NCBI GenBank assembly: GCA_024685975.1
Contig: JAIBDZ010000006.1
Location: 34,410 to 98,409 of the forward strand
Reading direction: 5' to 3'
DNA from: Piscirickettsiaceae bacterium
Lineage (GTDB): Bacteria > Pseudomonadota > Gammaproteobacteria > Nitrosococcales > Methylophagaceae
DNA: 64,000 nucleotides
The position numbers and the translations under genes were made by a program. The notes under the pieces were generated by a model that saw nothing but the letters and a program-made list of their open reading frames with translations, was not told where the DNA came from and ran no database searches. Numbering within the stretch: the first letter of the stretch is position 1; each line of letters begins with the position of its first letter. Below are positions 1-64,000 of the stretch, in pieces.

Positions 1-2
1 AA

Positions 3-209
3 CAAGCATTATTACAGGGAACAACTTGGATGTATTTGTTGCCTATCATCATATTGCTCGTTTTTGCTATTGTTGCCAGAGAACTTGGTGCAGGAGAAGG
101 GTGGCAAATCATATCAGGGGCAATGGGTTTTGGGTTGAGTCTATTAACGACACATCACATATTAAAACGTAAAGAAGCTGATTATCATGTCAGCATGAAA
201 GAGGAATAA
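3..209 (+). CDS. C-terminal part of RseC/MucC-like (SoxR reducing system) membrane protein, truncated by window start
   Basis: Open frame QALLQGTTWMYLLPIILLVFAIVARELGAGEGWQIISGAMGFGLSLLTTHHILKRKEADYHVSMKEE*; two TM segments; position directly upstream of mucD. Confidence 0.6.
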   Translation, partial: QALLQGTTWMYLLPIIILLVFAIVARELGAGEGWQIISGAMGFGLSLLTTHHILKRKEADYHVSMKEE

Positions 210-212
210 ACT

Positions 213-1628
213 ATGACACAATCGAAGGTTTGGGCTGCCATTTTGTTGATGATGACCAGTTTGTTTATGTCATCATTACAGGCGAGAAGCTTACCTGAAT
301 TCACCGAGCTTGTTTCTGATAACAGTGCTGCCGTGATTAATATCAGTACCACAAAAAATAATAAAAGCAGGCTGAGTAGTTTGGCACCCAATATGGAGCT
401 TCCAGAAGGAACGCCTCTCGATGAAATGTTCAAACACTTTTTTGGCCCGAATTTCCGTGGTAACCCGCCACAAGAAGAGTCTCATTCATTAGGTTCAGGT
501 TTTGTTCTGTCTTCAGATGGTTATATTTTAACTAACCATCACGTTATTAAAGATGCTGATGAAATCATTGTTCGCTTTAATGATAGAACAGAATTAGAAG
601 CAAAAGTCTTAGGCAGTGATGAACGAAGTGATATCGCGCTATTAAAAGTTGAAGCCACGGGCCTTACACCTGTCAAAGTAGGTGACTCAACAAAACTACA
701 AGTAGGAGAATGGGTATTAGCTATCGGTTCACCTTTTGGTTTTGATTCTTCAGCAACAGCAGGTATTGTTAGCGCATTAGGACGTAATTTACCTAGTGAT
801 AACTATGTGCCTTTTATTCAAACTGATGTGGCGATTAACCCAGGAAATTCTGGCGGTCCATTATTCAATATGGATGGTGAAGTTATCGGTATTAACTCAC
901 AAATTTATAGCCGAACTGGGGGCTTTATGGGAGTCTCATTTGCGATTCCTATGGATGTGGCTTTAGACGTTGTCTCTCAAATTAAAGAGCAAGGTTATGT
1001 TGATCGTGGCTGGTTAGGTGTTGTGATTCAAAATGTCACCCGTGAATTAGCTGAGTCGTTTGGCTTAGATAAACCACAAGGTGCATTAGTATCACGTGTT
1101 ATGCCTGATAGCCCAGCAGCGAAAGCAGGATTAGAAACAGGCGATGTGATTCTAAAATTTGACGGAAAAGACGTGAAAACCTCTTCTAGTTTGCCGCCAT
1201 TAGTGGGTCGGACAAAAGTCGGTGAGACTGTTCCTGTTCTTGTGATGCGAGATAAAAAGAAAACAACATTACATGTCAAAATTGAAAAACTAGAAGAAGA
1301 CGTTGATGACGTGGTTAAAACTAAATCCAGCCGTCTTGTTGATGAGCGTTTAGCGGTAGAAATTGCTGATTTAACACCGCAACAACGTGAGCAATACAAT
1401 ATGGAAGAAGGCGGTGTTTTAGTGATTAATCTAGAGCAAGGTCCTGCAAGAAAAGCGGGCATTCGCCGCGGTGATGTCATCATCAGTGTGAATAATACTA
1501 AGATTAAGAACAGTAAACAGTTCTTAGATATAGCCGATGACTTGCCAGAAGATGAAGCTATTCCTGTCTTAGTACAACGTCAACAAGGTGCGATTTTCCT
1601 AGCATTGAAAATTGTTAAGAAAAACTAA
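213..1628 (+). CDS. mucD: DegP/MucD-like periplasmic serine endoprotease
   Basis: Signal peptide, trypsin-like core with GNSGGPL, two PDZ domains. Confidence 0.93.
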   Translation: MTQSKVWAAILLMMTSLFMSSLQARSLPEFTELVSDNSAAVINISTTKNNKSRLSSLAPNMELPEGTPLDEMFKHFFGPNFRGNPPQEESHSLGSGFVLSSDGYILTNHHVIKDADEIIVRFNDRTELEAKVLGSDERSDIALLKVEATGLTPVKVGDSTKLQVGEWVLAIGSPFGFDSSATAGIVSALGRNLPSDNYVPFIQTDVAINPGNSGGPLFNMDGEVIGINSQIYSRTGGFMGVSFAIPMDVALDVVSQIKEQGYVDRGWLGVVIQNVTRELAESFGLDKPQGALVSRVMPDSPAAKAGLETGDVILKFDGKDVKTSSSLPPLVGRTKVGETVPVLVMRDKKKTTLHVKIEKLEEDVDDVVKTKSSRLVDERLAVEIADLTPQQREQYNMEEGGVLVINLEQGPARKAGIRRGDVIISVNNTKIKNSKQFLDIADDLPEDEAIPVLVQRQQGAIFLALKIVKKN

Positions 1629-1701
1629 TCCTGACCGCAGCTTATGCGGGATAAATAAGACAGCTGTTACGTTTTCACGTAAACTAAACGGCTAGACAGA
1701 G

Positions 1702-1736
1702 TCGGTCGATACAAATTGTATCGGCCGATTTTTTTA
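1702..1736 (+). terminator. Intrinsic terminator after mucD
   Basis: TCGGtCGATACAA/TTGTATCGgCCGA stem followed by T7. Confidence 0.8.
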
Positions 1737-1774
1737 CTTATATTTGACTTAAAAGTGAAGGTGGTATCGATTCG

Positions 1775-3571
1775 ATGGATCATATCCGTAATTTTTCCAT
1801 TATTGCTCATATTGACCACGGTAAATCGACGATTGCCGATAGGTTCATTCAAATCTGTGGTGGTTTGTCTGCACGAGAAATGTCTTCTCAAGTGCTTGAT
1901 TCAATGGATATTGAGCGGGAACGTGGTATTACAATCAAAGCACAAAGTGTCTCGCTTGACTATACCGCACGTAATGGTGAGACCTACCATCTTAATTTTA
2001 TCGATACGCCAGGTCATGTTGACTTTTCTTATGAAGTATCACGTTCGCTTGCCGCTTGTGAAGGCGCATTATTAGTTGTCGATGCCGCACAAGGTGTTGA
2101 AGCACAAAGTGTGGCGAACTGCTATACCGCGATTGATCTTGATCTAGAAGTTATTCCCGTACTGAATAAAATCGATTTGCCGTCAGCAGAGCCTGAGCGA
2201 GTTGCCCAAGAGATCGAAGATATTATTGGTGTCGATGCTTTAGATGCCGTTCAATGCAGTGCTAAAACAGGCCTAGGTATTGAAGACTTATTAGAGTCTC
2301 TAATTGATCGTGTGCCAGCCCCGAAAGGCGATCCGGACGCACCATTAAAAGCGTTAATCATTGATTCATGGTTTGACAGTTATGTCGGCGTGATTTCATT
2401 GGTTCGTATTGTTGATGGTTGTATCAAAGCAAAAGATAAAATCCGAGTGATGTCGACGGGCCATGAATACCAAGTTGAACAAGTGGGCGTGTTTACCCCT
2501 AAAAGAACCCCGAAAAAAGATGGTTTGTTTTGTGGTGAAGTCGGTTATGTGATTTCTGGAGTCAAAGATATCGAAGGTGCTCCCGTCGGTGATACCTTAA
2601 CGCATGTTCACCACGGTGCAACAGAGATGTTGCCTGGATTTAAATCTATTACACCTCAAGTGTATGCCGGCATTTTTCCGGTTAGTTCAGATGACTTTGA
2701 AACATTTCGTGAAGCGTTGGGTAAATTACGCCTGAATGACGCATCGCTATTTTTTGAACCTGAGAATTCTCAAGCACTTGGTTTTGGTTTCCGCTGTGGC
2801 TTTTTAGGCCTATTGCATATGGAAATCATTCAAGAGCGATTAGAGCGAGAATATGATCTTGATTTGATTACAACGGCGCCAACGGTTGTTTTCCAGATTG
2901 TTAATCGTAAAGGGGAAGAAAGCTTTATTGAAAATCCAGCTTTGTTGCCTGATGTCGGCACAATTGATGAAATACGTGAGCCTATTGTTGTTGCTGATAT
3001 CTTGGTGCCACAAGATCACTTAGGTGCAGTGATTACTTTATGTGTTGAAAAAAGGGGTGTGCAAACATCAATGCAATATGTGGGTAAACAAGTGGCGTTA
3101 AGCTATGAAATCCCAATGAATGAAGTGGTCATCGACTTTTTTGATAGATTAAAATCTGTCAGTCGAGGTTATGCGTCGTTAGATTATCATTTCGTGCGTT
3201 TTCAATCGGCCGATTTGGTGAAACTCGATATTCTAATCAATGGTGAACGTGTAGATGCATTATCAATGATTGTGCACCGTGAACAAAGTATTGGCCGTGG
3301 GCGCGAATTAGTTGAAAAAATGAAAGAGCTGATTCCAAGACAAATGTTTGATATCGCGATTCAAGCCGCGATAGGTGGGCATATTATTTCGCGTTCTACT
3401 GTAAAAGCGATGCGAAAAAATGTGTTGGCGAAATGTTACGGTGGTGATGTATCGCGTAAACGGAAATTATTAGAAAAACAAAAAGCAGGGAAAAAGCGCA
3501 TGAAGTCCATCGGTAAAGTCGATGTGCCTCAGGAAGCGTTTTTAGCTGTATTACAATTATCTAAAAAATAA
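1775..3571 (+). CDS. lepA: Elongation factor 4 (LepA)
   Basis: [25 protein letters not shown], full-length LepA GTPase. Confidence 0.98.
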
Positions 3572-3586
3572 GAAAGGGTTAATCAC

Positions 3587-4354
3587 GTGAGTTTTCCAGC
3601 ATTAATGGTCACTTTAGTCGCCATAACTGGGTTGATTTGGTTATTAGATAAATGGCTTTGGGCGGCGAATAGAGCGCCAGGACAGAAAGAGCCGATTATT
3701 GTCGAATATGCGAAGTCTTTTTTCCCGATTATATTGGCAGTGTTAGTTGTGCGTTCATTTTTGGTTGAACCGTTTCGGATCCCTTCAGCATCAATGGTAC
3801 CGACCTTACGCATTGGCGATTTTATTTTAGTGAATAAATTTGATTATGGGATAAGGTTACCCGTCTTAAATAAAAAAGTAGTTGAGATGGATTTACCACA
3901 AAGAGGCGATGTTGTTGTCTTCCGTTATCCGCCTAATCCACAGCTAGATTATATTAAGCGCGTTATTGGTACACCTGGCGATAGAGTGGAATATAAAGAT
4001 AAGGTACTTTATATCAATGGCGAGAAAATGCCTCAAACGCACCAGCAAAAAAGTTTAGACTTATTAGGTGTTGTGGCCGGAGATAGTGAAGTGCTGATAG
4101 AAGATTTATCTGGTGTCTCCCATCAGATCGCTAAAGGCAGTAACCAACAACGGGTGCAAGTCGACTTTATTGTGCCTGACGGTGAATATTTTATGATGGG
4201 TGATAACCGAGATAATAGTAGTGATAGTCGGTTTTGGGGTACAGTACCTGAAAGTCACTTAGTGGGTCGTGCTTTTTATATTTGGATGAGTTGGGACTGT
4301 AATGCCCATTGGTCTTGCGTTAATTGGGATCGTATTGGTCAATCAATTGATTAA
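3587..4354 (+). CDS. lepB: Signal peptidase I
   Basis: PSASMVPTL and GDNRDNSSDSR motifs; downstream of lepA. Confidence 0.96.
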   Translation: MSFPALMVTLVAITGLIWLLDKWLWAANRAPGQKEPIIVEYAKSFFPIILAVLVVRSFLVEPFRIPSASMVPTLRIGDFILVNKFDYGIRLPVLNKKVVEMDLPQRGDVVVFRYPPNPQLDYIKRVIGTPGDRVEYKDKVLYINGEKMPQTHQQKSLDLLGVVAGDSEVLIEDLSGVSHQIAKGSNQQRVQVDFIVPDGEYFMMGDNRDNSSDSRFWGTVPESHLVGRAFYIWMSWDCNAHWSCVNWDRIGQSID

Positions 4355-4357
4355 CAG

Positions 4358-4750
4358 ATGGAGAGGATGATGAAAAAACAAGCGGGAATGACATTAATCA
4401 GCTGGGTTATCGTATTGGGTCTTATCGCCTTTTTTGTCACGATAGCAATGCGATTATTTCCAATGTATCAAGAGTATTATGGCGTTAAACAAGTCATGGC
4501 TGGAATGGAAAATGAAATTTCTGCCAATCGTTTAACGAAACAGCAAGTCATGACATTATTCGCCAAACGATTCAATACAGGATATATCACAGCCGTTAAA
4601 AAAGAGAATATTGAATTATTTAGGGGTAAAAATAATGTGCATGTCGATAAAATCGTGATCGATTATGAAGTCAGAAAACCCTTTATGTTTCATATTAGCC
4701 TTGTCGGTCATTTCCATTTAGAGGCCGAGGCAAAACAAGCAACTAGATGA
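4358..4750 (+). CDS. DUF4845 family protein with pilin-like N-terminus
   Basis: GMTLISWVIVLGLIAFFVTIAMRLFPMYQEYY; conserved lepB-DUF4845-rnc order; true start may be the internal ATG at 4367/4370. Confidence 0.8.
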   Translation: MERMMKKQAGMTLISWVIVLGLIAFFVTIAMRLFPMYQEYYGVKQVMAGMENEISANRLTKQQVMTLFAKRFNTGYITAVKKENIELFRGKNNVHVDKIVIDYEVRKPFMFHISLVGHFHLEAEAKQATR

Positions 4751-5430
4751 TCTCTAAAAACCAAAAAAAATTATTAAAAAAATTAAATTACACCTTTGAT
4801 GATGAAGCCTTATTTCAACAAGCTTTAACCCATCGTAGTGCCGATGCTCGAAATAATGAACGGTTAGAATATTTAGGCGATGCTATCTTAAGCTTCGTGA
4901 TAGCTGAAGCATTATATGAGCGTTTTCCTCAGGTTAAAGAAGGTAAATTAAGCCGTTTAAGAGCGGCATTAGTCAAAGGAGTGACATTAGCTGAAATAGG
5001 CCGAGAACTGTCTCTAGGTGATGTATTAATACTAGGTCCAGGCGAGTTGAAAAGTGGCGGGTTTCGTCGTGAATCGATTCTAGCTGATACCGTCGAAGCG
5101 ATGATCGGTGCTGTGTATATCGACAGTGATATCGCTTCAGTTAAAGCCTTTATCATGCGGTTGTTTGATGAACGTTTAGATGCAATTGATGTGAATGAAG
5201 TACTGAAAGATCCAAAGACCCGCTTACAAGAATTATTGCAAAGCCGTAAACAACCTTTACCTATTTATTCGGTGACAGAAATTAAGTCACCTGATGATAA
5301 AACGCCGCTATTTGAAGCCACCTGTCAAGTTGCGCTATTAGACAAAGTGGTGATCGCCAAAGGCACCAGCCACCGTAAAGCTGAGCAAAAATCAGCAGAA
5401 CGCGCACTCAAATTGATAGAAGACAAATAA
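4747..5430 (+). CDS. rnc: Ribonuclease III
   Basis: NERLEYLGDAIL signature plus C-terminal dsRBD. Confidence 0.97.
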   Translation: MISKNQKKLLKKLNYTFDDEALFQQALTHRSADARNNERLEYLGDAILSFVIAEALYERFPQVKEGKLSRLRAALVKGVTLAEIGRELSLGDVLILGPGELKSGGFRRESILADTVEAMIGAVYIDSDIASVKAFIMRLFDERLDAIDVNEVLKDPKTRLQELLQSRKQPLPIYSVTEIKSPDDKTPLFEATCQVALLDKVVIAKGTSHRKAEQKSAERALKLIEDK

Positions 5431-5431
5431 T

Positions 5432-6340
5432 ATGACTACAGCTCCTTTCCATTCTGGCTATGTTGCCATTATCGGCCGTCCAAATGTAGGTAAATCTACA
5501 CTGATCAACCGTATTCTAGGGCAAAAGCTCTGCATAACATCACGACGTCCTCAGACGACACGTCATCGCATTTTAGGCATTAAAACGGATGATGAAAGCC
5601 AATGTGTTTATGTTGACACACCTGGTTTGCATATTGAAGGCAAAAAAGCGATGAATCGCTATATGAATCGTGCTGCCGCATCATCGATTGATGATGTTGA
5701 TGTGGTGTTATTTGTGGTTGATGGCTTAAGTTGGACTAAAGAAGATGAGCAAGTATTAGCTCGCCTTCAAAGCAATGCCAATGGCCCTGTCTTATTAGTT
5801 TTAAATAAAGTCGATAGAGTGGCCGATAAAGATAAGCTATTGCCCCATATCAAAAAAATGTCAGCGTTATATCCCTTTACTAAAATTGTGCCTATTTCAG
5901 CAAGACAAGGCATTAATGTTGATGAATTAGAAAAAGAAATCAAACAATTGATGCCGGAGGGTGATCTGATCTTCCCCGAAGATCAATTTACCGATAGAAG
6001 TGCTCGTTTTTTAGCAGCAGAATTAGTCCGAGAAAAATTGTTCAGACAACTAGGGCAAGAACTGCCTTATGCCTTGACGGTTGAAATAGAACAATATGAA
6101 GAACAAGAAAAACTGATTCGTATCGGTGCGGTGATTTATGTTGAACGTAATGGACAAAAATCAATTGTGATTGGTAAAAAAGGCGAATTACTCAAAGCCG
6201 TTGGTCGCGATGCCCGAATTGAAATGGAAGGGCTGTTTGATAATAAAGTCTTTTTAGAACTATGGGTAAAAGTACGTGATGGTTGGTCTGACAATGAACG
6301 GATGCTTAAAAACCTAGGATATAACGACGATCTAGGCTGA
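5432..6340 (+). CDS. era: GTPase Era
   Basis: GRPNVGKSTL, KH domain; rnc-era-recO order. Confidence 0.97.
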   Translation: MTTAPFHSGYVAIIGRPNVGKSTLINRILGQKLCITSRRPQTTRHRILGIKTDDESQCVYVDTPGLHIEGKKAMNRYMNRAAASSIDDVDVVLFVVDGLSWTKEDEQVLARLQSNANGPVLLVLNKVDRVADKDKLLPHIKKMSALYPFTKIVPISARQGINVDELEKEIKQLMPEGDLIFPEDQFTDRSARFLAAELVREKLFRQLGQELPYALTVEIEQYEEQEKLIRIGAVIYVERNGQKSIVIGKKGELLKAVGRDARIEMEGLFDNKVFLELWVKVRDGWSDNERMLKNLGYNDDLG

Positions 6341-6350
6341 TAATGGCATC

Positions 6351-7076
6351 ATGAAAGTTGATTTCACGCCCGGTTTTGTTTTACATCGCCGCCCTTTCAA
6401 AGAAAGCAGCCAAATTATTGATGTGTTGAGTCGCGATTATGGGCGTGTAAGCGTTGTTGCTAAAGGAAGTAAACACAATAAAAAAGGTCAAGCGGGCTTA
6501 CTGCAAGCTTATCAACCGTTATTATTGTCATGGATGGGACGAGGTGAGTTATATACTTTGACTGCGGTTGAGTCTGCGGGTCCAGGCTTTTTACTGCAAG
6601 CACAATCTGCTTTGTGTGGTTTATATATTAATGAATTGATGGTGAAATTATTACCACAAGCCGAAGCGGATGCAGGCTTATTTGATATTTATCAATATGC
6701 CTTGCAAGGCCTGCAATCGGCTGACAATAATGAAGTGACATTAAGGCTGTTTGAAAAACAATTATTAACAGAGTTAGGTTACGGCCTTGCGATAGAATAC
6801 GAATATGATACTGGTGAAGCTGTACAAGCTGAACGAGATTATTATTATCTTGCAGATACAGGCTTATATCGTTGGCAACAAGGACTGTCATATCCCAAAT
6901 TGTCAGGCCGTAGTTTACAAAAACTGGTATCAGAGCAAACTTTTGATCGCCAAAGTCTGACTGAAATTAAACAATTGATGAGAAGAGTGATACATTTTTA
7001 CTTGGCGGGTAAACCTTTGCAAAGTCGAGCATTATTTAACCCTGTTCATCGTGGCCAAAAAAAGGATACAACATGA
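6351..7076 (+). CDS. recO: DNA repair protein RecO
   Basis: RecO N-terminal OB fold ([31 protein letters not shown]); synteny. Confidence 0.94.
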
Positions 7077-7801
7077 CCATTCAACTTGGTGTCAATATCG
7101 ACCACATAGCAACGTTAAGACAAGCACGAGGAACGTTATATCCCGATCCAGTACAAGCTGCTATTGAGTCAGAACAAGCCGGTGCTGATGGCATAACTAT
7201 TCATTTAAGAGAAGATCGTCGACATATTCAAGAACGCGATGTCATGATGCTATCTGATATTTTACAAACTAAAATGAATTTAGAAATGGCTGTGACAGAT
7301 GAAATGTTGGCCATTGCTGAAAAATATAAACCAACAGATTGCTGTCTTGTTCCCGAGCGTCGCCAAGAATTAACAACCGAAGGCGGCTTAGATGTTTTAG
7401 GCCAGCAAGCAAAAATAACCGATGCATGCCAACGTCTAGCAGAAGCTAATATTACGGTATCATTATTCATTGATCCTGATATCAGTCAAATTAATGCCGC
7501 AATTGCCTGTGGTGCACCGGTGATTGAATTACATACCGGCGCCTATGCTGATGCTGCAACCCATGAAATTGCACAACACCATTTGTCAGTGATAGAACAT
7601 GCTGTTGTATACGCCAATAAAGCTGGGCTTAAAGTCAATGCAGGTCATGGTTTGAATTATCATAATACAACCGCGATCGCCAAGATCCCAAATATCGTGG
7701 AGCTCAATATTGGTCATGCCATTATTGCGCGTTCAGTTTTTACCGGCTTAAAAACAGCAGTACGGGAAATGAAAGAATTAATGCGAGTTGCACGGGGATG
7801 A
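7073..7801 (+). CDS. pdxJ: Pyridoxine 5'-phosphate synthase
   Basis: [31 protein letters not shown]. Confidence 0.97.
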
Positions 7802-8175
7802 TCGTCGGTATAGGCACGGATATTGTCAATATAGCACGCGTACAAGCGATGATAGACCGTCAAGGAGAAGCCATCGCAAAACGGATTTTAACGGATGCTG
7901 AATGGCAACAATATCAAACCAGTCATCAACCGGCAGCTTTTTTAGCAAAACGGTTTGCAGCAAAGGAAGCGGCAGCTAAAGCATTTGGAACCGGTTTTCG
8001 AGATGGGTTGAGTTTAAAACATATTATCGTGACTAATAACGCCTTAGGGCAACCTGAACTTACATTTGTTGAGCGGGCGGCAGAATTAATGAAGCAACAA
8101 AACATTAATCGCAGTCTAATTAGCCTAAGTGATGAAGAAACGCACGCCATCGCCTATGTCATAATGGAACAATGA
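7798..8175 (+). CDS. acpS: Holo-ACP synthase
   Basis: [28 protein letters not shown]. Confidence 0.96.
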
Positions 8176-9062
8176 AGATGAAAAATTATCCTACGATTGA
8201 AGCTTGTATCGGTAATACGCCCTTAGTAAGGCTACAGCGCCTACCAGGACAGACGAGTAATACTATCTTAGTAAAACTTGAAGGAGACAATCCTGCGGGG
8301 TCGGTCAAAGATAGACCCGTCATCAGTATGATTAAATTGGCTGAGCAACGCGGTGATATTCGACCTGGTGATACTTTGATTGAAGCGACAAGTGGCAATA
8401 CGGGGATTGCTTTGGCGATGATGTCTGCCATTTTAGGCTATCACATGATATTGATTATGCCTGAGAATATGAGCGTAGAACGTAGAGCATCAATGAAAGC
8501 ATATGGTGCTGACATTATTTTAACTGATACCATTGAATCTTCTCGTGATCTGGCTGATCAAATGCAAGCAGAAGGGAAAGGAAAAGTGCTTAATCAGTTT
8601 GCCAATGCTGATAACCCACAAGCGCATTATGATACAACAGGACCTGAAATCTGGCGTGATACAGAAGGGACTGTGACGCATTTTGTCAGTGCAATGGGCA
8701 CAACAGGCACTATTATGGGCGTGTCACGTTACCTAAAAGAACAAAATCAAGCGGTACAAATTGTGGGTGTACAACCTGCGGAAGACAGTGCTATTCCCGG
8801 CATTAGACGTTGGCCTGAAGCTTATTTACCGAGCATTTTCGAAGCTGACAGAGTCGATCAAATGCTGGATATGGAACAAAGTGTTGCAGAAGAAACCATG
8901 AGACAACTGGCTATCCAAGAGGGCATCTTCTGTGGTGTCTCCTCTGGAGGCAATGTCGCTGCAGCATTACGAGTGTCAGAGACTGTGACCAATGCCACTA
9001 TAGTGGCCATTATCTGTGATAGAGGTGATCGTTATCTGTCGACCGGAGTCTTTCCGGCTTAA
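8172..9062 (+). CDS. cysM: Cysteine synthase B
   Basis: GNTPLVRL, EGDNPAGSVKDRP, EATSGNTGIALA. Confidence 0.93.
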   Translation: MKMKNYPTIEACIGNTPLVRLQRLPGQTSNTILVKLEGDNPAGSVKDRPVISMIKLAEQRGDIRPGDTLIEATSGNTGIALAMMSAILGYHMILIMPENMSVERRASMKAYGADIILTDTIESSRDLADQMQAEGKGKVLNQFANADNPQAHYDTTGPEIWRDTEGTVTHFVSAMGTTGTIMGVSRYLKEQNQAVQIVGVQPAEDSAIPGIRRWPEAYLPSIFEADRVDQMLDMEQSVAEETMRQLAIQEGIFCGVSSGGNVAAALRVSETVTNATIVAIICDRGDRYLSTGVFPA

Positions 9063-9064
9063 TA

Positions 9065-11113
9065 ATGTGTAAAGCAGTATTATGGTTTTGTACTGTTTTT
9101 TGCTTATCAACTGTAAGCGCAATTGAACTCTTCCAGTTTTCTGTCGCAAAAAGTGAATGGCAACAAGGCTTATTACAGCAATTACAACTCTCATTAAGCT
9201 TTAACGACAATGGTTTAGGTTTGTCAGGTCATGCTGAACAGTTGGTGTTGGCAGAGCCGATAGGTGAGTTAAACAATGTCGAGTTAACTTGTCAAAACGT
9301 TGTTGTTCAACAAGACCGTTTGAACTGTGACCGCGGTCAGTTATCTTTCCATCATGCCTTATTCGGGCAGCAAACACTTTCATTTAAATTACAAACGCAA
9401 CATGAAGAAGCGTTATTACAGTTTGAAGTGAGTGGCTTAACAATGGGTGATGGTGTGATTAACGCTTCATTTCAACAACACGGTCACCATTGGCGAATAA
9501 CGGCGAAATCCACTCAATTATCTATAGCAGCATTATTAAAACAATTTCATGCCCCGCTTTCTGGGGTAGGCGAGATGGCATTACCAGAGCAATTAAGTGG
9601 GGAAATACAGTCACATTGGACTATTGAAGGTAGCCAAACTGGCATCGAATCAATCGCAACAACGCTATCGATGCAGGATGTCGACATTGTGAGTCAAGAG
9701 GCACAAATAGAAGCCCAAGCCATTCAGGCCAAATGGTCTTTTAATATCAAGCGTAAGCAACATCGATGGCAGTGGCAAATGAATGGCGCTATCGAGCAAG
9801 GACAGTCGTATCGTGAACCTATTTTTATCGATTTTGCGGATACGCCGATAAGGTTAGATGCGGTAGGATTATGGCATGATGATAAGCAAACTTGGCGGGT
9901 TGAACAGGCTAATATGACCCAGCAAGGTGTGGTGACAGCAACCATGTCATCAACAGGTATATTTGATGAGATACAACAAGCAAACATTACCTTAGAGCGA
10001 AGCCAGTTACCATTATTATACCAACATTGGATCCAACCTTTTCTCATCTATAAAACGATAGGAAACATTGATTTATCGGGTGAAATTGATCTCAATTATC
10101 AATATGAAAACAACGTATCTCAATGGCAGTTTGGACTGACGAATGTTGATGTCGTTGACGAAGCTCAACGCTTTGCATTGTATGGTTTGCAAGGTCAATT
10201 GGCTTGGACGGCATTCTCTCAAGCTTTACCTATCAATATAAGCTGGTCTCATGGAAGTATATTGTCGATTCCTATTGGTAATAGTCATGTCACAGGCAGT
10301 AGCCAATCGAGTCAGTTTACTTTACAAGATGCTTGGCAAATGCCGATCTTAGATGGCGACTTGAAAATACATCATTTGCTATTATCACAAGAAGATACCG
10401 AACTAAGCTGGGCTTTTGAGGGAATTATTAGCCCTATATCGATGACTTTACTTAGTGAGCATCTTGGTTGGCCTAAGATGCATGGTAAATTATCAGGTGT
10501 GATACCGAAAGTGACCTATCAAGACCATCAAGTCACGGTTGACGGTGCTTTAATGGTGAAACTGTTCAATGGGACGAGCGTTATCCATCATCTGAGCTTG
10601 CTTGACCCTTTAGGCGCGATCCCACAGCTTTATGCTGATATTGATTTACAAAATTTTGATTTGGAAACCATGACCAATACGTTTGATTTTGGCACTATGA
10701 CAGGCACTGTTTCCGGTAAAGTGAATCAATTACGTCTTGCTAATTGGCAGCCAGTAGCCTTTGATGCTTATTTAGAGACATCCGAAAATGATGATGTACC
10801 ACACAAAATCAGTCAACAAGCCGTCAATAATTTATCGTCATTAGGGGGAGGCGCTACTGGCGCTTTATCACGGAGCTTTTTACGTTTCTTTGAAAACTTT
10901 TCGTACGATAAATTGGGTATTAGCTGCAAACTTCAAAATGATATTTGTCAGATGAGCGGTGTCGAACCGGCAGAACAAGGGTATTATATTGTGAAAGGTG
11001 GTGGCTTTCCGCCAACGATTGATGTGATTGGTCATACTTCAAAAGTAGATTGGCCTGAATTATTAGACCGTTTAAAAGCGGTGAGTAATAGCAGTGGCCC
11101 AGTGATTCAATAG
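9065..11113 (+). CDS. YdbH/AsmA-like envelope protein
   Basis: Signal peptide, long beta-rich AsmA-type sequence, conserved C-term (GGGATGALSRSFLRFFENFSYDKLGISCKLQNDICQMSG); followed by a DUF1318/YdbL protein. Confidence 0.65.
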   Translation: MCKAVLWFCTVFCLSTVSAIELFQFSVAKSEWQQGLLQQLQLSLSFNDNGLGLSGHAEQLVLAEPIGELNNVELTCQNVVVQQDRLNCDRGQLSFHHALFGQQTLSFKLQTQHEEALLQFEVSGLTMGDGVINASFQQHGHHWRITAKSTQLSIAALLKQFHAPLSGVGEMALPEQLSGEIQSHWTIEGSQTGIESIATTLSMQDVDIVSQEAQIEAQAIQAKWSFNIKRKQHRWQWQMNGAIEQGQSYREPIFIDFADTPIRLDAVGLWHDDKQTWRVEQANMTQQGVVTATMSSTGIFDEIQQANITLERSQLPLLYQHWIQPFLIYKTIGNIDLSGEIDLNYQYENNVSQWQFGLTNVDVVDEAQRFALYGLQGQLAWTAFSQALPINISWSHGSILSIPIGNSHVTGSSQSSQFTLQDAWQMPILDGDLKIHHLLLSQEDTELSWAFEGIISPISMTLLSEHLGWPKMHGKLSGVIPKVTYQDHQVTVDGALMVKLFNGTSVIHHLSLLDPLGAIPQLYADIDLQNFDLETMTNTFDFGTMTGTVSGKVNQLRLANWQPVAFDAYLETSENDDVPHKISQQAVNNLSSLGGGATGALSRSFLRFFENFSYDKLGISCKLQNDICQMSGVEPAEQGYYIVKGGGFPPTIDVIGHTSKVDWPELLDRLKAVSNSSGPVIQ

Positions 11114-11127
11114 TTAGGAGAAAATGA

Positions 11128-11721
11128 ATGACAATAATAAAATCAATGGGAATGAGTATTTCGACGATGTTTTTACTCGTCTCTTGTGTCACGATCAATA
11201 TTTATTTTCCCGCAGCAGCGGCTGAAAAAGCAGCGGATAAAATCATTGAAGATATTTGGGGCACTGATAAGCAAACGGCGCCACAAGGTGAGCCTGAGCA
11301 ACAAAGTCAGTCACAGACAACATTTGGTGTTGCGATATTAAATTGGTTTATTCCAGTTGCGCATGCGGCTGAACCCAACCTCAATGTTAATTCTGACGCG
11401 ATCAATACCATTCAGAAAAGAATGAAACAACGTCATAAAAGTTTAAGACCGTTTTATGATAATGGTGCGATTGGATTGACCGAACAAGGTCTTTTAGCTG
11501 AACGAGATATGTCAGTGGTAGCTTTAAAAGACCGTAATCAGGTGAAAGCCTTGCTTGCTGCTACTAATAAAGATAGACAGGCGATGTATGCTGAAATAGC
11601 AAGAGTGAACGGTCACCCTGAGTGGCAAGACGAGATTCAAGCGACTTTTGCTAAACGTTGGGTCAAAAAAGCGGCACCAGGCTGGTGGTATCAAGCAAAC
11701 GGCCGTTGGCAGCAAAAATAA
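11128..11721 (+). CDS. DUF1318 (YdbL-like) protein with N-terminal lipobox
   Basis: LLVSC lipobox; C-terminal DUF1318-like GAIGLTEQGLLAERD...VKALLAATNKDRQAMYAEIARVNGHPEW. Confidence 0.7.
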   Translation: MTIIKSMGMSISTMFLLVSCVTINIYFPAAAAEKAADKIIEDIWGTDKQTAPQGEPEQQSQSQTTFGVAILNWFIPVAHAAEPNLNVNSDAINTIQKRMKQRHKSLRPFYDNGAIGLTEQGLLAERDMSVVALKDRNQVKALLAATNKDRQAMYAEIARVNGHPEWQDEIQATFAKRWVKKAAPGWWYQANGRWQQK

Positions 11722-11739
11722 TTTTTTAACCTTTTTTTG

Positions 11740-11772
11740 ACCAGTGATGGCGCTGTCATCACTGGTTTTTTA
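11740..11772 (+). terminator. Intrinsic terminator
   Basis: ACCAGTGATG gcgctgt CATCACTGGT TTTTT. Confidence 0.9.
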
Positions 11773-11798
11773 TTGCATTTATTTACTGGAAAAATACG

Positions 11799-13130
11799 AT
11801 GGCAAGACGCAGTCGCCGACAAAGATTACCACAAGAACCTGTACAAACAGAGATAGAAAACTTATCACACGATGGCCGTGGTATCGCTCGTATTGATGGC
11901 AAAACAACATTTATTGATGGTGCATTAGCGGGTGAAACCGTGATGTTTCAATATAGTAAAAAACAAAGTAAATATGATGAAGGCCGAGTGACCGAAGTAC
12001 TGACAGCATCAGATGACCGTGTTGATGCACCATGTCAACATGCGGCTATTTGTGGTGGTTGTAGTTTGATGCATATGTCTGCGAATGCGCAATTAACATT
12101 GAAACAAGATACTTTAATGTCGCAGATGAGCCATTTTGGTCAATTATCGCCACAACAATGGCTTGCCCCCTTAACCGGACCGACATTAGGATATCGTCGA
12201 AAAGCACGTCTAGGTGTAAAACATGTCCCTAAAAAAGGACGTGTATTAGTTGGGTTTAGAGAAAAAGGGTCGCCATTTCTAGCTTTATTAGAACAATGCC
12301 AAGTGCTAGACCAACGTGTCGGTGCGCGGTTAGCAGATATCGGGCAATTTATTGCTGGTCTGGACGCGCATAATCGTATTGCCCAAATTGAAGTCGCAAT
12401 GGATGATGACCATGTGGCTTTAATTTGGCGAAACTTAGACCCTTTATCTGAAGACGATACACAAAAGTTACTACAGTTTGGCCAAGAAAATAACTTCTGG
12501 ATTTATTTACAACCTGGTGGCCCTGATACCGTGACTGCATTATGGCCAGAATCGCCTCAATTAAGTTACCAGCCTGAAGCAGGCTTAACCTTAGCGTTTG
12601 CACCTAATGATTTTACTCAGGTGAATGCTGAGATTAATGAACGCATGATTCAACATGCCATGTCATTATTAGAACTGAATGAACAAGATAGGATGTTGGA
12701 TTTGTTTTGTGGATTAGGTAACTTTACTTTGCCTTTAGCCAAACGGGTCAAAGAGGTCGTCGGTGTTGAAGGTGATGCTTCTTTAGTGAAACATGCTAAA
12801 GCCAATGCGACATCGAATGATCTAAACAATGCAACATTTGAATTAGCTGATCTGACTAAAACAGCATTAAAAGATTATCCTTGGGCTAAAGCTGGTTTTA
12901 ATAAAATTTTATTAGATCCGCCGAGAAGTGGGGCTTTTGATGTGTTGGGCCAATTAGCAGAGTTAGGTGCCCAACGTATTGTTTATGTGTCATGTAACCC
13001 GGCAACATTAGCTCGGGATGCCGGAGAATTAGTCCACCAATACGGCTATACCCTCGTCTCAGCCGGTATTATGGATATGTTTCCACATACTGCACATGTA
13101 GAATCAATAGCGCTATTTGTGAAAGCATAA
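11799..13130 (+). CDS. rlmD: 23S rRNA (uracil-1939-C5)-methyltransferase
   Basis: TRAM domain, CxxCGGC iron-sulfur motif, LDLFCGLGNFTLPLA, VSCNPATLARD. Confidence 0.95.
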   Translation: MARRSRRQRLPQEPVQTEIENLSHDGRGIARIDGKTTFIDGALAGETVMFQYSKKQSKYDEGRVTEVLTASDDRVDAPCQHAAICGGCSLMHMSANAQLTLKQDTLMSQMSHFGQLSPQQWLAPLTGPTLGYRRKARLGVKHVPKKGRVLVGFREKGSPFLALLEQCQVLDQRVGARLADIGQFIAGLDAHNRIAQIEVAMDDDHVALIWRNLDPLSEDDTQKLLQFGQENNFWIYLQPGGPDTVTALWPESPQLSYQPEAGLTLAFAPNDFTQVNAEINERMIQHAMSLLELNEQDRMLDLFCGLGNFTLPLAKRVKEVVGVEGDASLVKHAKANATSNDLNNATFELADLTKTALKDYPWAKAGFNKILLDPPRSGAFDVLGQLAELGAQRIVYVSCNPATLARDAGELVHQYGYTLVSAGIMDMFPHTAHVESIALFVKA

Positions 13131-13132
13131 CC

Positions 13133-14239
13133 ATGGCAACGGCTTTAATGAAAGATCAACTTGATGCTAATGCGGTTGCCAAAATAACAGCGTTAGTAGA
13201 GCAAGTATTGCCCAACTTTGATGGCGTGGGGTTCCAACGACACGCGACAATGGGTTTAAATGAATTGGAGTTAAAGCAACGAGTTGAGCAGATTAGCGAA
13301 CAGCTACATCAGCATTTAGCTGTTTCATATGAAGAGGCGGCGACAGCTTTACTGGATTTGCCGATCCCAGATCCTGCGACAGCAGATTTAGGCGAGTTTA
13401 CTTTTTGGCCGATATTAGATTATGTTGCCAAACATGGCTTAGCATCGCCTGAATTATCGTTAGCGACCTTAAAAAAATTAACACATTACTTTACTGCTGA
13501 ATTTGCCATTCGTCCTTATATTGAAAAGCATGAACATTTGGCATTGCAGACACTGCTGCTGTGGACAGAAGATGAGTCGGAGCATGTCAGACGTTTGGCT
13601 TCAGAAGGGATACGCCCCAGATTACCTTGGGGAAAATACCTCACACGATTTATTGATGATCCGACGCCTTTATTGCCCGTGTTGAATCAATTAAAAGATG
13701 ATGACAGTTTGTATGTTCGGCGTTCCGTTGCCAATAACCTTAACGATATTGCAAAAGATCATCCAGATAAAGTCATTACATGGTGTCAAGATTGGCTACA
13801 GGACATTACGGCAGAACGACAATGGTTGATTAAGCATGGTTTAAGAACATTGGTTAAACAAGGTCATCCAGATGTTTTTCCTTTGTTGGGATTTACAGCA
13901 GAGCCTAAAATTACAACGCAGCTTGCCCTGTCTTCAACAGAGTTGACGTTAGGTGAAAGCATAGAATTCAATGTCTCTTTAACATCATTATCTGAACAAG
14001 TTCAGCAGTTTGTCGTTGATTATAAGATTGCATTCATGAAATCAAATGGTCAATACAGTCATAAAGTGTTTAAGGGCAAAAATATTCAAATCCTGCCGAA
14101 AGAAAACTATTTATGGCAAAAAAAACATGTTATTAAACCCGTCACAACCAGAACGTATTATTCAGGCATGCACTCGGTCTCATTACTGATAAATGGTCAA
14201 ACTATGGGGGAACCTATGGCGTTTTATTTGAAGGTATAA
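13133..14239 (+). CDS. AlkD-like DNA alkylation repair (HEAT-like) protein
   Basis: HVRRLASEGIRPRLPWGKYL...DDSLYVRRSVANNLNDIAKDHPDKV HEAT-like motifs. Confidence 0.82.
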   Translation: MATALMKDQLDANAVAKITALVEQVLPNFDGVGFQRHATMGLNELELKQRVEQISEQLHQHLAVSYEEAATALLDLPIPDPATADLGEFTFWPILDYVAKHGLASPELSLATLKKLTHYFTAEFAIRPYIEKHEHLALQTLLLWTEDESEHVRRLASEGIRPRLPWGKYLTRFIDDPTPLLPVLNQLKDDDSLYVRRSVANNLNDIAKDHPDKVITWCQDWLQDITAERQWLIKHGLRTLVKQGHPDVFPLLGFTAEPKITTQLALSSTELTLGESIEFNVSLTSLSEQVQQFVVDYKIAFMKSNGQYSHKVFKGKNIQILPKENYLWQKKHVIKPVTTRTYYSGMHSVSLLINGQTMGEPMAFYLKV

Positions 14240-14364
14240 AGCCTGAATGCCATAATAAAGCGCAAATTAAATAGCGATATGTACTAAAGTACAATATACA
14301 GCGTCAAGAATAGTTTATATTCTGTCACCATGAGATATGTTTTATATCTTTAATAATTTTAATC

Positions 14365-14436
14365 GAGCCAAGTTTGGTGTGAACCAAGTACGGAAAGTTA
14401 CAGGTCTTTAGGATTGATAAAGATGGCTGTGCTGCA
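14365..14436 (+). ncRNA. Candidate cyclic-di-GMP-I (GEMM-I-like) riboswitch aptamer, copy 1
   Basis: P1 AGCCA/TGGCT; P2 TTTGGT-GTGA-ACCAAG with GNRA loop; ACGGAAAGTTACAGG junction; P3 TCTTTA/TAAAGA; AGATGGCTG 3' motif; 22 nt before the ATG. Confidence 0.72.
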
Positions 14437-14457
14437 TTTTCTTCTAAGGAAAATGAA

Positions 14458-15072
14458 ATGAAAAAGTTAGGTCTTTTAGCAGCAACATTACTATTATCTA
14501 CACAAGCACAATCAGCGATCATGAGTGTATCTGGTGCTGGTAGTATCATTCTTCCAGTAAGCGTTCAAGAAGATACGCCAACAAATAGCCAGCAAGAAGG
14601 TTTTGATGAACAACAAGGCGTTGTATTAAGCAGTGCTATCAATATTGATGGCGGTACTATTGCAGCAGGTACGCGTGTTGATAGTCATCTTATCTTTTTA
14701 AATACACAAGGTAATACTAGAGCTGATGCAACAGCACAATGGACATTCAGTGGCGATATTCTAGGTGTTATGTCTCAAAGTAATGGCGCACAGTTAGACG
14801 ATAGCAACAGTCAATTAGCTTTTTTTAATGATTATTTCACTACAGGTTCAAGCTTACCTTTTAGTGCTGCTGGCTTAGAAAGCAATAATATGGCAACTAA
14901 CGATGGTTATATGTTTAGTGGAGCGACTTTAGATTTACGTATGGTCGTGACAGAGCCAGGTGATTGGATTCGTGTTGTTACCGTTTCTGAAGTACCTGTT
15001 CCTGCTGCTTTATGGTTATTTGCTCCAGCTCTTATGGGCTTTTTAGGTTTACGCAGAAAAAATAAAGTATAA
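14458..15072 (+). CDS. Secreted protein with PEP-CTERM/VPxPA-type sorting tail
   Basis: Signal peptide plus C-terminal VPVPAALWLFAPALMGFLGLRRKNKV. Confidence 0.8.
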   Translation: MKKLGLLAATLLLSTQAQSAIMSVSGAGSIILPVSVQEDTPTNSQQEGFDEQQGVVLSSAINIDGGTIAAGTRVDSHLIFLNTQGNTRADATAQWTFSGDILGVMSQSNGAQLDDSNSQLAFFNDYFTTGSSLPFSAAGLESNNMATNDGYMFSGATLDLRMVVTEPGDWIRVVTVSEVPVPAALWLFAPALMGFLGLRRKNKV

Positions 15073-15101
15073 ATTAAACTTTTAAAAAAGTAGTACAGAC
15101 T

Positions 15102-15134
15102 AAAGCCATGGCATATGCCATGGCTTTTTTTTTT
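15102..15134 (+). terminator. Intrinsic terminator
   Basis: AAAGCCATGGCA/TGCCATGGCTTT followed by long T tract. Confidence 0.9.
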
Positions 15135-15224
15135 CGAAAAAGACAGCTGTCACCAAGATGTAGTAAAAAAGTCATGCCCTGGTCGTGGGCGTCTCTTATC
15201 CTATGCATTGTGGTCTCTTTTGAA

Positions 15225-15294
15225 TAGCCAACCTTGATGCGAATCAAGTTCGGAAAATCACAGGTCTTTTCTATAAAGATGGCTGGATTACAGG
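15225..15294 (+). ncRNA. Candidate cyclic-di-GMP-I (GEMM-I-like) riboswitch aptamer, copy 2
   Basis: P1 AGCCA/TGGCT; P2 CTTGAT-GCGA-ATCAAG; TTCGGAAAATCACAGG; P3 TCTTT/AAAGA; AGATGGCTGGATTAC; compensatory change in P2 relative to copy 1. Confidence 0.75.
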
Positions 15295-15311
15295 TGGAGT
15301 AGGACAGCATC

Positions 15312-15764
15312 ATGAAGACAATATTTTTGCTTTTAGTAGCAATAATAACTTTACCCACGCAAGCAGCAGTGATCTATGGTACCAGCGTGAGCATTGCTTC
15401 AAGTGTGCAAGAAAATCAGTCGATTGAATTAGATAGTGAAATCTTAGGTTTTCGGATTGATAAGAAAAGATATTTCAAGCTAGTGTCACATGAGTTATTT
15501 ACTGCGTTTAATCACGATGTTGTTTTAAGTGAAAAGTTGGCTTTGGGTTTTGTAGAATTTAAAAATAATAACTTTAATAACGATGATAATAATTTGATAA
15601 TGGGCGAATTATTAAAGCTTCGTAGATACGTGATAGAACAGGATGACTGGCTTGATGATAAGGTGATTGCATCGCCAACCGTGTCTATACCGGCTGCATT
15701 ATGGTTGTTTGCACCCGTGTTAGTTGGTTTTATGGGCTTACCTAAACAATCGAGGCAAGCATAA
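15312..15764 (+). CDS. Small secreted protein with PEP-CTERM-like tail
   Basis: Signal peptide; C-terminal VSIPAALWLFAPVLVGFMGLPKQSRQA. Confidence 0.72.
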   Translation: MKTIFLLLVAIITLPTQAAVIYGTSVSIASSVQENQSIELDSEILGFRIDKKRYFKLVSHELFTAFNHDVVLSEKLALGFVEFKNNNFNNDDNNLIMGELLKLRRYVIEQDDWLDDKVIASPTVSIPAALWLFAPVLVGFMGLPKQSRQA

Positions 15765-15780
15765 AATAATAGAGTAATAC

Positions 15781-15812
15781 AAAAAAGCCGTGGTAATCAC
15801 CACGGCTTTTTT
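15781..15812. terminator. Bidirectional intrinsic terminator between the PEP-CTERM-like gene and ppsA
   Basis: AAAAAAGCCGTGGTaatcACCACGGCTTTTTT. Confidence 0.9.
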
Positions 15813-15834
15813 ATATTACATTGGTGAAATGAAA

Positions 15835-18240
15835 TTAAGCTATTTTATCTTCCATATCAGCAACAACTTTTGCCATTTCAACGACACTGTCTGGGTTTAC
15901 TGAAACAGTACTGACACCATGTTCTACTAAGAACTTAGTAATTTCTGGGAAGTCAGAAGGCGCTTGACCGCAAATACCGACATATTTACCGGCTTTTTTA
16001 CAAGCCGTAATCGCCATTTCAAGCATACGTAAAACAGCTTCATTACGTTCATCATAATGACCTAATAGACTTGAGTCTCGGTCAGCACCCAAAGTTAATT
16101 GGGTCAAATCATTAGAACCAATAGAGAAACCATCAACTAATTCAAGGAATTTATCTGCAAGAATGACATTAGCAGGAATTTCACACATGAGGTAAATCTG
16201 TAGGCCATTTTCGCCACGTTTTAAACCATGTGTTTCCATGAGTTCGATGACTTGTTGTGTTTCTTCAACTGTACGAGAGAATGGAATCATGATAACGATA
16301 TTATCTAAGCCCATTGTTTCACGTGCGAGTTTTAATGCTTCACATTCAAGTGCAAATGCTTGCCCAAAAGACTCACTTAAGTAACGTGTTGCTCCACGGA
16401 AACCTAACATTGGGTTTTCTTCCGTCGGCTCATAAATGCTACCGCCGACTAAGTTAGCATATTCGTTTGATTTAAAATCACTTAAACGAACAACGACTTT
16501 TTTCGGGTAGAAGGAGGCGGCAATAGTCGCAATTCCTTCAGCTAGCTTATGCATATAGAACGAGAGTGGATCTGAGTAACCAGCCATACGAGGAGAAATT
16601 TTATCCTGTACGTCTTTTGGTAAAGTATCAAATTCAATCAAAGCATTCGGATGAACACCGATACTATTATTGATAATGAATTCCATCCGAGCTAAACCGA
16701 CACCTGAGTTAGGCAAGTTGCTGGTTTTAAACGCCACTTCTGGATTAGCAAGGTTAAGCATAATACCAGTATGTTTTGGTGTTGGAATGCTATCGATATC
16801 AATCGTTTCGACGTGGTGAGGTAAGGCCCCTTTATAAACGGTACCAGTATCGCCTTCAGCACAACTAACTGTTACGATATCGCCAGTCTTAATAACATCA
16901 GTCGCATGATTTGTACTGACAATCGCGGCAATCCCTAATTCACGGGCAATAATCGCAGCATGACATGTTCGTCCACCACGGTTTGTCACGATAGCGCCAG
17001 CAATTTTCATTACCGGCTCCCAATCAGGGTCGGTAATGTCGGTGACAAGAATTTCACCTGGTTTTAATTCTGACATTTGTTCAGTGTTTAAAATAACACG
17101 GGCAGGGCCGCTAGCTACTTTACTACCAACACTTTTACCTTCGATTAATACTTCACCACGTTTTTCAAGCACATGGTTTTCAAGTGCGTTGTGTGACTTC
17201 ATTGATTCGACGGTTTCAGGTCGTGCCTGAACGACAAATAGTTCACCACTGTTACCATCTTTTGCCCACTCGATATCCATCGGCATAGGACGTCCTGCTT
17301 TTGCAGAATAGTGTTTTTCAATAGTGACGGCTGTTTTAGCTAAACTCAATACTTCTTCATCGCTAATACAGAATTGGTTTTGCATATCTTCTGGAACATC
17401 GATGTTTTCAACTGAGCCTGTAGAGCCTGATTGTGTTTCAGAGTAGATCATTCTCAACTGTTTACTACCAAGCTGATGCTTGATGATTGGTTGATGTTCA
17501 GTATCTAAAGCAGGTTTGAAAACATAGAATTCATCAGGGTTAACTGCACCTTGAACGACGTTTTCGCCTAGTCCCCAAGCACCAGTAATAAAGACGATAT
17601 CACGGAAGCCACTTTCAGTATCGATAGTGAACATGACACCCGAAGAAGCTTTATCAGAGCGAACCATTTTTTGAACAGCAATGGCCAATGCAACACTCAT
17701 GTGGTCGTAACCTTGATGGACTCGGTATGAGATCGCTCGGTTTGTAAATAGGGAAGCAAAAATTTGGCGGCAGCTAATCAATAAGTTATCGACACCAGTA
17801 ATATTGAGGTGTGATTCTTGTTGGCCAGCAAATGACGCGTCAGGTAAGTCTTCTGCAGTAGCTGAGCTACGAACAGCAACATCGACGTTGTTATCGTATT
17901 CTTCTTCTAGCTTTTTATACCCTTGAGCGATTTCTTCGACTATCGCATCTGGCATTGTAGCGTTGATAATCATCGAGCGGATAGCTTCACCTGTTTTAGC
18001 TAAGGCATGAGTATCATCAACGTTCAGGCCTTCTAAAGCTTGAGTGATAGGTTCGACTAAATTGTTGTGGTCTAGAAAGGCGCGATAGGCGGAAGCTGTA
18101 ATAGCAAAACCATTAGGAATATTGACACCTTGACGGCTCAACTCGCTATACATCTCACCTAAAGAAGCATTCTTACCGCCAACACTATCAACGTCACTAA
18201 TACTAATATCAGCGAAAAAGCGAATATAGTGATAGTTCAT
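15835..18240 (-). CDS. ppsA: Phosphoenolpyruvate synthase
   Basis: GGKNASLGEM, TNRGGRTCHAAIIARELGI, IGICGQAP-type C-term. Confidence 0.96.
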   Translation of the reverse strand: MNYHYIRFFADISISDVDSVGGKNASLGEMYSELSRQGVNIPNGFAITASAYRAFLDHNNLVEPITQALEGLNVDDTHALAKTGEAIRSMIINATMPDAIVEEIAQGYKKLEEEYDNNVDVAVRSSATAEDLPDASFAGQQESHLNITGVDNLLISCRQIFASLFTNRAISYRVHQGYDHMSVALAIAVQKMVRSDKASSGVMFTIDTESGFRDIVFITGAWGLGENVVQGAVNPDEFYVFKPALDTEHQPIIKHQLGSKQLRMIYSETQSGSTGSVENIDVPEDMQNQFCISDEEVLSLAKTAVTIEKHYSAKAGRPMPMDIEWAKDGNSGELFVVQARPETVESMKSHNALENHVLEKRGEVLIEGKSVGSKVASGPARVILNTEQMSELKPGEILVTDITDPDWEPVMKIAGAIVTNRGGRTCHAAIIARELGIAAIVSTNHATDVIKTGDIVTVSCAEGDTGTVYKGALPHHVETIDIDSIPTPKHTGIMLNLANPEVAFKTSNLPNSGVGLARMEFIINNSIGVHPNALIEFDTLPKDVQDKISPRMAGYSDPLSFYMHKLAEGIATIAASFYPKKVVVRLSDFKSNEYANLVGGSIYEPTEENPMLGFRGATRYLSESFGQAFALECEALKLARETMGLDNIVIMIPFSRTVEETQQVIELMETHGLKRGENGLQIYLMCEIPANVILADKFLELVDGFSIGSNDLTQLTLGADRDSSLLGHYDERNEAVLRMLEMAITACKKAGKYVGICGQAPSDFPEITKFLVEHGVSTVSVNPDSVVEMAKVVADMEDKIA

Positions 18241-18424
18241 TCAATTACCTCAGATCAAAAAAATATGTTTGTGCGACGCATTAAAAGTATGTGTTCGATG
18301 TGTTAAAACAAATAGCGTAGACGTCAAAACATTTAACTAAACAGACAATTATATAATGCTTGCCATCATTATGGGAAGCATTCGCTAACAATATAGCTGT
18401 TTACTTAAGTCTTACCGTCATTTA

Positions 18425-18529
18425 TTAGGCATGCATTATGCCGTATACAACCAATGACAACCAAAATGCTGACATGCCAGCAATGATGGTAAAAAATTGG
18501 TCAATAATAAATTGTTCTAATTTCTTCAT
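18425..18529 (-). CDS. Putative 34-aa single-pass membrane micro-protein
   Basis: MKKLEQFIIDQFFTIIAGMSAFWLSLVVYGIMHA*; hydrophobic helix; ATG preceded by aaagtga; not in supplied ORF track (too short). Confidence 0.45.
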   Translation of the reverse strand: MKKLEQFIIDQFFTIIAGMSAFWLSLVVYGIMHA

Positions 18530-18669
18530 TTCACTTTTATTACGGGGTCTGACAATTCAATACTTAATCAAACCTTACCAGTTATAAAGCCAATTTGCGA
18601 GACTTTTTGCACTAATTTTAACCATTTGTTAACAAAGTGATGATTGTGGTGCACCAAATAAAATGATCT

Positions 18670-18686
18670 TGCACAAATAAGGTGCA
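18670..18686 (+). promoter_or_regulatory. NtrC-type enhancer site upstream of nirB
   Basis: TGCACAAATAAGGTGCA vs consensus TGCACCANNNTGGTGCA; additional half sites in TGGTGCACCA at 18647-18656. Confidence 0.7.
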
Positions 18687-18750
18687 ATAAGCACTGATAA
18701 AAACGCCAAAATGAAACTGATATTGTATAAATTCAAGCAGTTATTCAATT

Positions 18751-18766
18751 AGGCATGATGTGTGCT
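18751..18766 (+). promoter_or_regulatory. Sigma54-type -24/-12 promoter of nirB
   Basis: AGGCATGATGTGTGCT: GG-N10-GC spacing, about 75 bp downstream of the NtrC-like site. Confidence 0.55.
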
Positions 18767-18805
18767 TTGTATGAAGCTTTAGCGTGGCTGTATCTGGAGT
18801 TTCAA

Positions 18806-21346
18806 GTGAGCAAAAAAGATGTGCTGGTGGTGGTGGGAAATGGCATGGTGGGGCAATACTTTCTTTCCCAATGTGCCAATAGTGAGCTGCATGACAGATA
18901 CGAGATTGTCACGTTCTGTGAGGAACCATTGTTCGCTTATGATCGCGTACATTTAAGTGAATATTTTACGGGTAAATCCGCGGAAGAATTGTCGTTAGTC
19001 GAAGCTGGCTTCTTTGAAGAAAACAATATGACCGTGCATTTAAACGACAGTGTTACCTCTATTGATAGAGAGTACAAAACAGTGCGATCTCGACAAGGCA
19101 TAACGGTGCAATATGACACATTAGTGCTGGCGACAGGATCAAGTGCTTTTATCCCACCTATTGCAGGCCATGATCGTAAAGATTGTATCGCCTACCGTAC
19201 TATTGCCGATCTTGATGACATGTTAGCAGCGGCTAAAACAGCCAAAGTCGGCACTGTCGTTGGCGGCGGACTATTAGGATTGGAAGCTTCAAAAGCTTTA
19301 AAAGAATTAGGATTAGAAACCCACGTTGTACAGTTTGCACCAAGATTAATGGCAGCCCAGTTAGATGAAACAGGGGCGGCATTATTAAAAAGTAAAATTG
19401 AAGCGATAGGCGTTACTGTACATACCAGTAAGAACACAACAGAAATAGTTGATGGTGAACAATGCCAACATAAAATGCTATTTGCTGATGGTGAAGCATT
19501 AGAAACAGATTTGATTATTTACTCGGCGGGTATTCGTCCTAGAGATGAGTTGGCCATGCAGTGTGGGTTAGAGATCGCTAATCGTGGCGGTGTAGTTATT
19601 GACAACCATTGCCAAACGTCTGATGAAAATATTTATGCTATCGGTGAATGTGCCTCATGGCAGAATCAAGTGTTTGGGTTAGTTGCGCCTGGTTATGCGA
19701 TGGCAAGAACCGTCATTGAACATATGTCGGGTAATCAATCATTGCCTTTCACAGGTGCTGATATGAGCACAAAGTTAAAACTGAATGGTGTTGATGTTGC
19801 CAGTATTGGTGATCCACATGCATCGACGCCAGGCGCGATTGTTTATGATTATCAAAATGGTCGAGAAGGTATTTATAAACGATTAGTTGTCAGCGAAGAT
19901 AATCAATATTTATTGGGGGCGGTTCTCGTTGGAGATGCAGATGATTATCCTACTTTATCGCAATATTATTTGAATGGTATTGCTCTGCCTAGCGAACCTG
20001 ATTCTTTGATATTGCCATCACGATCTGGTGAAGCTATTGGCCTTGGGCCTGATGCGTTGCCAATGACGGCACAAATTTGTTCTTGTTATGACGTTTCTAA
20101 GGGGGATATTTGCCAATCGATTGATAATGGCAATACATCACTTGCTGCTTTAAAGGCCGATACTGAAGCTGGAACGGGCTGTGGCGGGTGTGCGGCGTTA
20201 TTAAAATCAGTGTTGGACTGTGAATTAGAAAAAGCAGGGTTCGAAGTCAATACTGATATTTGTGAACACTTCCCTTATACCCGACAAGATTTATACAACA
20301 TCGTTATGGTGGAAGAAATCAAAACGTTTAATACCTTGATACATAAACATGGTCAAGGTCGTGGTTGTGAGATCTGTCGACAAGCAGTGGGGTCGATTTT
20401 GGCGTCACAATGGAACGAATATGTCCTGAAAAAAGAACACCTTAGTTTGCAAGATACCAATGATACGTTTTTGGCCAATATGCAAAAAGATGGCACGTAT
20501 TCTGTTGTACCAAGAATGGCTGGAGGGGAGGTCACGCCTGATGGGTTAATCGTGGTGGGGCAAGTTGCTAAAAAATATGGCTTGTATACCAAAGTTACGG
20601 GTGGCCAACGTGTTGATATGTTTGGCGCTAGGTTAGAACAACTGCCAGAGATATGGCGAATATTAATCGATGCCGGATTTGAGAGTGGTCATGCTTATGG
20701 TAAATCTTTACGGACAGTGAAATCCTGTGTGGGGAGTTCATGGTGTCGCTTTGGTGTGGATGATAGTGCTGGTCTCGCTGTTGAATTAGAAAACCGTTAT
20801 AAAGGATTGCGTGCGCCGCATAAGATTAAATTTGCGGTATCTGGTTGTACCCGAGAATGTGCCGAAGCCCAAAGTAAGGATATCGGTATTATCGCTGTCG
20901 AAGGCGGCTGGAATTTATATGTGTGCGGTAATGGCGGCATGAAACCACGCCATGGCGATTTATTTGCAACCAACTTAGATAAACAAACCTTAATTCAATA
21001 TATCGATCGCATTTTAACGTTTTATATACGGACAGCAGATCGTCTGCAAAGAACGTCTGTCTGGATGGAAAACATGGAAGGGGGATTAGAATATCTACGC
21101 TCTGTTGTTATCGACGATAAATTAGGCATAGGAGCACAATTAGAACAGCAAATGGCCGTAGTGATTGGGCATTATCAATGCGAGTGGAAAACGACGATTG
21201 AAGATGAAGATAAATTGAAACGTTTTCGTACTTTTGTGAATAGTGATAAAACCGATGAAAACGTCATTTTTGTAGAAGAAAGAGGGCAGGTTAGACCAGC
21301 AAATGAACAAGAAAAAGCAAAACTAACCCTTTTGGAGACAGCATAA
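18806..21346 (+). CDS. nirB: Assimilatory nitrite reductase [NAD(P)H] large subunit; GTG start preferred over the track ATG at 18755
   Basis: VSKKDVLVVVGNGMVGQYFL N-term, BFD-like CxC...CxxC, siroheme/4Fe4S motif; GGAG RBS before GTG. Confidence 0.92.
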   Translation: MSKKDVLVVVGNGMVGQYFLSQCANSELHDRYEIVTFCEEPLFAYDRVHLSEYFTGKSAEELSLVEAGFFEENNMTVHLNDSVTSIDREYKTVRSRQGITVQYDTLVLATGSSAFIPPIAGHDRKDCIAYRTIADLDDMLAAAKTAKVGTVVGGGLLGLEASKALKELGLETHVVQFAPRLMAAQLDETGAALLKSKIEAIGVTVHTSKNTTEIVDGEQCQHKMLFADGEALETDLIIYSAGIRPRDELAMQCGLEIANRGGVVIDNHCQTSDENIYAIGECASWQNQVFGLVAPGYAMARTVIEHMSGNQSLPFTGADMSTKLKLNGVDVASIGDPHASTPGAIVYDYQNGREGIYKRLVVSEDNQYLLGAVLVGDADDYPTLSQYYLNGIALPSEPDSLILPSRSGEAIGLGPDALPMTAQICSCYDVSKGDICQSIDNGNTSLAALKADTEAGTGCGGCAALLKSVLDCELEKAGFEVNTDICEHFPYTRQDLYNIVMVEEIKTFNTLIHKHGQGRGCEICRQAVGSILASQWNEYVLKKEHLSLQDTNDTFLANMQKDGTYSVVPRMAGGEVTPDGLIVVGQVAKKYGLYTKVTGGQRVDMFGARLEQLPEIWRILIDAGFESGHAYGKSLRTVKSCVGSSWCRFGVDDSAGLAVELENRYKGLRAPHKIKFAVSGCTRECAEAQSKDIGIIAVEGGWNLYVCGNGGMKPRHGDLFATNLDKQTLIQYIDRILTFYIRTADRLQRTSVWMENMEGGLEYLRSVVIDDKLGIGAQLEQQMAVVIGHYQCEWKTTIEDEDKLKRFRTFVNSDKTDENVIFVEERGQVRPANEQEKAKLTLLETA

Positions 21347-21684
21347 TGACGCATTGGGTTGATATTTGCGATAAAGCCGATCTGCAAGCTGATTCCGGTG
21401 TGTGCGCTCTAGTAGAAGATAAACATATTGCCATTTTTTATTTAGAGCAAGAGCAAAAACTGTTTGCCATCGACAATTACGATCCTTTTGGCAAGATATC
21501 GGTTTTGTCACGAGGTCTTATTGGCGACATTCAAGGTCAAGTCATGGTGTCCTCACCATTATATAAACATCACTTTAATTTAAGTACAGGACAATGTTTT
21601 GAAGATGATAGCGTTTCTCTTTGCACTTATGACGTACGCATCAATGGCGATCGCGTGGAATTAAATTTAAAGGGAGCATCATGA
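21346..21684 (+). CDS. nirD: Nitrite reductase small subunit
   Basis: DNYDPFGKISVLSRGLIGDIQGQVMVSSPLYKHHFNLSTGQC, adjacent to nirB. Confidence 0.93.
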   Translation: MTHWVDICDKADLQADSGVCALVEDKHIAIFYLEQEQKLFAIDNYDPFGKISVLSRGLIGDIQGQVMVSSPLYKHHFNLSTGQCFEDDSVSLCTYDVRINGDRVELNLKGAS

Positions 21685-22595
21685 TGGAGGTCAATTACTA
21701 TATTGCAGATGTGTTTACTAAGCAGACTTTCTCCGGGGCACAAATTGCTGTTTTCCCAGAAGCCGATGGCTTAAATGAACAACAAATGGCATTAATTGCT
21801 AATGAAATGAATTTATCTGAAACGGCATTTGTATTGAGCGCAACGCAAGATTCACATCAGCGCACAATGCGTGTTTTTTCACCGTTAGGGGAAATTGATT
21901 TCGCTGGTCATCCCATTATTGCAGCGGCCTACGTGTTAGCGGAATCGGGTGGAATCACATTAGAGGCCGGTAATACTTCATTAGTATTGAAACAAAAAAA
22001 TCATGATACAACGGTAAATATCACCAGTGATAAAGGGAAGGTCAGCTTCGTTCAGTTTACCAATCAAGTCGAGGCTGTTATTGACCGGTTTACGCCATCA
22101 GATAACGAGCTAGCGGAATGTCTATCACTTAAAGTGAATGAATTAGATAAGCGTCATTTCTCAGCGCGCTTAGTCTCTTGTGGTTTTCCTTATTTAATCA
22201 TACCAGTCTGGCAATATGAGTCAGTTAGGAAAGCCAAATTTAATTATGCTGCTTGGAGTCAATCGACGGCGCCACAAACTGCGGCACAAGAAATTATCTT
22301 ATTTGCGCCCAAATCTCCGTATCAAAACGCGGATTTTAATGTGAGATTACTTGGATCAAATATTGGTATCAGAGATGACCCACCTGTGGGATCTGCTATG
22401 CCTGCTTTTGCGAGCTATTTATGTTCTTTTGATTTTACCCAACAAGGAACACATGTTTTTTCTGTAGACCGAGGTGATGATAAATGTCGCCGGAGTGTCA
22501 TTAATATTGAAATGGATAATAAAGCACAAGGTCCACTGACATTACGGATCGGTGGTGAAGCAGTCATTGTCGCCAAGGGGACATTCTATTTATAG
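21681..22595 (+). CDS. PhzF family isomerase/epimerase
   Basis: DVFTKQTFSGAQIAVFPEADGL...MNLSETAFV...FAGHPIIAAA...DDPPVGSAM motifs. Confidence 0.88.
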   Translation: MMEVNYYIADVFTKQTFSGAQIAVFPEADGLNEQQMALIANEMNLSETAFVLSATQDSHQRTMRVFSPLGEIDFAGHPIIAAAYVLAESGGITLEAGNTSLVLKQKNHDTTVNITSDKGKVSFVQFTNQVEAVIDRFTPSDNELAECLSLKVNELDKRHFSARLVSCGFPYLIIPVWQYESVRKAKFNYAAWSQSTAPQTAAQEIILFAPKSPYQNADFNVRLLGSNIGIRDDPPVGSAMPAFASYLCSFDFTQQGTHVFSVDRGDDKCRRSVINIEMDNKAQGPLTLRIGGEAVIVAKGTFYL

Positions 22596-22602
22596 CGACC
22601 AC

Positions 22603-23838
22603 ATGACAGAGATAAAACAAAAATTAGTGTTAATCGGCAATGGTATGGCTGGCATGCGAACCATTGATGAATTATTAAAAATCGCGCCTGAAAAATATGA
22701 TATTACCGTCTTTGGGAGCGAACCATATGGCAATTATAATCGCATCATGCTATCGCCAGTTCTAGCGGGTGATAAGACCATCAATGACATCATTATTCAC
22801 GATGAAAAATGGTATCGACAACATGACATCACTTTACATACGAATACAACAGTAACAGACATTGATCGTGTCAAAAAGAAGATTGTAACGGACACCGGTC
22901 TTATCATTGAGTATGACAAAGTGATTATGGCGACAGGATCAAACCCTTTTGTATTACCTATACCAGGACATGATTTGCCTGGGGTGGTGAGTTTCCGAGA
23001 TATTGCTGATGTCGAAATGATGATGACGACAGCAGAAACACGGCAACATGCTGTTGTGATTGGTGGTGGTTTATTAGGGTTAGAAGCGGCTAATGGACTC
23101 ATGTTGCAAGGTATGGACGTGACGGTTGTTCATTTAAGCGATACTTTAATGAATCAACAATTAGATAGTATTGCCTCAGGATTGATTCAACAAGCGTTAG
23201 AAGAAAAGGGACTGCATTTTCGAATGGCACATATGACAGAAGCCTTAATAGGCGATGAGCGTGTGCGTGCCGTACGCTTTAAAAATGGTGATGAAATTCC
23301 TGCCGATTTAGTTGTCATGGCGGTCGGGGTTAAACCCAATATTGCATTGGCTAAAGCCAGTGGTATCCAATGTGAAAAGGGAGTCTTAGTCGATGACACG
23401 ATGCAAACTTACAGCCCAGATATTTATGCCGTAGGGGAGTGTATTCAACATCGTCATCAAGTATTTGGTTTAGTGGCACCTTTATATGAACAAGCCAAAG
23501 TTTGTGCAAATCATCTTGCAGAATGGGGTATTGCCAGATATGTGACCAAAGTGACATCAACACAATTAAAAGTCACTGGCATTAAAGTATTTTCGACCGG
23601 TCATTTTAAGGGTAATGATGATAGCGAGATTATTAGCTATTTTGATCCCCAAAATGCTGTTTATAAAAAGCTTGTCATACAACAGCAAAAATTGGTTGGC
23701 GCAATTCTATCCGGCGAAACACAAGATGGGAACTGGTACTTTGATTTAATCAATGAGCAACAAGACATTACTCAATGGCGCGATAGATTAATTTTTGGTC
23801 GACAGTTTTGTGACGAAGGAACAGAGGCCACGGTATGA
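22603..23838 (+). CDS. FAD-dependent NAD(P)H oxidoreductase, electron-transfer subunit of nitrate reductase (NasB-like)
   Basis: NirB N-terminal-like FAD domain (LVLIGNGMAGMRTIDELLK); start moved to ATG 22603 to avoid overlap with phzF. Confidence 0.82.
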   Translation: MTEIKQKLVLIGNGMAGMRTIDELLKIAPEKYDITVFGSEPYGNYNRIMLSPVLAGDKTINDIIIHDEKWYRQHDITLHTNTTVTDIDRVKKKIVTDTGLIIEYDKVIMATGSNPFVLPIPGHDLPGVVSFRDIADVEMMMTTAETRQHAVVIGGGLLGLEAANGLMLQGMDVTVVHLSDTLMNQQLDSIASGLIQQALEEKGLHFRMAHMTEALIGDERVRAVRFKNGDEIPADLVVMAVGVKPNIALAKASGIQCEKGVLVDDTMQTYSPDIYAVGECIQHRHQVFGLVAPLYEQAKVCANHLAEWGIARYVTKVTSTQLKVTGIKVFSTGHFKGNDDSEIISYFDPQNAVYKKLVIQQQKLVGAILSGETQDGNWYFDLINEQQDITQWRDRLIFGRQFCDEGTEATV

Positions 23839-26510
23839 GCCAGTCAGTGAAAAGTACCTGCCCTTATTGTGGGGTAGGTTGTGGCGTTATTTTGACCGAG
23901 GTAGATGAACAATGGACGGTGAAAGGCGATCCCGAACATCCAGCTAACTATGGCCGTTTATGCTCTAAAGGATCTGCGCTTGCCGATACAGTAGGACTAT
24001 CTGATCGCATGCAATATCCTAGTATTCAAGGTAAAAAAGTAAGCTGGGATACGGCAATAAGCACTATTAGCACCCAATTTTCTGACATCATCAAAACACA
24101 TGGGCCAGATGCCGTCGCTTTTTATGTCTCAGGGCAATTATTGACGGAAGATTATTATGTTGCCAATAAGCTAATGAAAGGCTTTATTGGAAGTGGCAAT
24201 ATCGATACGAATTCAAGACTGTGTATGTCTTCAGCGGTCGCTGGTTATAAACGTGCTTTTGGCGCCGATAGCGTACCATGTAGTTACGAAGATATTGATC
24301 AGGCTGATCTCATTATATTAGAAGGATCAAATCTCGCTTGGTGCCATCCTATTTTATTTCAACGTATCAACCAAGCAAAACAACAGCGTCCTAATCTACA
24401 GGTTATCGTGATTGACCCAAGACAAACGGCCAGTTGTGATATTGCAGACTTACATTTGCCGTTAAAGCTAGGAACGGACGCCGTTTTATTTAATGGTTTA
24501 TTACATTATTTGGCAACACAGGGCTATGACAATACCGCTTTTATCGAACAATCAACAGAAGGCGTTGAGGCGGCATTAGCTATTGCCGAGAAGACCGCTA
24601 GAACTAGTCAAATTGTGGCTGCACAGTGTGGTTTAACAGAACAACAAGTTGACGCCTTTTACAAGGCCTTTGCCACAACAGAAAAAGCGGTGACCTTGTA
24701 TTCACAAGGGATTAATCAATCAAGTTCAGGTACAGATAAGTCAAACAGTATTATTAATTGTTACTTATTGACCGGGCGTGTAGGTCAATCTGGTATGGGG
24801 CCTTTTTCTGTCACAGGACAACCCAATGCGATGGGAGGTCGAGAAGTCGGTGGATTGAGTAATCAATTAGCCGCACATATGGAGATTGATAATCCTAGGC
24901 ACAGAGATACTGTTGCTGAATTTTGGCAAACAAAGCAACTTGCTTCTAATGCGGGGGCGAAAGCGGTTGATATGTTTCGAGATGTCGCCAGTGGTAAAAT
25001 AAAAGCCATTTGGATCATGGCAACAAACCCAGTTGTCAGTATGCCTGATGCTGATGCAGTGAAAGCGGCGTTAGAGAAATGTGAGTTAGTCATAGTTTCT
25101 GATTGTGAAGCAACAACAGATACCACAGAATGTGCAGATATTTTACTACCGGCGTTAGCTTGGGGGGAAAAGTCAGGCACAGTTACTAATTCAGAACGAC
25201 GTATTTCACGTCAGCGTGCCTTTTTACCATCCCCTTTTGAAGCGAAAGCGGACTGGTGGATAATCAGTCAAGTGGCCAGAAAAATGGGTTTTGAAAAGGC
25301 CTTTAATTATCACAATAGCGCTGATGTATTTAGAGAACATGCTGCTTTGTCAGGATTTCAGAATCAGGGCGAACGTGATTTTAATATCAGTGGTTTATCA
25401 CATATCACGAATGAGCATTATGATGACCTCACGCCCACGCAATGGCCCATTACACCAACACAATTAGCAGGAACAGCTAGATTATTTACGGATGGAAAAT
25501 TTTTCACAGACAATAAAAAAGCACGCTTTATTGCGATCACACCGCGATTACCAATAGGTGAAGTGACGGGCACATTACCGTTAATGTTAAATACTGGGCG
25601 AGTGAGAGACCACTGGCACACCATGACAAGAACCGCACGTAGCGCCACGTTAAATGGCCATACGGCAGAGCCAAGTATTGATATTCATCCACAAGATATA
25701 ATGAAATTTGGCTTAAAAGATGGCATGTTGGCAAAAGTAACAAGTGCCTTAAATACGATTGTTGTGCGTGTTGTTCAGACCAGCAAGCAAGCATGTGGTA
25801 CCGCCTTTATTCCAATGCATTGGAATGCACAATTTGCAGCTAATGCACGTGTCGACAGTTTAGTGGCAGCACATGTCGATCCAATTTCAGGACAACCTGA
25901 ACTAAAACAAACACCGATAGCCGTATCTCGATACCAATCTGCTTGGCAGGGTTTTATTTTAAGCCGAGATGATATTCCGTTAACGACGATAAAAGCAGCT
26001 GGCTTAGTGCAATATTGGGTGAAAATTAAAGGTAAACATTTCTGGCGTTATGAATTGTCAGGAGAAAAGCAAAGTGATGTTCAAACCGTATTGGACGAGT
26101 TATTAACAATCAATAAAACAGAATGGATTGAATATGCCGATTCAAGCCAAGAAGTTTATCGTTATGCACATATAGTCGATGACCAATTACAAGCAGTGGC
26201 CATGTTTTCAAACCAAACCGATTTACCCGCTCGGGCTTGGTTAAGTCAATTATTTCAAGAGACTGAACTTGACCCACAAGTTCGCCATACTTTATTGGCT
26301 GGAAAAGCAGGCAAAGGTGTTCCCGATGCCGGTGCGATAGTGTGTGCTTGTTTTGGCGTCGGTGAAAACACGATAAAAGAGGCAATTACATGTGGCAAAG
26401 CGATGACAACAGAACAGTTAGGTCAACAGTTGAAGGCGGGTACCAATTGTGGTTCTTGTTTACCTGAGTTAAATAATCTGATTTCCAATACAAAACCTAT
26501 ACCAGCTTAG
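23835..26510 (+). CDS. nasA: Assimilatory nitrate reductase catalytic subunit
   Basis: CPYCGVGCGV 4Fe4S motif, molybdopterin oxidoreductase domains, C-terminal BFD-like CACFGV...CGSC. Confidence 0.95.
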   Translation: MSQSVKSTCPYCGVGCGVILTEVDEQWTVKGDPEHPANYGRLCSKGSALADTVGLSDRMQYPSIQGKKVSWDTAISTISTQFSDIIKTHGPDAVAFYVSGQLLTEDYYVANKLMKGFIGSGNIDTNSRLCMSSAVAGYKRAFGADSVPCSYEDIDQADLIILEGSNLAWCHPILFQRINQAKQQRPNLQVIVIDPRQTASCDIADLHLPLKLGTDAVLFNGLLHYLATQGYDNTAFIEQSTEGVEAALAIAEKTARTSQIVAAQCGLTEQQVDAFYKAFATTEKAVTLYSQGINQSSSGTDKSNSIINCYLLTGRVGQSGMGPFSVTGQPNAMGGREVGGLSNQLAAHMEIDNPRHRDTVAEFWQTKQLASNAGAKAVDMFRDVASGKIKAIWIMATNPVVSMPDADAVKAALEKCELVIVSDCEATTDTTECADILLPALAWGEKSGTVTNSERRISRQRAFLPSPFEAKADWWIISQVARKMGFEKAFNYHNSADVFREHAALSGFQNQGERDFNISGLSHITNEHYDDLTPTQWPITPTQLAGTARLFTDGKFFTDNKKARFIAITPRLPIGEVTGTLPLMLNTGRVRDHWHTMTRTARSATLNGHTAEPSIDIHPQDIMKFGLKDGMLAKVTSALNTIVVRVVQTSKQACGTAFIPMHWNAQFAANARVDSLVAAHVDPISGQPELKQTPIAVSRYQSAWQGFILSRDDIPLTTIKAAGLVQYWVKIKGKHFWRYELSGEKQSDVQTVLDELLTINKTEWIEYADSSQEVYRYAHIVDDQLQAVAMFSNQTDLPARAWLSQLFQETELDPQVRHTLLAGKAGKGVPDAGAIVCACFGVGENTIKEAITCGKAMTTEQLGQQLKAGTNCGSCLPELNNLISNTKPIPA

Positions 26511-26535
26511 TTTTAGTGCATTTCCATTAACAACG

Positions 26536-26552
26536 TGCTCAAAGCTGGTGCA
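26536..26552 (+). promoter_or_regulatory. NtrC-type enhancer site upstream of porin
   Basis: TGCTCAAAGCTGGTGCA vs TGCACCANNNTGGTGCA (12 of 14 specified positions). Confidence 0.6.
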
Positions 26553-26615
26553 TATGGCACAACACAACAGCAGTGAAATCCAAATAATTATATAAAAAAT
26601 AATGACTTAAATAAA

Positions 26616-26631
26616 TGGCAAGGACATTGCC
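26616..26631 (+). promoter_or_regulatory. Sigma54-type promoter of porin gene
   Basis: TGGCAAGGACATTGCC: TGGCA-N5/6-TTGC with GG-N10-GC spacing. Confidence 0.7.
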
Positions 26632-26677
26632 TCTTGTTATTTATAGTTGAGATAAATGAGTATCAAAAGTGGGTCAG

Positions 26678-26715
26678 AAAGTAGTTGTTAATGAATACGC
26701 TACTTTAATTTTTTA
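26678..26715 (+). terminator. Terminator-like hairpin in the leader of the porin gene (candidate attenuator)
   Basis: AAAGTAG ... CTACTTT followed by AATTTTTT, between predicted sigma54 start site and the porin ATG at 26730. Confidence 0.5.
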
Positions 26716-26729
26716 TATAAGGAAGCTTC

Positions 26730-27971
26730 ATGTCAAATACAAAAACAGCATTATCTGCGACATTGCTCGTATCATCAATGAGTCTGGGCACGCTCTCAAC
26801 AGCAGTACAGGCTGAGGATGCTTTTATGGACGCATTAACTGGCGGTAAGGTGAGTTTTTCAGCTCGCGTTCGTTATGAGTCTGTTGAACAAGATAATGCT
26901 TTAAAAGATGCTGATGCTTTAACGCTGAGAACAACGTTAGGGTATAAAACAGGCAGCTTTAATGGCTTTACAGGATTCATTGAATTAGAAGATGTGTCTG
27001 ATCTCGGCTCTGATGATTACAACAGTACAACGAATGGTAAAGGGACATATTCCGTTATTGCCGATCCTGAAGGTACAGAAGTGAACCAAGCTTATTTAGG
27101 TTATCAATATGGTGACAATGAAGTGAGGTTTGGTCGCCAAGAAATTTTTTATCGTAAGACACCATTCCACCGTTTTGTGGGTAATGTTCTGTGGCGTCAA
27201 AACCATCAGTCTTATGATGCATTACGGTTGACTAGCAAGGCGTTAACAAATACTAAATTTGAATATGCTTATTTAACTAAAATTCATACTATTTTTGGTG
27301 AAGATAGTAATACCGCTTTAATTGATGATGGAGATATTGATGTCGAGGCACATTTATTGAGTGTGCAATACAGCGGTTTACCCATCGGGACAATATCAAC
27401 GTACGCGCATTTGGTTGATTACGATGATAGCGAAGCTATTTCCAATAAAATTATCGGTGCCAGATTAAGCGGATCTCAAGCTGTATCTGATGATGTTCAA
27501 GTGCTTTATACCGCGGAGTATGCACAACAAGATGATTATAAAGATGGGACCCAAGATGACCATAATTATTATTTGGCCGAATTAGGTGGAAAATATAAAG
27601 GGTGGTTAGCGAAACTATCTCATGAAGTTCAAGAAGGAGATGGCACAACAAGTTTCAAAACGCGATTAGGGACGAATCATGCATACCAAGGTTGGGCAGA
27701 TCAGTTTTTGACAACACCGGCACAAGGTCTAGAAGATACTTACTTAACGGTCGCGGGCATGGTCTTTGGGACTCGATTAGTGGTCGCTTATCATGATTTT
27801 GAAACAAATGAAGACAGTATTGATGCGGGTGATGAGTTGAATATTTTACTGACTAAGAAATTCAATCAACATTATTCCATTGGGGTGAAATATGCTGATT
27901 ATGAGGCGGGTGATTTAGCTGGGAAAGTCGATACTGAAAAGTTTTGGGTTTTTGGCCAAATGTCATTTTAA
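26730..27971 (+). CDS. Outer-membrane porin (alginate-export/OprD-like), probably for nitrate uptake
   Basis: Signal peptide, beta-barrel pattern with RVRYESVEQDNALKDADALTLRTTLGYKTG and C-terminal Phe. Confidence 0.75.
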   Translation: MSNTKTALSATLLVSSMSLGTLSTAVQAEDAFMDALTGGKVSFSARVRYESVEQDNALKDADALTLRTTLGYKTGSFNGFTGFIELEDVSDLGSDDYNSTTNGKGTYSVIADPEGTEVNQAYLGYQYGDNEVRFGRQEIFYRKTPFHRFVGNVLWRQNHQSYDALRLTSKALTNTKFEYAYLTKIHTIFGEDSNTALIDDGDIDVEAHLLSVQYSGLPIGTISTYAHLVDYDDSEAISNKIIGARLSGSQAVSDDVQVLYTAEYAQQDDYKDGTQDDHNYYLAELGGKYKGWLAKLSHEVQEGDGTTSFKTRLGTNHAYQGWADQFLTTPAQGLEDTYLTVAGMVFGTRLVVAYHDFETNEDSIDAGDELNILLTKKFNQHYSIGVKYADYEAGDLAGKVDTEKFWVFGQMSF

Positions 27972-28099
27972 TGTTTCTTTAAACAGACTAGGTTGAGTGT
28001 TGTTTTGAACTGGTTTTAAAAGGAATAAAATCAAACACAAAAACATGAAAAATAAGGGTAAGAAGCAATATTTAACCTAGTCAAAGCAGATAATAGAAA

Positions 28100-28693
28100 G
28101 TGAAAACAATGAATACAATTCTATTGAGTGAATCAAAAGCAGCCAGTGAATTAGTTCGGTCTGTGCTGGCGGTAAATAAAGACTATGACTTAATTTACGA
28201 GGCGACGAGTTTGACGGAATTAATGACTGCTCAAGTCGTTCAACCTGAATTGATGATTTTATGTATTACTTCTCCTGATCAGCAGTTATTGATGCAATTA
28301 AAGTTAGTAGAAGAACGGTTTCCTTTGCCTATTATTATTTTCACGGAAATAGAAGGAAGCCATGCCATTGAATCTGCAATCGAGGCAGGTGTCAGTGCTT
28401 ATGTCGTTGATGGCTTATCTGAACCACGTCTTTTACCGATTATTAGGACAGCGATAGCGCGTTTCAAACAAAGTTTATCGATGCAAAAAGAGTTAAATCA
28501 ATTACGTACCACACTGTCTGAACGCAAAATTATAGACCGTGCAAAAGGCATTATCATGGCGCAAAAAAAATGTACGGAAGAAGAGGCCTATTCTTTACTC
28601 AGAACCACAGCGATGAATCAAAATAGTCGCTTAGCTTTATTGGCTCAAAATATTATTGATACCGCGGGTTTGCTAGGCTCGGCTTCTAGATAA
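28100..28693 (+). CDS. nasT: ANTAR-domain response regulator (NasT-like antiterminator)
   Basis: Receiver-like N-term; ANTAR C-term ERKIIDRAKGIIMAQKKCTEEEAYSLLRTTAMNQNSRL. Confidence 0.87.
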   Translation: MKTMNTILLSESKAASELVRSVLAVNKDYDLIYEATSLTELMTAQVVQPELMILCITSPDQQLLMQLKLVEERFPLPIIIFTEIEGSHAIESAIEAGVSAYVVDGLSEPRLLPIIRTAIARFKQSLSMQKELNQLRTTLSERKIIDRAKGIIMAQKKCTEEEAYSLLRTTAMNQNSRLALLAQNIIDTAGLLGSASR

Positions 28694-28748
28694 AGTGCCC
28701 TCAATTTGCTCTATTATTCAAAAATGACCGCATCAAAAAACACCATGA

Positions 28749-28765
28749 CGCACAATATTAGTGCG
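28749..28765 (+). promoter_or_regulatory. NtrC-type enhancer site upstream of nrtA
   Basis: Perfect-arm palindrome CGCACAATATTAGTGCG (17 bp), matching the GCAC-N7-GTGC NtrC geometry. Confidence 0.65.
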
Positions 28766-28848
28766 GTCAAATACCCAAACGGATATAAAAAACGCTCGCT
28801 CGTTTTCAACTGCATGATTTGTCATCATTTTTCTAAACATTAGTTTAT

Positions 28849-28864
28849 TGGCTTAAACATTGCA
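28849..28864 (+). promoter_or_regulatory. Sigma54-type promoter of nrtABC
   Basis: TGGCTTAAACATTGCA: TGGC-N7-TTGCA, GG-N10-GC. Confidence 0.75.
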
Positions 28865-28998
28865 CTAAAACTCTCTAATCACAGAATGTAACAGTGGTAC
28901 ATGCGAAGACACTTGGGCTTCTAGCTTAATAATAAAGCGTTGTTGACTGATGACATGATGAATGGAAAGCACTTTTGAAATTGACCTTGGAGCAGTAA

Positions 28999-30399
28999 AT
29001 GCACACCTTCACCACACTTTTTTCACGTAGAAAAATAATCACACTTTTGGCTATGGCCAATATAGCTATTTCAGCGAGTTTAATGCCATTGTCAATTGCA
29101 ACGGCAGCGCCAGGAGAATTAGAAAAAGAAGATTTGAAATTTGGGTTTATTAAACTCACAGATATGGCCCCACTCGCCATTGCGTACGAAAAAGGCTTTT
29201 TTGAGGATGAAGGGCTTTATGTCACCTTAGAGGCTCAAGCTAACTGGAAAGTATTATTAGATGGTGTTATCGATGGCAATCTGGATGGTGCTCATATGTT
29301 AGCGGGGCAACCGCTTGGTGCGACAATTGGATTTGGGACTAAAGCCGATATTATCACGGCCTTTAGCATGGACTTAAATGGTAATGCGATTACAGTATCG
29401 AATGATATCTGGGAGCAAATGAAGCTTCATGTTCCCATGGAGGCTGGAAAACCTATTCACCCGATTAGTGCGTCATCTTTAAAACCAGTAGTGGAGTCAT
29501 ATATTGATGAGGGTAAGCCATTCAAAATGGGTATGGTTTTCCCAGTCTCAACACATAACTACGAACTGCGATATTGGTTAGCCGCTGGCGGTATTCACCC
29601 TGGGTACTATGCACCACATACCGGTGATGTTAGTGGTCAAATTGATGCAGAAGCGTTGTTATCAGTCACACCGCCACCACAAATGCCTTCAACAATGGAA
29701 GCGGGCACAATCTATGGTTATTGTGTGGGTGAACCATGGAATCAGCAAGCTGTTTTTAAAGGCATTGGTGTTCCAGTCATCACAGACTATGAGATTTGGA
29801 AAAATAATCCAGAAAAAGTATTTGGTGTCAGTCAATCATGGTCCGATAATAACCCGAATACACATATCGCTGTTGTGAAATCATTGATTCGCGCGGCTGC
29901 ATGGTTAGACGATAACAATAATGCGAACCGGCCGGAAGCAGTGAAAATTTTATCTCAAAGTCATTATGTTGGTGCTGATTATGATGTGATTGCGAATAGT
30001 ATGACGGGTACATTTGAATATGAAAAAGGGGATACGCGTGATGTGCCAGATTTCAATGTGTTTTTCCGTTATAACGCTACCTATCCCTATTATAGCGATG
30101 CGATTTGGTACTTAACGCAAATGCGTCGTTGGGGACAAATCCCTGAAGCAAAATCAGATCAATGGTTTATGGATATTGCTAAAAAGGTCTACCGTCCTGA
30201 CATTTATGCCATTGCGGCCAAAGAACTCATTGCAGAAGGCAAGTTATCGTCAGCTGATTTCCCTGACTTTGTAACAGAAACTGGGTTTAAAGCACCACAA
30301 ACAGAGTTTATTGATGAAATTACTTTCGATGGCACGAAGCCTAATGCTTATCTTGAGCAATTCCCTATTGGTTTAAAAGGCGACATGGTAGTCGACTAA
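28999..30399 (+). CDS. nrtA: Nitrate ABC transporter substrate-binding protein
   Basis: NrtA/CmpA-type sequence ([62 protein letters not shown]); N-term [10 protein letters not shown] signal. Confidence 0.93.
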
Positions 30400-30475
30400 C
30401 TTAAACTGATTTTCTGCAGCGAAGCGAGATTTCAAATCATTCTCGTACACTTCTAACAACAAGATATTAAAAATA

Positions 30476-31498
30476 ATGAAAGATAAATTGATCAATTTCT
30501 TTGAAATGACAGGTTTTGACTGGTTTGTGCCTATTGTTAAGTTGGTTTCTGGTGACTCACCGAAAGAGCAATTAACATTATTAGTTAAAATGGTCGGTAT
30601 TCCGATGGTTGCCTTTGCAGTGTTTTTGGTTTTATGGCATGTCGGTGCGGCGAAAGTCGTGACTAGCTTAGGACAGGTACCAGGGCCTGTACAAGTGTAT
30701 GAGCAAGCAACTAATCTTATTGATGAGCATTATCAAGAACGTGAAAAAGAAGTGAAATTTTATGAACGTCAGGAAAAACGCAATGCTGATAAATTACTCA
30801 AAAACCCTGATGCAAAAGTGAAAATAAGGCCTTATACCGGTAAAGAAACCTTCTTTGACCAAATCCTAACGAGTTTAATTACCGTATTTGCCGGTTTTAT
30901 TATCGCAAGTATTATCGCTATTCCTATAGGCATTATGAGTGGTTTAAGTGATACTCTATATTCCGCTTTAAACCCAATTATTCAGATATTTAAGCCTGTG
31001 TCACCCTTAGCGTGGTTACCCATTGTTACGATGGTAGTCAGTGCCACATATGTGTCATCGGATCCCACTTTTTCTAAATCCTTTTTAACGTCAGCGATTA
31101 CTGTCACTTTATGTTCCTTATGGCCAACGTTGATTAATACTGCTGTTGGTGTGTCCTCGATTGATCGTGATCTGATTAATGTGGGACGAGTGTTACGACT
31201 TAATTACATTACAACAGTATTTAAGATCGTGATTCCAGCTTCGATTCCGATGATTTTCACAGGTTTACGTATTTCATTAGGCATTGGTTGGATGGTCTTG
31301 ATTGCGGCTGAAATGTTAGCGCAGAACCCAGGTTTAGGTAAGTTTGTTTGGGATGAGTTCCAAAATGGTAGTTCTTCATCTTTAGGCAGAATTATGGTCG
31401 CGGTATTGACCATCGGGATCATCGGTTTCTTATTAGACCGAATCATGCTGACATTACAAAAAGCCTTCTCATACGATAAAAACGCGATAGTTCGCTAG
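30476..31498 (+). CDS. nrtB: Nitrate ABC transporter permease
   Basis: BPD permease segment, LGIGWMVLIAAEMLAQNPGLGKFVWDEFQNGSS. Confidence 0.92.
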   Translation: MKDKLINFFEMTGFDWFVPIVKLVSGDSPKEQLTLLVKMVGIPMVAFAVFLVLWHVGAAKVVTSLGQVPGPVQVYEQATNLIDEHYQEREKEVKFYERQEKRNADKLLKNPDAKVKIRPYTGKETFFDQILTSLITVFAGFIIASIIAIPIGIMSGLSDTLYSALNPIIQIFKPVSPLAWLPIVTMVVSATYVSSDPTFSKSFLTSAITVTLCSLWPTLINTAVGVSSIDRDLINVGRVLRLNYITTVFKIVIPASIPMIFTGLRISLGIGWMVLIAAEMLAQNPGLGKFVWDEFQNGSSSSLGRIMVAVLTIGIIGFLLDRIMLTLQKAFSYDKNAIVR

Positions 31499-31507
31499 GA
31501 TAAAATC

Positions 31508-32299
31508 ATGGAAAAATATTTAAATATCGATCATATCAGTATTGAATTCCCTACGCCAAATGGCCCTTTTAAAGCTCTAGATGATGTGAGTTTAAAAGTT
31601 GATAAAGGGGAGTTCGTTAGCATTATTGGACATTCTGGTTGTGGTAAGTCGACGGTGATGAACATTGTGGGTGGTTTATATCAAGCAACCAGCGGGGGAG
31701 TGGTACTCGAAGGTCGTGAGGTCAATGAGCCTGGTCCTGATAGAGCGATCGTATTTCAAAACCATTCTTTATTCCCATGGCTGACGTGTTATCAAAATGT
31801 TGAATTGGCAGTGAAGTCAGTCTTTAAAGGGAGAAAATCGTCAAAAGAAATGCAAGAATGGGTCGAGCACAATATTGAACTCGTGCATATGAGTCACGCC
31901 AAGGATAAACTGCCTGCCGAAATTTCAGGTGGCATGAAACAGCGTATTGGCATAGCGAGAGCATTAGCAATGGAACCGAAGGTACTATTGATGGATGAGC
32001 CTTTTGGTGCTTTAGATGCTTTAACAAGAGCGCATCTACAAGATTCATTAATGGAGATCCAAGCAGAGTTAAATAATACCGTGATGATGATTACGCACGA
32101 TGTGGATGAAGCCGTATTGTTGTCCGATAAAATTGTCATGATGACCAATGGTCCTGAGGCGACAATAGGAGAGGTACTTGACGTGACATTGCCCCGCCCA
32201 AGGGCACGATTAGAGCTTGCTCATGATCAGCAATATAATTATTTTCGCTCAGAAGTGATTCATTTTTTACATGAGCGCCATGCGCGAAAAGTGGCGTAA
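31508..32299 (+). CDS. Nitrate ABC transporter ATP-binding protein
   Basis: GHSGCGKST, ISGGMKQRIGIARALAMEPKVLLMDEPFGALDALTR; single-domain NrtC/NrtD type. Confidence 0.92.
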   Translation: MEKYLNIDHISIEFPTPNGPFKALDDVSLKVDKGEFVSIIGHSGCGKSTVMNIVGGLYQATSGGVVLEGREVNEPGPDRAIVFQNHSLFPWLTCYQNVELAVKSVFKGRKSSKEMQEWVEHNIELVHMSHAKDKLPAEISGGMKQRIGIARALAMEPKVLLMDEPFGALDALTRAHLQDSLMEIQAELNNTVMMITHDVDEAVLLSDKIVMMTNGPEATIGEVLDVTLPRPRARLELAHDQQYNYFRSEVIHFLHERHARKVA

Positions 32300-32350
32300 T
32301 CAATGAGCAATCCCTTGTGAAGATGAAGTAGGGGATTGCTTGTGACAGCG

Positions 32351-33781
32351 TTAACCGAAGTTAATTTGTGCTTCGAGATCATTACGCGAGTCAGCATTAC
32401 GAAGGGCTTCCTCCAATGAAATCCGATTGTTTTTGTACAATGCCAATAACGCTTCATCAAACGTTTGCATGCCATTGGCTCCACTGCCTTTCATGGCTTC
32501 TTTGATGCCATTTAATTCTCCTTTGAGAATGAGGTTATTGATGTGAGGTGTGCTGACTAAAACTTCAATTGCAGCACAACGTTTACCTTGTGTATCAGGA
32601 ATTAAGCGTTGTGAAATCACAGCGCCTAAGTTGGCTGATAGATCCATAAATAATTGTTTATGTTGAGACTGTGGAAACATATTGATGATACGTTCCATGG
32701 CTTGGTTAGCATTATTCGCATGCAATGTTGAAATGCATAAATGACCGGTATTAGAAAGCTCTAATGCCGCTTCCATTGTTTCGCGGTCGCGAATTTCCCC
32801 AATTAAAATGACATCGGGTGCTTCACGTAAACTGGCTTTTAAAGCGCGTGCATAAGATGTCGTATCCGTGCCAATTTCACGTTGGTTCACGATCGATTTG
32901 AGATTAGGGTGCGAAAATTCGACAGGATCTTCAATAGTGAGAATATGGCCTGCAGATTCTTCATTACGATGATTTATCATTGCGGCCATAGTAGTGGACT
33001 TACCTGAACCTGTGCCCCCCACCATTAATAATAATCCACGCTTAGCCATGATAAGTTCTAATAATACCGGTGGAAGATCTAATTCCTCCGCCGTCGGAAT
33101 TTGGGTTGGAATTAATCGTAAGACAATACCAATGGTGCGACGCTGATAAAAGACATTGACACGAAAGCGAGCACTGTTATCAGGCAAGCTAATGGCAAAA
33201 TCAAGATCTTTATTGGCTTCAAATTCTGCAATTTGTTCTTCAGACATAATGTCGTAAGCCGCAGATTGTGTCAGCTCAGGCGTTAATAAATAATCATCTA
33301 ATTCAATTGCAGTGCCATGGACTTTTGCTTTTACCGATGAACCTGAAGTGATAAATAAATCCGAACCGCCAAGTTCAACTAATTTATTGAGATAGGGCAT
33401 GATGTTTAATTGTTCCCTAGGCGCATCACCGAGCACATGTATATCTGTTGGAATGATATTTTTTTCAGAACGTTGGCGTTGGTCCTGGCTCAGCGTGATG
33501 GTGAGCGATTGGGGCGATGTTTGGGTGATGTCAGTAATTAAATTAGCACCGGCATCTAATGAAGCAATAAACCGAATTTGTTGGTTAATGGAAAATTGCA
33601 GTTTTTGTGTGTCATTGGTAATAAAGTCAAAAATGGTGTTCATCATGTCAGGACTGACAATTTGTTGACCAACAACACGTTGTTGACCATCTAATAAGAC
33701 AGTTGGCGCCTGATTTGACGAGAAAACTAAGTTATCAGCTTGTTTCTCAAGCATAAGTTTGACGTAAGGGCTTATATCCAT
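32351..33781 (-). CDS. PilT/PilU-type ATPase with an additional N-terminal domain (start taken at internal ATG; track start 33799)
   Basis: GGTGSGKSTTMAAMINHRN, IGEIRDRETMEAALE, STLHANNANQAMERIINMFP; C-terminal ~350 aa aligns to PilU with ~125 aa extra N-terminal sequence. Confidence 0.88.
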   Translation of the reverse strand: MDISPYVKLMLEKQADNLVFSSNQAPTVLLDGQQRVVGQQIVSPDMMNTIFDFITNDTQKLQFSINQQIRFIASLDAGANLITDITQTSPQSLTITLSQDQRQRSEKNIIPTDIHVLGDAPREQLNIMPYLNKLVELGGSDLFITSGSSVKAKVHGTAIELDDYLLTPELTQSAAYDIMSEEQIAEFEANKDLDFAISLPDNSARFRVNVFYQRRTIGIVLRLIPTQIPTAEELDLPPVLLELIMAKRGLLLMVGGTGSGKSTTMAAMINHRNEESAGHILTIEDPVEFSHPNLKSIVNQREIGTDTTSYARALKASLREAPDVILIGEIRDRETMEAALELSNTGHLCISTLHANNANQAMERIINMFPQSQHKQLFMDLSANLGAVISQRLIPDTQGKRCAAIEVLVSTPHINNLILKGELNGIKEAMKGSGANGMQTFDEALLALYKNNRISLEEALRNADSRNDLEAQINFG

Positions 33782-33826
33782 GATGAGCTCGCTATGCAAA
33801 AAGTAAAGTCAGTAACAATATGACGA

Positions 33827-35035
33827 TTAATCATCTTGTAAAATAGCTAAGCTAGCCGCTTTAGCACTATCTGTTTGTTGTTGTGACTTAGGGTTGTCAA
33901 AGTTTTTCTCTACCGCAAGCCCTAAGTTCGATTCAGGACTTACTTCTGATTTACCTTCTTTGGCCAGTTTGATTTTGAGTCTGACTTCATTGATAGAGTC
34001 GGCATTTTTCAACGCTTCATCATAACTAATAGTCCCAGCTTGATAGAGGTCAAAGACGGCTTGATCAAAGGTTTGCATACCCAGTTCTCGTGAACGTGTC
34101 ATGACTTCTTTGATGCCAGAGACATCGCCTTTGGATATTAAGTCAGCAATTAAAGGCGTATTGAGTAATACTTCAATGGCAGCGACACGTCCGCCATCGG
34201 TCGTTTTAATTAAGCGTTGTGAGATGATGGCGCGTAAATTAAGCGACAAATCTTGCATGAGTTTTTCTTGCTTATCTGATGGGAAAAACCCCAATACACG
34301 GTCAATGGCTTGATTAGCGTTATTGGCATGTAATGTCGCAAGAGCAAGATGACCTGTTTGAGCAAATTCAACCCCAAAATCCATGATTTGTTTATCACGA
34401 ATTTCACCTAATACAATCACGTCTGGTGCTTGACGTAAGGTGTTGTGGAGTGCTTCTTCCCAACTATCAGTATCAACGCCAACTTCACGTTGCATAATGA
34501 CGCAGTTTTTATGCGGGTGCACATATTCAATCGGATCTTCAACGGTAATAATATGGCCAAAACTATATTCATTTCGATGATCCAGCATGGCTGCCATCGA
34601 CGTAGACTTACCGGAACCAGTCCCCCCGACCATCATGACTAGGCCATTTTTTGACATGATGATGTCTTTCATCACTTGAGGCAGTTTCAGTTCATCGATA
34701 GTAGGGATATGAGAAGCGATGACACGGATGACTAAGCCCATCATGCCTTGTTGAATAAAAGCATTAACACGAAAACGACATAATCCTGCTGGAGCAATAG
34801 CAAAGTTACATTCTTTCTTTTCTTCGAAAAATTTGAGCTGTTTATCATTCATGACACTTAGCGTGATGGATTGTGCATCTTCAGCGCTAAGGGGATGTTT
34901 AGATAAAGGGGTCATGACCCCTTTAATTTTGATCGCTGGTGGGAAGCCTGCGGTAATAAATAAGTCAGAACCATCTTGTTCTAACATCATGCTTAGTAGC
35001 TTAACTACTAGAGACATGGCTTCATTTCTTTCCAT
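33827..35035 (-). CDS. pilU: Type IV pilus retraction ATPase PilU
   Basis: GGTGSGKSTSMAAMLDHRNEYSFGHIITVEDPIEYVHPHKNCVIMQREVGVDT. Confidence 0.92.
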   Translation of the reverse strand: MERNEAMSLVVKLLSMMLEQDGSDLFITAGFPPAIKIKGVMTPLSKHPLSAEDAQSITLSVMNDKQLKFFEEKKECNFAIAPAGLCRFRVNAFIQQGMMGLVIRVIASHIPTIDELKLPQVMKDIIMSKNGLVMMVGGTGSGKSTSMAAMLDHRNEYSFGHIITVEDPIEYVHPHKNCVIMQREVGVDTDSWEEALHNTLRQAPDVIVLGEIRDKQIMDFGVEFAQTGHLALATLHANNANQAIDRVLGFFPSDKQEKLMQDLSLNLRAIISQRLIKTTDGGRVAAIEVLLNTPLIADLISKGDVSGIKEVMTRSRELGMQTFDQAVFDLYQAGTISYDEALKNADSINEVRLKIKLAKEGKSEVSPESNLGLAVEKNFDNPKSQQQTDSAKAASLAILQDD

Positions 35036-35251
35036 TCCTAACCTCTCTCCACACTCATAATTGAGTATCCGTGGTTTACTTCTATTTAGCCGGCATCATG
35101 TCATGAAATGCCAAAAGATTAAGTGAAGAAGTTCACTGTTTATTAAATAGTTAGCAGAGATAGGAAGCATCGTTGCCTTAAGATAAGGTGAGAAAAATAT
35201 GATAGCATTCACCACCAAAAACACCTTCCTTGTTTATACATAGAGACTATC

Positions 35252-36253
35252 ATGCTCGCGATAAAAAAATGTTATCAAGCTATCATTATTATGGGCTTGA
35301 TGGTCTGGGCTACAGCAAGCTATGCGGAAATGGATGTTGATTGGGTGTCATTTACACTCGACAACGATCTGTTTTTAAATAATGATAATGGCTATACCAA
35401 TGGTGTCTTTTTTTCTATTTATGACACCGGAGTAGGCGAGGATAAACCAAAGCCGAGCCTGCTAGTTTGGCCCATGATGTGGTCATTGCCTGACGTGTCA
35501 TACCATACTGCCGTTAATGCCTATAGCGTTGGGCAGGTGATGATGACACCGGATGACATTACATTAAAGAATCCGCCAGAAGATCAATTACCATATTCGG
35601 GTGTTTTATTTTTAAATACATCCTATCTTGCGATACAAGATCAATACGCGGATAAAATTTCCACTACCTTGGGTGTTGTTGGGCCTGTATCTGGTGCAAA
35701 ACGCTCTCAAAAATTTGTACATAGATTAATTGGATCAAAAGATCCTAAAGGCTGGGGCACACAATTAAAGAATGAGCCTATTTTCCAACTAACACGTGCA
35801 AGGGCTTGGCGTGCTTTAGCGACAAAGTCTAATTGGGCCGATATGGTTGTCACGTCAGAAATCGCTGCGGGCACATTATCAAGTTATGTTGAAACTGGCA
35901 TGACGGTACGGGTAGGGCAAGGTCTACAGCGCTCTTATGCCAGTGTTTTGCTAAATGGTTCGCGGACAACTAATCCCGTTGCAATTGATGATGGTTGGTA
36001 TCTTTATGCTGGCGTGAAGGCAGGGTATGTGTTTAACCAAATTTTTACCGATGGTAATACATTTAGAGACAGTCGTTCAGTCGATTATGATCATGAACGG
36101 ATAGGGGTAACGGCAGGTTTGGCTTATTCGTGGGGGCCATTTTCTATGACCTTAGCGCTGGCAGATTCTAATATTTTAGATAGTCGTGATAGAGCCGAAC
36201 AGCTAGAAGATCTAACACAATATGGCTCGCTGACGATTGCATGGAAATTGTAA
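35252..36253 (+). CDS. LpxR-like lipid A deacylase / DUF2219 outer-membrane protein
   Basis: SFTLDNDLFLNNDNGYTNGVFFS...QLPYSGVLFLNTSY...GPVSGAKRSQKFVHRLIGSKDPKGWGTQLKNEP. Confidence 0.85.
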   Translation: MLAIKKCYQAIIIMGLMVWATASYAEMDVDWVSFTLDNDLFLNNDNGYTNGVFFSIYDTGVGEDKPKPSLLVWPMMWSLPDVSYHTAVNAYSVGQVMMTPDDITLKNPPEDQLPYSGVLFLNTSYLAIQDQYADKISTTLGVVGPVSGAKRSQKFVHRLIGSKDPKGWGTQLKNEPIFQLTRARAWRALATKSNWADMVVTSEIAAGTLSSYVETGMTVRVGQGLQRSYASVLLNGSRTTNPVAIDDGWYLYAGVKAGYVFNQIFTDGNTFRDSRSVDYDHERIGVTAGLAYSWGPFSMTLALADSNILDSRDRAEQLEDLTQYGSLTIAWKL

Positions 36254-36265
36254 TCAGTTTGAATG

Positions 36266-36350
36266 TGGTACCGAGGGCGAGAATCGAACTCGCACTTCCG
36301 AAGAAACCGGATTTTGAATCCGGCGCGTCTACCAGTTCCGCCACCCCGGC
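36266..36350 (-). tRNA. tRNA-Leu (CAA)
   Basis: Reverse complement GCCGGGGTGGCGGAACTGGTAGACGCGCCGGATTCAAAATCCGG...GAGTTCGATTCTCGCCCTCGGTACCA; CAA in anticodon loop, long variable arm, encoded CCA. Confidence 0.95.
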
Positions 36351-36481
36351 ACATTCAAGGTTGGGGATTATAGCGGCACAGAGCGTTATAGGGAAGCCTT
36401 AATTTAGATGAAGGCCGCATAAAGATGGTATGCAAGGTGAACAATTCGTGAAAAAATTCATCAGTTTGTTATGATCTTGCC

Positions 36482-37513
36482 ATGAAATTATCTGATTTTA
36501 AATTTGATTGCCCACCAGAACTTATCGCGCAATACCCAACAGCGGAAAGAACCGCTAGCCGTCTTTTAACTTTAAAGGGCGAAACGGGTGAGCTGCAAGA
36601 TAAACAATTCACTGATTTATTAGACTTTCTTCGCCCAGATGACTTATTAGTCTTTAATAATACCAAGGTGATTCCTGCACGGTTATTAGGCCAAAAAGAC
36701 AGCGGTGGAAAGGTAGAGGTATTAGTCGAGAGGGTACTCGACCAGCACCGTGTTTTAGCGCATATTCGGAGTAGTAAATCACCTACAGCGGGCCGTACTT
36801 TATTATTAGAGTCTGCATTAGAGGTAGAAGTGTTAGGCCGACACGAAGCCTTATTTGAACTATATTTTCATCATCAACAAACGGTAGTGACCTTGTTAGA
36901 AGAATATGGTCGCTTGCCTTTGCCGCCTTATATCGATCGTGATGTTGCACCTGATGATATGGACCGGTATCAAACGGTTTACGCTGAACATATTGGCGCA
37001 GTGGCTGCACCGACAGCGGGCTTACATTTTGATGAGTCAATGATGGCGCAACTAGATGAAAAAGGTATCAATAAAGCGTATGTGACATTGCATGTTGGCG
37101 CGGGTACTTTTCAGCCTGTACGCGCTGATGATATTGAGCAACATCAGATGCACTCAGAAAGAATTGAAGTGTCTGAACGAGTTTGCCAGCAAATACAGCA
37201 AACCCGTGACAACGGTGGCCGTGTTATAGCGGTAGGCACGACCAGTGTTAGGGCATTAGAGTCTGCGTCACGAACGGGCCAGCTTCAACCTTATGAAGGT
37301 GAAACAGATATTTTTATTTACCCTGGCTACCGTTTTCAACAAGTTGATGCCATGATTACAAATTTTCACTTGTCTGAGTCAACATTATTAATGTTGGTGT
37401 CAGCTTTTGCTGGTAGAGATGCTATTTTGTCAGCATATCGACATGCCGTTGTTAAAGCGTATCGATTTTTTAGTTATGGCGATGCCATGTTTATCACGCG
37501 GAAACCTTTATGA
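36482..37513 (+). CDS. queA: S-adenosylmethionine:tRNA ribosyltransferase-isomerase
   Basis: [37 protein letters not shown]-type motifs. Confidence 0.96.
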
Positions 37514-38253
37514 ATTTATTAGACCATGTCCGTTTTGTCTTGGTTGGTACAACACATCCAGGCAATATTGGCGCAGCAGCGCGTGCGATGAAAACAATGG
37601 GGCTGACACGCTTACATTTAGTGGAACCATTGCATTATCCGAATGCCGAAGCGACCGCTAGAGCATCCGGTGCAGATGATATTTTAGCCAATGCCGTAGT
37701 GCATGATAATCTGGACGCTGCGATAGCAGACTGTCGTCATGTCTTTGGTATGAGCGCGCGCCTTCGTCATTTGCCAGTGCCAGTGGTTGACCCCAGACAA
37801 GCAGCAGAACAAATTCACCAATATGATGATAAAACGCAAGTCGCTATTGTGTTTGGGCGAGAGCATTCTGGTTTATCGAATGAAGAGTTAGATCGATGCC
37901 AGCATTTAATTAATATTCCTGCTAACCCTGAATATAGTTCATTGAACTTGGCTGCAGCTGTGCAGGTGTTTGCTTATGAGATGAAAATGCAATTTGATCG
38001 TGAGATTGAGCGAGGGCGTATCGGGGAAGATCGCGAGCAGATTGAAGCGGCTGATTTAGCGCATTTATATCAACATTTTGAGCAAAGCCTGACGACTATT
38101 GGTTTTTTAGATCCTGATAATCCGAAAAACTTAATGCGACGGATTAAACGACTCTTTAACCGTGCGGATTTAGACCGAAATGAATTACAAATTTTGCATG
38201 GTATTTTACGAGCAGCAGAAACGAAAGCGGATAAAAATAAGGATAAATCATGA
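37510..38253 (+). CDS. trmJ: tRNA (cytidine/uridine-2'-O-)-methyltransferase TrmJ
   Basis: [39 protein letters not shown]. Confidence 0.94.
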
Positions 38254-39041
38254 CAGACAAAGTGAACCTTTGGCAGCATATTAAAGAAGATATTCACTGC
38301 GTCTTTGAGCGCGATCCCGCGGCAAGAACCACATTTGAAATTATTACGACTTATCCTGGCGTACAAGCCATGCAATGGCATCGTTTAAGCCATTGGCTTT
38401 GGCAATGTAAATTAAAATGGTTTGCTCGGTTTTTTTCGATGTTAGCACGCTGGTTAACAGGGATCGAAATTCACCCAGCCGCTAAAATTGGCCGTCGCTT
38501 TTTTATTGACCATGGTATGGGTGTTGTGATTGGTGAAACGGCCGAGATTGGTGACGACTGCACTTTGTACCATAGCGTGACATTGGGTGGGACGTCTTGG
38601 AAAGAGGGCAAACGTCACCCAACGCTTGGAAATAATGTCGTTGTCGGTGCAGGGGCCAAAGTGTTAGGGCCAATAACCATTCATGATGGTGCGCGAATTG
38701 GGTCAAATGCGGTAGTGGTCAAAGACGTCGAACAAGATCAAACAGTTGTTGGTGTACCGGGCCGTGTTGTGAAAACAGCATTAACAGAAGACCAAAAACA
38801 AAAACAAAAGTTGGCTCAATCGGTTGGGTTTGATGCCTATGGCACTTCCAGCAATACATTAGACCCCGTGGCATCAGCGATTCATGGTTTGATCGAACAT
38901 ATTCATGCTTTGGACAAACGAGTTGATACGATGTGCCAGACGATTCAACAGCTTGGTGGTGAACTACCTAATGTCAATATGCCAGATTTGAAAGATTGCG
39001 ATTTAACCCCTGATAATAAAAAAGATCAACAAGACAAATAG
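38250..39041 (+). CDS. cysE: Serine O-acetyltransferase
   Basis: [45 protein letters not shown] hexapeptide repeats. Confidence 0.95.
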
Positions 39042-39062
39042 TTGACTAAATTAGTTGGTCAT
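39038..39062 (+). promoter_or_regulatory. IscR type-1-like binding site overlapping the iscR promoter and the cysE stop codon
   Basis: ATAGTTGACTAAATTAGTTGGTCAT vs ATASYYGACTRWWWYAGTCRRSTAT (22 of 25); -35 TTGACT 39042, -10 TAGAAT 39064. Confidence 0.75.
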
Positions 39063-39115
39063 GTAGAATTCGTGTTAAATAATAAAAACAACACATATTA
39101 TAGGGGTAATTGCAG

Positions 39116-39565
39116 ATGCGATTAACGACAAAAGGCCGTTATGCTGTTACAGCGATGCTAGATTTGAGCCTAAATTATGGTGTTCGCCCGATTACATTGG
39201 CTGATATTTCTGATCGACAAGGTATCTCGTTATCATATCTTGAGCAATTATTTGCGAACTTACGTAAGCAAGGACTAGTCTCAAGTAGTAGGGGGCCAGG
39301 TGGTGGCTATCGGCTGAGTCGTGCAGCTGAAGAAGTGACGGTATTTGAAGTGATTTCTGCGGTTGATGAAAAAGTAGATACAACTCGCTGTGAAGGGAAA
39401 GGTAATTGCTCCAATGGCGAACAATGTTTAAGCCACGAAATTTGGCATAGCTTGAGTGAGCAAATTAAACTGTATTTAGACAGTATTACATTAGGCGATG
39501 TTGTGAAAAATCACCAAATGGCAAACGAAAGCAATGAAAAAGTTATTAAATTTGAGATGAGTTAA
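39116..39565 (+). CDS. iscR: Rrf2 family Fe-S regulator IscR
   Basis: [17 protein letters not shown]; Cys triad [14 protein letters not shown]; start at ATG 39116 rather than TTG 39110. Confidence 0.93.
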
Positions 39566-39570
39566 TCCAT

Positions 39571-39897
39571 ATGATCACCATTACAGAATCAGCAGCACAA
39601 CGCATCGAAGCTATGTTAGCTAAACGAGGGGCGGGTATTGGCTTGCGTATTGGTGTTAAAGAAAGTGGTTGCTCAGGCTATAGTTACGCATTAGATTACG
39701 CCGAATCCATTGATGATGATGATATTGTTGTTGAGCAACATGATGTCAAAGTTGTTGTGAAACAAGACAGTATGCCGATCTTAGATGAAATGGAATTAGA
39801 CTACGTAAAAGAAGGGTTAAACCAAAGCTTTAAGTTTAATAATCCGAATGTCGTTTCATCTTGTGGCTGTGGTGAAAGTTTCAGCGTGACAAAATAA
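39571..39897 (+). CDS. iscA: IscA/HesB-type iron-sulfur assembly protein
   Basis: [12 protein letters not shown] ... SSCGCGESF cysteines. Confidence 0.9.
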
Positions 39898-39945
39898 TTC
39901 CAGCTTTTTTGTCGTGACATAGCACAAGGCTGCTATGATCCTTTT

Positions 39946-41250
39946 ATGGATAATCTAGATAATCTTTCATTTGATGCCAAACATATTTGGCATCCCTATT
40001 CCAGCATGGTTCTACCGGGCCAAATCCACGAAGTGGTATCAGCACAAGGTGTATATCTTACTTTAGAAGATGGCCGGCAAATTATTGATGGCATGTCTTC
40101 ATGGTGGTCTGCTATTCATGGCTATAACCATCCTCAATTAAATGCCGCTGCAAAAGAGCAAATTGACCAAATGTCACACGTGATGTTTGGTGGCTTAACC
40201 CATCCTCCTGCGGTTGAGTTAGCTAAAAAGCTTATTGCGATAACCGCACAACCTTTACAACATATCTTTTTTGCAGATTCTGGTTCCATTGCCGTTGAAG
40301 TCGCAATTAAAATGGCATTGCAATATTGGTTTGCTCAAGGGGAAACAAGCAAACAGCAATTGTTAACGGTACGCCATGGGTATCATGGCGATACTTTTGC
40401 CGCTATGTCAGTCAGTGATCCTGAAAATGGTATGCATCATTTATTTGAACATGTGGTGGCAAAACAATGGTTTGCTCCAGCACCAACCTGTCGTGAAGAT
40501 ACTGATTGGCATCCATCTGATATCGCCGAAATGAAGGCATTACTACAACAACACCATCAAGATATTGCCGCGGTCATGATTGAGCCGCTAGTGCAAGGTG
40601 CTGGTGGCATGCGTTTTTATTGTCCTGAGTATTTACGCCAATTAAGGGCATTATGTGACGATTATAATGTGTTATTAATATTGGATGAAATTGCGACAGG
40701 ATTTGGGCGAACGGGCAGTTTATTTGCCTATGAGCAAGCGGATATTGTTCCTGACATTTTATGTGTCGGTAAAGCCTTAACCGGTGGTTATATGACATTG
40801 GCCGCTACGTTGTGTACTGAACAAATTGCAAAAGGTATGAGCGCTGACGGAGAAGGGGTGCTCATGCATGGGCCAACCTTTATGGCTAACCCTTTAGCTT
40901 GTCGTGTCGCTTGTGCCAGTATTGATGTATTACTCGCTTCTCCATGGCAAACACAAGTCAACAATATTGAGCAGCAATTGAATCAAGAATTACAGCCATA
41001 TCTTGCCAAAAAAGGCGTGAAAGATGTCCGTGTCAAAGGGGCGATTGGTGTGATTGAATTAGAAGAAACTCTATGGCAACACATGGCTTGGCTACCTCGT
41101 TTTTTTGTAGATCAAGGTGTTTGGGTTCGTCCATTTAAAAACTTGTTGTACATAATGCCGCCATATGTGATTCAAGCAAAGCAGTTAACGCAAGTTACGT
41201 TAGCGATGGGGGCAGCGATAGACGCTATTATGCATGTCCAAGAAGCTTAA
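39946..41250 (+). CDS. bioA: Adenosylmethionine-8-amino-7-oxononanoate aminotransferase
   Basis: HIWHPYSSM, GMSSWWSAIHGYNHP, DEIATGFGRTG, VGKALTGGYM. Confidence 0.95.
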   Translation: MDNLDNLSFDAKHIWHPYSSMVLPGQIHEVVSAQGVYLTLEDGRQIIDGMSSWWSAIHGYNHPQLNAAAKEQIDQMSHVMFGGLTHPPAVELAKKLIAITAQPLQHIFFADSGSIAVEVAIKMALQYWFAQGETSKQQLLTVRHGYHGDTFAAMSVSDPENGMHHLFEHVVAKQWFAPAPTCREDTDWHPSDIAEMKALLQQHHQDIAAVMIEPLVQGAGGMRFYCPEYLRQLRALCDDYNVLLILDEIATGFGRTGSLFAYEQADIVPDILCVGKALTGGYMTLAATLCTEQIAKGMSADGEGVLMHGPTFMANPLACRVACASIDVLLASPWQTQVNNIEQQLNQELQPYLAKKGVKDVRVKGAIGVIELEETLWQHMAWLPRFFVDQGVWVRPFKNLLYIMPPYVIQAKQLTQVTLAMGAAIDAIMHVQEA

Positions 41251-41324
41251 TCAGAGACTGGTATTTTGACTCAAAAGACAGTATCGTAGAACCATGCCCG
41301 TTGTTTATTTGAGAGGAGAAAAAC

Positions 41325-41612
41325 ATGGCCAATGAAGGTTATCATGAGCCGATTGAAGAGCTATCTGCAAAAACACGAGATATGCATCGCGCGATCACAT
41401 CGTTGATGGAAGAGCTAGAGGCTGTTGATTGGTATAACCAACGTGTTGATGCTTGTCAGGATCCAGAGTTAAAGGCGATTTTAGAACATAATCGTGATGA
41501 AGAAAAAGAACATGCAGCAATGGTGCTCGAATGGATCCGTCGTCAAGACCCCACAATGGATAAAGAATTAAAAGAATATCTATTTACAGAGAAATCATTG
41601 AGTCACGATTAA
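41325..41612 (+). CDS. EncFtn-type (encapsulated-ferritin-like) protein
   Basis: HRAITSLMEELEAVDWYNQRVDACQDPELKAILEHNRDEEKEHAAMVLEWIRRQDPTMDKELKEYLFTEKSL matches the EncFtn family pattern. Confidence 0.88.
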   Translation: MANEGYHEPIEELSAKTRDMHRAITSLMEELEAVDWYNQRVDACQDPELKAILEHNRDEEKEHAAMVLEWIRRQDPTMDKELKEYLFTEKSLSHD

Positions 41613-41614
41613 GT

Positions 41615-42211
41615 TTATTCGATGATCTGAAAAAACCATGGGAATGGTGTATTGCTGTCGTCATCTTGCAAAGTGAATTGATAATAACGTTGTCCGTTTT
41701 GCATGAACGATGTTGAGTCGATGATGTGTAGGCCATGCAAATGAATGAAACTGTCGGCTTCGGTTACATTCAATACTTGAAAAGCGTGTGAGATAGCATC
41801 ACCATTACCCGTTTCCCAAATTACAGCCAGAAGTTGATTGAGCGCTGTTTCGGCTTGTTTTGCTTCGGATAATAAGTTGAGATCGTATGCACAGGCCATC
41901 GCTGTGTAATGCGCGTTGATATTGACATAATGTTGTGTCAGAACCTGTTTAGCTTGTTCAAGACATGTAACGCTATCATCGGTAATGATTTGCATGAGAT
42001 TAGGGTCTAATGCGGTCAATGCGATGGTGTTATTTTGTCTTTTCGTTGCAATATACCGTTGTTTCAAGGCGATAAAATTATCTAATGTTGGTGTTTGTTT
42101 TGTGATTGAGACTTGCTGTTGATAGGCGAGCTCGACTGCGTTGAGTGACGATATTGCAGGCGTACAAGACGTGGTGATAACTGAGACAATAACAAGATAC
42201 AACCAAGCCAT
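41615..42211 (-). CDS. Putative lipoprotein, DUF4919-like
   Basis: ITTSC lipobox near N-term; no recognised catalytic motif. Confidence 0.5.
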   Translation of the reverse strand: MAWLYLVIVSVITTSCTPAISSLNAVELAYQQQVSITKQTPTLDNFIALKQRYIATKRQNNTIALTALDPNLMQIITDDSVTCLEQAKQVLTQHYVNINAHYTAMACAYDLNLLSEAKQAETALNQLLAVIWETGNGDAISHAFQVLNVTEADSFIHLHGLHIIDSTSFMQNGQRYYQFTLQDDDSNTPFPWFFQIIE

Positions 42212-42221
42212 TTTATTGAGA

Positions 42222-42962
42222 TTAAAGTGGCCGTCTGGCTAATTCTACTAATGCCGTGCGGGCTTCTAGGGTCGTGGTGATTGGCATGTCAAAAGTGATG
42301 CGTGTAATGCCTTCTCCTGTACGAAGATGAAAACCTTCTCGATCGATGCCGACTAAAGTCGGTAAATTATCGTCATCATAAGCCAAATTAAATAAGTCAC
42401 AATAGTGATTTAATGCTTCCTGATGATCGCTATTCATATGTTCCACAATATGACTTTCTTCTTCAGAGCTAAATGGATTAGCAACGAGAAAGTCATTGCT
42501 TTCTACCCAATAAATTTCACCAAAACCGCCAATATAACGAATCTTTACGCATTCGATAGTATAAAAGTGGAAATCATGAGTACGGTGAAACCCTTTAGAT
42601 TGCGGATAAAAACGATAATATCGTTCGGCACTTGCCTTGTCATTGATACGAATTGCATTGCCAACATAAGTGACGCGCCCAGCAGCTTGTGTATCATCAA
42701 GTTGACAGTCATAAGCAATCAAAGACACCTTATTATTAGCATCAATATTGCGGGTATGCTGTGCAATCGTGCTGATTAAAATGACAGGTTGGCCTTTGTC
42801 GTCAAAGCAGTACGGTGTAATAGAACCGAATGGGTAACCGGGTATATCAACAGATTGTGTGCTTAAAACGCCATTGCAACGTGATTGGAATAAAGTTTTG
42901 GCTTGTTGAATTGCTTTGGTTTCTTGGCTCATTAAGGTTCCTTGTCCATTACGAGAGGGCAA
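42222..42962 (-). CDS. HugZ-like pyridoxamine 5'-phosphate oxidase-fold protein with DUF2470-like C-term
   Basis: PFGSITPYCFDDKGQPVILISTIAQHTRNI; EHMNSDHQEALNHYC; likely start at MSQETK. Confidence 0.8.
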   Translation of the reverse strand: MPSRNGQGTLMSQETKAIQQAKTLFQSRCNGVLSTQSVDIPGYPFGSITPYCFDDKGQPVILISTIAQHTRNIDANNKVSLIAYDCQLDDTQAAGRVTYVGNAIRINDKASAERYYRFYPQSKGFHRTHDFHFYTIECVKIRYIGGFGEIYWVESNDFLVANPFSSEEESHIVEHMNSDHQEALNHYCDLFNLAYDDDNLPTLVGIDREGFHLRTGEGITRITFDMPITTTLEARTALVELARRPL

Positions 42963-43221
42963 TTTTAACGACTTTCATGCATTCAAAGTCGACTCCAGCG
43001 ATATTTTCTTTATCCGCATAATAAATCATATCGACACGAGCGCCTTTTAAGGATTGGTAGCGACGCTTTCGTTTATATTTAAAAGGGACGTCATGTTGAT
43101 CGATTAAGACCGTATTTAAAAACCAGTCGCCTTGTTGTCGTTGTACGTGTGAAGCGACTTTCTGCATTGTCGCATGGACTAAATTATCATTTTCAGCTAA
43201 AAATTGTTTAATTGATTTCAT
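42949..43221 (-). CDS. Conserved hypothetical protein
   Basis: 90-aa ORF in a tight minus-strand operon with overlapping start/stop. Confidence 0.6.
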   Translation of the reverse strand: MKSIKQFLAENDNLVHATMQKVASHVQRQQGDWFLNTVLIDQHDVPFKYKRKRRYQSLKGARVDMIYYADKENIAGVDFECMKVVKIALS

Positions 43222-43910
43222 GAGTTTAATGCCTTTTGATATCGTTGATGCAGAATACGAACACGTTCGACATAAACTTGAGTTTCTTTATAAGGCGGAA
43301 TGCCATCATATTTTCTGACAGCACCTGGGCCTGCATTATAGGCTGCGGCTGCCAGTTGAATATCATTTTTAAAATCGCGTAATAATTGAGCAAGGTATTT
43401 AGCCCCACCCATAATGTTTTGGGCAGGATCACGGGCATTATCCACACCAAGTTCCCGAGCGGTTGCTGGCATTAGCTGCATTAAACCTTCAGCCCCTTTA
43501 TGGGATAAAGCATTGGGGTTAAAAGCGGACTCTGCGTGCATAATTGCACGTATTAAAGCCGGATCAACATGATAATCTTGCGCCGTTTTATGAACTAGGT
43601 TGGCGTACGATGTTAGATTTAAGCTGACCTGATGCCAGTTAATAGTGGAATCTGGGTTGCAAGCATAGCAGTCATATTTCAATACAATAAATTCATCGAT
43701 ATGTTTAGGTTTTGTATTACTAAACGTCACAACATCATCAGACTCAGAGTATTGATAGATAAGGGTTGTTTTAACCGGCTTTTTGGTCGTTTTTTGCTTA
43801 ACATTACTAAACTCAACAACTCCATCTTCAGATTCAATACGTTCAATTTGACCCGCAGCAAACCCTAGGTTTGGTAATAGGAGTAATGTGATAAGCCATT
43901 GATTACGCAT
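43218..43910 (-). CDS. Lytic transglycosylase (SLT domain)
   Basis: ALIRAIMHAESAFNPNALSHKGAEGLMQLMPATARELGV...AAAYNAGPGAV. Confidence 0.93.
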   Translation of the reverse strand: MRNQWLITLLLLPNLGFAAGQIERIESEDGVVEFSNVKQKTTKKPVKTTLIYQYSESDDVVTFSNTKPKHIDEFIVLKYDCYACNPDSTINWHQVSLNLTSYANLVHKTAQDYHVDPALIRAIMHAESAFNPNALSHKGAEGLMQLMPATARELGVDNARDPAQNIMGGAKYLAQLLRDFKNDIQLAAAAYNAGPGAVRKYDGIPPYKETQVYVERVRILHQRYQKALNS

Positions 43911-43916
43911 AAGCGG

Positions 43917-44366
43917 TTATAAATACTGACCTGCACTACCTGCAATTGTCACGATTAAACCTAATGCGAGGTTAATACCAATGAGTAAGCGAATTTGGTT
44001 TAACGACTTGGCACCCATTTCCCAGTCTTCACTGGCAACAGCTCTGGCAAGACGTTTGGTTGGTGCAAAGAAAACGTGCATAAAAATCAACATCATAACG
44101 ATGCCTAAAGATAACATTAAGTGGACATGTGGTCCAACATTGGCCATGCCTTCAAATAATGAAATCATGCCAAAACCTGTCCCAAGAAGAATAACAATAC
44201 TTACCCAAACCCAAGGAAAGAACCGTTGGAAGGTAGCAGACCATAACGTCAATCTATCAGGCGCTTGTAATACACTTGCTGCTGGGCGAAGTGCCATATA
44301 AGCGAAGAACATTCCGCCAACCCAAACGACCGCGGCGAGTAGATGTAAAGTAATCAGTCCTAACAT
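43917..44366 (-). CDS. CopD-like integral membrane protein
   Basis: MLGLITLHLLAAVVWVGGMFFAYMALRPAA; 4 TM helices; start placed at internal ATG to avoid overlap with fumarase. Confidence 0.75.
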   Translation of the reverse strand: MLGLITLHLLAAVVWVGGMFFAYMALRPAASVLQAPDRLTLWSATFQRFFPWVWVSIVILLGTGFGMISLFEGMANVGPHVHLMLSLGIVMMLIFMHVFFAPTKRLARAVASEDWEMGAKSLNQIRLLIGINLALGLIVTIAGSAGQYL

Positions 44367-44386
44367 GGGAACTCCTAAAATATAGA

Positions 44387-45910
44387 TTAATGATGTGGAA
44401 GAGGAATATCGGCAATACGTTGACGCCATTCCTGTGGTCCTGTCTTGTGCACGGATTCGCCTTGGCTATCGACCGCGACAGTGACAGGCATATTTTCGAC
44501 ATAAAACTCACGTATTGATTCCATGCCTAATTCATCGAAGGCAACAACACGAGATGATTTTATCGCTTTAGAGACAAGGTAAGCGGAGCCACCAACAGCG
44601 ATAAGATAAACAGCACGATGTCGTTTAATAGCATCAATGGTGTTATCTCCACGCTCGGCTTTACCGATCATGCCCATTAACCCCATTTTATCTAACATTA
44701 ACTCAGTAAATTTATCCATCCGCGTTGCGGTAGTAGGGCCTGCGGGGCCAACAACTTCATCCCGAACTGGGTCAACAGGGCCAACATAATAAATAAATCG
44801 GCCTGTAAAGTTTAAACCGGCGGGTAATGGTTTACCTTGTTGTATTAAGTCGGCTAATTTTTTATGAGCAGCATCGCGGCCAGTTAATAAATGACCGGTT
44901 AATAACAAGGTATCTCCTGGTTGCCAAGTTTGGATTTCTGCTTGGGTCACGGTATCTAAATTAATATGGCGTGTATTTTTGGCAACACTACGAGTAATCG
45001 TTGGCCAGTCGTCTAATGATGGCGGGGTAAAGGTCGCAGGACCTGAACCATCTAAGGTGAAGTGGGTATGCCGAGTAGCCGCGCAATTAGGAATTAAAGC
45101 CACTGGGAGAGAGGCTGCATGGGTAGGGAACTCATTGACTTTCACATCGAGCACGGTTGTCATCCCCCCTAAACCTTGCGCTCCTATACCTAATGCATTG
45201 ATTTTTTCATATAACTCAACACGAAGCTTTTCGGCAGCTGTTTCGGGTCCACGCTGAATTAAAGACTGAATATCAATAGGGGCCATAATGGCTTCTTTCG
45301 CCAATAACATCGCTTTTTCAGCTGTGCCACCAACACCAATACCTAACATGCCCGGTGGACACCATCCTGCCCCCATTTTAGGGACAGTGTCTAACACCCA
45401 ATCAACGATACTATCGCTGGGGTTAAGAATGGTAAATTTGGCTTTGTTTTCAGAGCCGCCACCTTTGGCTGCAATTCGAACAGAGACAGTGTCTCCGAGA
45501 ACTAACTGAGTGTGAATAATAGCGGGCGTATTATCGCCAGTATTACGCCTTTGCCCAATAGGATCAGAGACGATAGAGGCGCGTAATACGTTATCAGGAT
45601 GCGTATAAGCGCGGCGAACGCCTTCATTAATCATGTCATCTAAACTTAACTCTGCATCCCATTGCACTGACATGCCGACATCAATAAAGACGGTCACGAT
45701 GCCTGTGTCTTGACAGATTGGGCGGCGATCTTCAGCACATAGGCGTGAGTTAATCAATATCTGAGCAATGGCATCTTTAGCTGCAGGCGACTGTTCTAAG
45801 TCATAAGCTGCGGACATTGCTTGAATAAAGTCTTTAGGATGATAACAAGCAATAAATTGCAAGGCATCAGTAATGCTATCAATCAGATCTTGTTGTTTGA
45901 TAACGGTCAT
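44387..45910 (-). CDS. Class I fumarate hydratase
   Basis: CQDTGIVTVFIDVG, GKGGGSENKAKF-like, GPTTATRMDKFTELML. Confidence 0.95.
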   Translation of the reverse strand: MTVIKQQDLIDSITDALQFIACYHPKDFIQAMSAAYDLEQSPAAKDAIAQILINSRLCAEDRRPICQDTGIVTVFIDVGMSVQWDAELSLDDMINEGVRRAYTHPDNVLRASIVSDPIGQRRNTGDNTPAIIHTQLVLGDTVSVRIAAKGGGSENKAKFTILNPSDSIVDWVLDTVPKMGAGWCPPGMLGIGVGGTAEKAMLLAKEAIMAPIDIQSLIQRGPETAAEKLRVELYEKINALGIGAQGLGGMTTVLDVKVNEFPTHAASLPVALIPNCAATRHTHFTLDGSGPATFTPPSLDDWPTITRSVAKNTRHINLDTVTQAEIQTWQPGDTLLLTGHLLTGRDAAHKKLADLIQQGKPLPAGLNFTGRFIYYVGPVDPVRDEVVGPAGPTTATRMDKFTELMLDKMGLMGMIGKAERGDNTIDAIKRHRAVYLIAVGGSAYLVSKAIKSSRVVAFDELGMESIREFYVENMPVTVAVDSQGESVHKTGPQEWRQRIADIPLPHH

Positions 45911-45915
45911 CGTTG

Positions 45916-47637
45916 TTATTCCGACATTAATTGGTTTAATTGGCTTAATAACTCATCCATTGCAAATTCAGTTGAATACCCATCGTGACGACGTTTATAT
46001 TCTATTTTACCTTCGTCTAAACCTCGTTCGCCCATGATAAGACGATGCGGAATACCGATTAAGTCCATATCGGCAAAAGCAACGCCTGGTCGTAATCCTC
46101 GATCATCAAATAAAACATCAACACCGGCATCTAACAATTGTTGATACACGACTTCAGCGGCTTCACGTAGACGAGCTGATTTATGGGCATTAATCGGCAC
46201 TAATACCACTTCAAATGGCGCTAATGCTTTAGGCCAAACAATGCCTCGGTCATCATGATGTTGCTCGATGGCAGATGCTACAACCCTAGAGACCCCAATG
46301 CCGTAACAACCCATTGTGAGGATTTGTGATTTACCTGATTCAGCTAATACGTTAGCGTTAAGCTTTTGACTATAATTGTCACCTAATTGGAAAATATGAC
46401 CAACTTCAATGCCTCTGGCGATTTCAATCACGCCATGGCCATCAGGGCTAATATCGCCTTCAACGACATTACGTAAATCAGCAACCTCAGGTTCTGGTAA
46501 ATCCCGAACCCAATTGACGCCAGATAAATGTTGCTCATTCTGGTTTGCACCACAAACAAAGTCAGCTAAATGAGCAGCACTATGGTCAGCAATGACAGGG
46601 ATAGAGAGTCCAACCGGTCCAATTGATCCGATATTAGCACCACAAGCTTGTGTAACTTGCTCAGGTGTTGCAAATGTCAAAGGGCTTGCGACGGATGGCA
46701 GTTTTTCTGCTTTAATCTCATTCAGTTCATGGTCGCCTCTTAATACTAATGCTACGACCGAGCCTTCGTCTGTTCCTTCAACTAATAATGTTTTAACGCA
46801 TTGTGAGGCATTAACCTGCATAAAGTTACAGACTTGCTCAATCGTATGCTGTTTTGGTGTGTCAACAGTTTGCATTGCCATTGTAGGTGCTGGACGCTCA
46901 GTTTGTGGCGCAACAGCTTGTGCTAATTCAACATTGGCAGCGTAATCACTTTCAGTACTAAACGCGATCGCATCTTCACCCGAACTGGCTAAAACATGGA
47001 ATTCATGAGAGGCGTTACCGCCGATGCTGCCTGTATCAGCTTGAACAGGTCTAAAATCTAAACCCATACGCTCAAAAATACGTGTGTAAGCGGCATACAT
47101 ATCATCATATGTTTGTTGTAATGATGCTTGGTCAAGATGGAATGAATAGGCATCTTTCATCAAGAATTCGCGTGCCCGCATCAGGCCAAATCGTGGCCGA
47201 ATTTCGTCACGAAATTTCGTTTGGATTTGATAAAAAGTAATCGGTAATTGTTTATAACTACGGATTTCCTGTCTGACTAAGTCGGTAATGACTTCCTCAT
47301 GGGTGGGGCCATAACAAAATGCTCTGTCATGGCGATCATTCACTCGTAATAATTCTGGGCCATATTTTTCCCAACGCTCGCTTTCTTGCCACAATTCTGC
47401 CGGCTGAATTGACGGCATGAGAAGTTCTTGAGCACCTGCTTTATCCATTTCATCACGCACAATGGTTTCGGCTTTACGTAATACTTTTAACCCCATCGGA
47501 AGCCAAGTATATAAACCAGAAGCAAGACGTCGAATTAATCCTGCACGCAACATAAGTTGGTGGCTGACAATTTCAGCATCAGCAGGCGTTTCTTTGAGGG
47601 TGGCAATGAAGACTTGGGAGCTACGCATAGAGGGCAA
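45916..47637 (-). CDS. proS: Prolyl-tRNA synthetase
   Basis: [46 protein letters not shown], class II motifs and editing insertion. Confidence 0.97.
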
Positions 47638-47685
47638 AAGGTCCTAAAATAAAGATGAAAAAAGAAAAATAAGGGTCAAAGACGT

Positions 47686-48021
47686 TTAGAACGTTTGATG
47701 ATTCCAACCCCAGTTTTGACGCTCAGAATCAGTCATGCTGATATAAATACGATCACCTGGAATGGAAAGTGTTTCAGTAATAAGTTGGCATAAGGCATCC
47801 GAAAAAGCCGATCGATCATTTGGTAAACCTAATGCTCGATAATCTAGAAATGCCAAAGGTGCATCGCTGCCACCCATAAGCATATTAGGATTATGCGAAG
47901 CATTGACCATGACATACGTTTCCGCTTTGCCTGTCGCTGAACTCACCGCTTTGCTGGCAGTGGATAACAAAGTTTTGGTATCAGTGAGCGTTTGATTGGT
48001 TGTGATATGTAAATAGGGCAT
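47686..48021 (-). CDS. MIF/tautomerase superfamily protein
   Basis: MPYLHITTNQTL...KAETYVMVNASHNPNMLMGGSDAPLAFLDYRALG...IPGDRIYISMTDSERQNWGWNHQTF; Pro-1 after Met; start moved from 48150. Confidence 0.88.
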   Translation of the reverse strand: MPYLHITTNQTLTDTKTLLSTASKAVSSATGKAETYVMVNASHNPNMLMGGSDAPLAFLDYRALGLPNDRSAFSDALCQLITETLSIPGDRIYISMTDSERQNWGWNHQTF

Positions 48022-48031
48022 ATGACTTTCC

Positions 48032-48490
48032 TTATTGACAGAATGTGTTGATATCTCGACGGTATTCTTTAATACGCTTTTGACGTTCGTCTTCATCAAT
48101 ACGGACGACAGTGCCATCATCTTGTTTGATGCGCGTATTAGGATTATCAAGATACTGTTGTAAATTATCTTTTGCTATTTGGCAATTTTTAGCCGCCATT
48201 TCAGCTTGTTGACGAGCATCCATTTGTTGCTGTTGTTGTGATGCTTGTTCTTGCTGGCGTTGTTCTTGCTCATTAATCAGCTGTTCTACAGCCTGACTAG
48301 ATTGCTCTGGTGTCGTTTTAGGGCCTTTTTGCGTTTTGACAATAATGGCTTCTTGTTGTGCTGGCGGGGTTTGTGAATAATGGATTTGACCATCATCGTC
48401 GACCCACTTATAGACTTCTGCTTGAAGTGGAAAAATGATACAAGAGAATAACAGCGCCACGCATCCATAACGTAAAAAATGAGTTAACAT
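48032..48490 (-). CDS. DUF4124 domain protein
   Basis: AEVYKWVDDDGQIHYSQTPP. Confidence 0.88.
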   Translation of the reverse strand: MLTHFLRYGCVALLFSCIIFPLQAEVYKWVDDDGQIHYSQTPPAQQEAIIVKTQKGPKTTPEQSSQAVEQLINEQEQRQQEQASQQQQQMDARQQAEMAAKNCQIAKDNLQQYLDNPNTRIKQDDGTVVRIDEDERQKRIKEYRRDINTFCQ

Positions 48491-48548
48491 TACCGCCTCG
48501 CTTTACCGAGCAAAAATACCATTCTACGTCAAACTACGGGAACATAAC

Positions 48549-49400
48549 ATGTCTGAATTGACCAGCCGATTTGAAAAACATATAAAAGTCACAGAAAAGG
48601 CTGGTTTAGCAATTGATTTATTAGCGGAACAAACGCCGTTATCAAAGCAAAAAATCAAACAAGTGATGCAAAAAGGCGCGGTATGGCAGACGATAGGGAA
48701 ACAAACACAACGCATTCGACGCGCCAAAAAAATCGTCAAAGCAGGCGATACTTTACATCTTTATTATGATGAAACCGTCTTAAATCGTGAACCTAATCAA
48801 CCGACGTTAATTCATGATGAACACCATTACAGCGTTTGGTTTAAACCTTATGGTTTATTATCACAAGGATCTAAATGGGGAGACCACTGCACGGTCACGC
48901 GTTGGGCGGAGCAGCATTTAACACCGCAACGAAATAGTTTTGTGGTGCATCGTTTAGATCGGGCTGCGAGAGGGTTAATTGTCGTGGCACATGAGAAAAA
49001 GGCGGCGGCGGCCTTATCAGCTTTGTTTCAACAACGAGATGTTGATAAACGTTATCGGATATCCGTACAAGGTGAGTTCCCTGCAGAGACACAGCAACAA
49101 GCGATGACAGTCGATGAGCCTATTGATGATAAACATGCTGTTAGTCATTTTCAGTTGGTTAATTATGATCAGGAAACGAATCGATCGATATTAGATGTGG
49201 TCATCGAAACGGGGCGAAAGCATCAGATCAGACGCCATAGTGCCAGTGTCGGTTTTCCTGTCATCGGTGACCGATTATACGGCGCAGATGTACACGATGA
49301 TGATTTACAATTAGTGGCGTATTATTTGGCCTTTCAATGTCCTTTTAGCCAGCAACAGAAAGTGTTTAATATCCTGAATGAGATTGAAAAGATGGCGTGA
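48549..49400 (+). CDS. RluA-family pseudouridine synthase
   Basis: FVVHRLDRAARGLIVVAH, GRKHQIRRH. Confidence 0.88.
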   Translation: MSELTSRFEKHIKVTEKAGLAIDLLAEQTPLSKQKIKQVMQKGAVWQTIGKQTQRIRRAKKIVKAGDTLHLYYDETVLNREPNQPTLIHDEHHYSVWFKPYGLLSQGSKWGDHCTVTRWAEQHLTPQRNSFVVHRLDRAARGLIVVAHEKKAAAALSALFQQRDVDKRYRISVQGEFPAETQQQAMTVDEPIDDKHAVSHFQLVNYDQETNRSILDVVIETGRKHQIRRHSASVGFPVIGDRLYGADVHDDDLQLVAYYLAFQCPFSQQQKVFNILNEIEKMA

Positions 49401-49447
49401 ACAGCGTAGTCTGATATTCAGATAACAAGCGTTTAAAGGAATAAATC

Positions 49448-49645
49448 ATGACAGACTTTAAACCCCAAAAAATACGAACAGAAGCACAATGGTTTGCAGC
49501 GGGTAATCGAGAACGTAGAGCAAGGGAGCGCCGTACAGGTGAAGACCGAAGGGATATGATTCGCTTTGATTTAGAGCAAGGTGATCGTCGTCAACATGAC
49601 CGTCGTAACAATGCCAATACTTGGCAAAATAATCAGTTAGGCTAA
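49448..49645 (+). CDS. Small Arg-rich hypothetical protein
   Basis: ERRARERRTGEDRRDMIRFDLEQGDRRQHDRRNN; good RBS aaagga. Confidence 0.65.
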   Translation: MTDFKPQKIRTEAQWFAAGNRERRARERRTGEDRRDMIRFDLEQGDRRQHDRRNNANTWQNNQLG

Positions 49646-50961
49646 CGATGGTTGTTTTCTTGTCGTATCAGCGCTGGTAAAAAATAAGCCAGTCCGACTC
49701 CTCTTGCAGCCAAAAATAAGAGCAATGCAAGCCATAAACCATCATTCCCCTTGTCTTGTAATAAAAACCAAGCGGGTAAGTAACATAAAAAGGTAGCTGC
49801 TAACATTGTGTCACGCATCGCTTTGCTGTTTGTGGCGCCGATAAAAATACCGTCTAACCAATAACTCCATACGGCAATCACTGGTGCGACAATGAGCCAC
49901 GTTAAATGTTGGTCAGCAATATGAATTACAGACGGGATCTGGGTCAATAGCGTAATAATATGTAAGCCAAAAAAATGATAAAACACACTGATGAGTATCG
50001 CGATGAGCGCTGACCACTGACCGGTGAGAACAATGCTACGTCGCAAAGCGAGTTTGTTTTTGGCACCAATGGCTTGCCCTGTCATGACTTCTGCTGCATT
50101 AGCAAGACTATCTAAGAAAAAGGCCATCAAGGTTAAAAGATGTAATAACACGGCATTCGCTGCTAATACAGTATCCCCTTGTTGTGCTCCTTGATGCGTA
50201 AAAAAAGCAAAACAAAATAACAAGCACAAGGTGCGAATAAAAATATTGCCATGCAACTGCAATGTTGACCAAGTTGGCAAGGTCTCCAGTTCAAAATAGC
50301 GTTGTTTTATCGTCACGCCTTGTTGGGCGATAAACCAGAGACTGAGCAATAAACCAATATATTCTGCTAATACCGAGGCAAGGGCGACACCCTCAACCGT
50401 CATGTCATAGACAACAACAAAAAGTAGATCTAACAGAATATTACTGACATTGACCACAATGACTAAGGTTAAAACTTGTCGAGTCAACCCTTTGCCAATC
50501 AGCCATCCCATGACAACATAATTAAATAAGATCGCCGGCGTGGTCCATATGCGAATAGAAAAATAACTTTGTGCCGCTGCAGTGACAGTAGTACTAGCGT
50601 CAATTAATGTGAAAGCCATGACAGCAATGGGATGCTGAAAAAGCAGAATCACTCCTGCAATGACCAGTGCCAAGACAGTTGAAGATAATAATGTTTGTGT
50701 GCTTTCGTATTCGTTATCACGGCCAACAGCTTGGGCTGTTAACCCCGTTGTTCCCATCCGTAGAAAGCCAAACCCCCAAAATAAGAAATTGAAAATGACA
50801 CTACCAACAGCGACAGCAGCAATATAATGTGCGGAATCTAAATGGCCAATAACAGCAGTATCGACCATGCCTAATAATGGAATGGTGATATTGCCGAGTA
50901 ACATTGGCAAAGCGAGCTGCCAGATCCGTTTATGGGTAATGGTTGAAATAGTGTGACTCAA
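49642..50961 (-). CDS. MATE family efflux protein (DinF-like)
   Basis: LALPMLLGNITIPLLGMVDTAVIGHLDSAHYIAAVAVGS; 12 TM. Confidence 0.92.
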   Translation of the reverse strand: MSHTISTITHKRIWQLALPMLLGNITIPLLGMVDTAVIGHLDSAHYIAAVAVGSVIFNFLFWGFGFLRMGTTGLTAQAVGRDNEYESTQTLLSSTVLALVIAGVILLFQHPIAVMAFTLIDASTTVTAAAQSYFSIRIWTTPAILFNYVVMGWLIGKGLTRQVLTLVIVVNVSNILLDLLFVVVYDMTVEGVALASVLAEYIGLLLSLWFIAQQGVTIKQRYFELETLPTWSTLQLHGNIFIRTLCLLFCFAFFTHQGAQQGDTVLAANAVLLHLLTLMAFFLDSLANAAEVMTGQAIGAKNKLALRRSIVLTGQWSALIAILISVFYHFFGLHIITLLTQIPSVIHIADQHLTWLIVAPVIAVWSYWLDGIFIGATNSKAMRDTMLAATFLCYLPAWFLLQDKGNDGLWLALLLFLAARGVGLAYFLPALIRQENNHR

Positions 50962-51085
50962 TGATGAATAACTGGAGTTAAAACAAAATAGTGTAATAGC
51001 CTTTAGGATAAACAGCGAGAGTAGGTGATTGGATTTGTCTTATCTGGGCTGGTTATCATGCTTTAAACCCTGTAAATTAGCCGGC

Positions 51086-51877
51086 ATGATAATGTGGTTA
51101 AGCTACGCAATAATTGGTGTATTTGCAGGTGTCAGCGCGGGTCTATTAGGCTTGGGCGGTGGGCTAGTGAGTGTCCCGGCTTTATTATATGTCTTTAAGT
51201 TTTATGGCATGCCAGACGCGCATTTGATGCACATTGCCGTCAGTACATCATTGATGGCGATCATCGTGACATCAATGTCATCATTAATGGCACATCACAA
51301 ACGCGGTAATGTTGATTGGCCATTGATGCGGCAACTCTCAATAGGCCTTATTGTCGGTGCATTTTTAGGATCGTATTTCGCAACATTATTTTCTAGCGAA
51401 CTATTGCAACGTATTTTTGCCATTTATGCTTTAGTCATGTCAATTCGGATCTGGGTATCGATTCCTGAATTGACCTTATCGACCCAATTAACGAAACAGC
51501 CGATATTATTTATCGCGGGCAGTGGGTTTGGGGCGATTTCAGCTTTAGTTGGTATGGGCGGTGGCACAATGACAGTGCCTTATTTATTATTAGCTGGGAA
51601 ACAGATACAAAAAGCCATTGGTACTTCAGCGGCATGTGCTTTGCCCATTGCGATTTCAGGTGTGGCTGGGTTTATATTATTTGGTGACAAACCTGAATCA
51701 GAGAGTCATTGGCAGATGGGCTATATTAACTGGCAAGCGTTTATAGGCTTGATCAGTACGAGCATTATTTTTGCGCCTCTTGGCGCTAAATGGGCTAAAC
51801 AATTACCCGTCGCCTTATTAGAAAAGTTATTTTCATTAGTGCTGATGGCTGTTGCGATCTCATTATTTTTTGGTTAA
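51086..51877 (+). CDS. TauE/SafE-type sulfite/anion exporter
   Basis: [19 protein letters not shown] and [18 protein letters not shown] repeats; start at internal ATG. Confidence 0.88.
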
Positions 51878-51887
51878 AGAGGTGAAT

Positions 51888-52055
51888 ATGAATAAGTGGA
51901 TGTGTCTTGTCTGTGGTTTTATTTATGATGAGCAAAAGGGTTTGCCGGAAGATGGCATTGCGCCTGGCACTAAATGGGAAGACATTCCAGAAGATTGGCT
52001 TTGCCCTGAATGTGGTGTGGGTAAAGCTGACTTTGATATGGTGGTAATGGACTAA
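51888..52055 (+). CDS. Rubredoxin
   Basis: [49 protein letters not shown]. Confidence 0.96.
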
Positions 52056-52148
52056 CTTTGTACTGATTGAAATAGAGTGTGTTTAACCCGACCTTTATTT
52101 CTTATATAATTTCTCGTTTTACTTGGCTTAATTTGGAGCACAACTTTT

Positions 52149-52667
52149 ATGAATCTTGACCGCGTAGGTTATGGCAAAAATATACCTGATGAGATTAACG
52201 TTATCATCGAAATCCCATCACATGCTGATCCTGTCAAATATGAAGTAGATAAAGAAACTGGCGCTTTATTTGTAGATAGGTTTATGAGCACCGCTATGTT
52301 TTACCCATGTAACTACGGTTATGTGCCTAATACTTTATCTGATGATGGTGACCCGGTTGATGTGTTAGTCATGACGCCTTACCCATTATTAAGCGGTTGT
52401 GTTGTACAGTGCCGTCCGGTTGGCATGTTGAAAATGACAGATGAATCAGGTGAAGACGCTAAGATTTTGGCGGTGCCTGATGACAGCATGTATGACGACA
52501 TTAAAGATATTGATGATGTGTCAGATAGATTGAAATCACAACTCTCTCATTTCTTTGAACATTACAAAGACTTAGATAAAAACAAATGGGTCAAAATTGA
52601 AGGTTGGGTGGACTTAAAACAAGCGCAACAAGAAATTATGGATAGCGTTAAACGCTACCAAGCATAA
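52149..52667 (+). CDS. ppa: Inorganic pyrophosphatase
   Basis: [54 protein letters not shown]. Confidence 0.97.
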
Positions 52668-52742
52668 TACTCCAACCAATTGAGATGACGTGACATGCCT
52701 TAATTATAGGTGTGTCACGCGTCTTAATGATTAGGCAAAAAG

Positions 52743-53576
52743 ATGACAAAACTGATTCTCCAAGGTGAACAGCTGACCGATACCATTGTGTCAACAGTGG
52801 CAAAACAAGTGAGTGGGGCAGCACAGGCGCAAACGTACGGAGTTGTCATCGAGACTGGCGACACTGTTTCCCGCGATATATTAAGCTCATTCAGACAAAG
52901 CTATCCTATTGATATCAATCTCATCCCTGAAGGGTTTGACGCCGAACAAGCAGCCTTATTTGTATCTGATATGGATTCAACGCTGATTACCATTGAATGT
53001 GTTGATGAAATCGCAGACTTTATTGGTGCAAAACAACAAGTTTCAGCCATTACCGAAGCCGCGATGCGTGGCGAAATTGATTTCGATACCTCACTGCGTC
53101 AACGTGTGGGTTTATTAAAAGGGCTTGATGTCGCGGTATTGGAACAAGTTTATAACGAACGATTGAACTTAAGTCCTGGTGCAAACACCATGTTGGCTGG
53201 TCTACAACAACGTGGTATTAAAACGGCCTTAGTCTCCGGTGGTTTTACATTTTTCACTGAAAAATTAAAACAAGAATTGGGATTAGATTATGCCCAAGCT
53301 AATATATTAGCCGAACAAAACGGCCAGTTAACCGGTGAAGTCGTTGGCGATATTTGCGGCGCACAAGCCAAAGCAGACTTTATCTTACAGCGCTGCCAAG
53401 AATTAAACATTTCCACAGATCAAGTGATCACCATCGGTGATGGGGCAAATGATTTATTAATGATGGCGCAATCAGGCCTGAGCATTGCTTACCATGCGAA
53501 ACCAACAGTGCAAAAACAAGCCATGACAGCACTGAACCATTGTGGCCTTGAAGGCGTGTTAGGATTCTTGCAATAG
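52743..53576 (+). CDS. serB: Phosphoserine phosphatase
   Basis: SDMDSTLITIECVDEIADFIG; GDGANDLLMM. Confidence 0.95.
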   Translation: MTKLILQGEQLTDTIVSTVAKQVSGAAQAQTYGVVIETGDTVSRDILSSFRQSYPIDINLIPEGFDAEQAALFVSDMDSTLITIECVDEIADFIGAKQQVSAITEAAMRGEIDFDTSLRQRVGLLKGLDVAVLEQVYNERLNLSPGANTMLAGLQQRGIKTALVSGGFTFFTEKLKQELGLDYAQANILAEQNGQLTGEVVGDICGAQAKADFILQRCQELNISTDQVITIGDGANDLLMMAQSGLSIAYHAKPTVQKQAMTALNHCGLEGVLGFLQ

Positions 53577-53663
53577 CTTATTAACAAGCATAAGCTTGAA
53601 AAATAATAAATCATCCCCACCTGATACAACGGGAACCAAATATTTTTTTAAAGAGGTAGTACG

Positions 53664-53978
53664 ATGGACATAATGGATCGGATCAAAGAAGCGATCGAAT
53701 CAAACAAGGTAATTTTGTTTATGAAGGGAACGCCTGATTTCCCTCAATGCGGTTTTTCAAGCCGTTCATCTGCTGCTTTATCAGAATGTGGCGTAGAATT
53801 TGCCTTTATTAATGTATTAGCAGAACCGGATGTGCGTGAAAATTTACACCGTTATGCAAACTGGCCTACTTTTCCACAACTTTATATAAATGGTGAATTA
53901 GTCGGCGGTTGTGACATCATTATGGAACTATATGAATCCGGTGAGTTACAAACTATGGTAGAACAAGCGGGCAAGTAA
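53664..53978 (+). CDS. grxD: Monothiol glutaredoxin
   Basis: FMKGTPDFPQCGFSSRS; WPTFPQLYINGELVGGCDI. Confidence 0.95.
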   Translation: MDIMDRIKEAIESNKVILFMKGTPDFPQCGFSSRSSAALSECGVEFAFINVLAEPDVRENLHRYANWPTFPQLYINGELVGGCDIIMELYESGELQTMVEQAGK

Positions 53979-53981
53979 ACA

Positions 53982-54308
53982 ATGAGCGATGAATTTAGTC
54001 ATGATTGGCACGGAGAGAACGATTTAGCGATTTCTCCCGCTAAACCTGATTTACAAGAACCCTCGAAGTATCGAGTGTTAATGTTAAATGATGACTATAC
54101 TCCGATGGATTTTGTCATCGAAGTATTAGAAGGACTATTCAGCATGGGGCATGAAAATGCCAAAAAAACCATGATGCAAGTTCATACGGAAGGGTTAGCC
54201 CAATGTGGTATTTATCCTTTTGAAATTGCAGAAGCTAAGGTAGAACAAGCCAATAGTTATGCTCAGCAACATGGACATCCGTTGCAGTGTACTATGGAAG
54301 AAGAGTAG
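53982..54308 (+). CDS. clpS: ClpS adaptor
   Basis: YRVLMLNDDYTPMDFVIEVLEGLFSM; adjacent to clpA. Confidence 0.96.
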   Translation: MSDEFSHDWHGENDLAISPAKPDLQEPSKYRVLMLNDDYTPMDFVIEVLEGLFSMGHENAKKTMMQVHTEGLAQCGIYPFEIAEAKVEQANSYAQQHGHPLQCTMEEE

Positions 54309-54341
54309 TCCATCCCTTAAGGTATTAAGAGGCGAATAATA

Positions 54342-56600
54342 ATGTTAAGCAAAGAGTTAGAACAAACACTCAGTCAGGCTTTTAGTCATGCCCGTAAGAA
54401 TATGCATGAATTTCTAACCGTTGAACATTTACTCTTAGCCTTATTGGATAATAGCCAAGCGTTAACAGTGCTCGATCTTTGTAATGTCAATATTACGACG
54501 CTACGACAAGAGCTAGCAGACTTCTTAGCAGATAATGTGCCTCATCTGCCTGAAGATAGTGATAGAGAAACACAGCCAACATTGGCTTTTCAACGTGTTT
54601 TACAACGTGCAGTGATGCATGTGCAATCTTCAGGTGGTACTGAGGTGACAGGCGCTAATGTATTAGTGTCTATTTTCTCAGAGCAGCAATCCCAAGCAGT
54701 CTATAGTCTTCAGAGACAAGATGTGATGCGTCTTGATATCGTCAATGCCATTAGCCAAGGTGTTGAACAAGATATCTTTGATATGTCATCGACTGACAGT
54801 GAAGAAAGCACGGTCGAAAGCAGTGAAAAAGACAGTAAAAACCCACTGACTTTATACGCGGCTAATTTAAATGAGCTTGCATTAGAAGGCAAAATTGACC
54901 CATTGATTGGTCGTGCTCACGAAATTGAAAGAACATTACAGATTTTATGTCGTCGACGTAAAAACAATCCTTTATTTGTGGGTGAGGCCGGTGTTGGTAA
55001 AACAGCATTAGCAGAAGGGTTAGCAAAACGCATTGTTGAAGGTGATGTGCCTGAAATCCTCAGTGAGGCGACAATCTATTCATTGGATATGGGCGCGTTA
55101 GTTGCGGGTACAAAATATCGCGGTGACTTTGAGAAACGCTTAAAAGCATTATTACGCGAAGTTAAAAAGCAAAAAGACGCCATTTTATTTATTGATGAAA
55201 TTCATACCTTAATTGGGGCGGGTTCTGCTGGTAACTCTGCAATGGATGCTGCCAATTTATTAAAACCATTACTGGCGACAGGCGAATTAAAATGTATTGG
55301 TTCGACTACTTATAAAGAATACCGTGGCATTTTCGAACATGATCATGCCTTGACGCGTCGTTTCCAAAAAATTGATGTGCCAGAGCCATCAGTTGAAGAA
55401 ACAAAACAAATCCTAAAAGGCTTAAAAGTCAATTTAGAAGAACATCATGAGGTACGTTATACCTCTGCTGCGATAGAACAAGCTGCAGAGCTTGCTGATC
55501 GTCATATTAATGACCGCTTCTTACCTGATAAAGCTATCGACGTATTAGATGAAGTGGGTGCGGCACAACGTATTTTGCCAAAATCAAGACGCAAAAAAAT
55601 GATTGGTGTGACTGATGTGCAAAATATTGTGGCTAAAATTGCTCGTATTCCAGCAAAAACAGTCAACAATACGGATAAAGATAATCTACAGAATTTAGAC
55701 AAGAATCTAAAACACGTTATTTTTGGCCAAGATGAAGCTATTTCAGCATTATCATCAGCAATCAAAATGGCGCGATCAGGCTTAGGCCATCCAGAGCGCC
55801 CAACCGGATCATTCTTATTTGCAGGTCCTACGGGTGTAGGTAAAACGGAAGTGACTCGTCAATTAGCGCATAACTTAGGTGTCGAGTTAATTCGGTTTGA
55901 TATGTCAGAGTACATGGAAAGCCACACTGTCTCTCGCCTAATCGGTGCGCCTCCTGGTTATGTTGGTTATGATCAAGGTGGATTATTGACAGAAGCGGTC
56001 ACGAAACAACCTCATGCCGTTTTATTATTAGATGAAATAGAAAAAGCCCATCCTGATGTCTTTAACTTGTTATTACAAGTGATGGACCACGGTACTTTAA
56101 CGGACAATAACGGCCGTAAAGCCGACTTCCGCCATGTTGTGCTCGTGATGACGAGTAATGCCGGTGCACAAGAAGTAGGGCGTGCTTCAATGGGCTTTAC
56201 GCAGCAAGATCATCAAACGGATGCAATGGAAATCATTAAGCGGACATTTACGCCTGAGTTTCGTAACCGATTAGATGCTGTGATTCAATTTAAACCATTA
56301 GATCATGACGCTATTTTACGTGTTGCCGATAAATCAGTGCTAGAACTTGAAATGTTGTTGCAAGATAAAAACGTCACGTTAGAAATCGATAATGATGCGA
56401 GAGAGTGGTTAGCGAATAAAGGCTATGATGTCGCGATGGGTGCACGCCCAATGGCAAGGTTAGTGAAAGAAAAAATCAAACAACCTTTGGCGGATGAATT
56501 ATTGTTCGGTCAACTTGCCAACGGTGGTCATATTCGGGTCATATTACAAGATGATGCTCTGGCTTTATCGTTTGAGACAGAAGCAGAATCAGTTAGCTAG
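54342..56600 (+). CDS. clpA: ATP-dependent Clp protease ATP-binding subunit ClpA
   Basis: Two AAA+ modules [15 protein letters not shown] and [15 protein letters not shown]. Confidence 0.97.
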
Positions 56601-56856
56601 GAACTTTTTGATAAAAAAGTGGTCACTTCGCTTTTTTATCTAGATCAACGGTCATTTTATTGGCTTGACTTTTTAAAGTTATTCACTTGTTGTAACAAGA
56701 GTGTAATAAAGAGTTAACAAAGTGTTTCTAAGCTATTGATTCATAAAAACACTTTTGTAAGTAATTGATTATTAAGTAAGTTTTTATTTCTGTTCAAAAA
56801 ATAAACAATTCAAGCTATTGCTAGATATATAAGTAGTTTACCAAGGTCATCAACAG

Positions 56857-56891
56857 TTAATCACAGAGTTATCCACAGAAATTGTGAGTAA
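56857..56891. other. Cluster of DnaA-box-like 9-mers
   Basis: TTAATCACA (56857), perfect TTATCCACA (56869), reverse-strand TTACTCACA (56883-56891); TTATTCACT at 56679; AT-rich flank. Confidence 0.5.
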
Positions 56892-56910
56892 CTTTACACT
56901 TTGATGACAA

Positions 56911-57522
56911 CTAGAATTCAATGCCTTTTTGAGCTTGAATTCCCGCACGAAAAGCATGTTTAATATCATCAATGCGGCTAACAGTGTCAGCCGCATCGAT
57001 CATTTTTTGAGGTGCACCACGACCGGTCACAATGACATGCTTCATGGCGGGTCGTTGGGCGATGTCTTCTAGTACGGTATCGATGTCTAGATAATGCATT
57101 TTCAAAACAATATTCAATTCATCAAATAAAACAATATCGATATCAGGATCAGCCAATAATTGCTGACAAACCCGCCAACCTGCTTCAGCTGAGGCAATAT
57201 CTTGAGTTAAGTCTTGCGTGTCCCAAGTAAAGCCGTCTCCCATAACGTGATAGTCAACTTGTTCTGGGAAACGGCGGAAAAAAGTTTCTTCTCCGGTACT
57301 AAAGGCACCTTTTATAAACTGAACGACGCCGACACGCATATCTTGACCTAATGCTCTCGCCACCATGCCAAAACCTGACGAACTTTTCCCTTTGCCATTA
57401 CCTGTTATGACTAGTAATAGCCCCTTATCTTGATCCGCTTGTTTGATTTGTTCATCAACTAACGATTTTTGACGTTGCATACGGGCATTGTGGCGTTGGG
57501 TTTTATTGCTTGAGTCTGTCAT
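56911..57522 (-). CDS. cobO: Cob(I)yrinic acid a,c-diamide adenosyltransferase
   Basis: VITGNGKGKSSSGFGMVARALGQDMRVGVVQFIKG; VIVTGRGAP. Confidence 0.95.
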   Translation of the reverse strand: MTDSSNKTQRHNARMQRQKSLVDEQIKQADQDKGLLLVITGNGKGKSSSGFGMVARALGQDMRVGVVQFIKGAFSTGEETFFRRFPEQVDYHVMGDGFTWDTQDLTQDIASAEAGWRVCQQLLADPDIDIVLFDELNIVLKMHYLDIDTVLEDIAQRPAMKHVIVTGRGAPQKMIDAADTVSRIDDIKHAFRAGIQAQKGIEF

Positions 57523-57569
57523 ATACGTTGTCTATAAAATAAAGGAAAAGGGTTGCCGATCTTTAAACA

Positions 57570-59411
57570 CTATGGGCGGTAACGGAAAGTAAGTAAAGCA
57601 TGTGTACTGTCGCTGTTAAAGCCTGAAATCGTTTCGTAACTTTGATCAAATAGGTTCGCGATTTTCAAATCAGCGGACATTGTTTTATTGATCTGATAAC
57701 CAAGATTAACATCAAGCGTATTGTATGATGATAAGCGACGCGTATTTGCGGCATCATCAAAACGGCGACCTGATGCATAAAACGTACTAGCGATACTGTA
57801 AGCACCAAAAGATTTATGCGCTTTTAGACTAAACGTTTGTTCTGCGCGGCGTGTTAAGACATTGCCTTTATTATTACCAGAAGCACGATTTTCAGGATCC
57901 ATCAATGTTAATTGTGCATCAAAATCGACATCGTATAACCGTGTTTTAGCTGTCAGCTCAAGTCCTCTGATAACCGCTTCTGAAATATTATCAGGTGTGA
58001 AGGTATCATCTAGAATAATCAAATCATCAATTCGCGTTTGATATAACGATGCGGTCCAATCAATCGCGAAATGTTGTCCAGTTAAGCCGATTTCAACGCT
58101 AGTAGACTCTTCTGGCTCTAAATCAGGGTTAGAAGAGAATGGAAAATACAGATCAGCTAATGTTGGTGCTGAAAAGGCAGTACCAAAAGAGGCGAAGACG
58201 CGTAGGTTAGGTTGAATTTGACGACCTATAGCAAGATTACCCGTTGTGTGTTGGCCAAACTGCTCATTATCATCAGAGCGTAAGGCGATCCTGAAATCAT
58301 TAGCGCCAACGCGACCTAGAAGTTGTCCAAAAACAGCTTTATTATCACGGCTGGTAACGGCATAGTTACTATCTGAAGTGATTCTGTCTTGCTCATAATC
58401 ATAGCCAATGCTGAATAAGTAATCAGGATTGAGTTGAATATCATTCTGGAAAGTGAAATAATTTTTTTTGTTATCAGCAAAGTTAACATCTGTCCCGTTA
58501 TAACTCGTATCTGCTTCGCTTCTACCTTCGCTTAATGACGTAGTAATAGACCAGATATCTGTGATGGCTGTGTCTAAGGTGATGCCATAAGTATGTTCAA
58601 GGAAACGCGTTTCGTTACCGCTAAATACAGAACCATCAAATTCAACTTCACCTTCATTCGATAAACTAAAGATTTCCACACTGGTATTTGCTGTGAATTG
58701 ATGACCGGCACGTAATGATAAAGCCGTACTGCGATAAGCATCATCATCAGGTTCATCAGCATAACACCCAATGAAAAGGACTCCACTGCGTCCATCACAA
58801 GCATTAAAGCCTTCCGTTTCTTTGTGGCCAGCTTGTAGACTTACCCAGCTTGATTCATTTGCAGCAGAAAAACCAAATTGAGCGTGGCGGGTATCATGAC
58901 TTCCGTAAGAGACCGATAATTCAGGGTTAAAACCTTGTTTTGCTTGTTGAGTGAAAATCTGTACGGTGCCACCAATCGCATCGGCTCCGTATAAACTAGA
59001 TTGTGGTCCTTTCACTAATTCGATTCTATCAATTTGATCTAATGCAATATGTTCGAGTTGTGTGCTACCGAAAGCATTGGTCGCCATTTTGACACCATTG
59101 ACCATGATATTAGTATGGTTAGACTCTGTGCCACGCAAAAATAAAGACGTTTGTTTTCCCACGCCACCAGAATTGGCCATCACAACACCTGGAAGAGCAG
59201 ATAGCACTTCTTCAAGGGTTTGATAATGAAAGCGCTCAATATCATCACGGGTAATGACGACATTTGAAGATAATGATTGTTTAGCTGGCGTGACAGTTCG
59301 AGTCGCTGTGACAACAAGCCCATCAAGCTGTTCTGCAAAACTGTTATGACTGACAAGGGGAAGTAGGAGGAGAGGGAGTGTGGCTAATTTTAGAGACATT
59401 GGTGTATCCAT
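57570..59411 (-). CDS. btuB: TonB-dependent vitamin B12 receptor
   Basis: LDGLVVTATRTVTPAKQSLSSNVVITRDDIERF TonB box/plug, C-terminal barrel; downstream of cobalamin riboswitch. Confidence 0.92.
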   Translation of the reverse strand: MDTPMSLKLATLPLLLLPLVSHNSFAEQLDGLVVTATRTVTPAKQSLSSNVVITRDDIERFHYQTLEEVLSALPGVVMANSGGVGKQTSLFLRGTESNHTNIMVNGVKMATNAFGSTQLEHIALDQIDRIELVKGPQSSLYGADAIGGTVQIFTQQAKQGFNPELSVSYGSHDTRHAQFGFSAANESSWVSLQAGHKETEGFNACDGRSGVLFIGCYADEPDDDAYRSTALSLRAGHQFTANTSVEIFSLSNEGEVEFDGSVFSGNETRFLEHTYGITLDTAITDIWSITTSLSEGRSEADTSYNGTDVNFADNKKNYFTFQNDIQLNPDYLFSIGYDYEQDRITSDSNYAVTSRDNKAVFGQLLGRVGANDFRIALRSDDNEQFGQHTTGNLAIGRQIQPNLRVFASFGTAFSAPTLADLYFPFSSNPDLEPEESTSVEIGLTGQHFAIDWTASLYQTRIDDLIILDDTFTPDNISEAVIRGLELTAKTRLYDVDFDAQLTLMDPENRASGNNKGNVLTRRAEQTFSLKAHKSFGAYSIASTFYASGRRFDDAANTRRLSSYNTLDVNLGYQINKTMSADLKIANLFDQSYETISGFNSDSTHALLTFRYRP

Positions 59412-59533
59412 GGTATTGGCTTATAAATAAGCAAAATCAATAACCTTGACACGGCATAATACAAACGCTTTAGAAGTCGCATTCTCTTCGTCAACGTTAT
59501 TATCGCCCGCCGCAATAAGGTCGCTATACTTAT

Positions 59534-59706
59534 TAGGCCGGTCTCCGGACTCATGAGGTTAAAAACACGTCACCTTCCCATCATAAAGACAGTGGCGATG
59601 AAGACGGTTTAACTCAATTACCGTTGCGGGGGCAGTGTTGGCCTTGTCTGATGACGCACCAACTTCCCGATTATCCCTCTATCTAAGAATAAAAGAGGGC
59701 ACCTAA
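59534..59706 (-). ncRNA. Cobalamin riboswitch upstream of btuB-cobO
   Basis: Reverse complement has GGGAAGTTGGTGCG..., CTGCCCCCGCAACGGTA, B12-box GCCACTGTCT, GGGAAGGTGACG, GAGTCCGGAGACCGGCC. Confidence 0.95.
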
Positions 59707-59904
59707 TAAAAGTAGGTCCAGAGAGTAGAGAATCCCCCTTCTCTTGTCAACGAGCCCTTAATACTCATTGATGAAGTGGCATCGTTAAGCTTTGTGTTGT
59801 TAATACGGCATAAAACCTGCATAAATCATCACCATGACGCACTATTGTCGTTGTAAAAACAAAAGTTTAGCTGGGTTTTTTCAATAAGGTAGTCAACAAA
59901 AACA

Positions 59905-61848
59905 ATGGGTTATTGTCTTATGGTACGTATCAATCAATTAGTAATGCTAGGGATGGTTTTAGTATTAATGTGCTTTGGACGGCAGGTTTTCGCCGCTAAT
60001 GAGGCGGTAAATGATGTCCGTATTTTGATTGATGTATCAGGGAGCATGAAAAAAAATGATCCACAAAACCTAAGAATACCCGCACTGGACATGGTAGTTG
60101 AGTTATTACCACCAGAGTCAAAATCTGGCGTGTGGACATTTGCTAAATACGTCAACATGCTCGTTCCTCACAAATCCGTTGATGATCCATGGCGGGAACA
60201 GGCGAAACAGCAAACCGGTAAAATCCATTCTAATGGGTTGTTTACTGATATCGAACAGGTCATGAACAGAGCGACTAAAAATCTGACTCAGCCTGATAAA
60301 TCATCTCGTCGTAGCGTGATTTTATTATCTGATGGTTTAGTGGATATTAACCCTGAGGCACAACCGAATATTGATTCGAAGCAACGTATCTTAAAAGAAG
60401 TCGTTCCTCGTTTAAAACAGGCCGATATCGCGGTTCATACTATTGCCTTGTCTGACGCTTCAGATCAAGCTTTATTACGAGAAATTGCATTAGAAACAGA
60501 TGGTTGGTATGAGCAAGTCGATAATGCACAACAGCTACAGCGCGTCTTTCTGCATTTATTCGAAAAAGCCGCGGAGCGAGATACTGTTCCTATTGAAGAT
60601 AATCAATTTATGATCGATGACAGCGTCACTGAAATGACTTTGTTGGTTTTCCGTCGTGCCGATGCTGTGCCGACGCAATTGGTCATGCCTAACCAAACTA
60701 TCCTGACTCACGAGACTGAGAATGAGGCGGTTCGTTGGCTTCATCATGAAGCGGGTTATGATTTAATTACGATTGCCAATCCTGACGTAGGAGAGTGGTC
60801 AATACAGGCAGCGTTTGACCCTGATAACCGTGTGATGATTTTGACTGATCTTCAACTGCAAACGACAGAGTTACCGAATAATATCGTGATTGGCGAAAAT
60901 GTCGATTTTGATATTAATTTAACCAATAAAGGTGACGTGATTGAGCGTGAACAGTTTTTAGATTTATTAGATGTCACTATCTCACATGAAAATGAAGTCA
61001 GCGATATTGTCACTGAGAATCTCAACGAGACAGTTAGGCAAGGTATTTATCGGACGCAGGTCGGAGATACCTTTGAGTCAGGTAGAAATGATGTGGTTAC
61101 CACCGTTAAAAGTGCGACTTTTGAACGACAACGTCGTCAAAGTATTAATGTGGTTGCGATGCCTTTTAGTATCAATATGGAGCAACTACTCGAGCAAGAA
61201 ACCCGCACCCACCGCCTGACACTTGTGCCAGATAGTAGCTTAGTCAATACCCAAAAAATGACCATTGCAGCTATGTTAATGTCAGAAGATGGCAATGAAT
61301 GGTCTTATGATGTGATGCCGGCTGAAGATAACACATGGCAACTAACATTAACCGAATTAGAGCCGAATAAAACCTATACGGTGAATGTGCAAATCAAAAC
61401 AGAAACATTAACCGGACGTACTTTATTCCTACAACCTGATGCGATGGTATTAACGGATGAACAGCTTGAATTGGTGCCCGTGGATGATATTACAGATCAA
61501 ATATCGCAAGAGTTAGCAACGTTAGGACAAGAACAAGCGACCGATTTGAGTGCTGAAGAATCATTAATTGGCGATGATGATGTATTGAATATGAATGATG
61601 ATGTCATTGCCCCTATTGATGAATTAGATGGCGAGATTGGTGATTTGAATGATTTATTGGCTAATGATGATTTAGGTGAAGAATTGACGCTCATCGATGA
61701 CAAAAATGAATCTGAAGTACAAGTAAGCAATCTATCAAGCCAAACAATGATGATTGGAAATGTGATATTTATATTGATTGCCGTAGCGGGTATTTACCTC
61801 TGGCGGCGACAAACGGCGACAAGCCAAAACCCAGTGGAGCAGTTGTAA
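59905..61848 (+). CDS. VWA domain protein with signal peptide and C-terminal TM (TIGR03503-like)
   Basis: VRILIDVSGSMKKNDPQN MIDAS motif; C-terminal NVIFILIAVAGIYLWRRQ. Confidence 0.82.
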   Translation: MGYCLMVRINQLVMLGMVLVLMCFGRQVFAANEAVNDVRILIDVSGSMKKNDPQNLRIPALDMVVELLPPESKSGVWTFAKYVNMLVPHKSVDDPWREQAKQQTGKIHSNGLFTDIEQVMNRATKNLTQPDKSSRRSVILLSDGLVDINPEAQPNIDSKQRILKEVVPRLKQADIAVHTIALSDASDQALLREIALETDGWYEQVDNAQQLQRVFLHLFEKAAERDTVPIEDNQFMIDDSVTEMTLLVFRRADAVPTQLVMPNQTILTHETENEAVRWLHHEAGYDLITIANPDVGEWSIQAAFDPDNRVMILTDLQLQTTELPNNIVIGENVDFDINLTNKGDVIEREQFLDLLDVTISHENEVSDIVTENLNETVRQGIYRTQVGDTFESGRNDVVTTVKSATFERQRRQSINVVAMPFSINMEQLLEQETRTHRLTLVPDSSLVNTQKMTIAAMLMSEDGNEWSYDVMPAEDNTWQLTLTELEPNKTYTVNVQIKTETLTGRTLFLQPDAMVLTDEQLELVPVDDITDQISQELATLGQEQATDLSAEESLIGDDDVLNMNDDVIAPIDELDGEIGDLNDLLANDDLGEELTLIDDKNESEVQVSNLSSQTMMIGNVIFILIAVAGIYLWRRQTATSQNPVEQL

Positions 61849-64000
61849 ATGAATATGGCCGACCCAAGCATGCAAATGTTAGCCTATGAACTTGCCTTAA
61901 TATTTGGTCTATTAAGTGGCTGGCTTTTGTTTAAGCAGTATAAAAAAAGCAAACAAATCAAAGCTGACGCCAGTGCACAAGTTAAAAAGCTCAAGCGACA
62001 AAAAGACCGACGTATTGAGCAATTGAGTCAAATGCTATCAGAAAAATATTATTTATCTGGTGAAGCTGTGACGCAAAAAGCACAAGAAATACAAACGCTA
62101 GAGCAAAAAATATATAAGTCGCAGCTGACATTATTTCTCGACCAAGATGCCAAATCATTAAAACAATTACCCACACAAATCGAAAGTGCGATAAATAGCT
62201 GTCTAGATCTATTACCGGTTGGAACTCAAGATCCTGCTGATAAAGCAGTGAAACAGCAACAAGAGGATGCTTTAACCCAAACTGTCGAAGCAACGGCTTC
62301 AAAAGTGGATGAACTGATTGAGACGGTTCGACTTTTATCGGTAGCCTCCGTAGCTGCGCCATTGGTTGAAGAAACTGTCGCTGAACCCGAACCCGAACCC
62401 GAACCGGAATTAGATTCAATTCCCAATATGACAGAAGACAATCGTTCAGATGAGACCTTCAGTGACGTGAGTGAGCCTGAGCCAGAAATTGTGGAGGCTA
62501 ATGACGAGCCGCAGGAAGAAGTCTTAGTCTCAGAACAAGATATTGATAATCTATTAGACGAACTTGAAGAAGATGTTGTCGATACCAGCAATGACATCGA
62601 AGTAACCGCTGACGAAACCAATGCGATTGATGATATCGATGCTATTTTGAATCAAGTGGCCGGCGTAGAAGTGGCTGAGTCAACGACAGACAATGATGAA
62701 GTCGATACGGACGAGATTATTGAAGAGAGCGTAGAACAGGTCGCGGATATTGACGATATTGATGCGTTAATAGAACAAACAATGTCTGAAGAGACTACGC
62801 CGATTGACGATATTGATGCATTAGTCGAGAAAGAAAGAGCTGATATGGAAGCGGAAGAAGCTTTCAATAAAGAAGAACAACAGCTAGCGGCTATGATGAC
62901 AGAAGAAGACGATCCTGGAGATACTAGCTCAAAAAAGCCTGAAGCTGAATCAGGGGCGGTAGCCTTTGATTCAGCTACCAACACAAATGACGATAATCAA
63001 GCTGCTAGTCTGATACATGACGATGCTCAGCTGGATGATATGGCAACAGAAACGGCATTGTATGATGAAGTCATGTCTGAGATCGTTTCCGGTACCGAAC
63101 CAGAACTTGAAGCTGAAGCAGAGCCAGAGCTCGAAGCAGAGCCAGAACTTGAAGCAGAGCCAGAACTTGAAGCAGAGCCAGAACTTGAAGCAGAGCCAGA
63201 ACTTGAAGCAGAGCCAGAACTTGAAGCAGAGCCAGAACTTGAAGCAGAGCCAGAACTTGAAGCAGAGCCAGAACTTGAAGCAGAGTCAGAACTTGAAGCT
63301 GAGTCAGAGCTTGAAGCTGAGTCAGAGCTTGAAGCTGAGTCAGAGCTTGAAGCTGAGTCAGAAACTGATGTCGATGCACTAAGAGAACGTGTTAAACAAC
63401 AAATGCTGGCTTTACAGCAGTCACAACAGAGTGACGAATTAGAGACAAATGTCGAGAAAGAACAAGAACAATCGACTGATAGTAAATCTATTTCATTAAG
63501 TGCGTTTGTTAATGCCAATTGGCAGGGTGATACGCCAGATATTTATGGTAAGACTCACTTTGAAATTGAAGATGTTATTCAAGAAGATCTAGGCGTAAAT
63601 TCTGTTAATAATCTTATACCTGAGCCAGAACTAGAAGCTGAACCAGAACTCGAAGCTGAACCAGAACTTGAAGCTGAGCCAGAACTTGAAGCTGAGCCAG
63701 AACTAGAAGCAGAGTCAGAACTAGAAGCAGAGTCAGAACTAGAAGCAGAGTCAGAACTAGAAGCAGAGTCAGAACTAGAAGCAGAGCCAGAACTTGAAGC
63801 TGAGCCTGAACTTGAAGCAGAGCCTGAACTTGAAGCAGAGCCTGAACTTGAAGCAGAGCCTGAACTTGAAGCAGAGCCTGAACTTGAAGCTGAGCCTGAA
63901 CTTAAAGCTGAGCCAGAACTTGAAGCTGAGCCAGAACTTGAAGCTGAGCCAGAACTTGAAGCTGAGCCAGAACTTGAAGCTGAGCCTGAACTTGAAGCAG
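61849..64000 (+). CDS. Acidic membrane-anchored protein with N-terminal TM/coiled coil and extensive EPELEA/ESELEA repeats (runs off window)
   Basis: ATG immediately follows the VWA stop codon (TAAATG); frame read open without stop to 64000; absent from ORF track because no stop in window. Confidence 0.85.
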   Translation, partial: MNMADPSMQMLAYELALIFGLLSGWLLFKQYKKSKQIKADASAQVKKLKRQKDRRIEQLSQMLSEKYYLSGEAVTQKAQEIQTLEQKIYKSQLTLFLDQDAKSLKQLPTQIESAINSCLDLLPVGTQDPADKAVKQQQEDALTQTVEATASKVDELIETVRLLSVASVAAPLVEETVAEPEPEPEPELDSIPNMTEDNRSDETFSDVSEPEPEIVEANDEPQEEVLVSEQDIDNLLDELEEDVVDTSNDIEVTADETNAIDDIDAILNQVAGVEVAESTTDNDEVDTDEIIEESVEQVADIDDIDALIEQTMSEETTPIDDIDALVEKERADMEAEEAFNKEEQQLAAMMTEEDDPGDTSSKKPEAESGAVAFDSATNTNDDNQAASLIHDDAQLDDMATETALYDEVMSEIVSGTEPELEAEAEPELEAEPELEAEPELEAEPELEAEPELEAEPELEAEPELEAEPELEAEPELEAESELEAESELEAESELEAESELEAESETDVDALRERVKQQMLALQQSQQSDELETNVEKEQEQSTDSKSISLSAFVNANWQGDTPDIYGKTHFEIEDVIQEDLGVNSVNNLIPEPELEAEPELEAEPELEAEPELEAEPELEAESELEAESELEAESELEAESELEAEPELEAEPELEAEPELEAEPELEAEPELEAEPELEAEPELKAEPELEAEPELEAEPELEAEPELEAEPELEA
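63097..63363 (+). repeat. Coding tandem array 1, 18-bp unit (EPELEA/ESELEA)
   Basis: About 14 hexad units; 8 consecutive identical copies of GAGCCAGAACTTGAAGCA from 63139 to 63282. Confidence 0.95.
63622..64000 (+). repeat. Coding tandem array 2, 18-bp unit (EPELEA/ESELEA), truncated by window end
   Basis: 21 full 18-bp units from 63622 to 63999, with blocks of synonymous variants. Confidence 0.95.

Follow-up and report, generated by a model that had tools for sequence, protein, structure and literature searches.

Putative c-di-GMP-I riboswitches in front of exosortase-tagged surface-protein genes in Methylophagaceae, with a candidate translational switch at ligand contact C92

INTRODUCTION

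Two leader RNAs lie close together in a 64,000-nucleotide stretch of a Methylophagaceae genome (the whole stretch analyzed, hereafter the window), each followed by a gene for a small secreted protein. An earlier note on this DNA had read them as c-di-GMP-I-like leaders, possibly of a divergent aptamer subclass, in front of PEP-CTERM-like proteins. This raises the question of whether the leaders are c-di-GMP-I riboswitches and, if so, which ligand they would bind and how binding would reach the genes behind them. The note had proposed a covariance-model search, a search for an exosortase gene, and a genome-wide search for further such leaders; all three were run here, and each returned matches. 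Our comparisons cover the source genome (1.62 Mb, 68% complete), a family set of 36 Methylophagaceae genomes with 88 aptamers, and a sample of 274 gammaproteobacterial genomes. The basic link between c-di-GMP riboswitches and PEP-CTERM genes is not new, since Table 4 of a published account of M. nitratireducenticrescens GP59 has four of seven c-di-GMP riboswitches flanking PEP/VPLPA-CTERM genes near exopolysaccharide genes (PMC12530212).

RESULTS

The leaders are c-di-GMP-I aptamers with canonical ligand contacts

Both leaders match the Rfam c-di-GMP-I model (RF01051; gathering score, 35 bits) where the earlier note had placed them: copy 1 at 14357 to 14439 (+ strand; 40.7 bits) and copy 2 at 15217 to 15295 (+ strand; 46.4 bits). 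The c-di-GMP-I-GGC variant model (RF03167) gives 36.5 and 46.8 bits, respectively, both below its own gathering score of 59. The ligand contacts named for Vc1 and Vc2 (PMC4744006), mapped via the Rfam alignment, are canonical in both copies: G20, A47, and C92 fall at 14367, 14394, and 14435 in copy 1 and at 15227, 15254, and 15291 in copy 2. The sequence CGGAAA, read in place of CGCAAA and previously taken as a hint of a divergent aptamer subclass, reflects C to G at position 46 along with G to C at position 21, and the base pair is therefore kept. Because this C21-G46 swap is compensatory and the contacts are canonical, a changed ligand is not indicated, and we rejected a shift in ligand specificity as the leading interpretation.

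Across the family set, G20 is found in all 88 aptamers and C92 in 80 (by index), while A47, inferred from CGGAAA or CGCAAA, is found in 84. The mark of cGAMP (GEMM-Ib) aptamers, which we take to be A at position 20, thus occurs in neither window copy and in none of the 88. U replaces C92 (by index) in seven family aptamers (L011, L072, L084, L095, L099, L100, and L102); in L100, it is accompanied by a G to A change in the partner strand of the masking helix described below. Among other Gammaproteobacteria, seven aptamers read AGC at positions 20 to 22 (by index), possibly an A20 cGAMP-like mark.

P2 forms a covarying stem capped by a GNRA loop, and the compensatory change between the two copies to which the note had pointed is real. 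In an alignment of 84 non-identical family aptamers, the P2 pairs are standard in 80 to 84 sequences, with many types of compensatory change, and the pairs of both P2 and P3 vary yet stay paired in most sequences. The proposal that AGCCA and TGGCT close a P1 did not survive: in the structure given by Rfam and covariation, the junction and the first strand of the C21-G46/C22-G45 helix account for AGCC, and the 3′ strand of P3, including the tetraloop-receptor bulge, accounts for TGGCT. Minimum-energy folding of the single leaders is not significant (z = -0.63 and -0.25); support for the structure comes from the covariance model and covariation, not from minimum-energy folding alone. The covariance model places both leaders in the c-di-GMP-I family, and they would be expected to bind c-di-GMP. 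We file them as variant rather than typical members of RF01051, with scores above the curated threshold and canonical contacts, and with a P1 that fails as described next.

The family lacks a detectable canonical P1

In the canonical register (-6,+1), Methylophagaceae aptamers form 1.65 of 4 pairs, against 1.71 in the dealt control (z = -0.7), whereas aptamers of other Gammaproteobacteria form 2.42 of 4 (z = 4.3 over dealt controls). We looked in the family for a P1 in the canonical or a shifted register, at the level of pairs, registers, and helices; no signal was found, and no other register rises. In the Rfam alignment, P1 pairs are violated in copy 1; none is violated in copy 2, where weak U-A/U-G pairs are possible. 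The closing stem, a consensus element of RF01051 whose strength varies among validated members, is at chance level in this family. Vc2 loses ligand binding without P1, yet P1 is often undetectable before ligand binding and was not detected in Cd1 (PMC9262584). Binding of c-di-GMP without P1 is therefore plausible in this family, if unproven.

The downstream genes encode secreted proteins with PEP-CTERM-type tails

Copy 1 precedes a gene for a secreted PEP-CTERM-type protein of 204 amino acids (14458 to 15072, + strand; tail SEVPVPAALWLFAPALMGFLGLRRKNKV, tail model E = 1.5e-18), and copy 2 precedes a paralogous gene for a secreted protein of 150 amino acids (15312 to 15764, + strand; degraded tail TVSIPAALWLFAPVLVGFMGLPKQSRQA, E = 4.8e-16). 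Both products have a signal peptide, and they end in VPVPAALWLFAPALMGFLGLRRKNKV and VSIPAALWLFAPVLVGFMGLPKQSRQA, respectively. The copy 1 protein scores 13.3 bits, below the curated cut-offs of both TIGR02595 and PF07589 (16 and 20.7). Its tail aligns with those of the other riboswitch-linked genes of the genome, sharing with them the PxPA motif, the hydrophobic stretch, and the basic end, and the genome encodes an exosortase. The copy 2 protein has no NCBIfam or Pfam match, TIGR02595 and PF07589 included, and its tail lacks the first proline (SIP for PxP) and the basic RRK cluster. The earlier description of two secreted PEP-CTERM-like proteins thus holds for the signal peptides and the VPxPA-type tails, with the qualification that the second tail is degraded.

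The first gene is followed by an intrinsic terminator-like hairpin read from the sequence (GCCATGGCATATGCCATGGC plus a T run; 15107 to 15133, + strand). A search of the genome contigs with the protein encoded at 13133 to 14236 returned nothing. Elsewhere in the window are a cobalamin riboswitch (59519 to 59721, - strand; 111.8 bits) and a tRNA gene (36269 to 36350, - strand; 56.5 bits).

Riboswitch-PEP units recur throughout the genome and family

We detected 12 RF01051 matches above the cut-off in the source genome. Eleven directly precede a PEP-CTERM-type gene (hypergeometric probability ~2e-23, assuming roughly 1550 genes), and the tails encoded by these 11 genes are of the VPxPAAxxLFAPALLGFxGxRRK type. 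By tail profile, the genome has 16 strong tails, and five of these belong to genes without a riboswitch. One riboswitch-linked PEP-CTERM gene (L011/L111; G000:C18:18710-19514) has ATA where the start codon is expected and is possibly decaying.

Within the family set, 81 of the 88 aptamers precede a PEP-CTERM-type gene; an automatic rule assigned 80, and the other is upstream of a gene for a long protein whose tail fell outside the stretch first taken. Of the remaining seven, four are free-standing, two are canonical aptamers that precede a different secreted protein, and the last precedes a short membrane protein. Judged by gene order and predicted tails, almost every c-di-GMP-I aptamer of the Methylophagaceae, which are marine methanol-eaters, is in front of a gene for a putative exosortase-tagged surface protein.

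The free-standing aptamers occur in four genomes (L001:1501-1587, at G000:C7:213941-214027; L034; L054; and L105). In each case, a promoter-like TTGAC/-10 pair ends just 5′ of the aptamer, and an intrinsic terminator lies within ~15 nt on the 3′ side. No same-strand gene follows; a convergent gene is AhpF-like in three (by appearance) and helicase-like in L054. These aptamers look like stand-alone c-di-GMP-binding small RNAs.

Riboswitch-PEP units co-occur with the exosortase XrtD

The source genome encodes the VPLPA-CTERM-specific exosortase XrtD (TIGR04152; 561 bits, cut-off 400). The gene sits in an exopolysaccharide (EPS) locus of ~30 kb, together with genes for PrsT, a PEP-CTERM-associated ATPase, a tyrosine kinase, and chain-length and export proteins; PrsT scores just over its model cut-off, and the other four score below theirs. 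One riboswitch-PEP unit forms the head of this locus. The genome also holds 18 GGDEF matches.

Riboswitch-PEP units are found in 14 of the 15 family genomes with XrtD and in 3 of the 21 without it. Among genomes at least 90% complete, the counts are 8 of 8 and 0 of 15 (P = 2e-6, a value that overstates independence because the genomes are related). Among named genomes, XrtD relatives occur in Methylophaga and Methylophaga-like assemblies. In one genome without XrtD (G013, 99% complete), the riboswitch-linked gene (L040) has a frameshifted tail and no normal start.

A palindromic element marks a candidate regulon promoter

Upstream of copy 1 lies a palindromic promoter element, TGTACTAAAGTACAAT (14280 to 14295, + strand), which matches CTAGTACCAAAGTACAATAG with zero mismatches. 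This palindrome is found upstream of 44 of the 88 family aptamers, and five of its six exact copies in the genome stand at riboswitch-PEP units. Across the 44 aligned promoters, a -35-like TAGACA adjoins the palindrome, and TAnnnT falls at a fixed +38 to +43. At copy 1, this distance predicts a -10 box, TATTCT, at 14318 to 14323 (+ strand), which would place the transcription start near 14330. From its spacing, the promoter reads as a sigma-70 type with a dedicated site for a putative activator and is a candidate regulon promoter. Other PEP-CTERM systems use PrsK/PrsR with sigma-54 promoters (PMC1569441). Such control was considered here and rejected: the best PrsR match scores 344 to 348 bits where 502.6 are needed, and the spacing fits a sigma-70 type -10.

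A predicted masking helix begins at the ligand-contact base C92

The start codon lies 14 to 50 nt past most aptamers (18 to 50 nt after C92), and most loci have neither a terminator between aptamer and start codon nor room for one. We find instead, in 43 of 75 loci, a helix of at least 6 bp whose 5′ arm begins exactly at C92. When arms were dealt among loci, the mean was 18.9 (maximum 29 in 200 rounds), and when the 3′ region was shuffled, it was 9.1 (maximum 16). Helices of at least 7 bp peak at C92: 39 loci start there, against 33 at the next base, 32 at the base before, and 6 at two bases before. They occur in 38% of family aptamers and in 0 of 80 outside the family.

The helices that start at C92 are of 6 to 9 bp, and their 3′ arm covers the Shine-Dalgarno sequence, the start codon, or codon 5. 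Counting helices of at least 5 bp, the 3′ arm ends three bases before the start codon, over the Shine-Dalgarno sequence, in 20 loci, at the start codon in 10, and at codon 5 in 17. Each docking point shows compensatory changes. One Shine-Dalgarno locus has replaced C-G with U-A at C92 itself; in start-codon loci, the fourth and fifth pairs change from A-U to U-A; and in codon-5 loci, the fifth pair changes from G-C to A-U.

In folding models, holding C92 out costs ~3.4 kcal/mol. The mean helix probability falls from 0.88 in the free RNA to 0.53 with C92 held out and to 0.27 with positions 91 to 93 held out. Blocking C92 alone raises the mean modeled accessibility of the ribosome site from 0.48 to 0.52, with a gain above 0.1 in 14 of 72 loci, and the 3′ arm still forms about half the time. 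The amplitude of switching is therefore uncertain.

For copy 1, the predicted platform is a 9-bp helix over the Shine-Dalgarno sequence (14435 to 14455, + strand), in which CATTTTCTT (14435 to 14443, from C92) pairs with AGGAAAATG (14447 to 14455). Its modeled pairing probability is 0.99, and it is 0.87 without C92 and 0.57 without positions 91 to 93. Copy 2 is among the 32 of 75 loci without a 6-bp helix starting at C92. Its minimum-energy and centroid folds predict a different platform (15278 to 15310, + strand), in which GUAG...CAGCAUC, immediately 5′ of the start codon, pairs with the 3′ strand of P3 and with UUAC, the segment containing C92. Here (L007), modeled ribosome-site accessibility is 0.26 in the free RNA and 0.46 with C92 held out.

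DISCUSSION

We propose that each leader is a c-di-GMP-I riboswitch that would govern translation of one VPxPA-CTERM protein, presumed to be a substrate of XrtD. Without c-di-GMP, the RNA from C92 on would pair with the ribosome-binding site, the start codon, or early codons and keep translation low. With c-di-GMP, C92 would pair with a ligand guanine, and the masking helix would lose its first G-C pair and open, making an ON switch; this direction is suggested because the ligand and the masking helix both need C92. At high c-di-GMP, as in biofilm life, more matrix or surface proteins would then be made for processing by XrtD, alongside the products of the exopolysaccharide locus. Positive regulation is reported for Vc1, another c-di-GMP-I element (PMC4744006). 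We regard such a translational ON switch over XrtD-substrate genes as the best explanation overall and as probably correct. Counting against it are the small modeled gain in accessibility when C92 alone is blocked, the 32 of 75 loci that have no 6-bp helix from C92, the dependence of Vc2 binding on P1 (PMC9262584), and the five tail-bearing genes of the source genome that have no riboswitch. The fuller claim is that Methylophagaceae c-di-GMP-I riboswitches lost P1, that C92 itself is the switch, held either by the ligand or by the masking strand, with three interchangeable docking points, and that the whole set of exosortase substrates has come under one second messenger. On that claim, we consider the balance to be even.

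One alternative is ordinary c-di-GMP-I switching through a weak P1, as other bacteria do it, with the C92 helix as a by-product of A/T-rich leaders. Other Gammaproteobacteria have a P1 that covaries (z = 4.3); P1 often escapes detection before the ligand binds (PMC9262584), and it has no violated pair in the Rfam alignment of copy 2. The family register is nevertheless indistinguishable from its dealt control (1.65 against 1.71 of 4 pairs, compared with 2.42 elsewhere), and no other register rises. The C92 helix also exceeds composition-matched controls, carries compensatory changes, and reaches at least 7 bp in 38% of aptamers inside the family and 0% outside, so we think this explanation unlikely. 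An OFF switch, in which the ligand lowers translation, strikes us as rather improbable. C92 can pair with only one partner at a time, ligand or masking strand, and binding should thus favor an open ribosome site. A translational OFF role is described for Vc2 (PMC9262584), and the account of M. nitratireducenticrescens gives one of four PEP-linked leaders as higher in planktonic cells, but it gives the other three as higher in biofilm (PMC12530212).

We attach very little probability to a change of ligand to cGAMP or another dinucleotide. Both copies carry the canonical G20, A47, and C92, and A20 occurs in 0 of 88 family aptamers; on the other side are the U at position 92 in 7 of the 88 and the slightly higher score of copy 2 with RF03167 (46.8 bits), which is still below the gathering score of 59. 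It is just as improbable, in our judgment, that the leaders are decaying or non-functional and were simply carried along by duplication of PEP-CTERM genes. Individual units do look worn: the copy 2 tail is degraded, L011 has no normal start codon, and G013, which has no XrtD, has a frameshifted gene (L040). Yet the conserved contacts, the covariation of P2 and P3 across 84 aptamers, and the strict co-occurrence with XrtD argue for selection across the family.

Outside Methylophagaceae, seven aptamers in the 274-genome sample precede PEP-CTERM-type genes. C21 is present in all seven and in 9 of 74 others (Fisher's exact test, P = 3e-6). That C21-G46 marks PEP-linked aptamers outside the family suggests either that the lineage is related or that the unit has spread horizontally. 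Two XrtD genomes outside the family (G048 and G050) have no riboswitch match; the pairing is therefore not a general rule of XrtD. One genome of another gammaproteobacterial family (G206) holds fifteen c-di-GMP-I riboswitches (L199, L228, L230, and L233 among them), which precede diverse secreted-protein or lipoprotein genes and not PEP-CTERM genes.

If the ON-switch reading is true, the exosortase substrates of this family answer to c-di-GMP largely via RNA, with one switch per gene, and protein sorting is tied directly to the biofilm decision. A single ligand-contact base would couple binding to translation. The family would also show that a c-di-GMP-I design can function without P1, the stem whose loss reportedly abolishes binding in Vc2 (PMC9262584). 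At ~110 nt, switches this compact would lend themselves readily to testing and to use as c-di-GMP sensors.

The account of GP59 describes the same type of association, but for one genome and with relative transcript levels; the expression platform, P1, XrtD co-occurrence, the promoter element, and the family-wide extent lie outside its passages considered here (PMC12530212). In the non-subscription literature searched, we found none that deals with loss of P1, a platform built on C92, or an XrtD-linked, family-wide regulon. The PEP-CTERM/exosortase system described in PMC1569441 resembles the present one in its exosortase, its PEP-CTERM-type tails, its EPS locus with PrsT, and its single-gene units with long leaders. 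It differs in that the leader here holds a riboswitch, the promoter has a palindrome and a sigma-70 type -10, and no PrsR match exceeds the cut-off. The GEMM-Ib (cGAMP) riboswitches of Geobacter share the overall aptamer fold, but the aptamers here have G20 and lack the cGAMP mark. The closest parallels are with Vc1 and Vc2 of Vibrio cholerae, which share the RF01051 match, the GNRA loop of P2, the P3 tetraloop receptor, and G20, A47, and C92; as with Vc1 and gbpA, the aptamer stands in front of a surface-protein gene. Unlike Vc1 and Vc2, the Methylophagaceae aptamers have C21-G46 in place of G21-C46 and no conserved P1, and their masking helix starts at C92 itself and ends very near the start codon.
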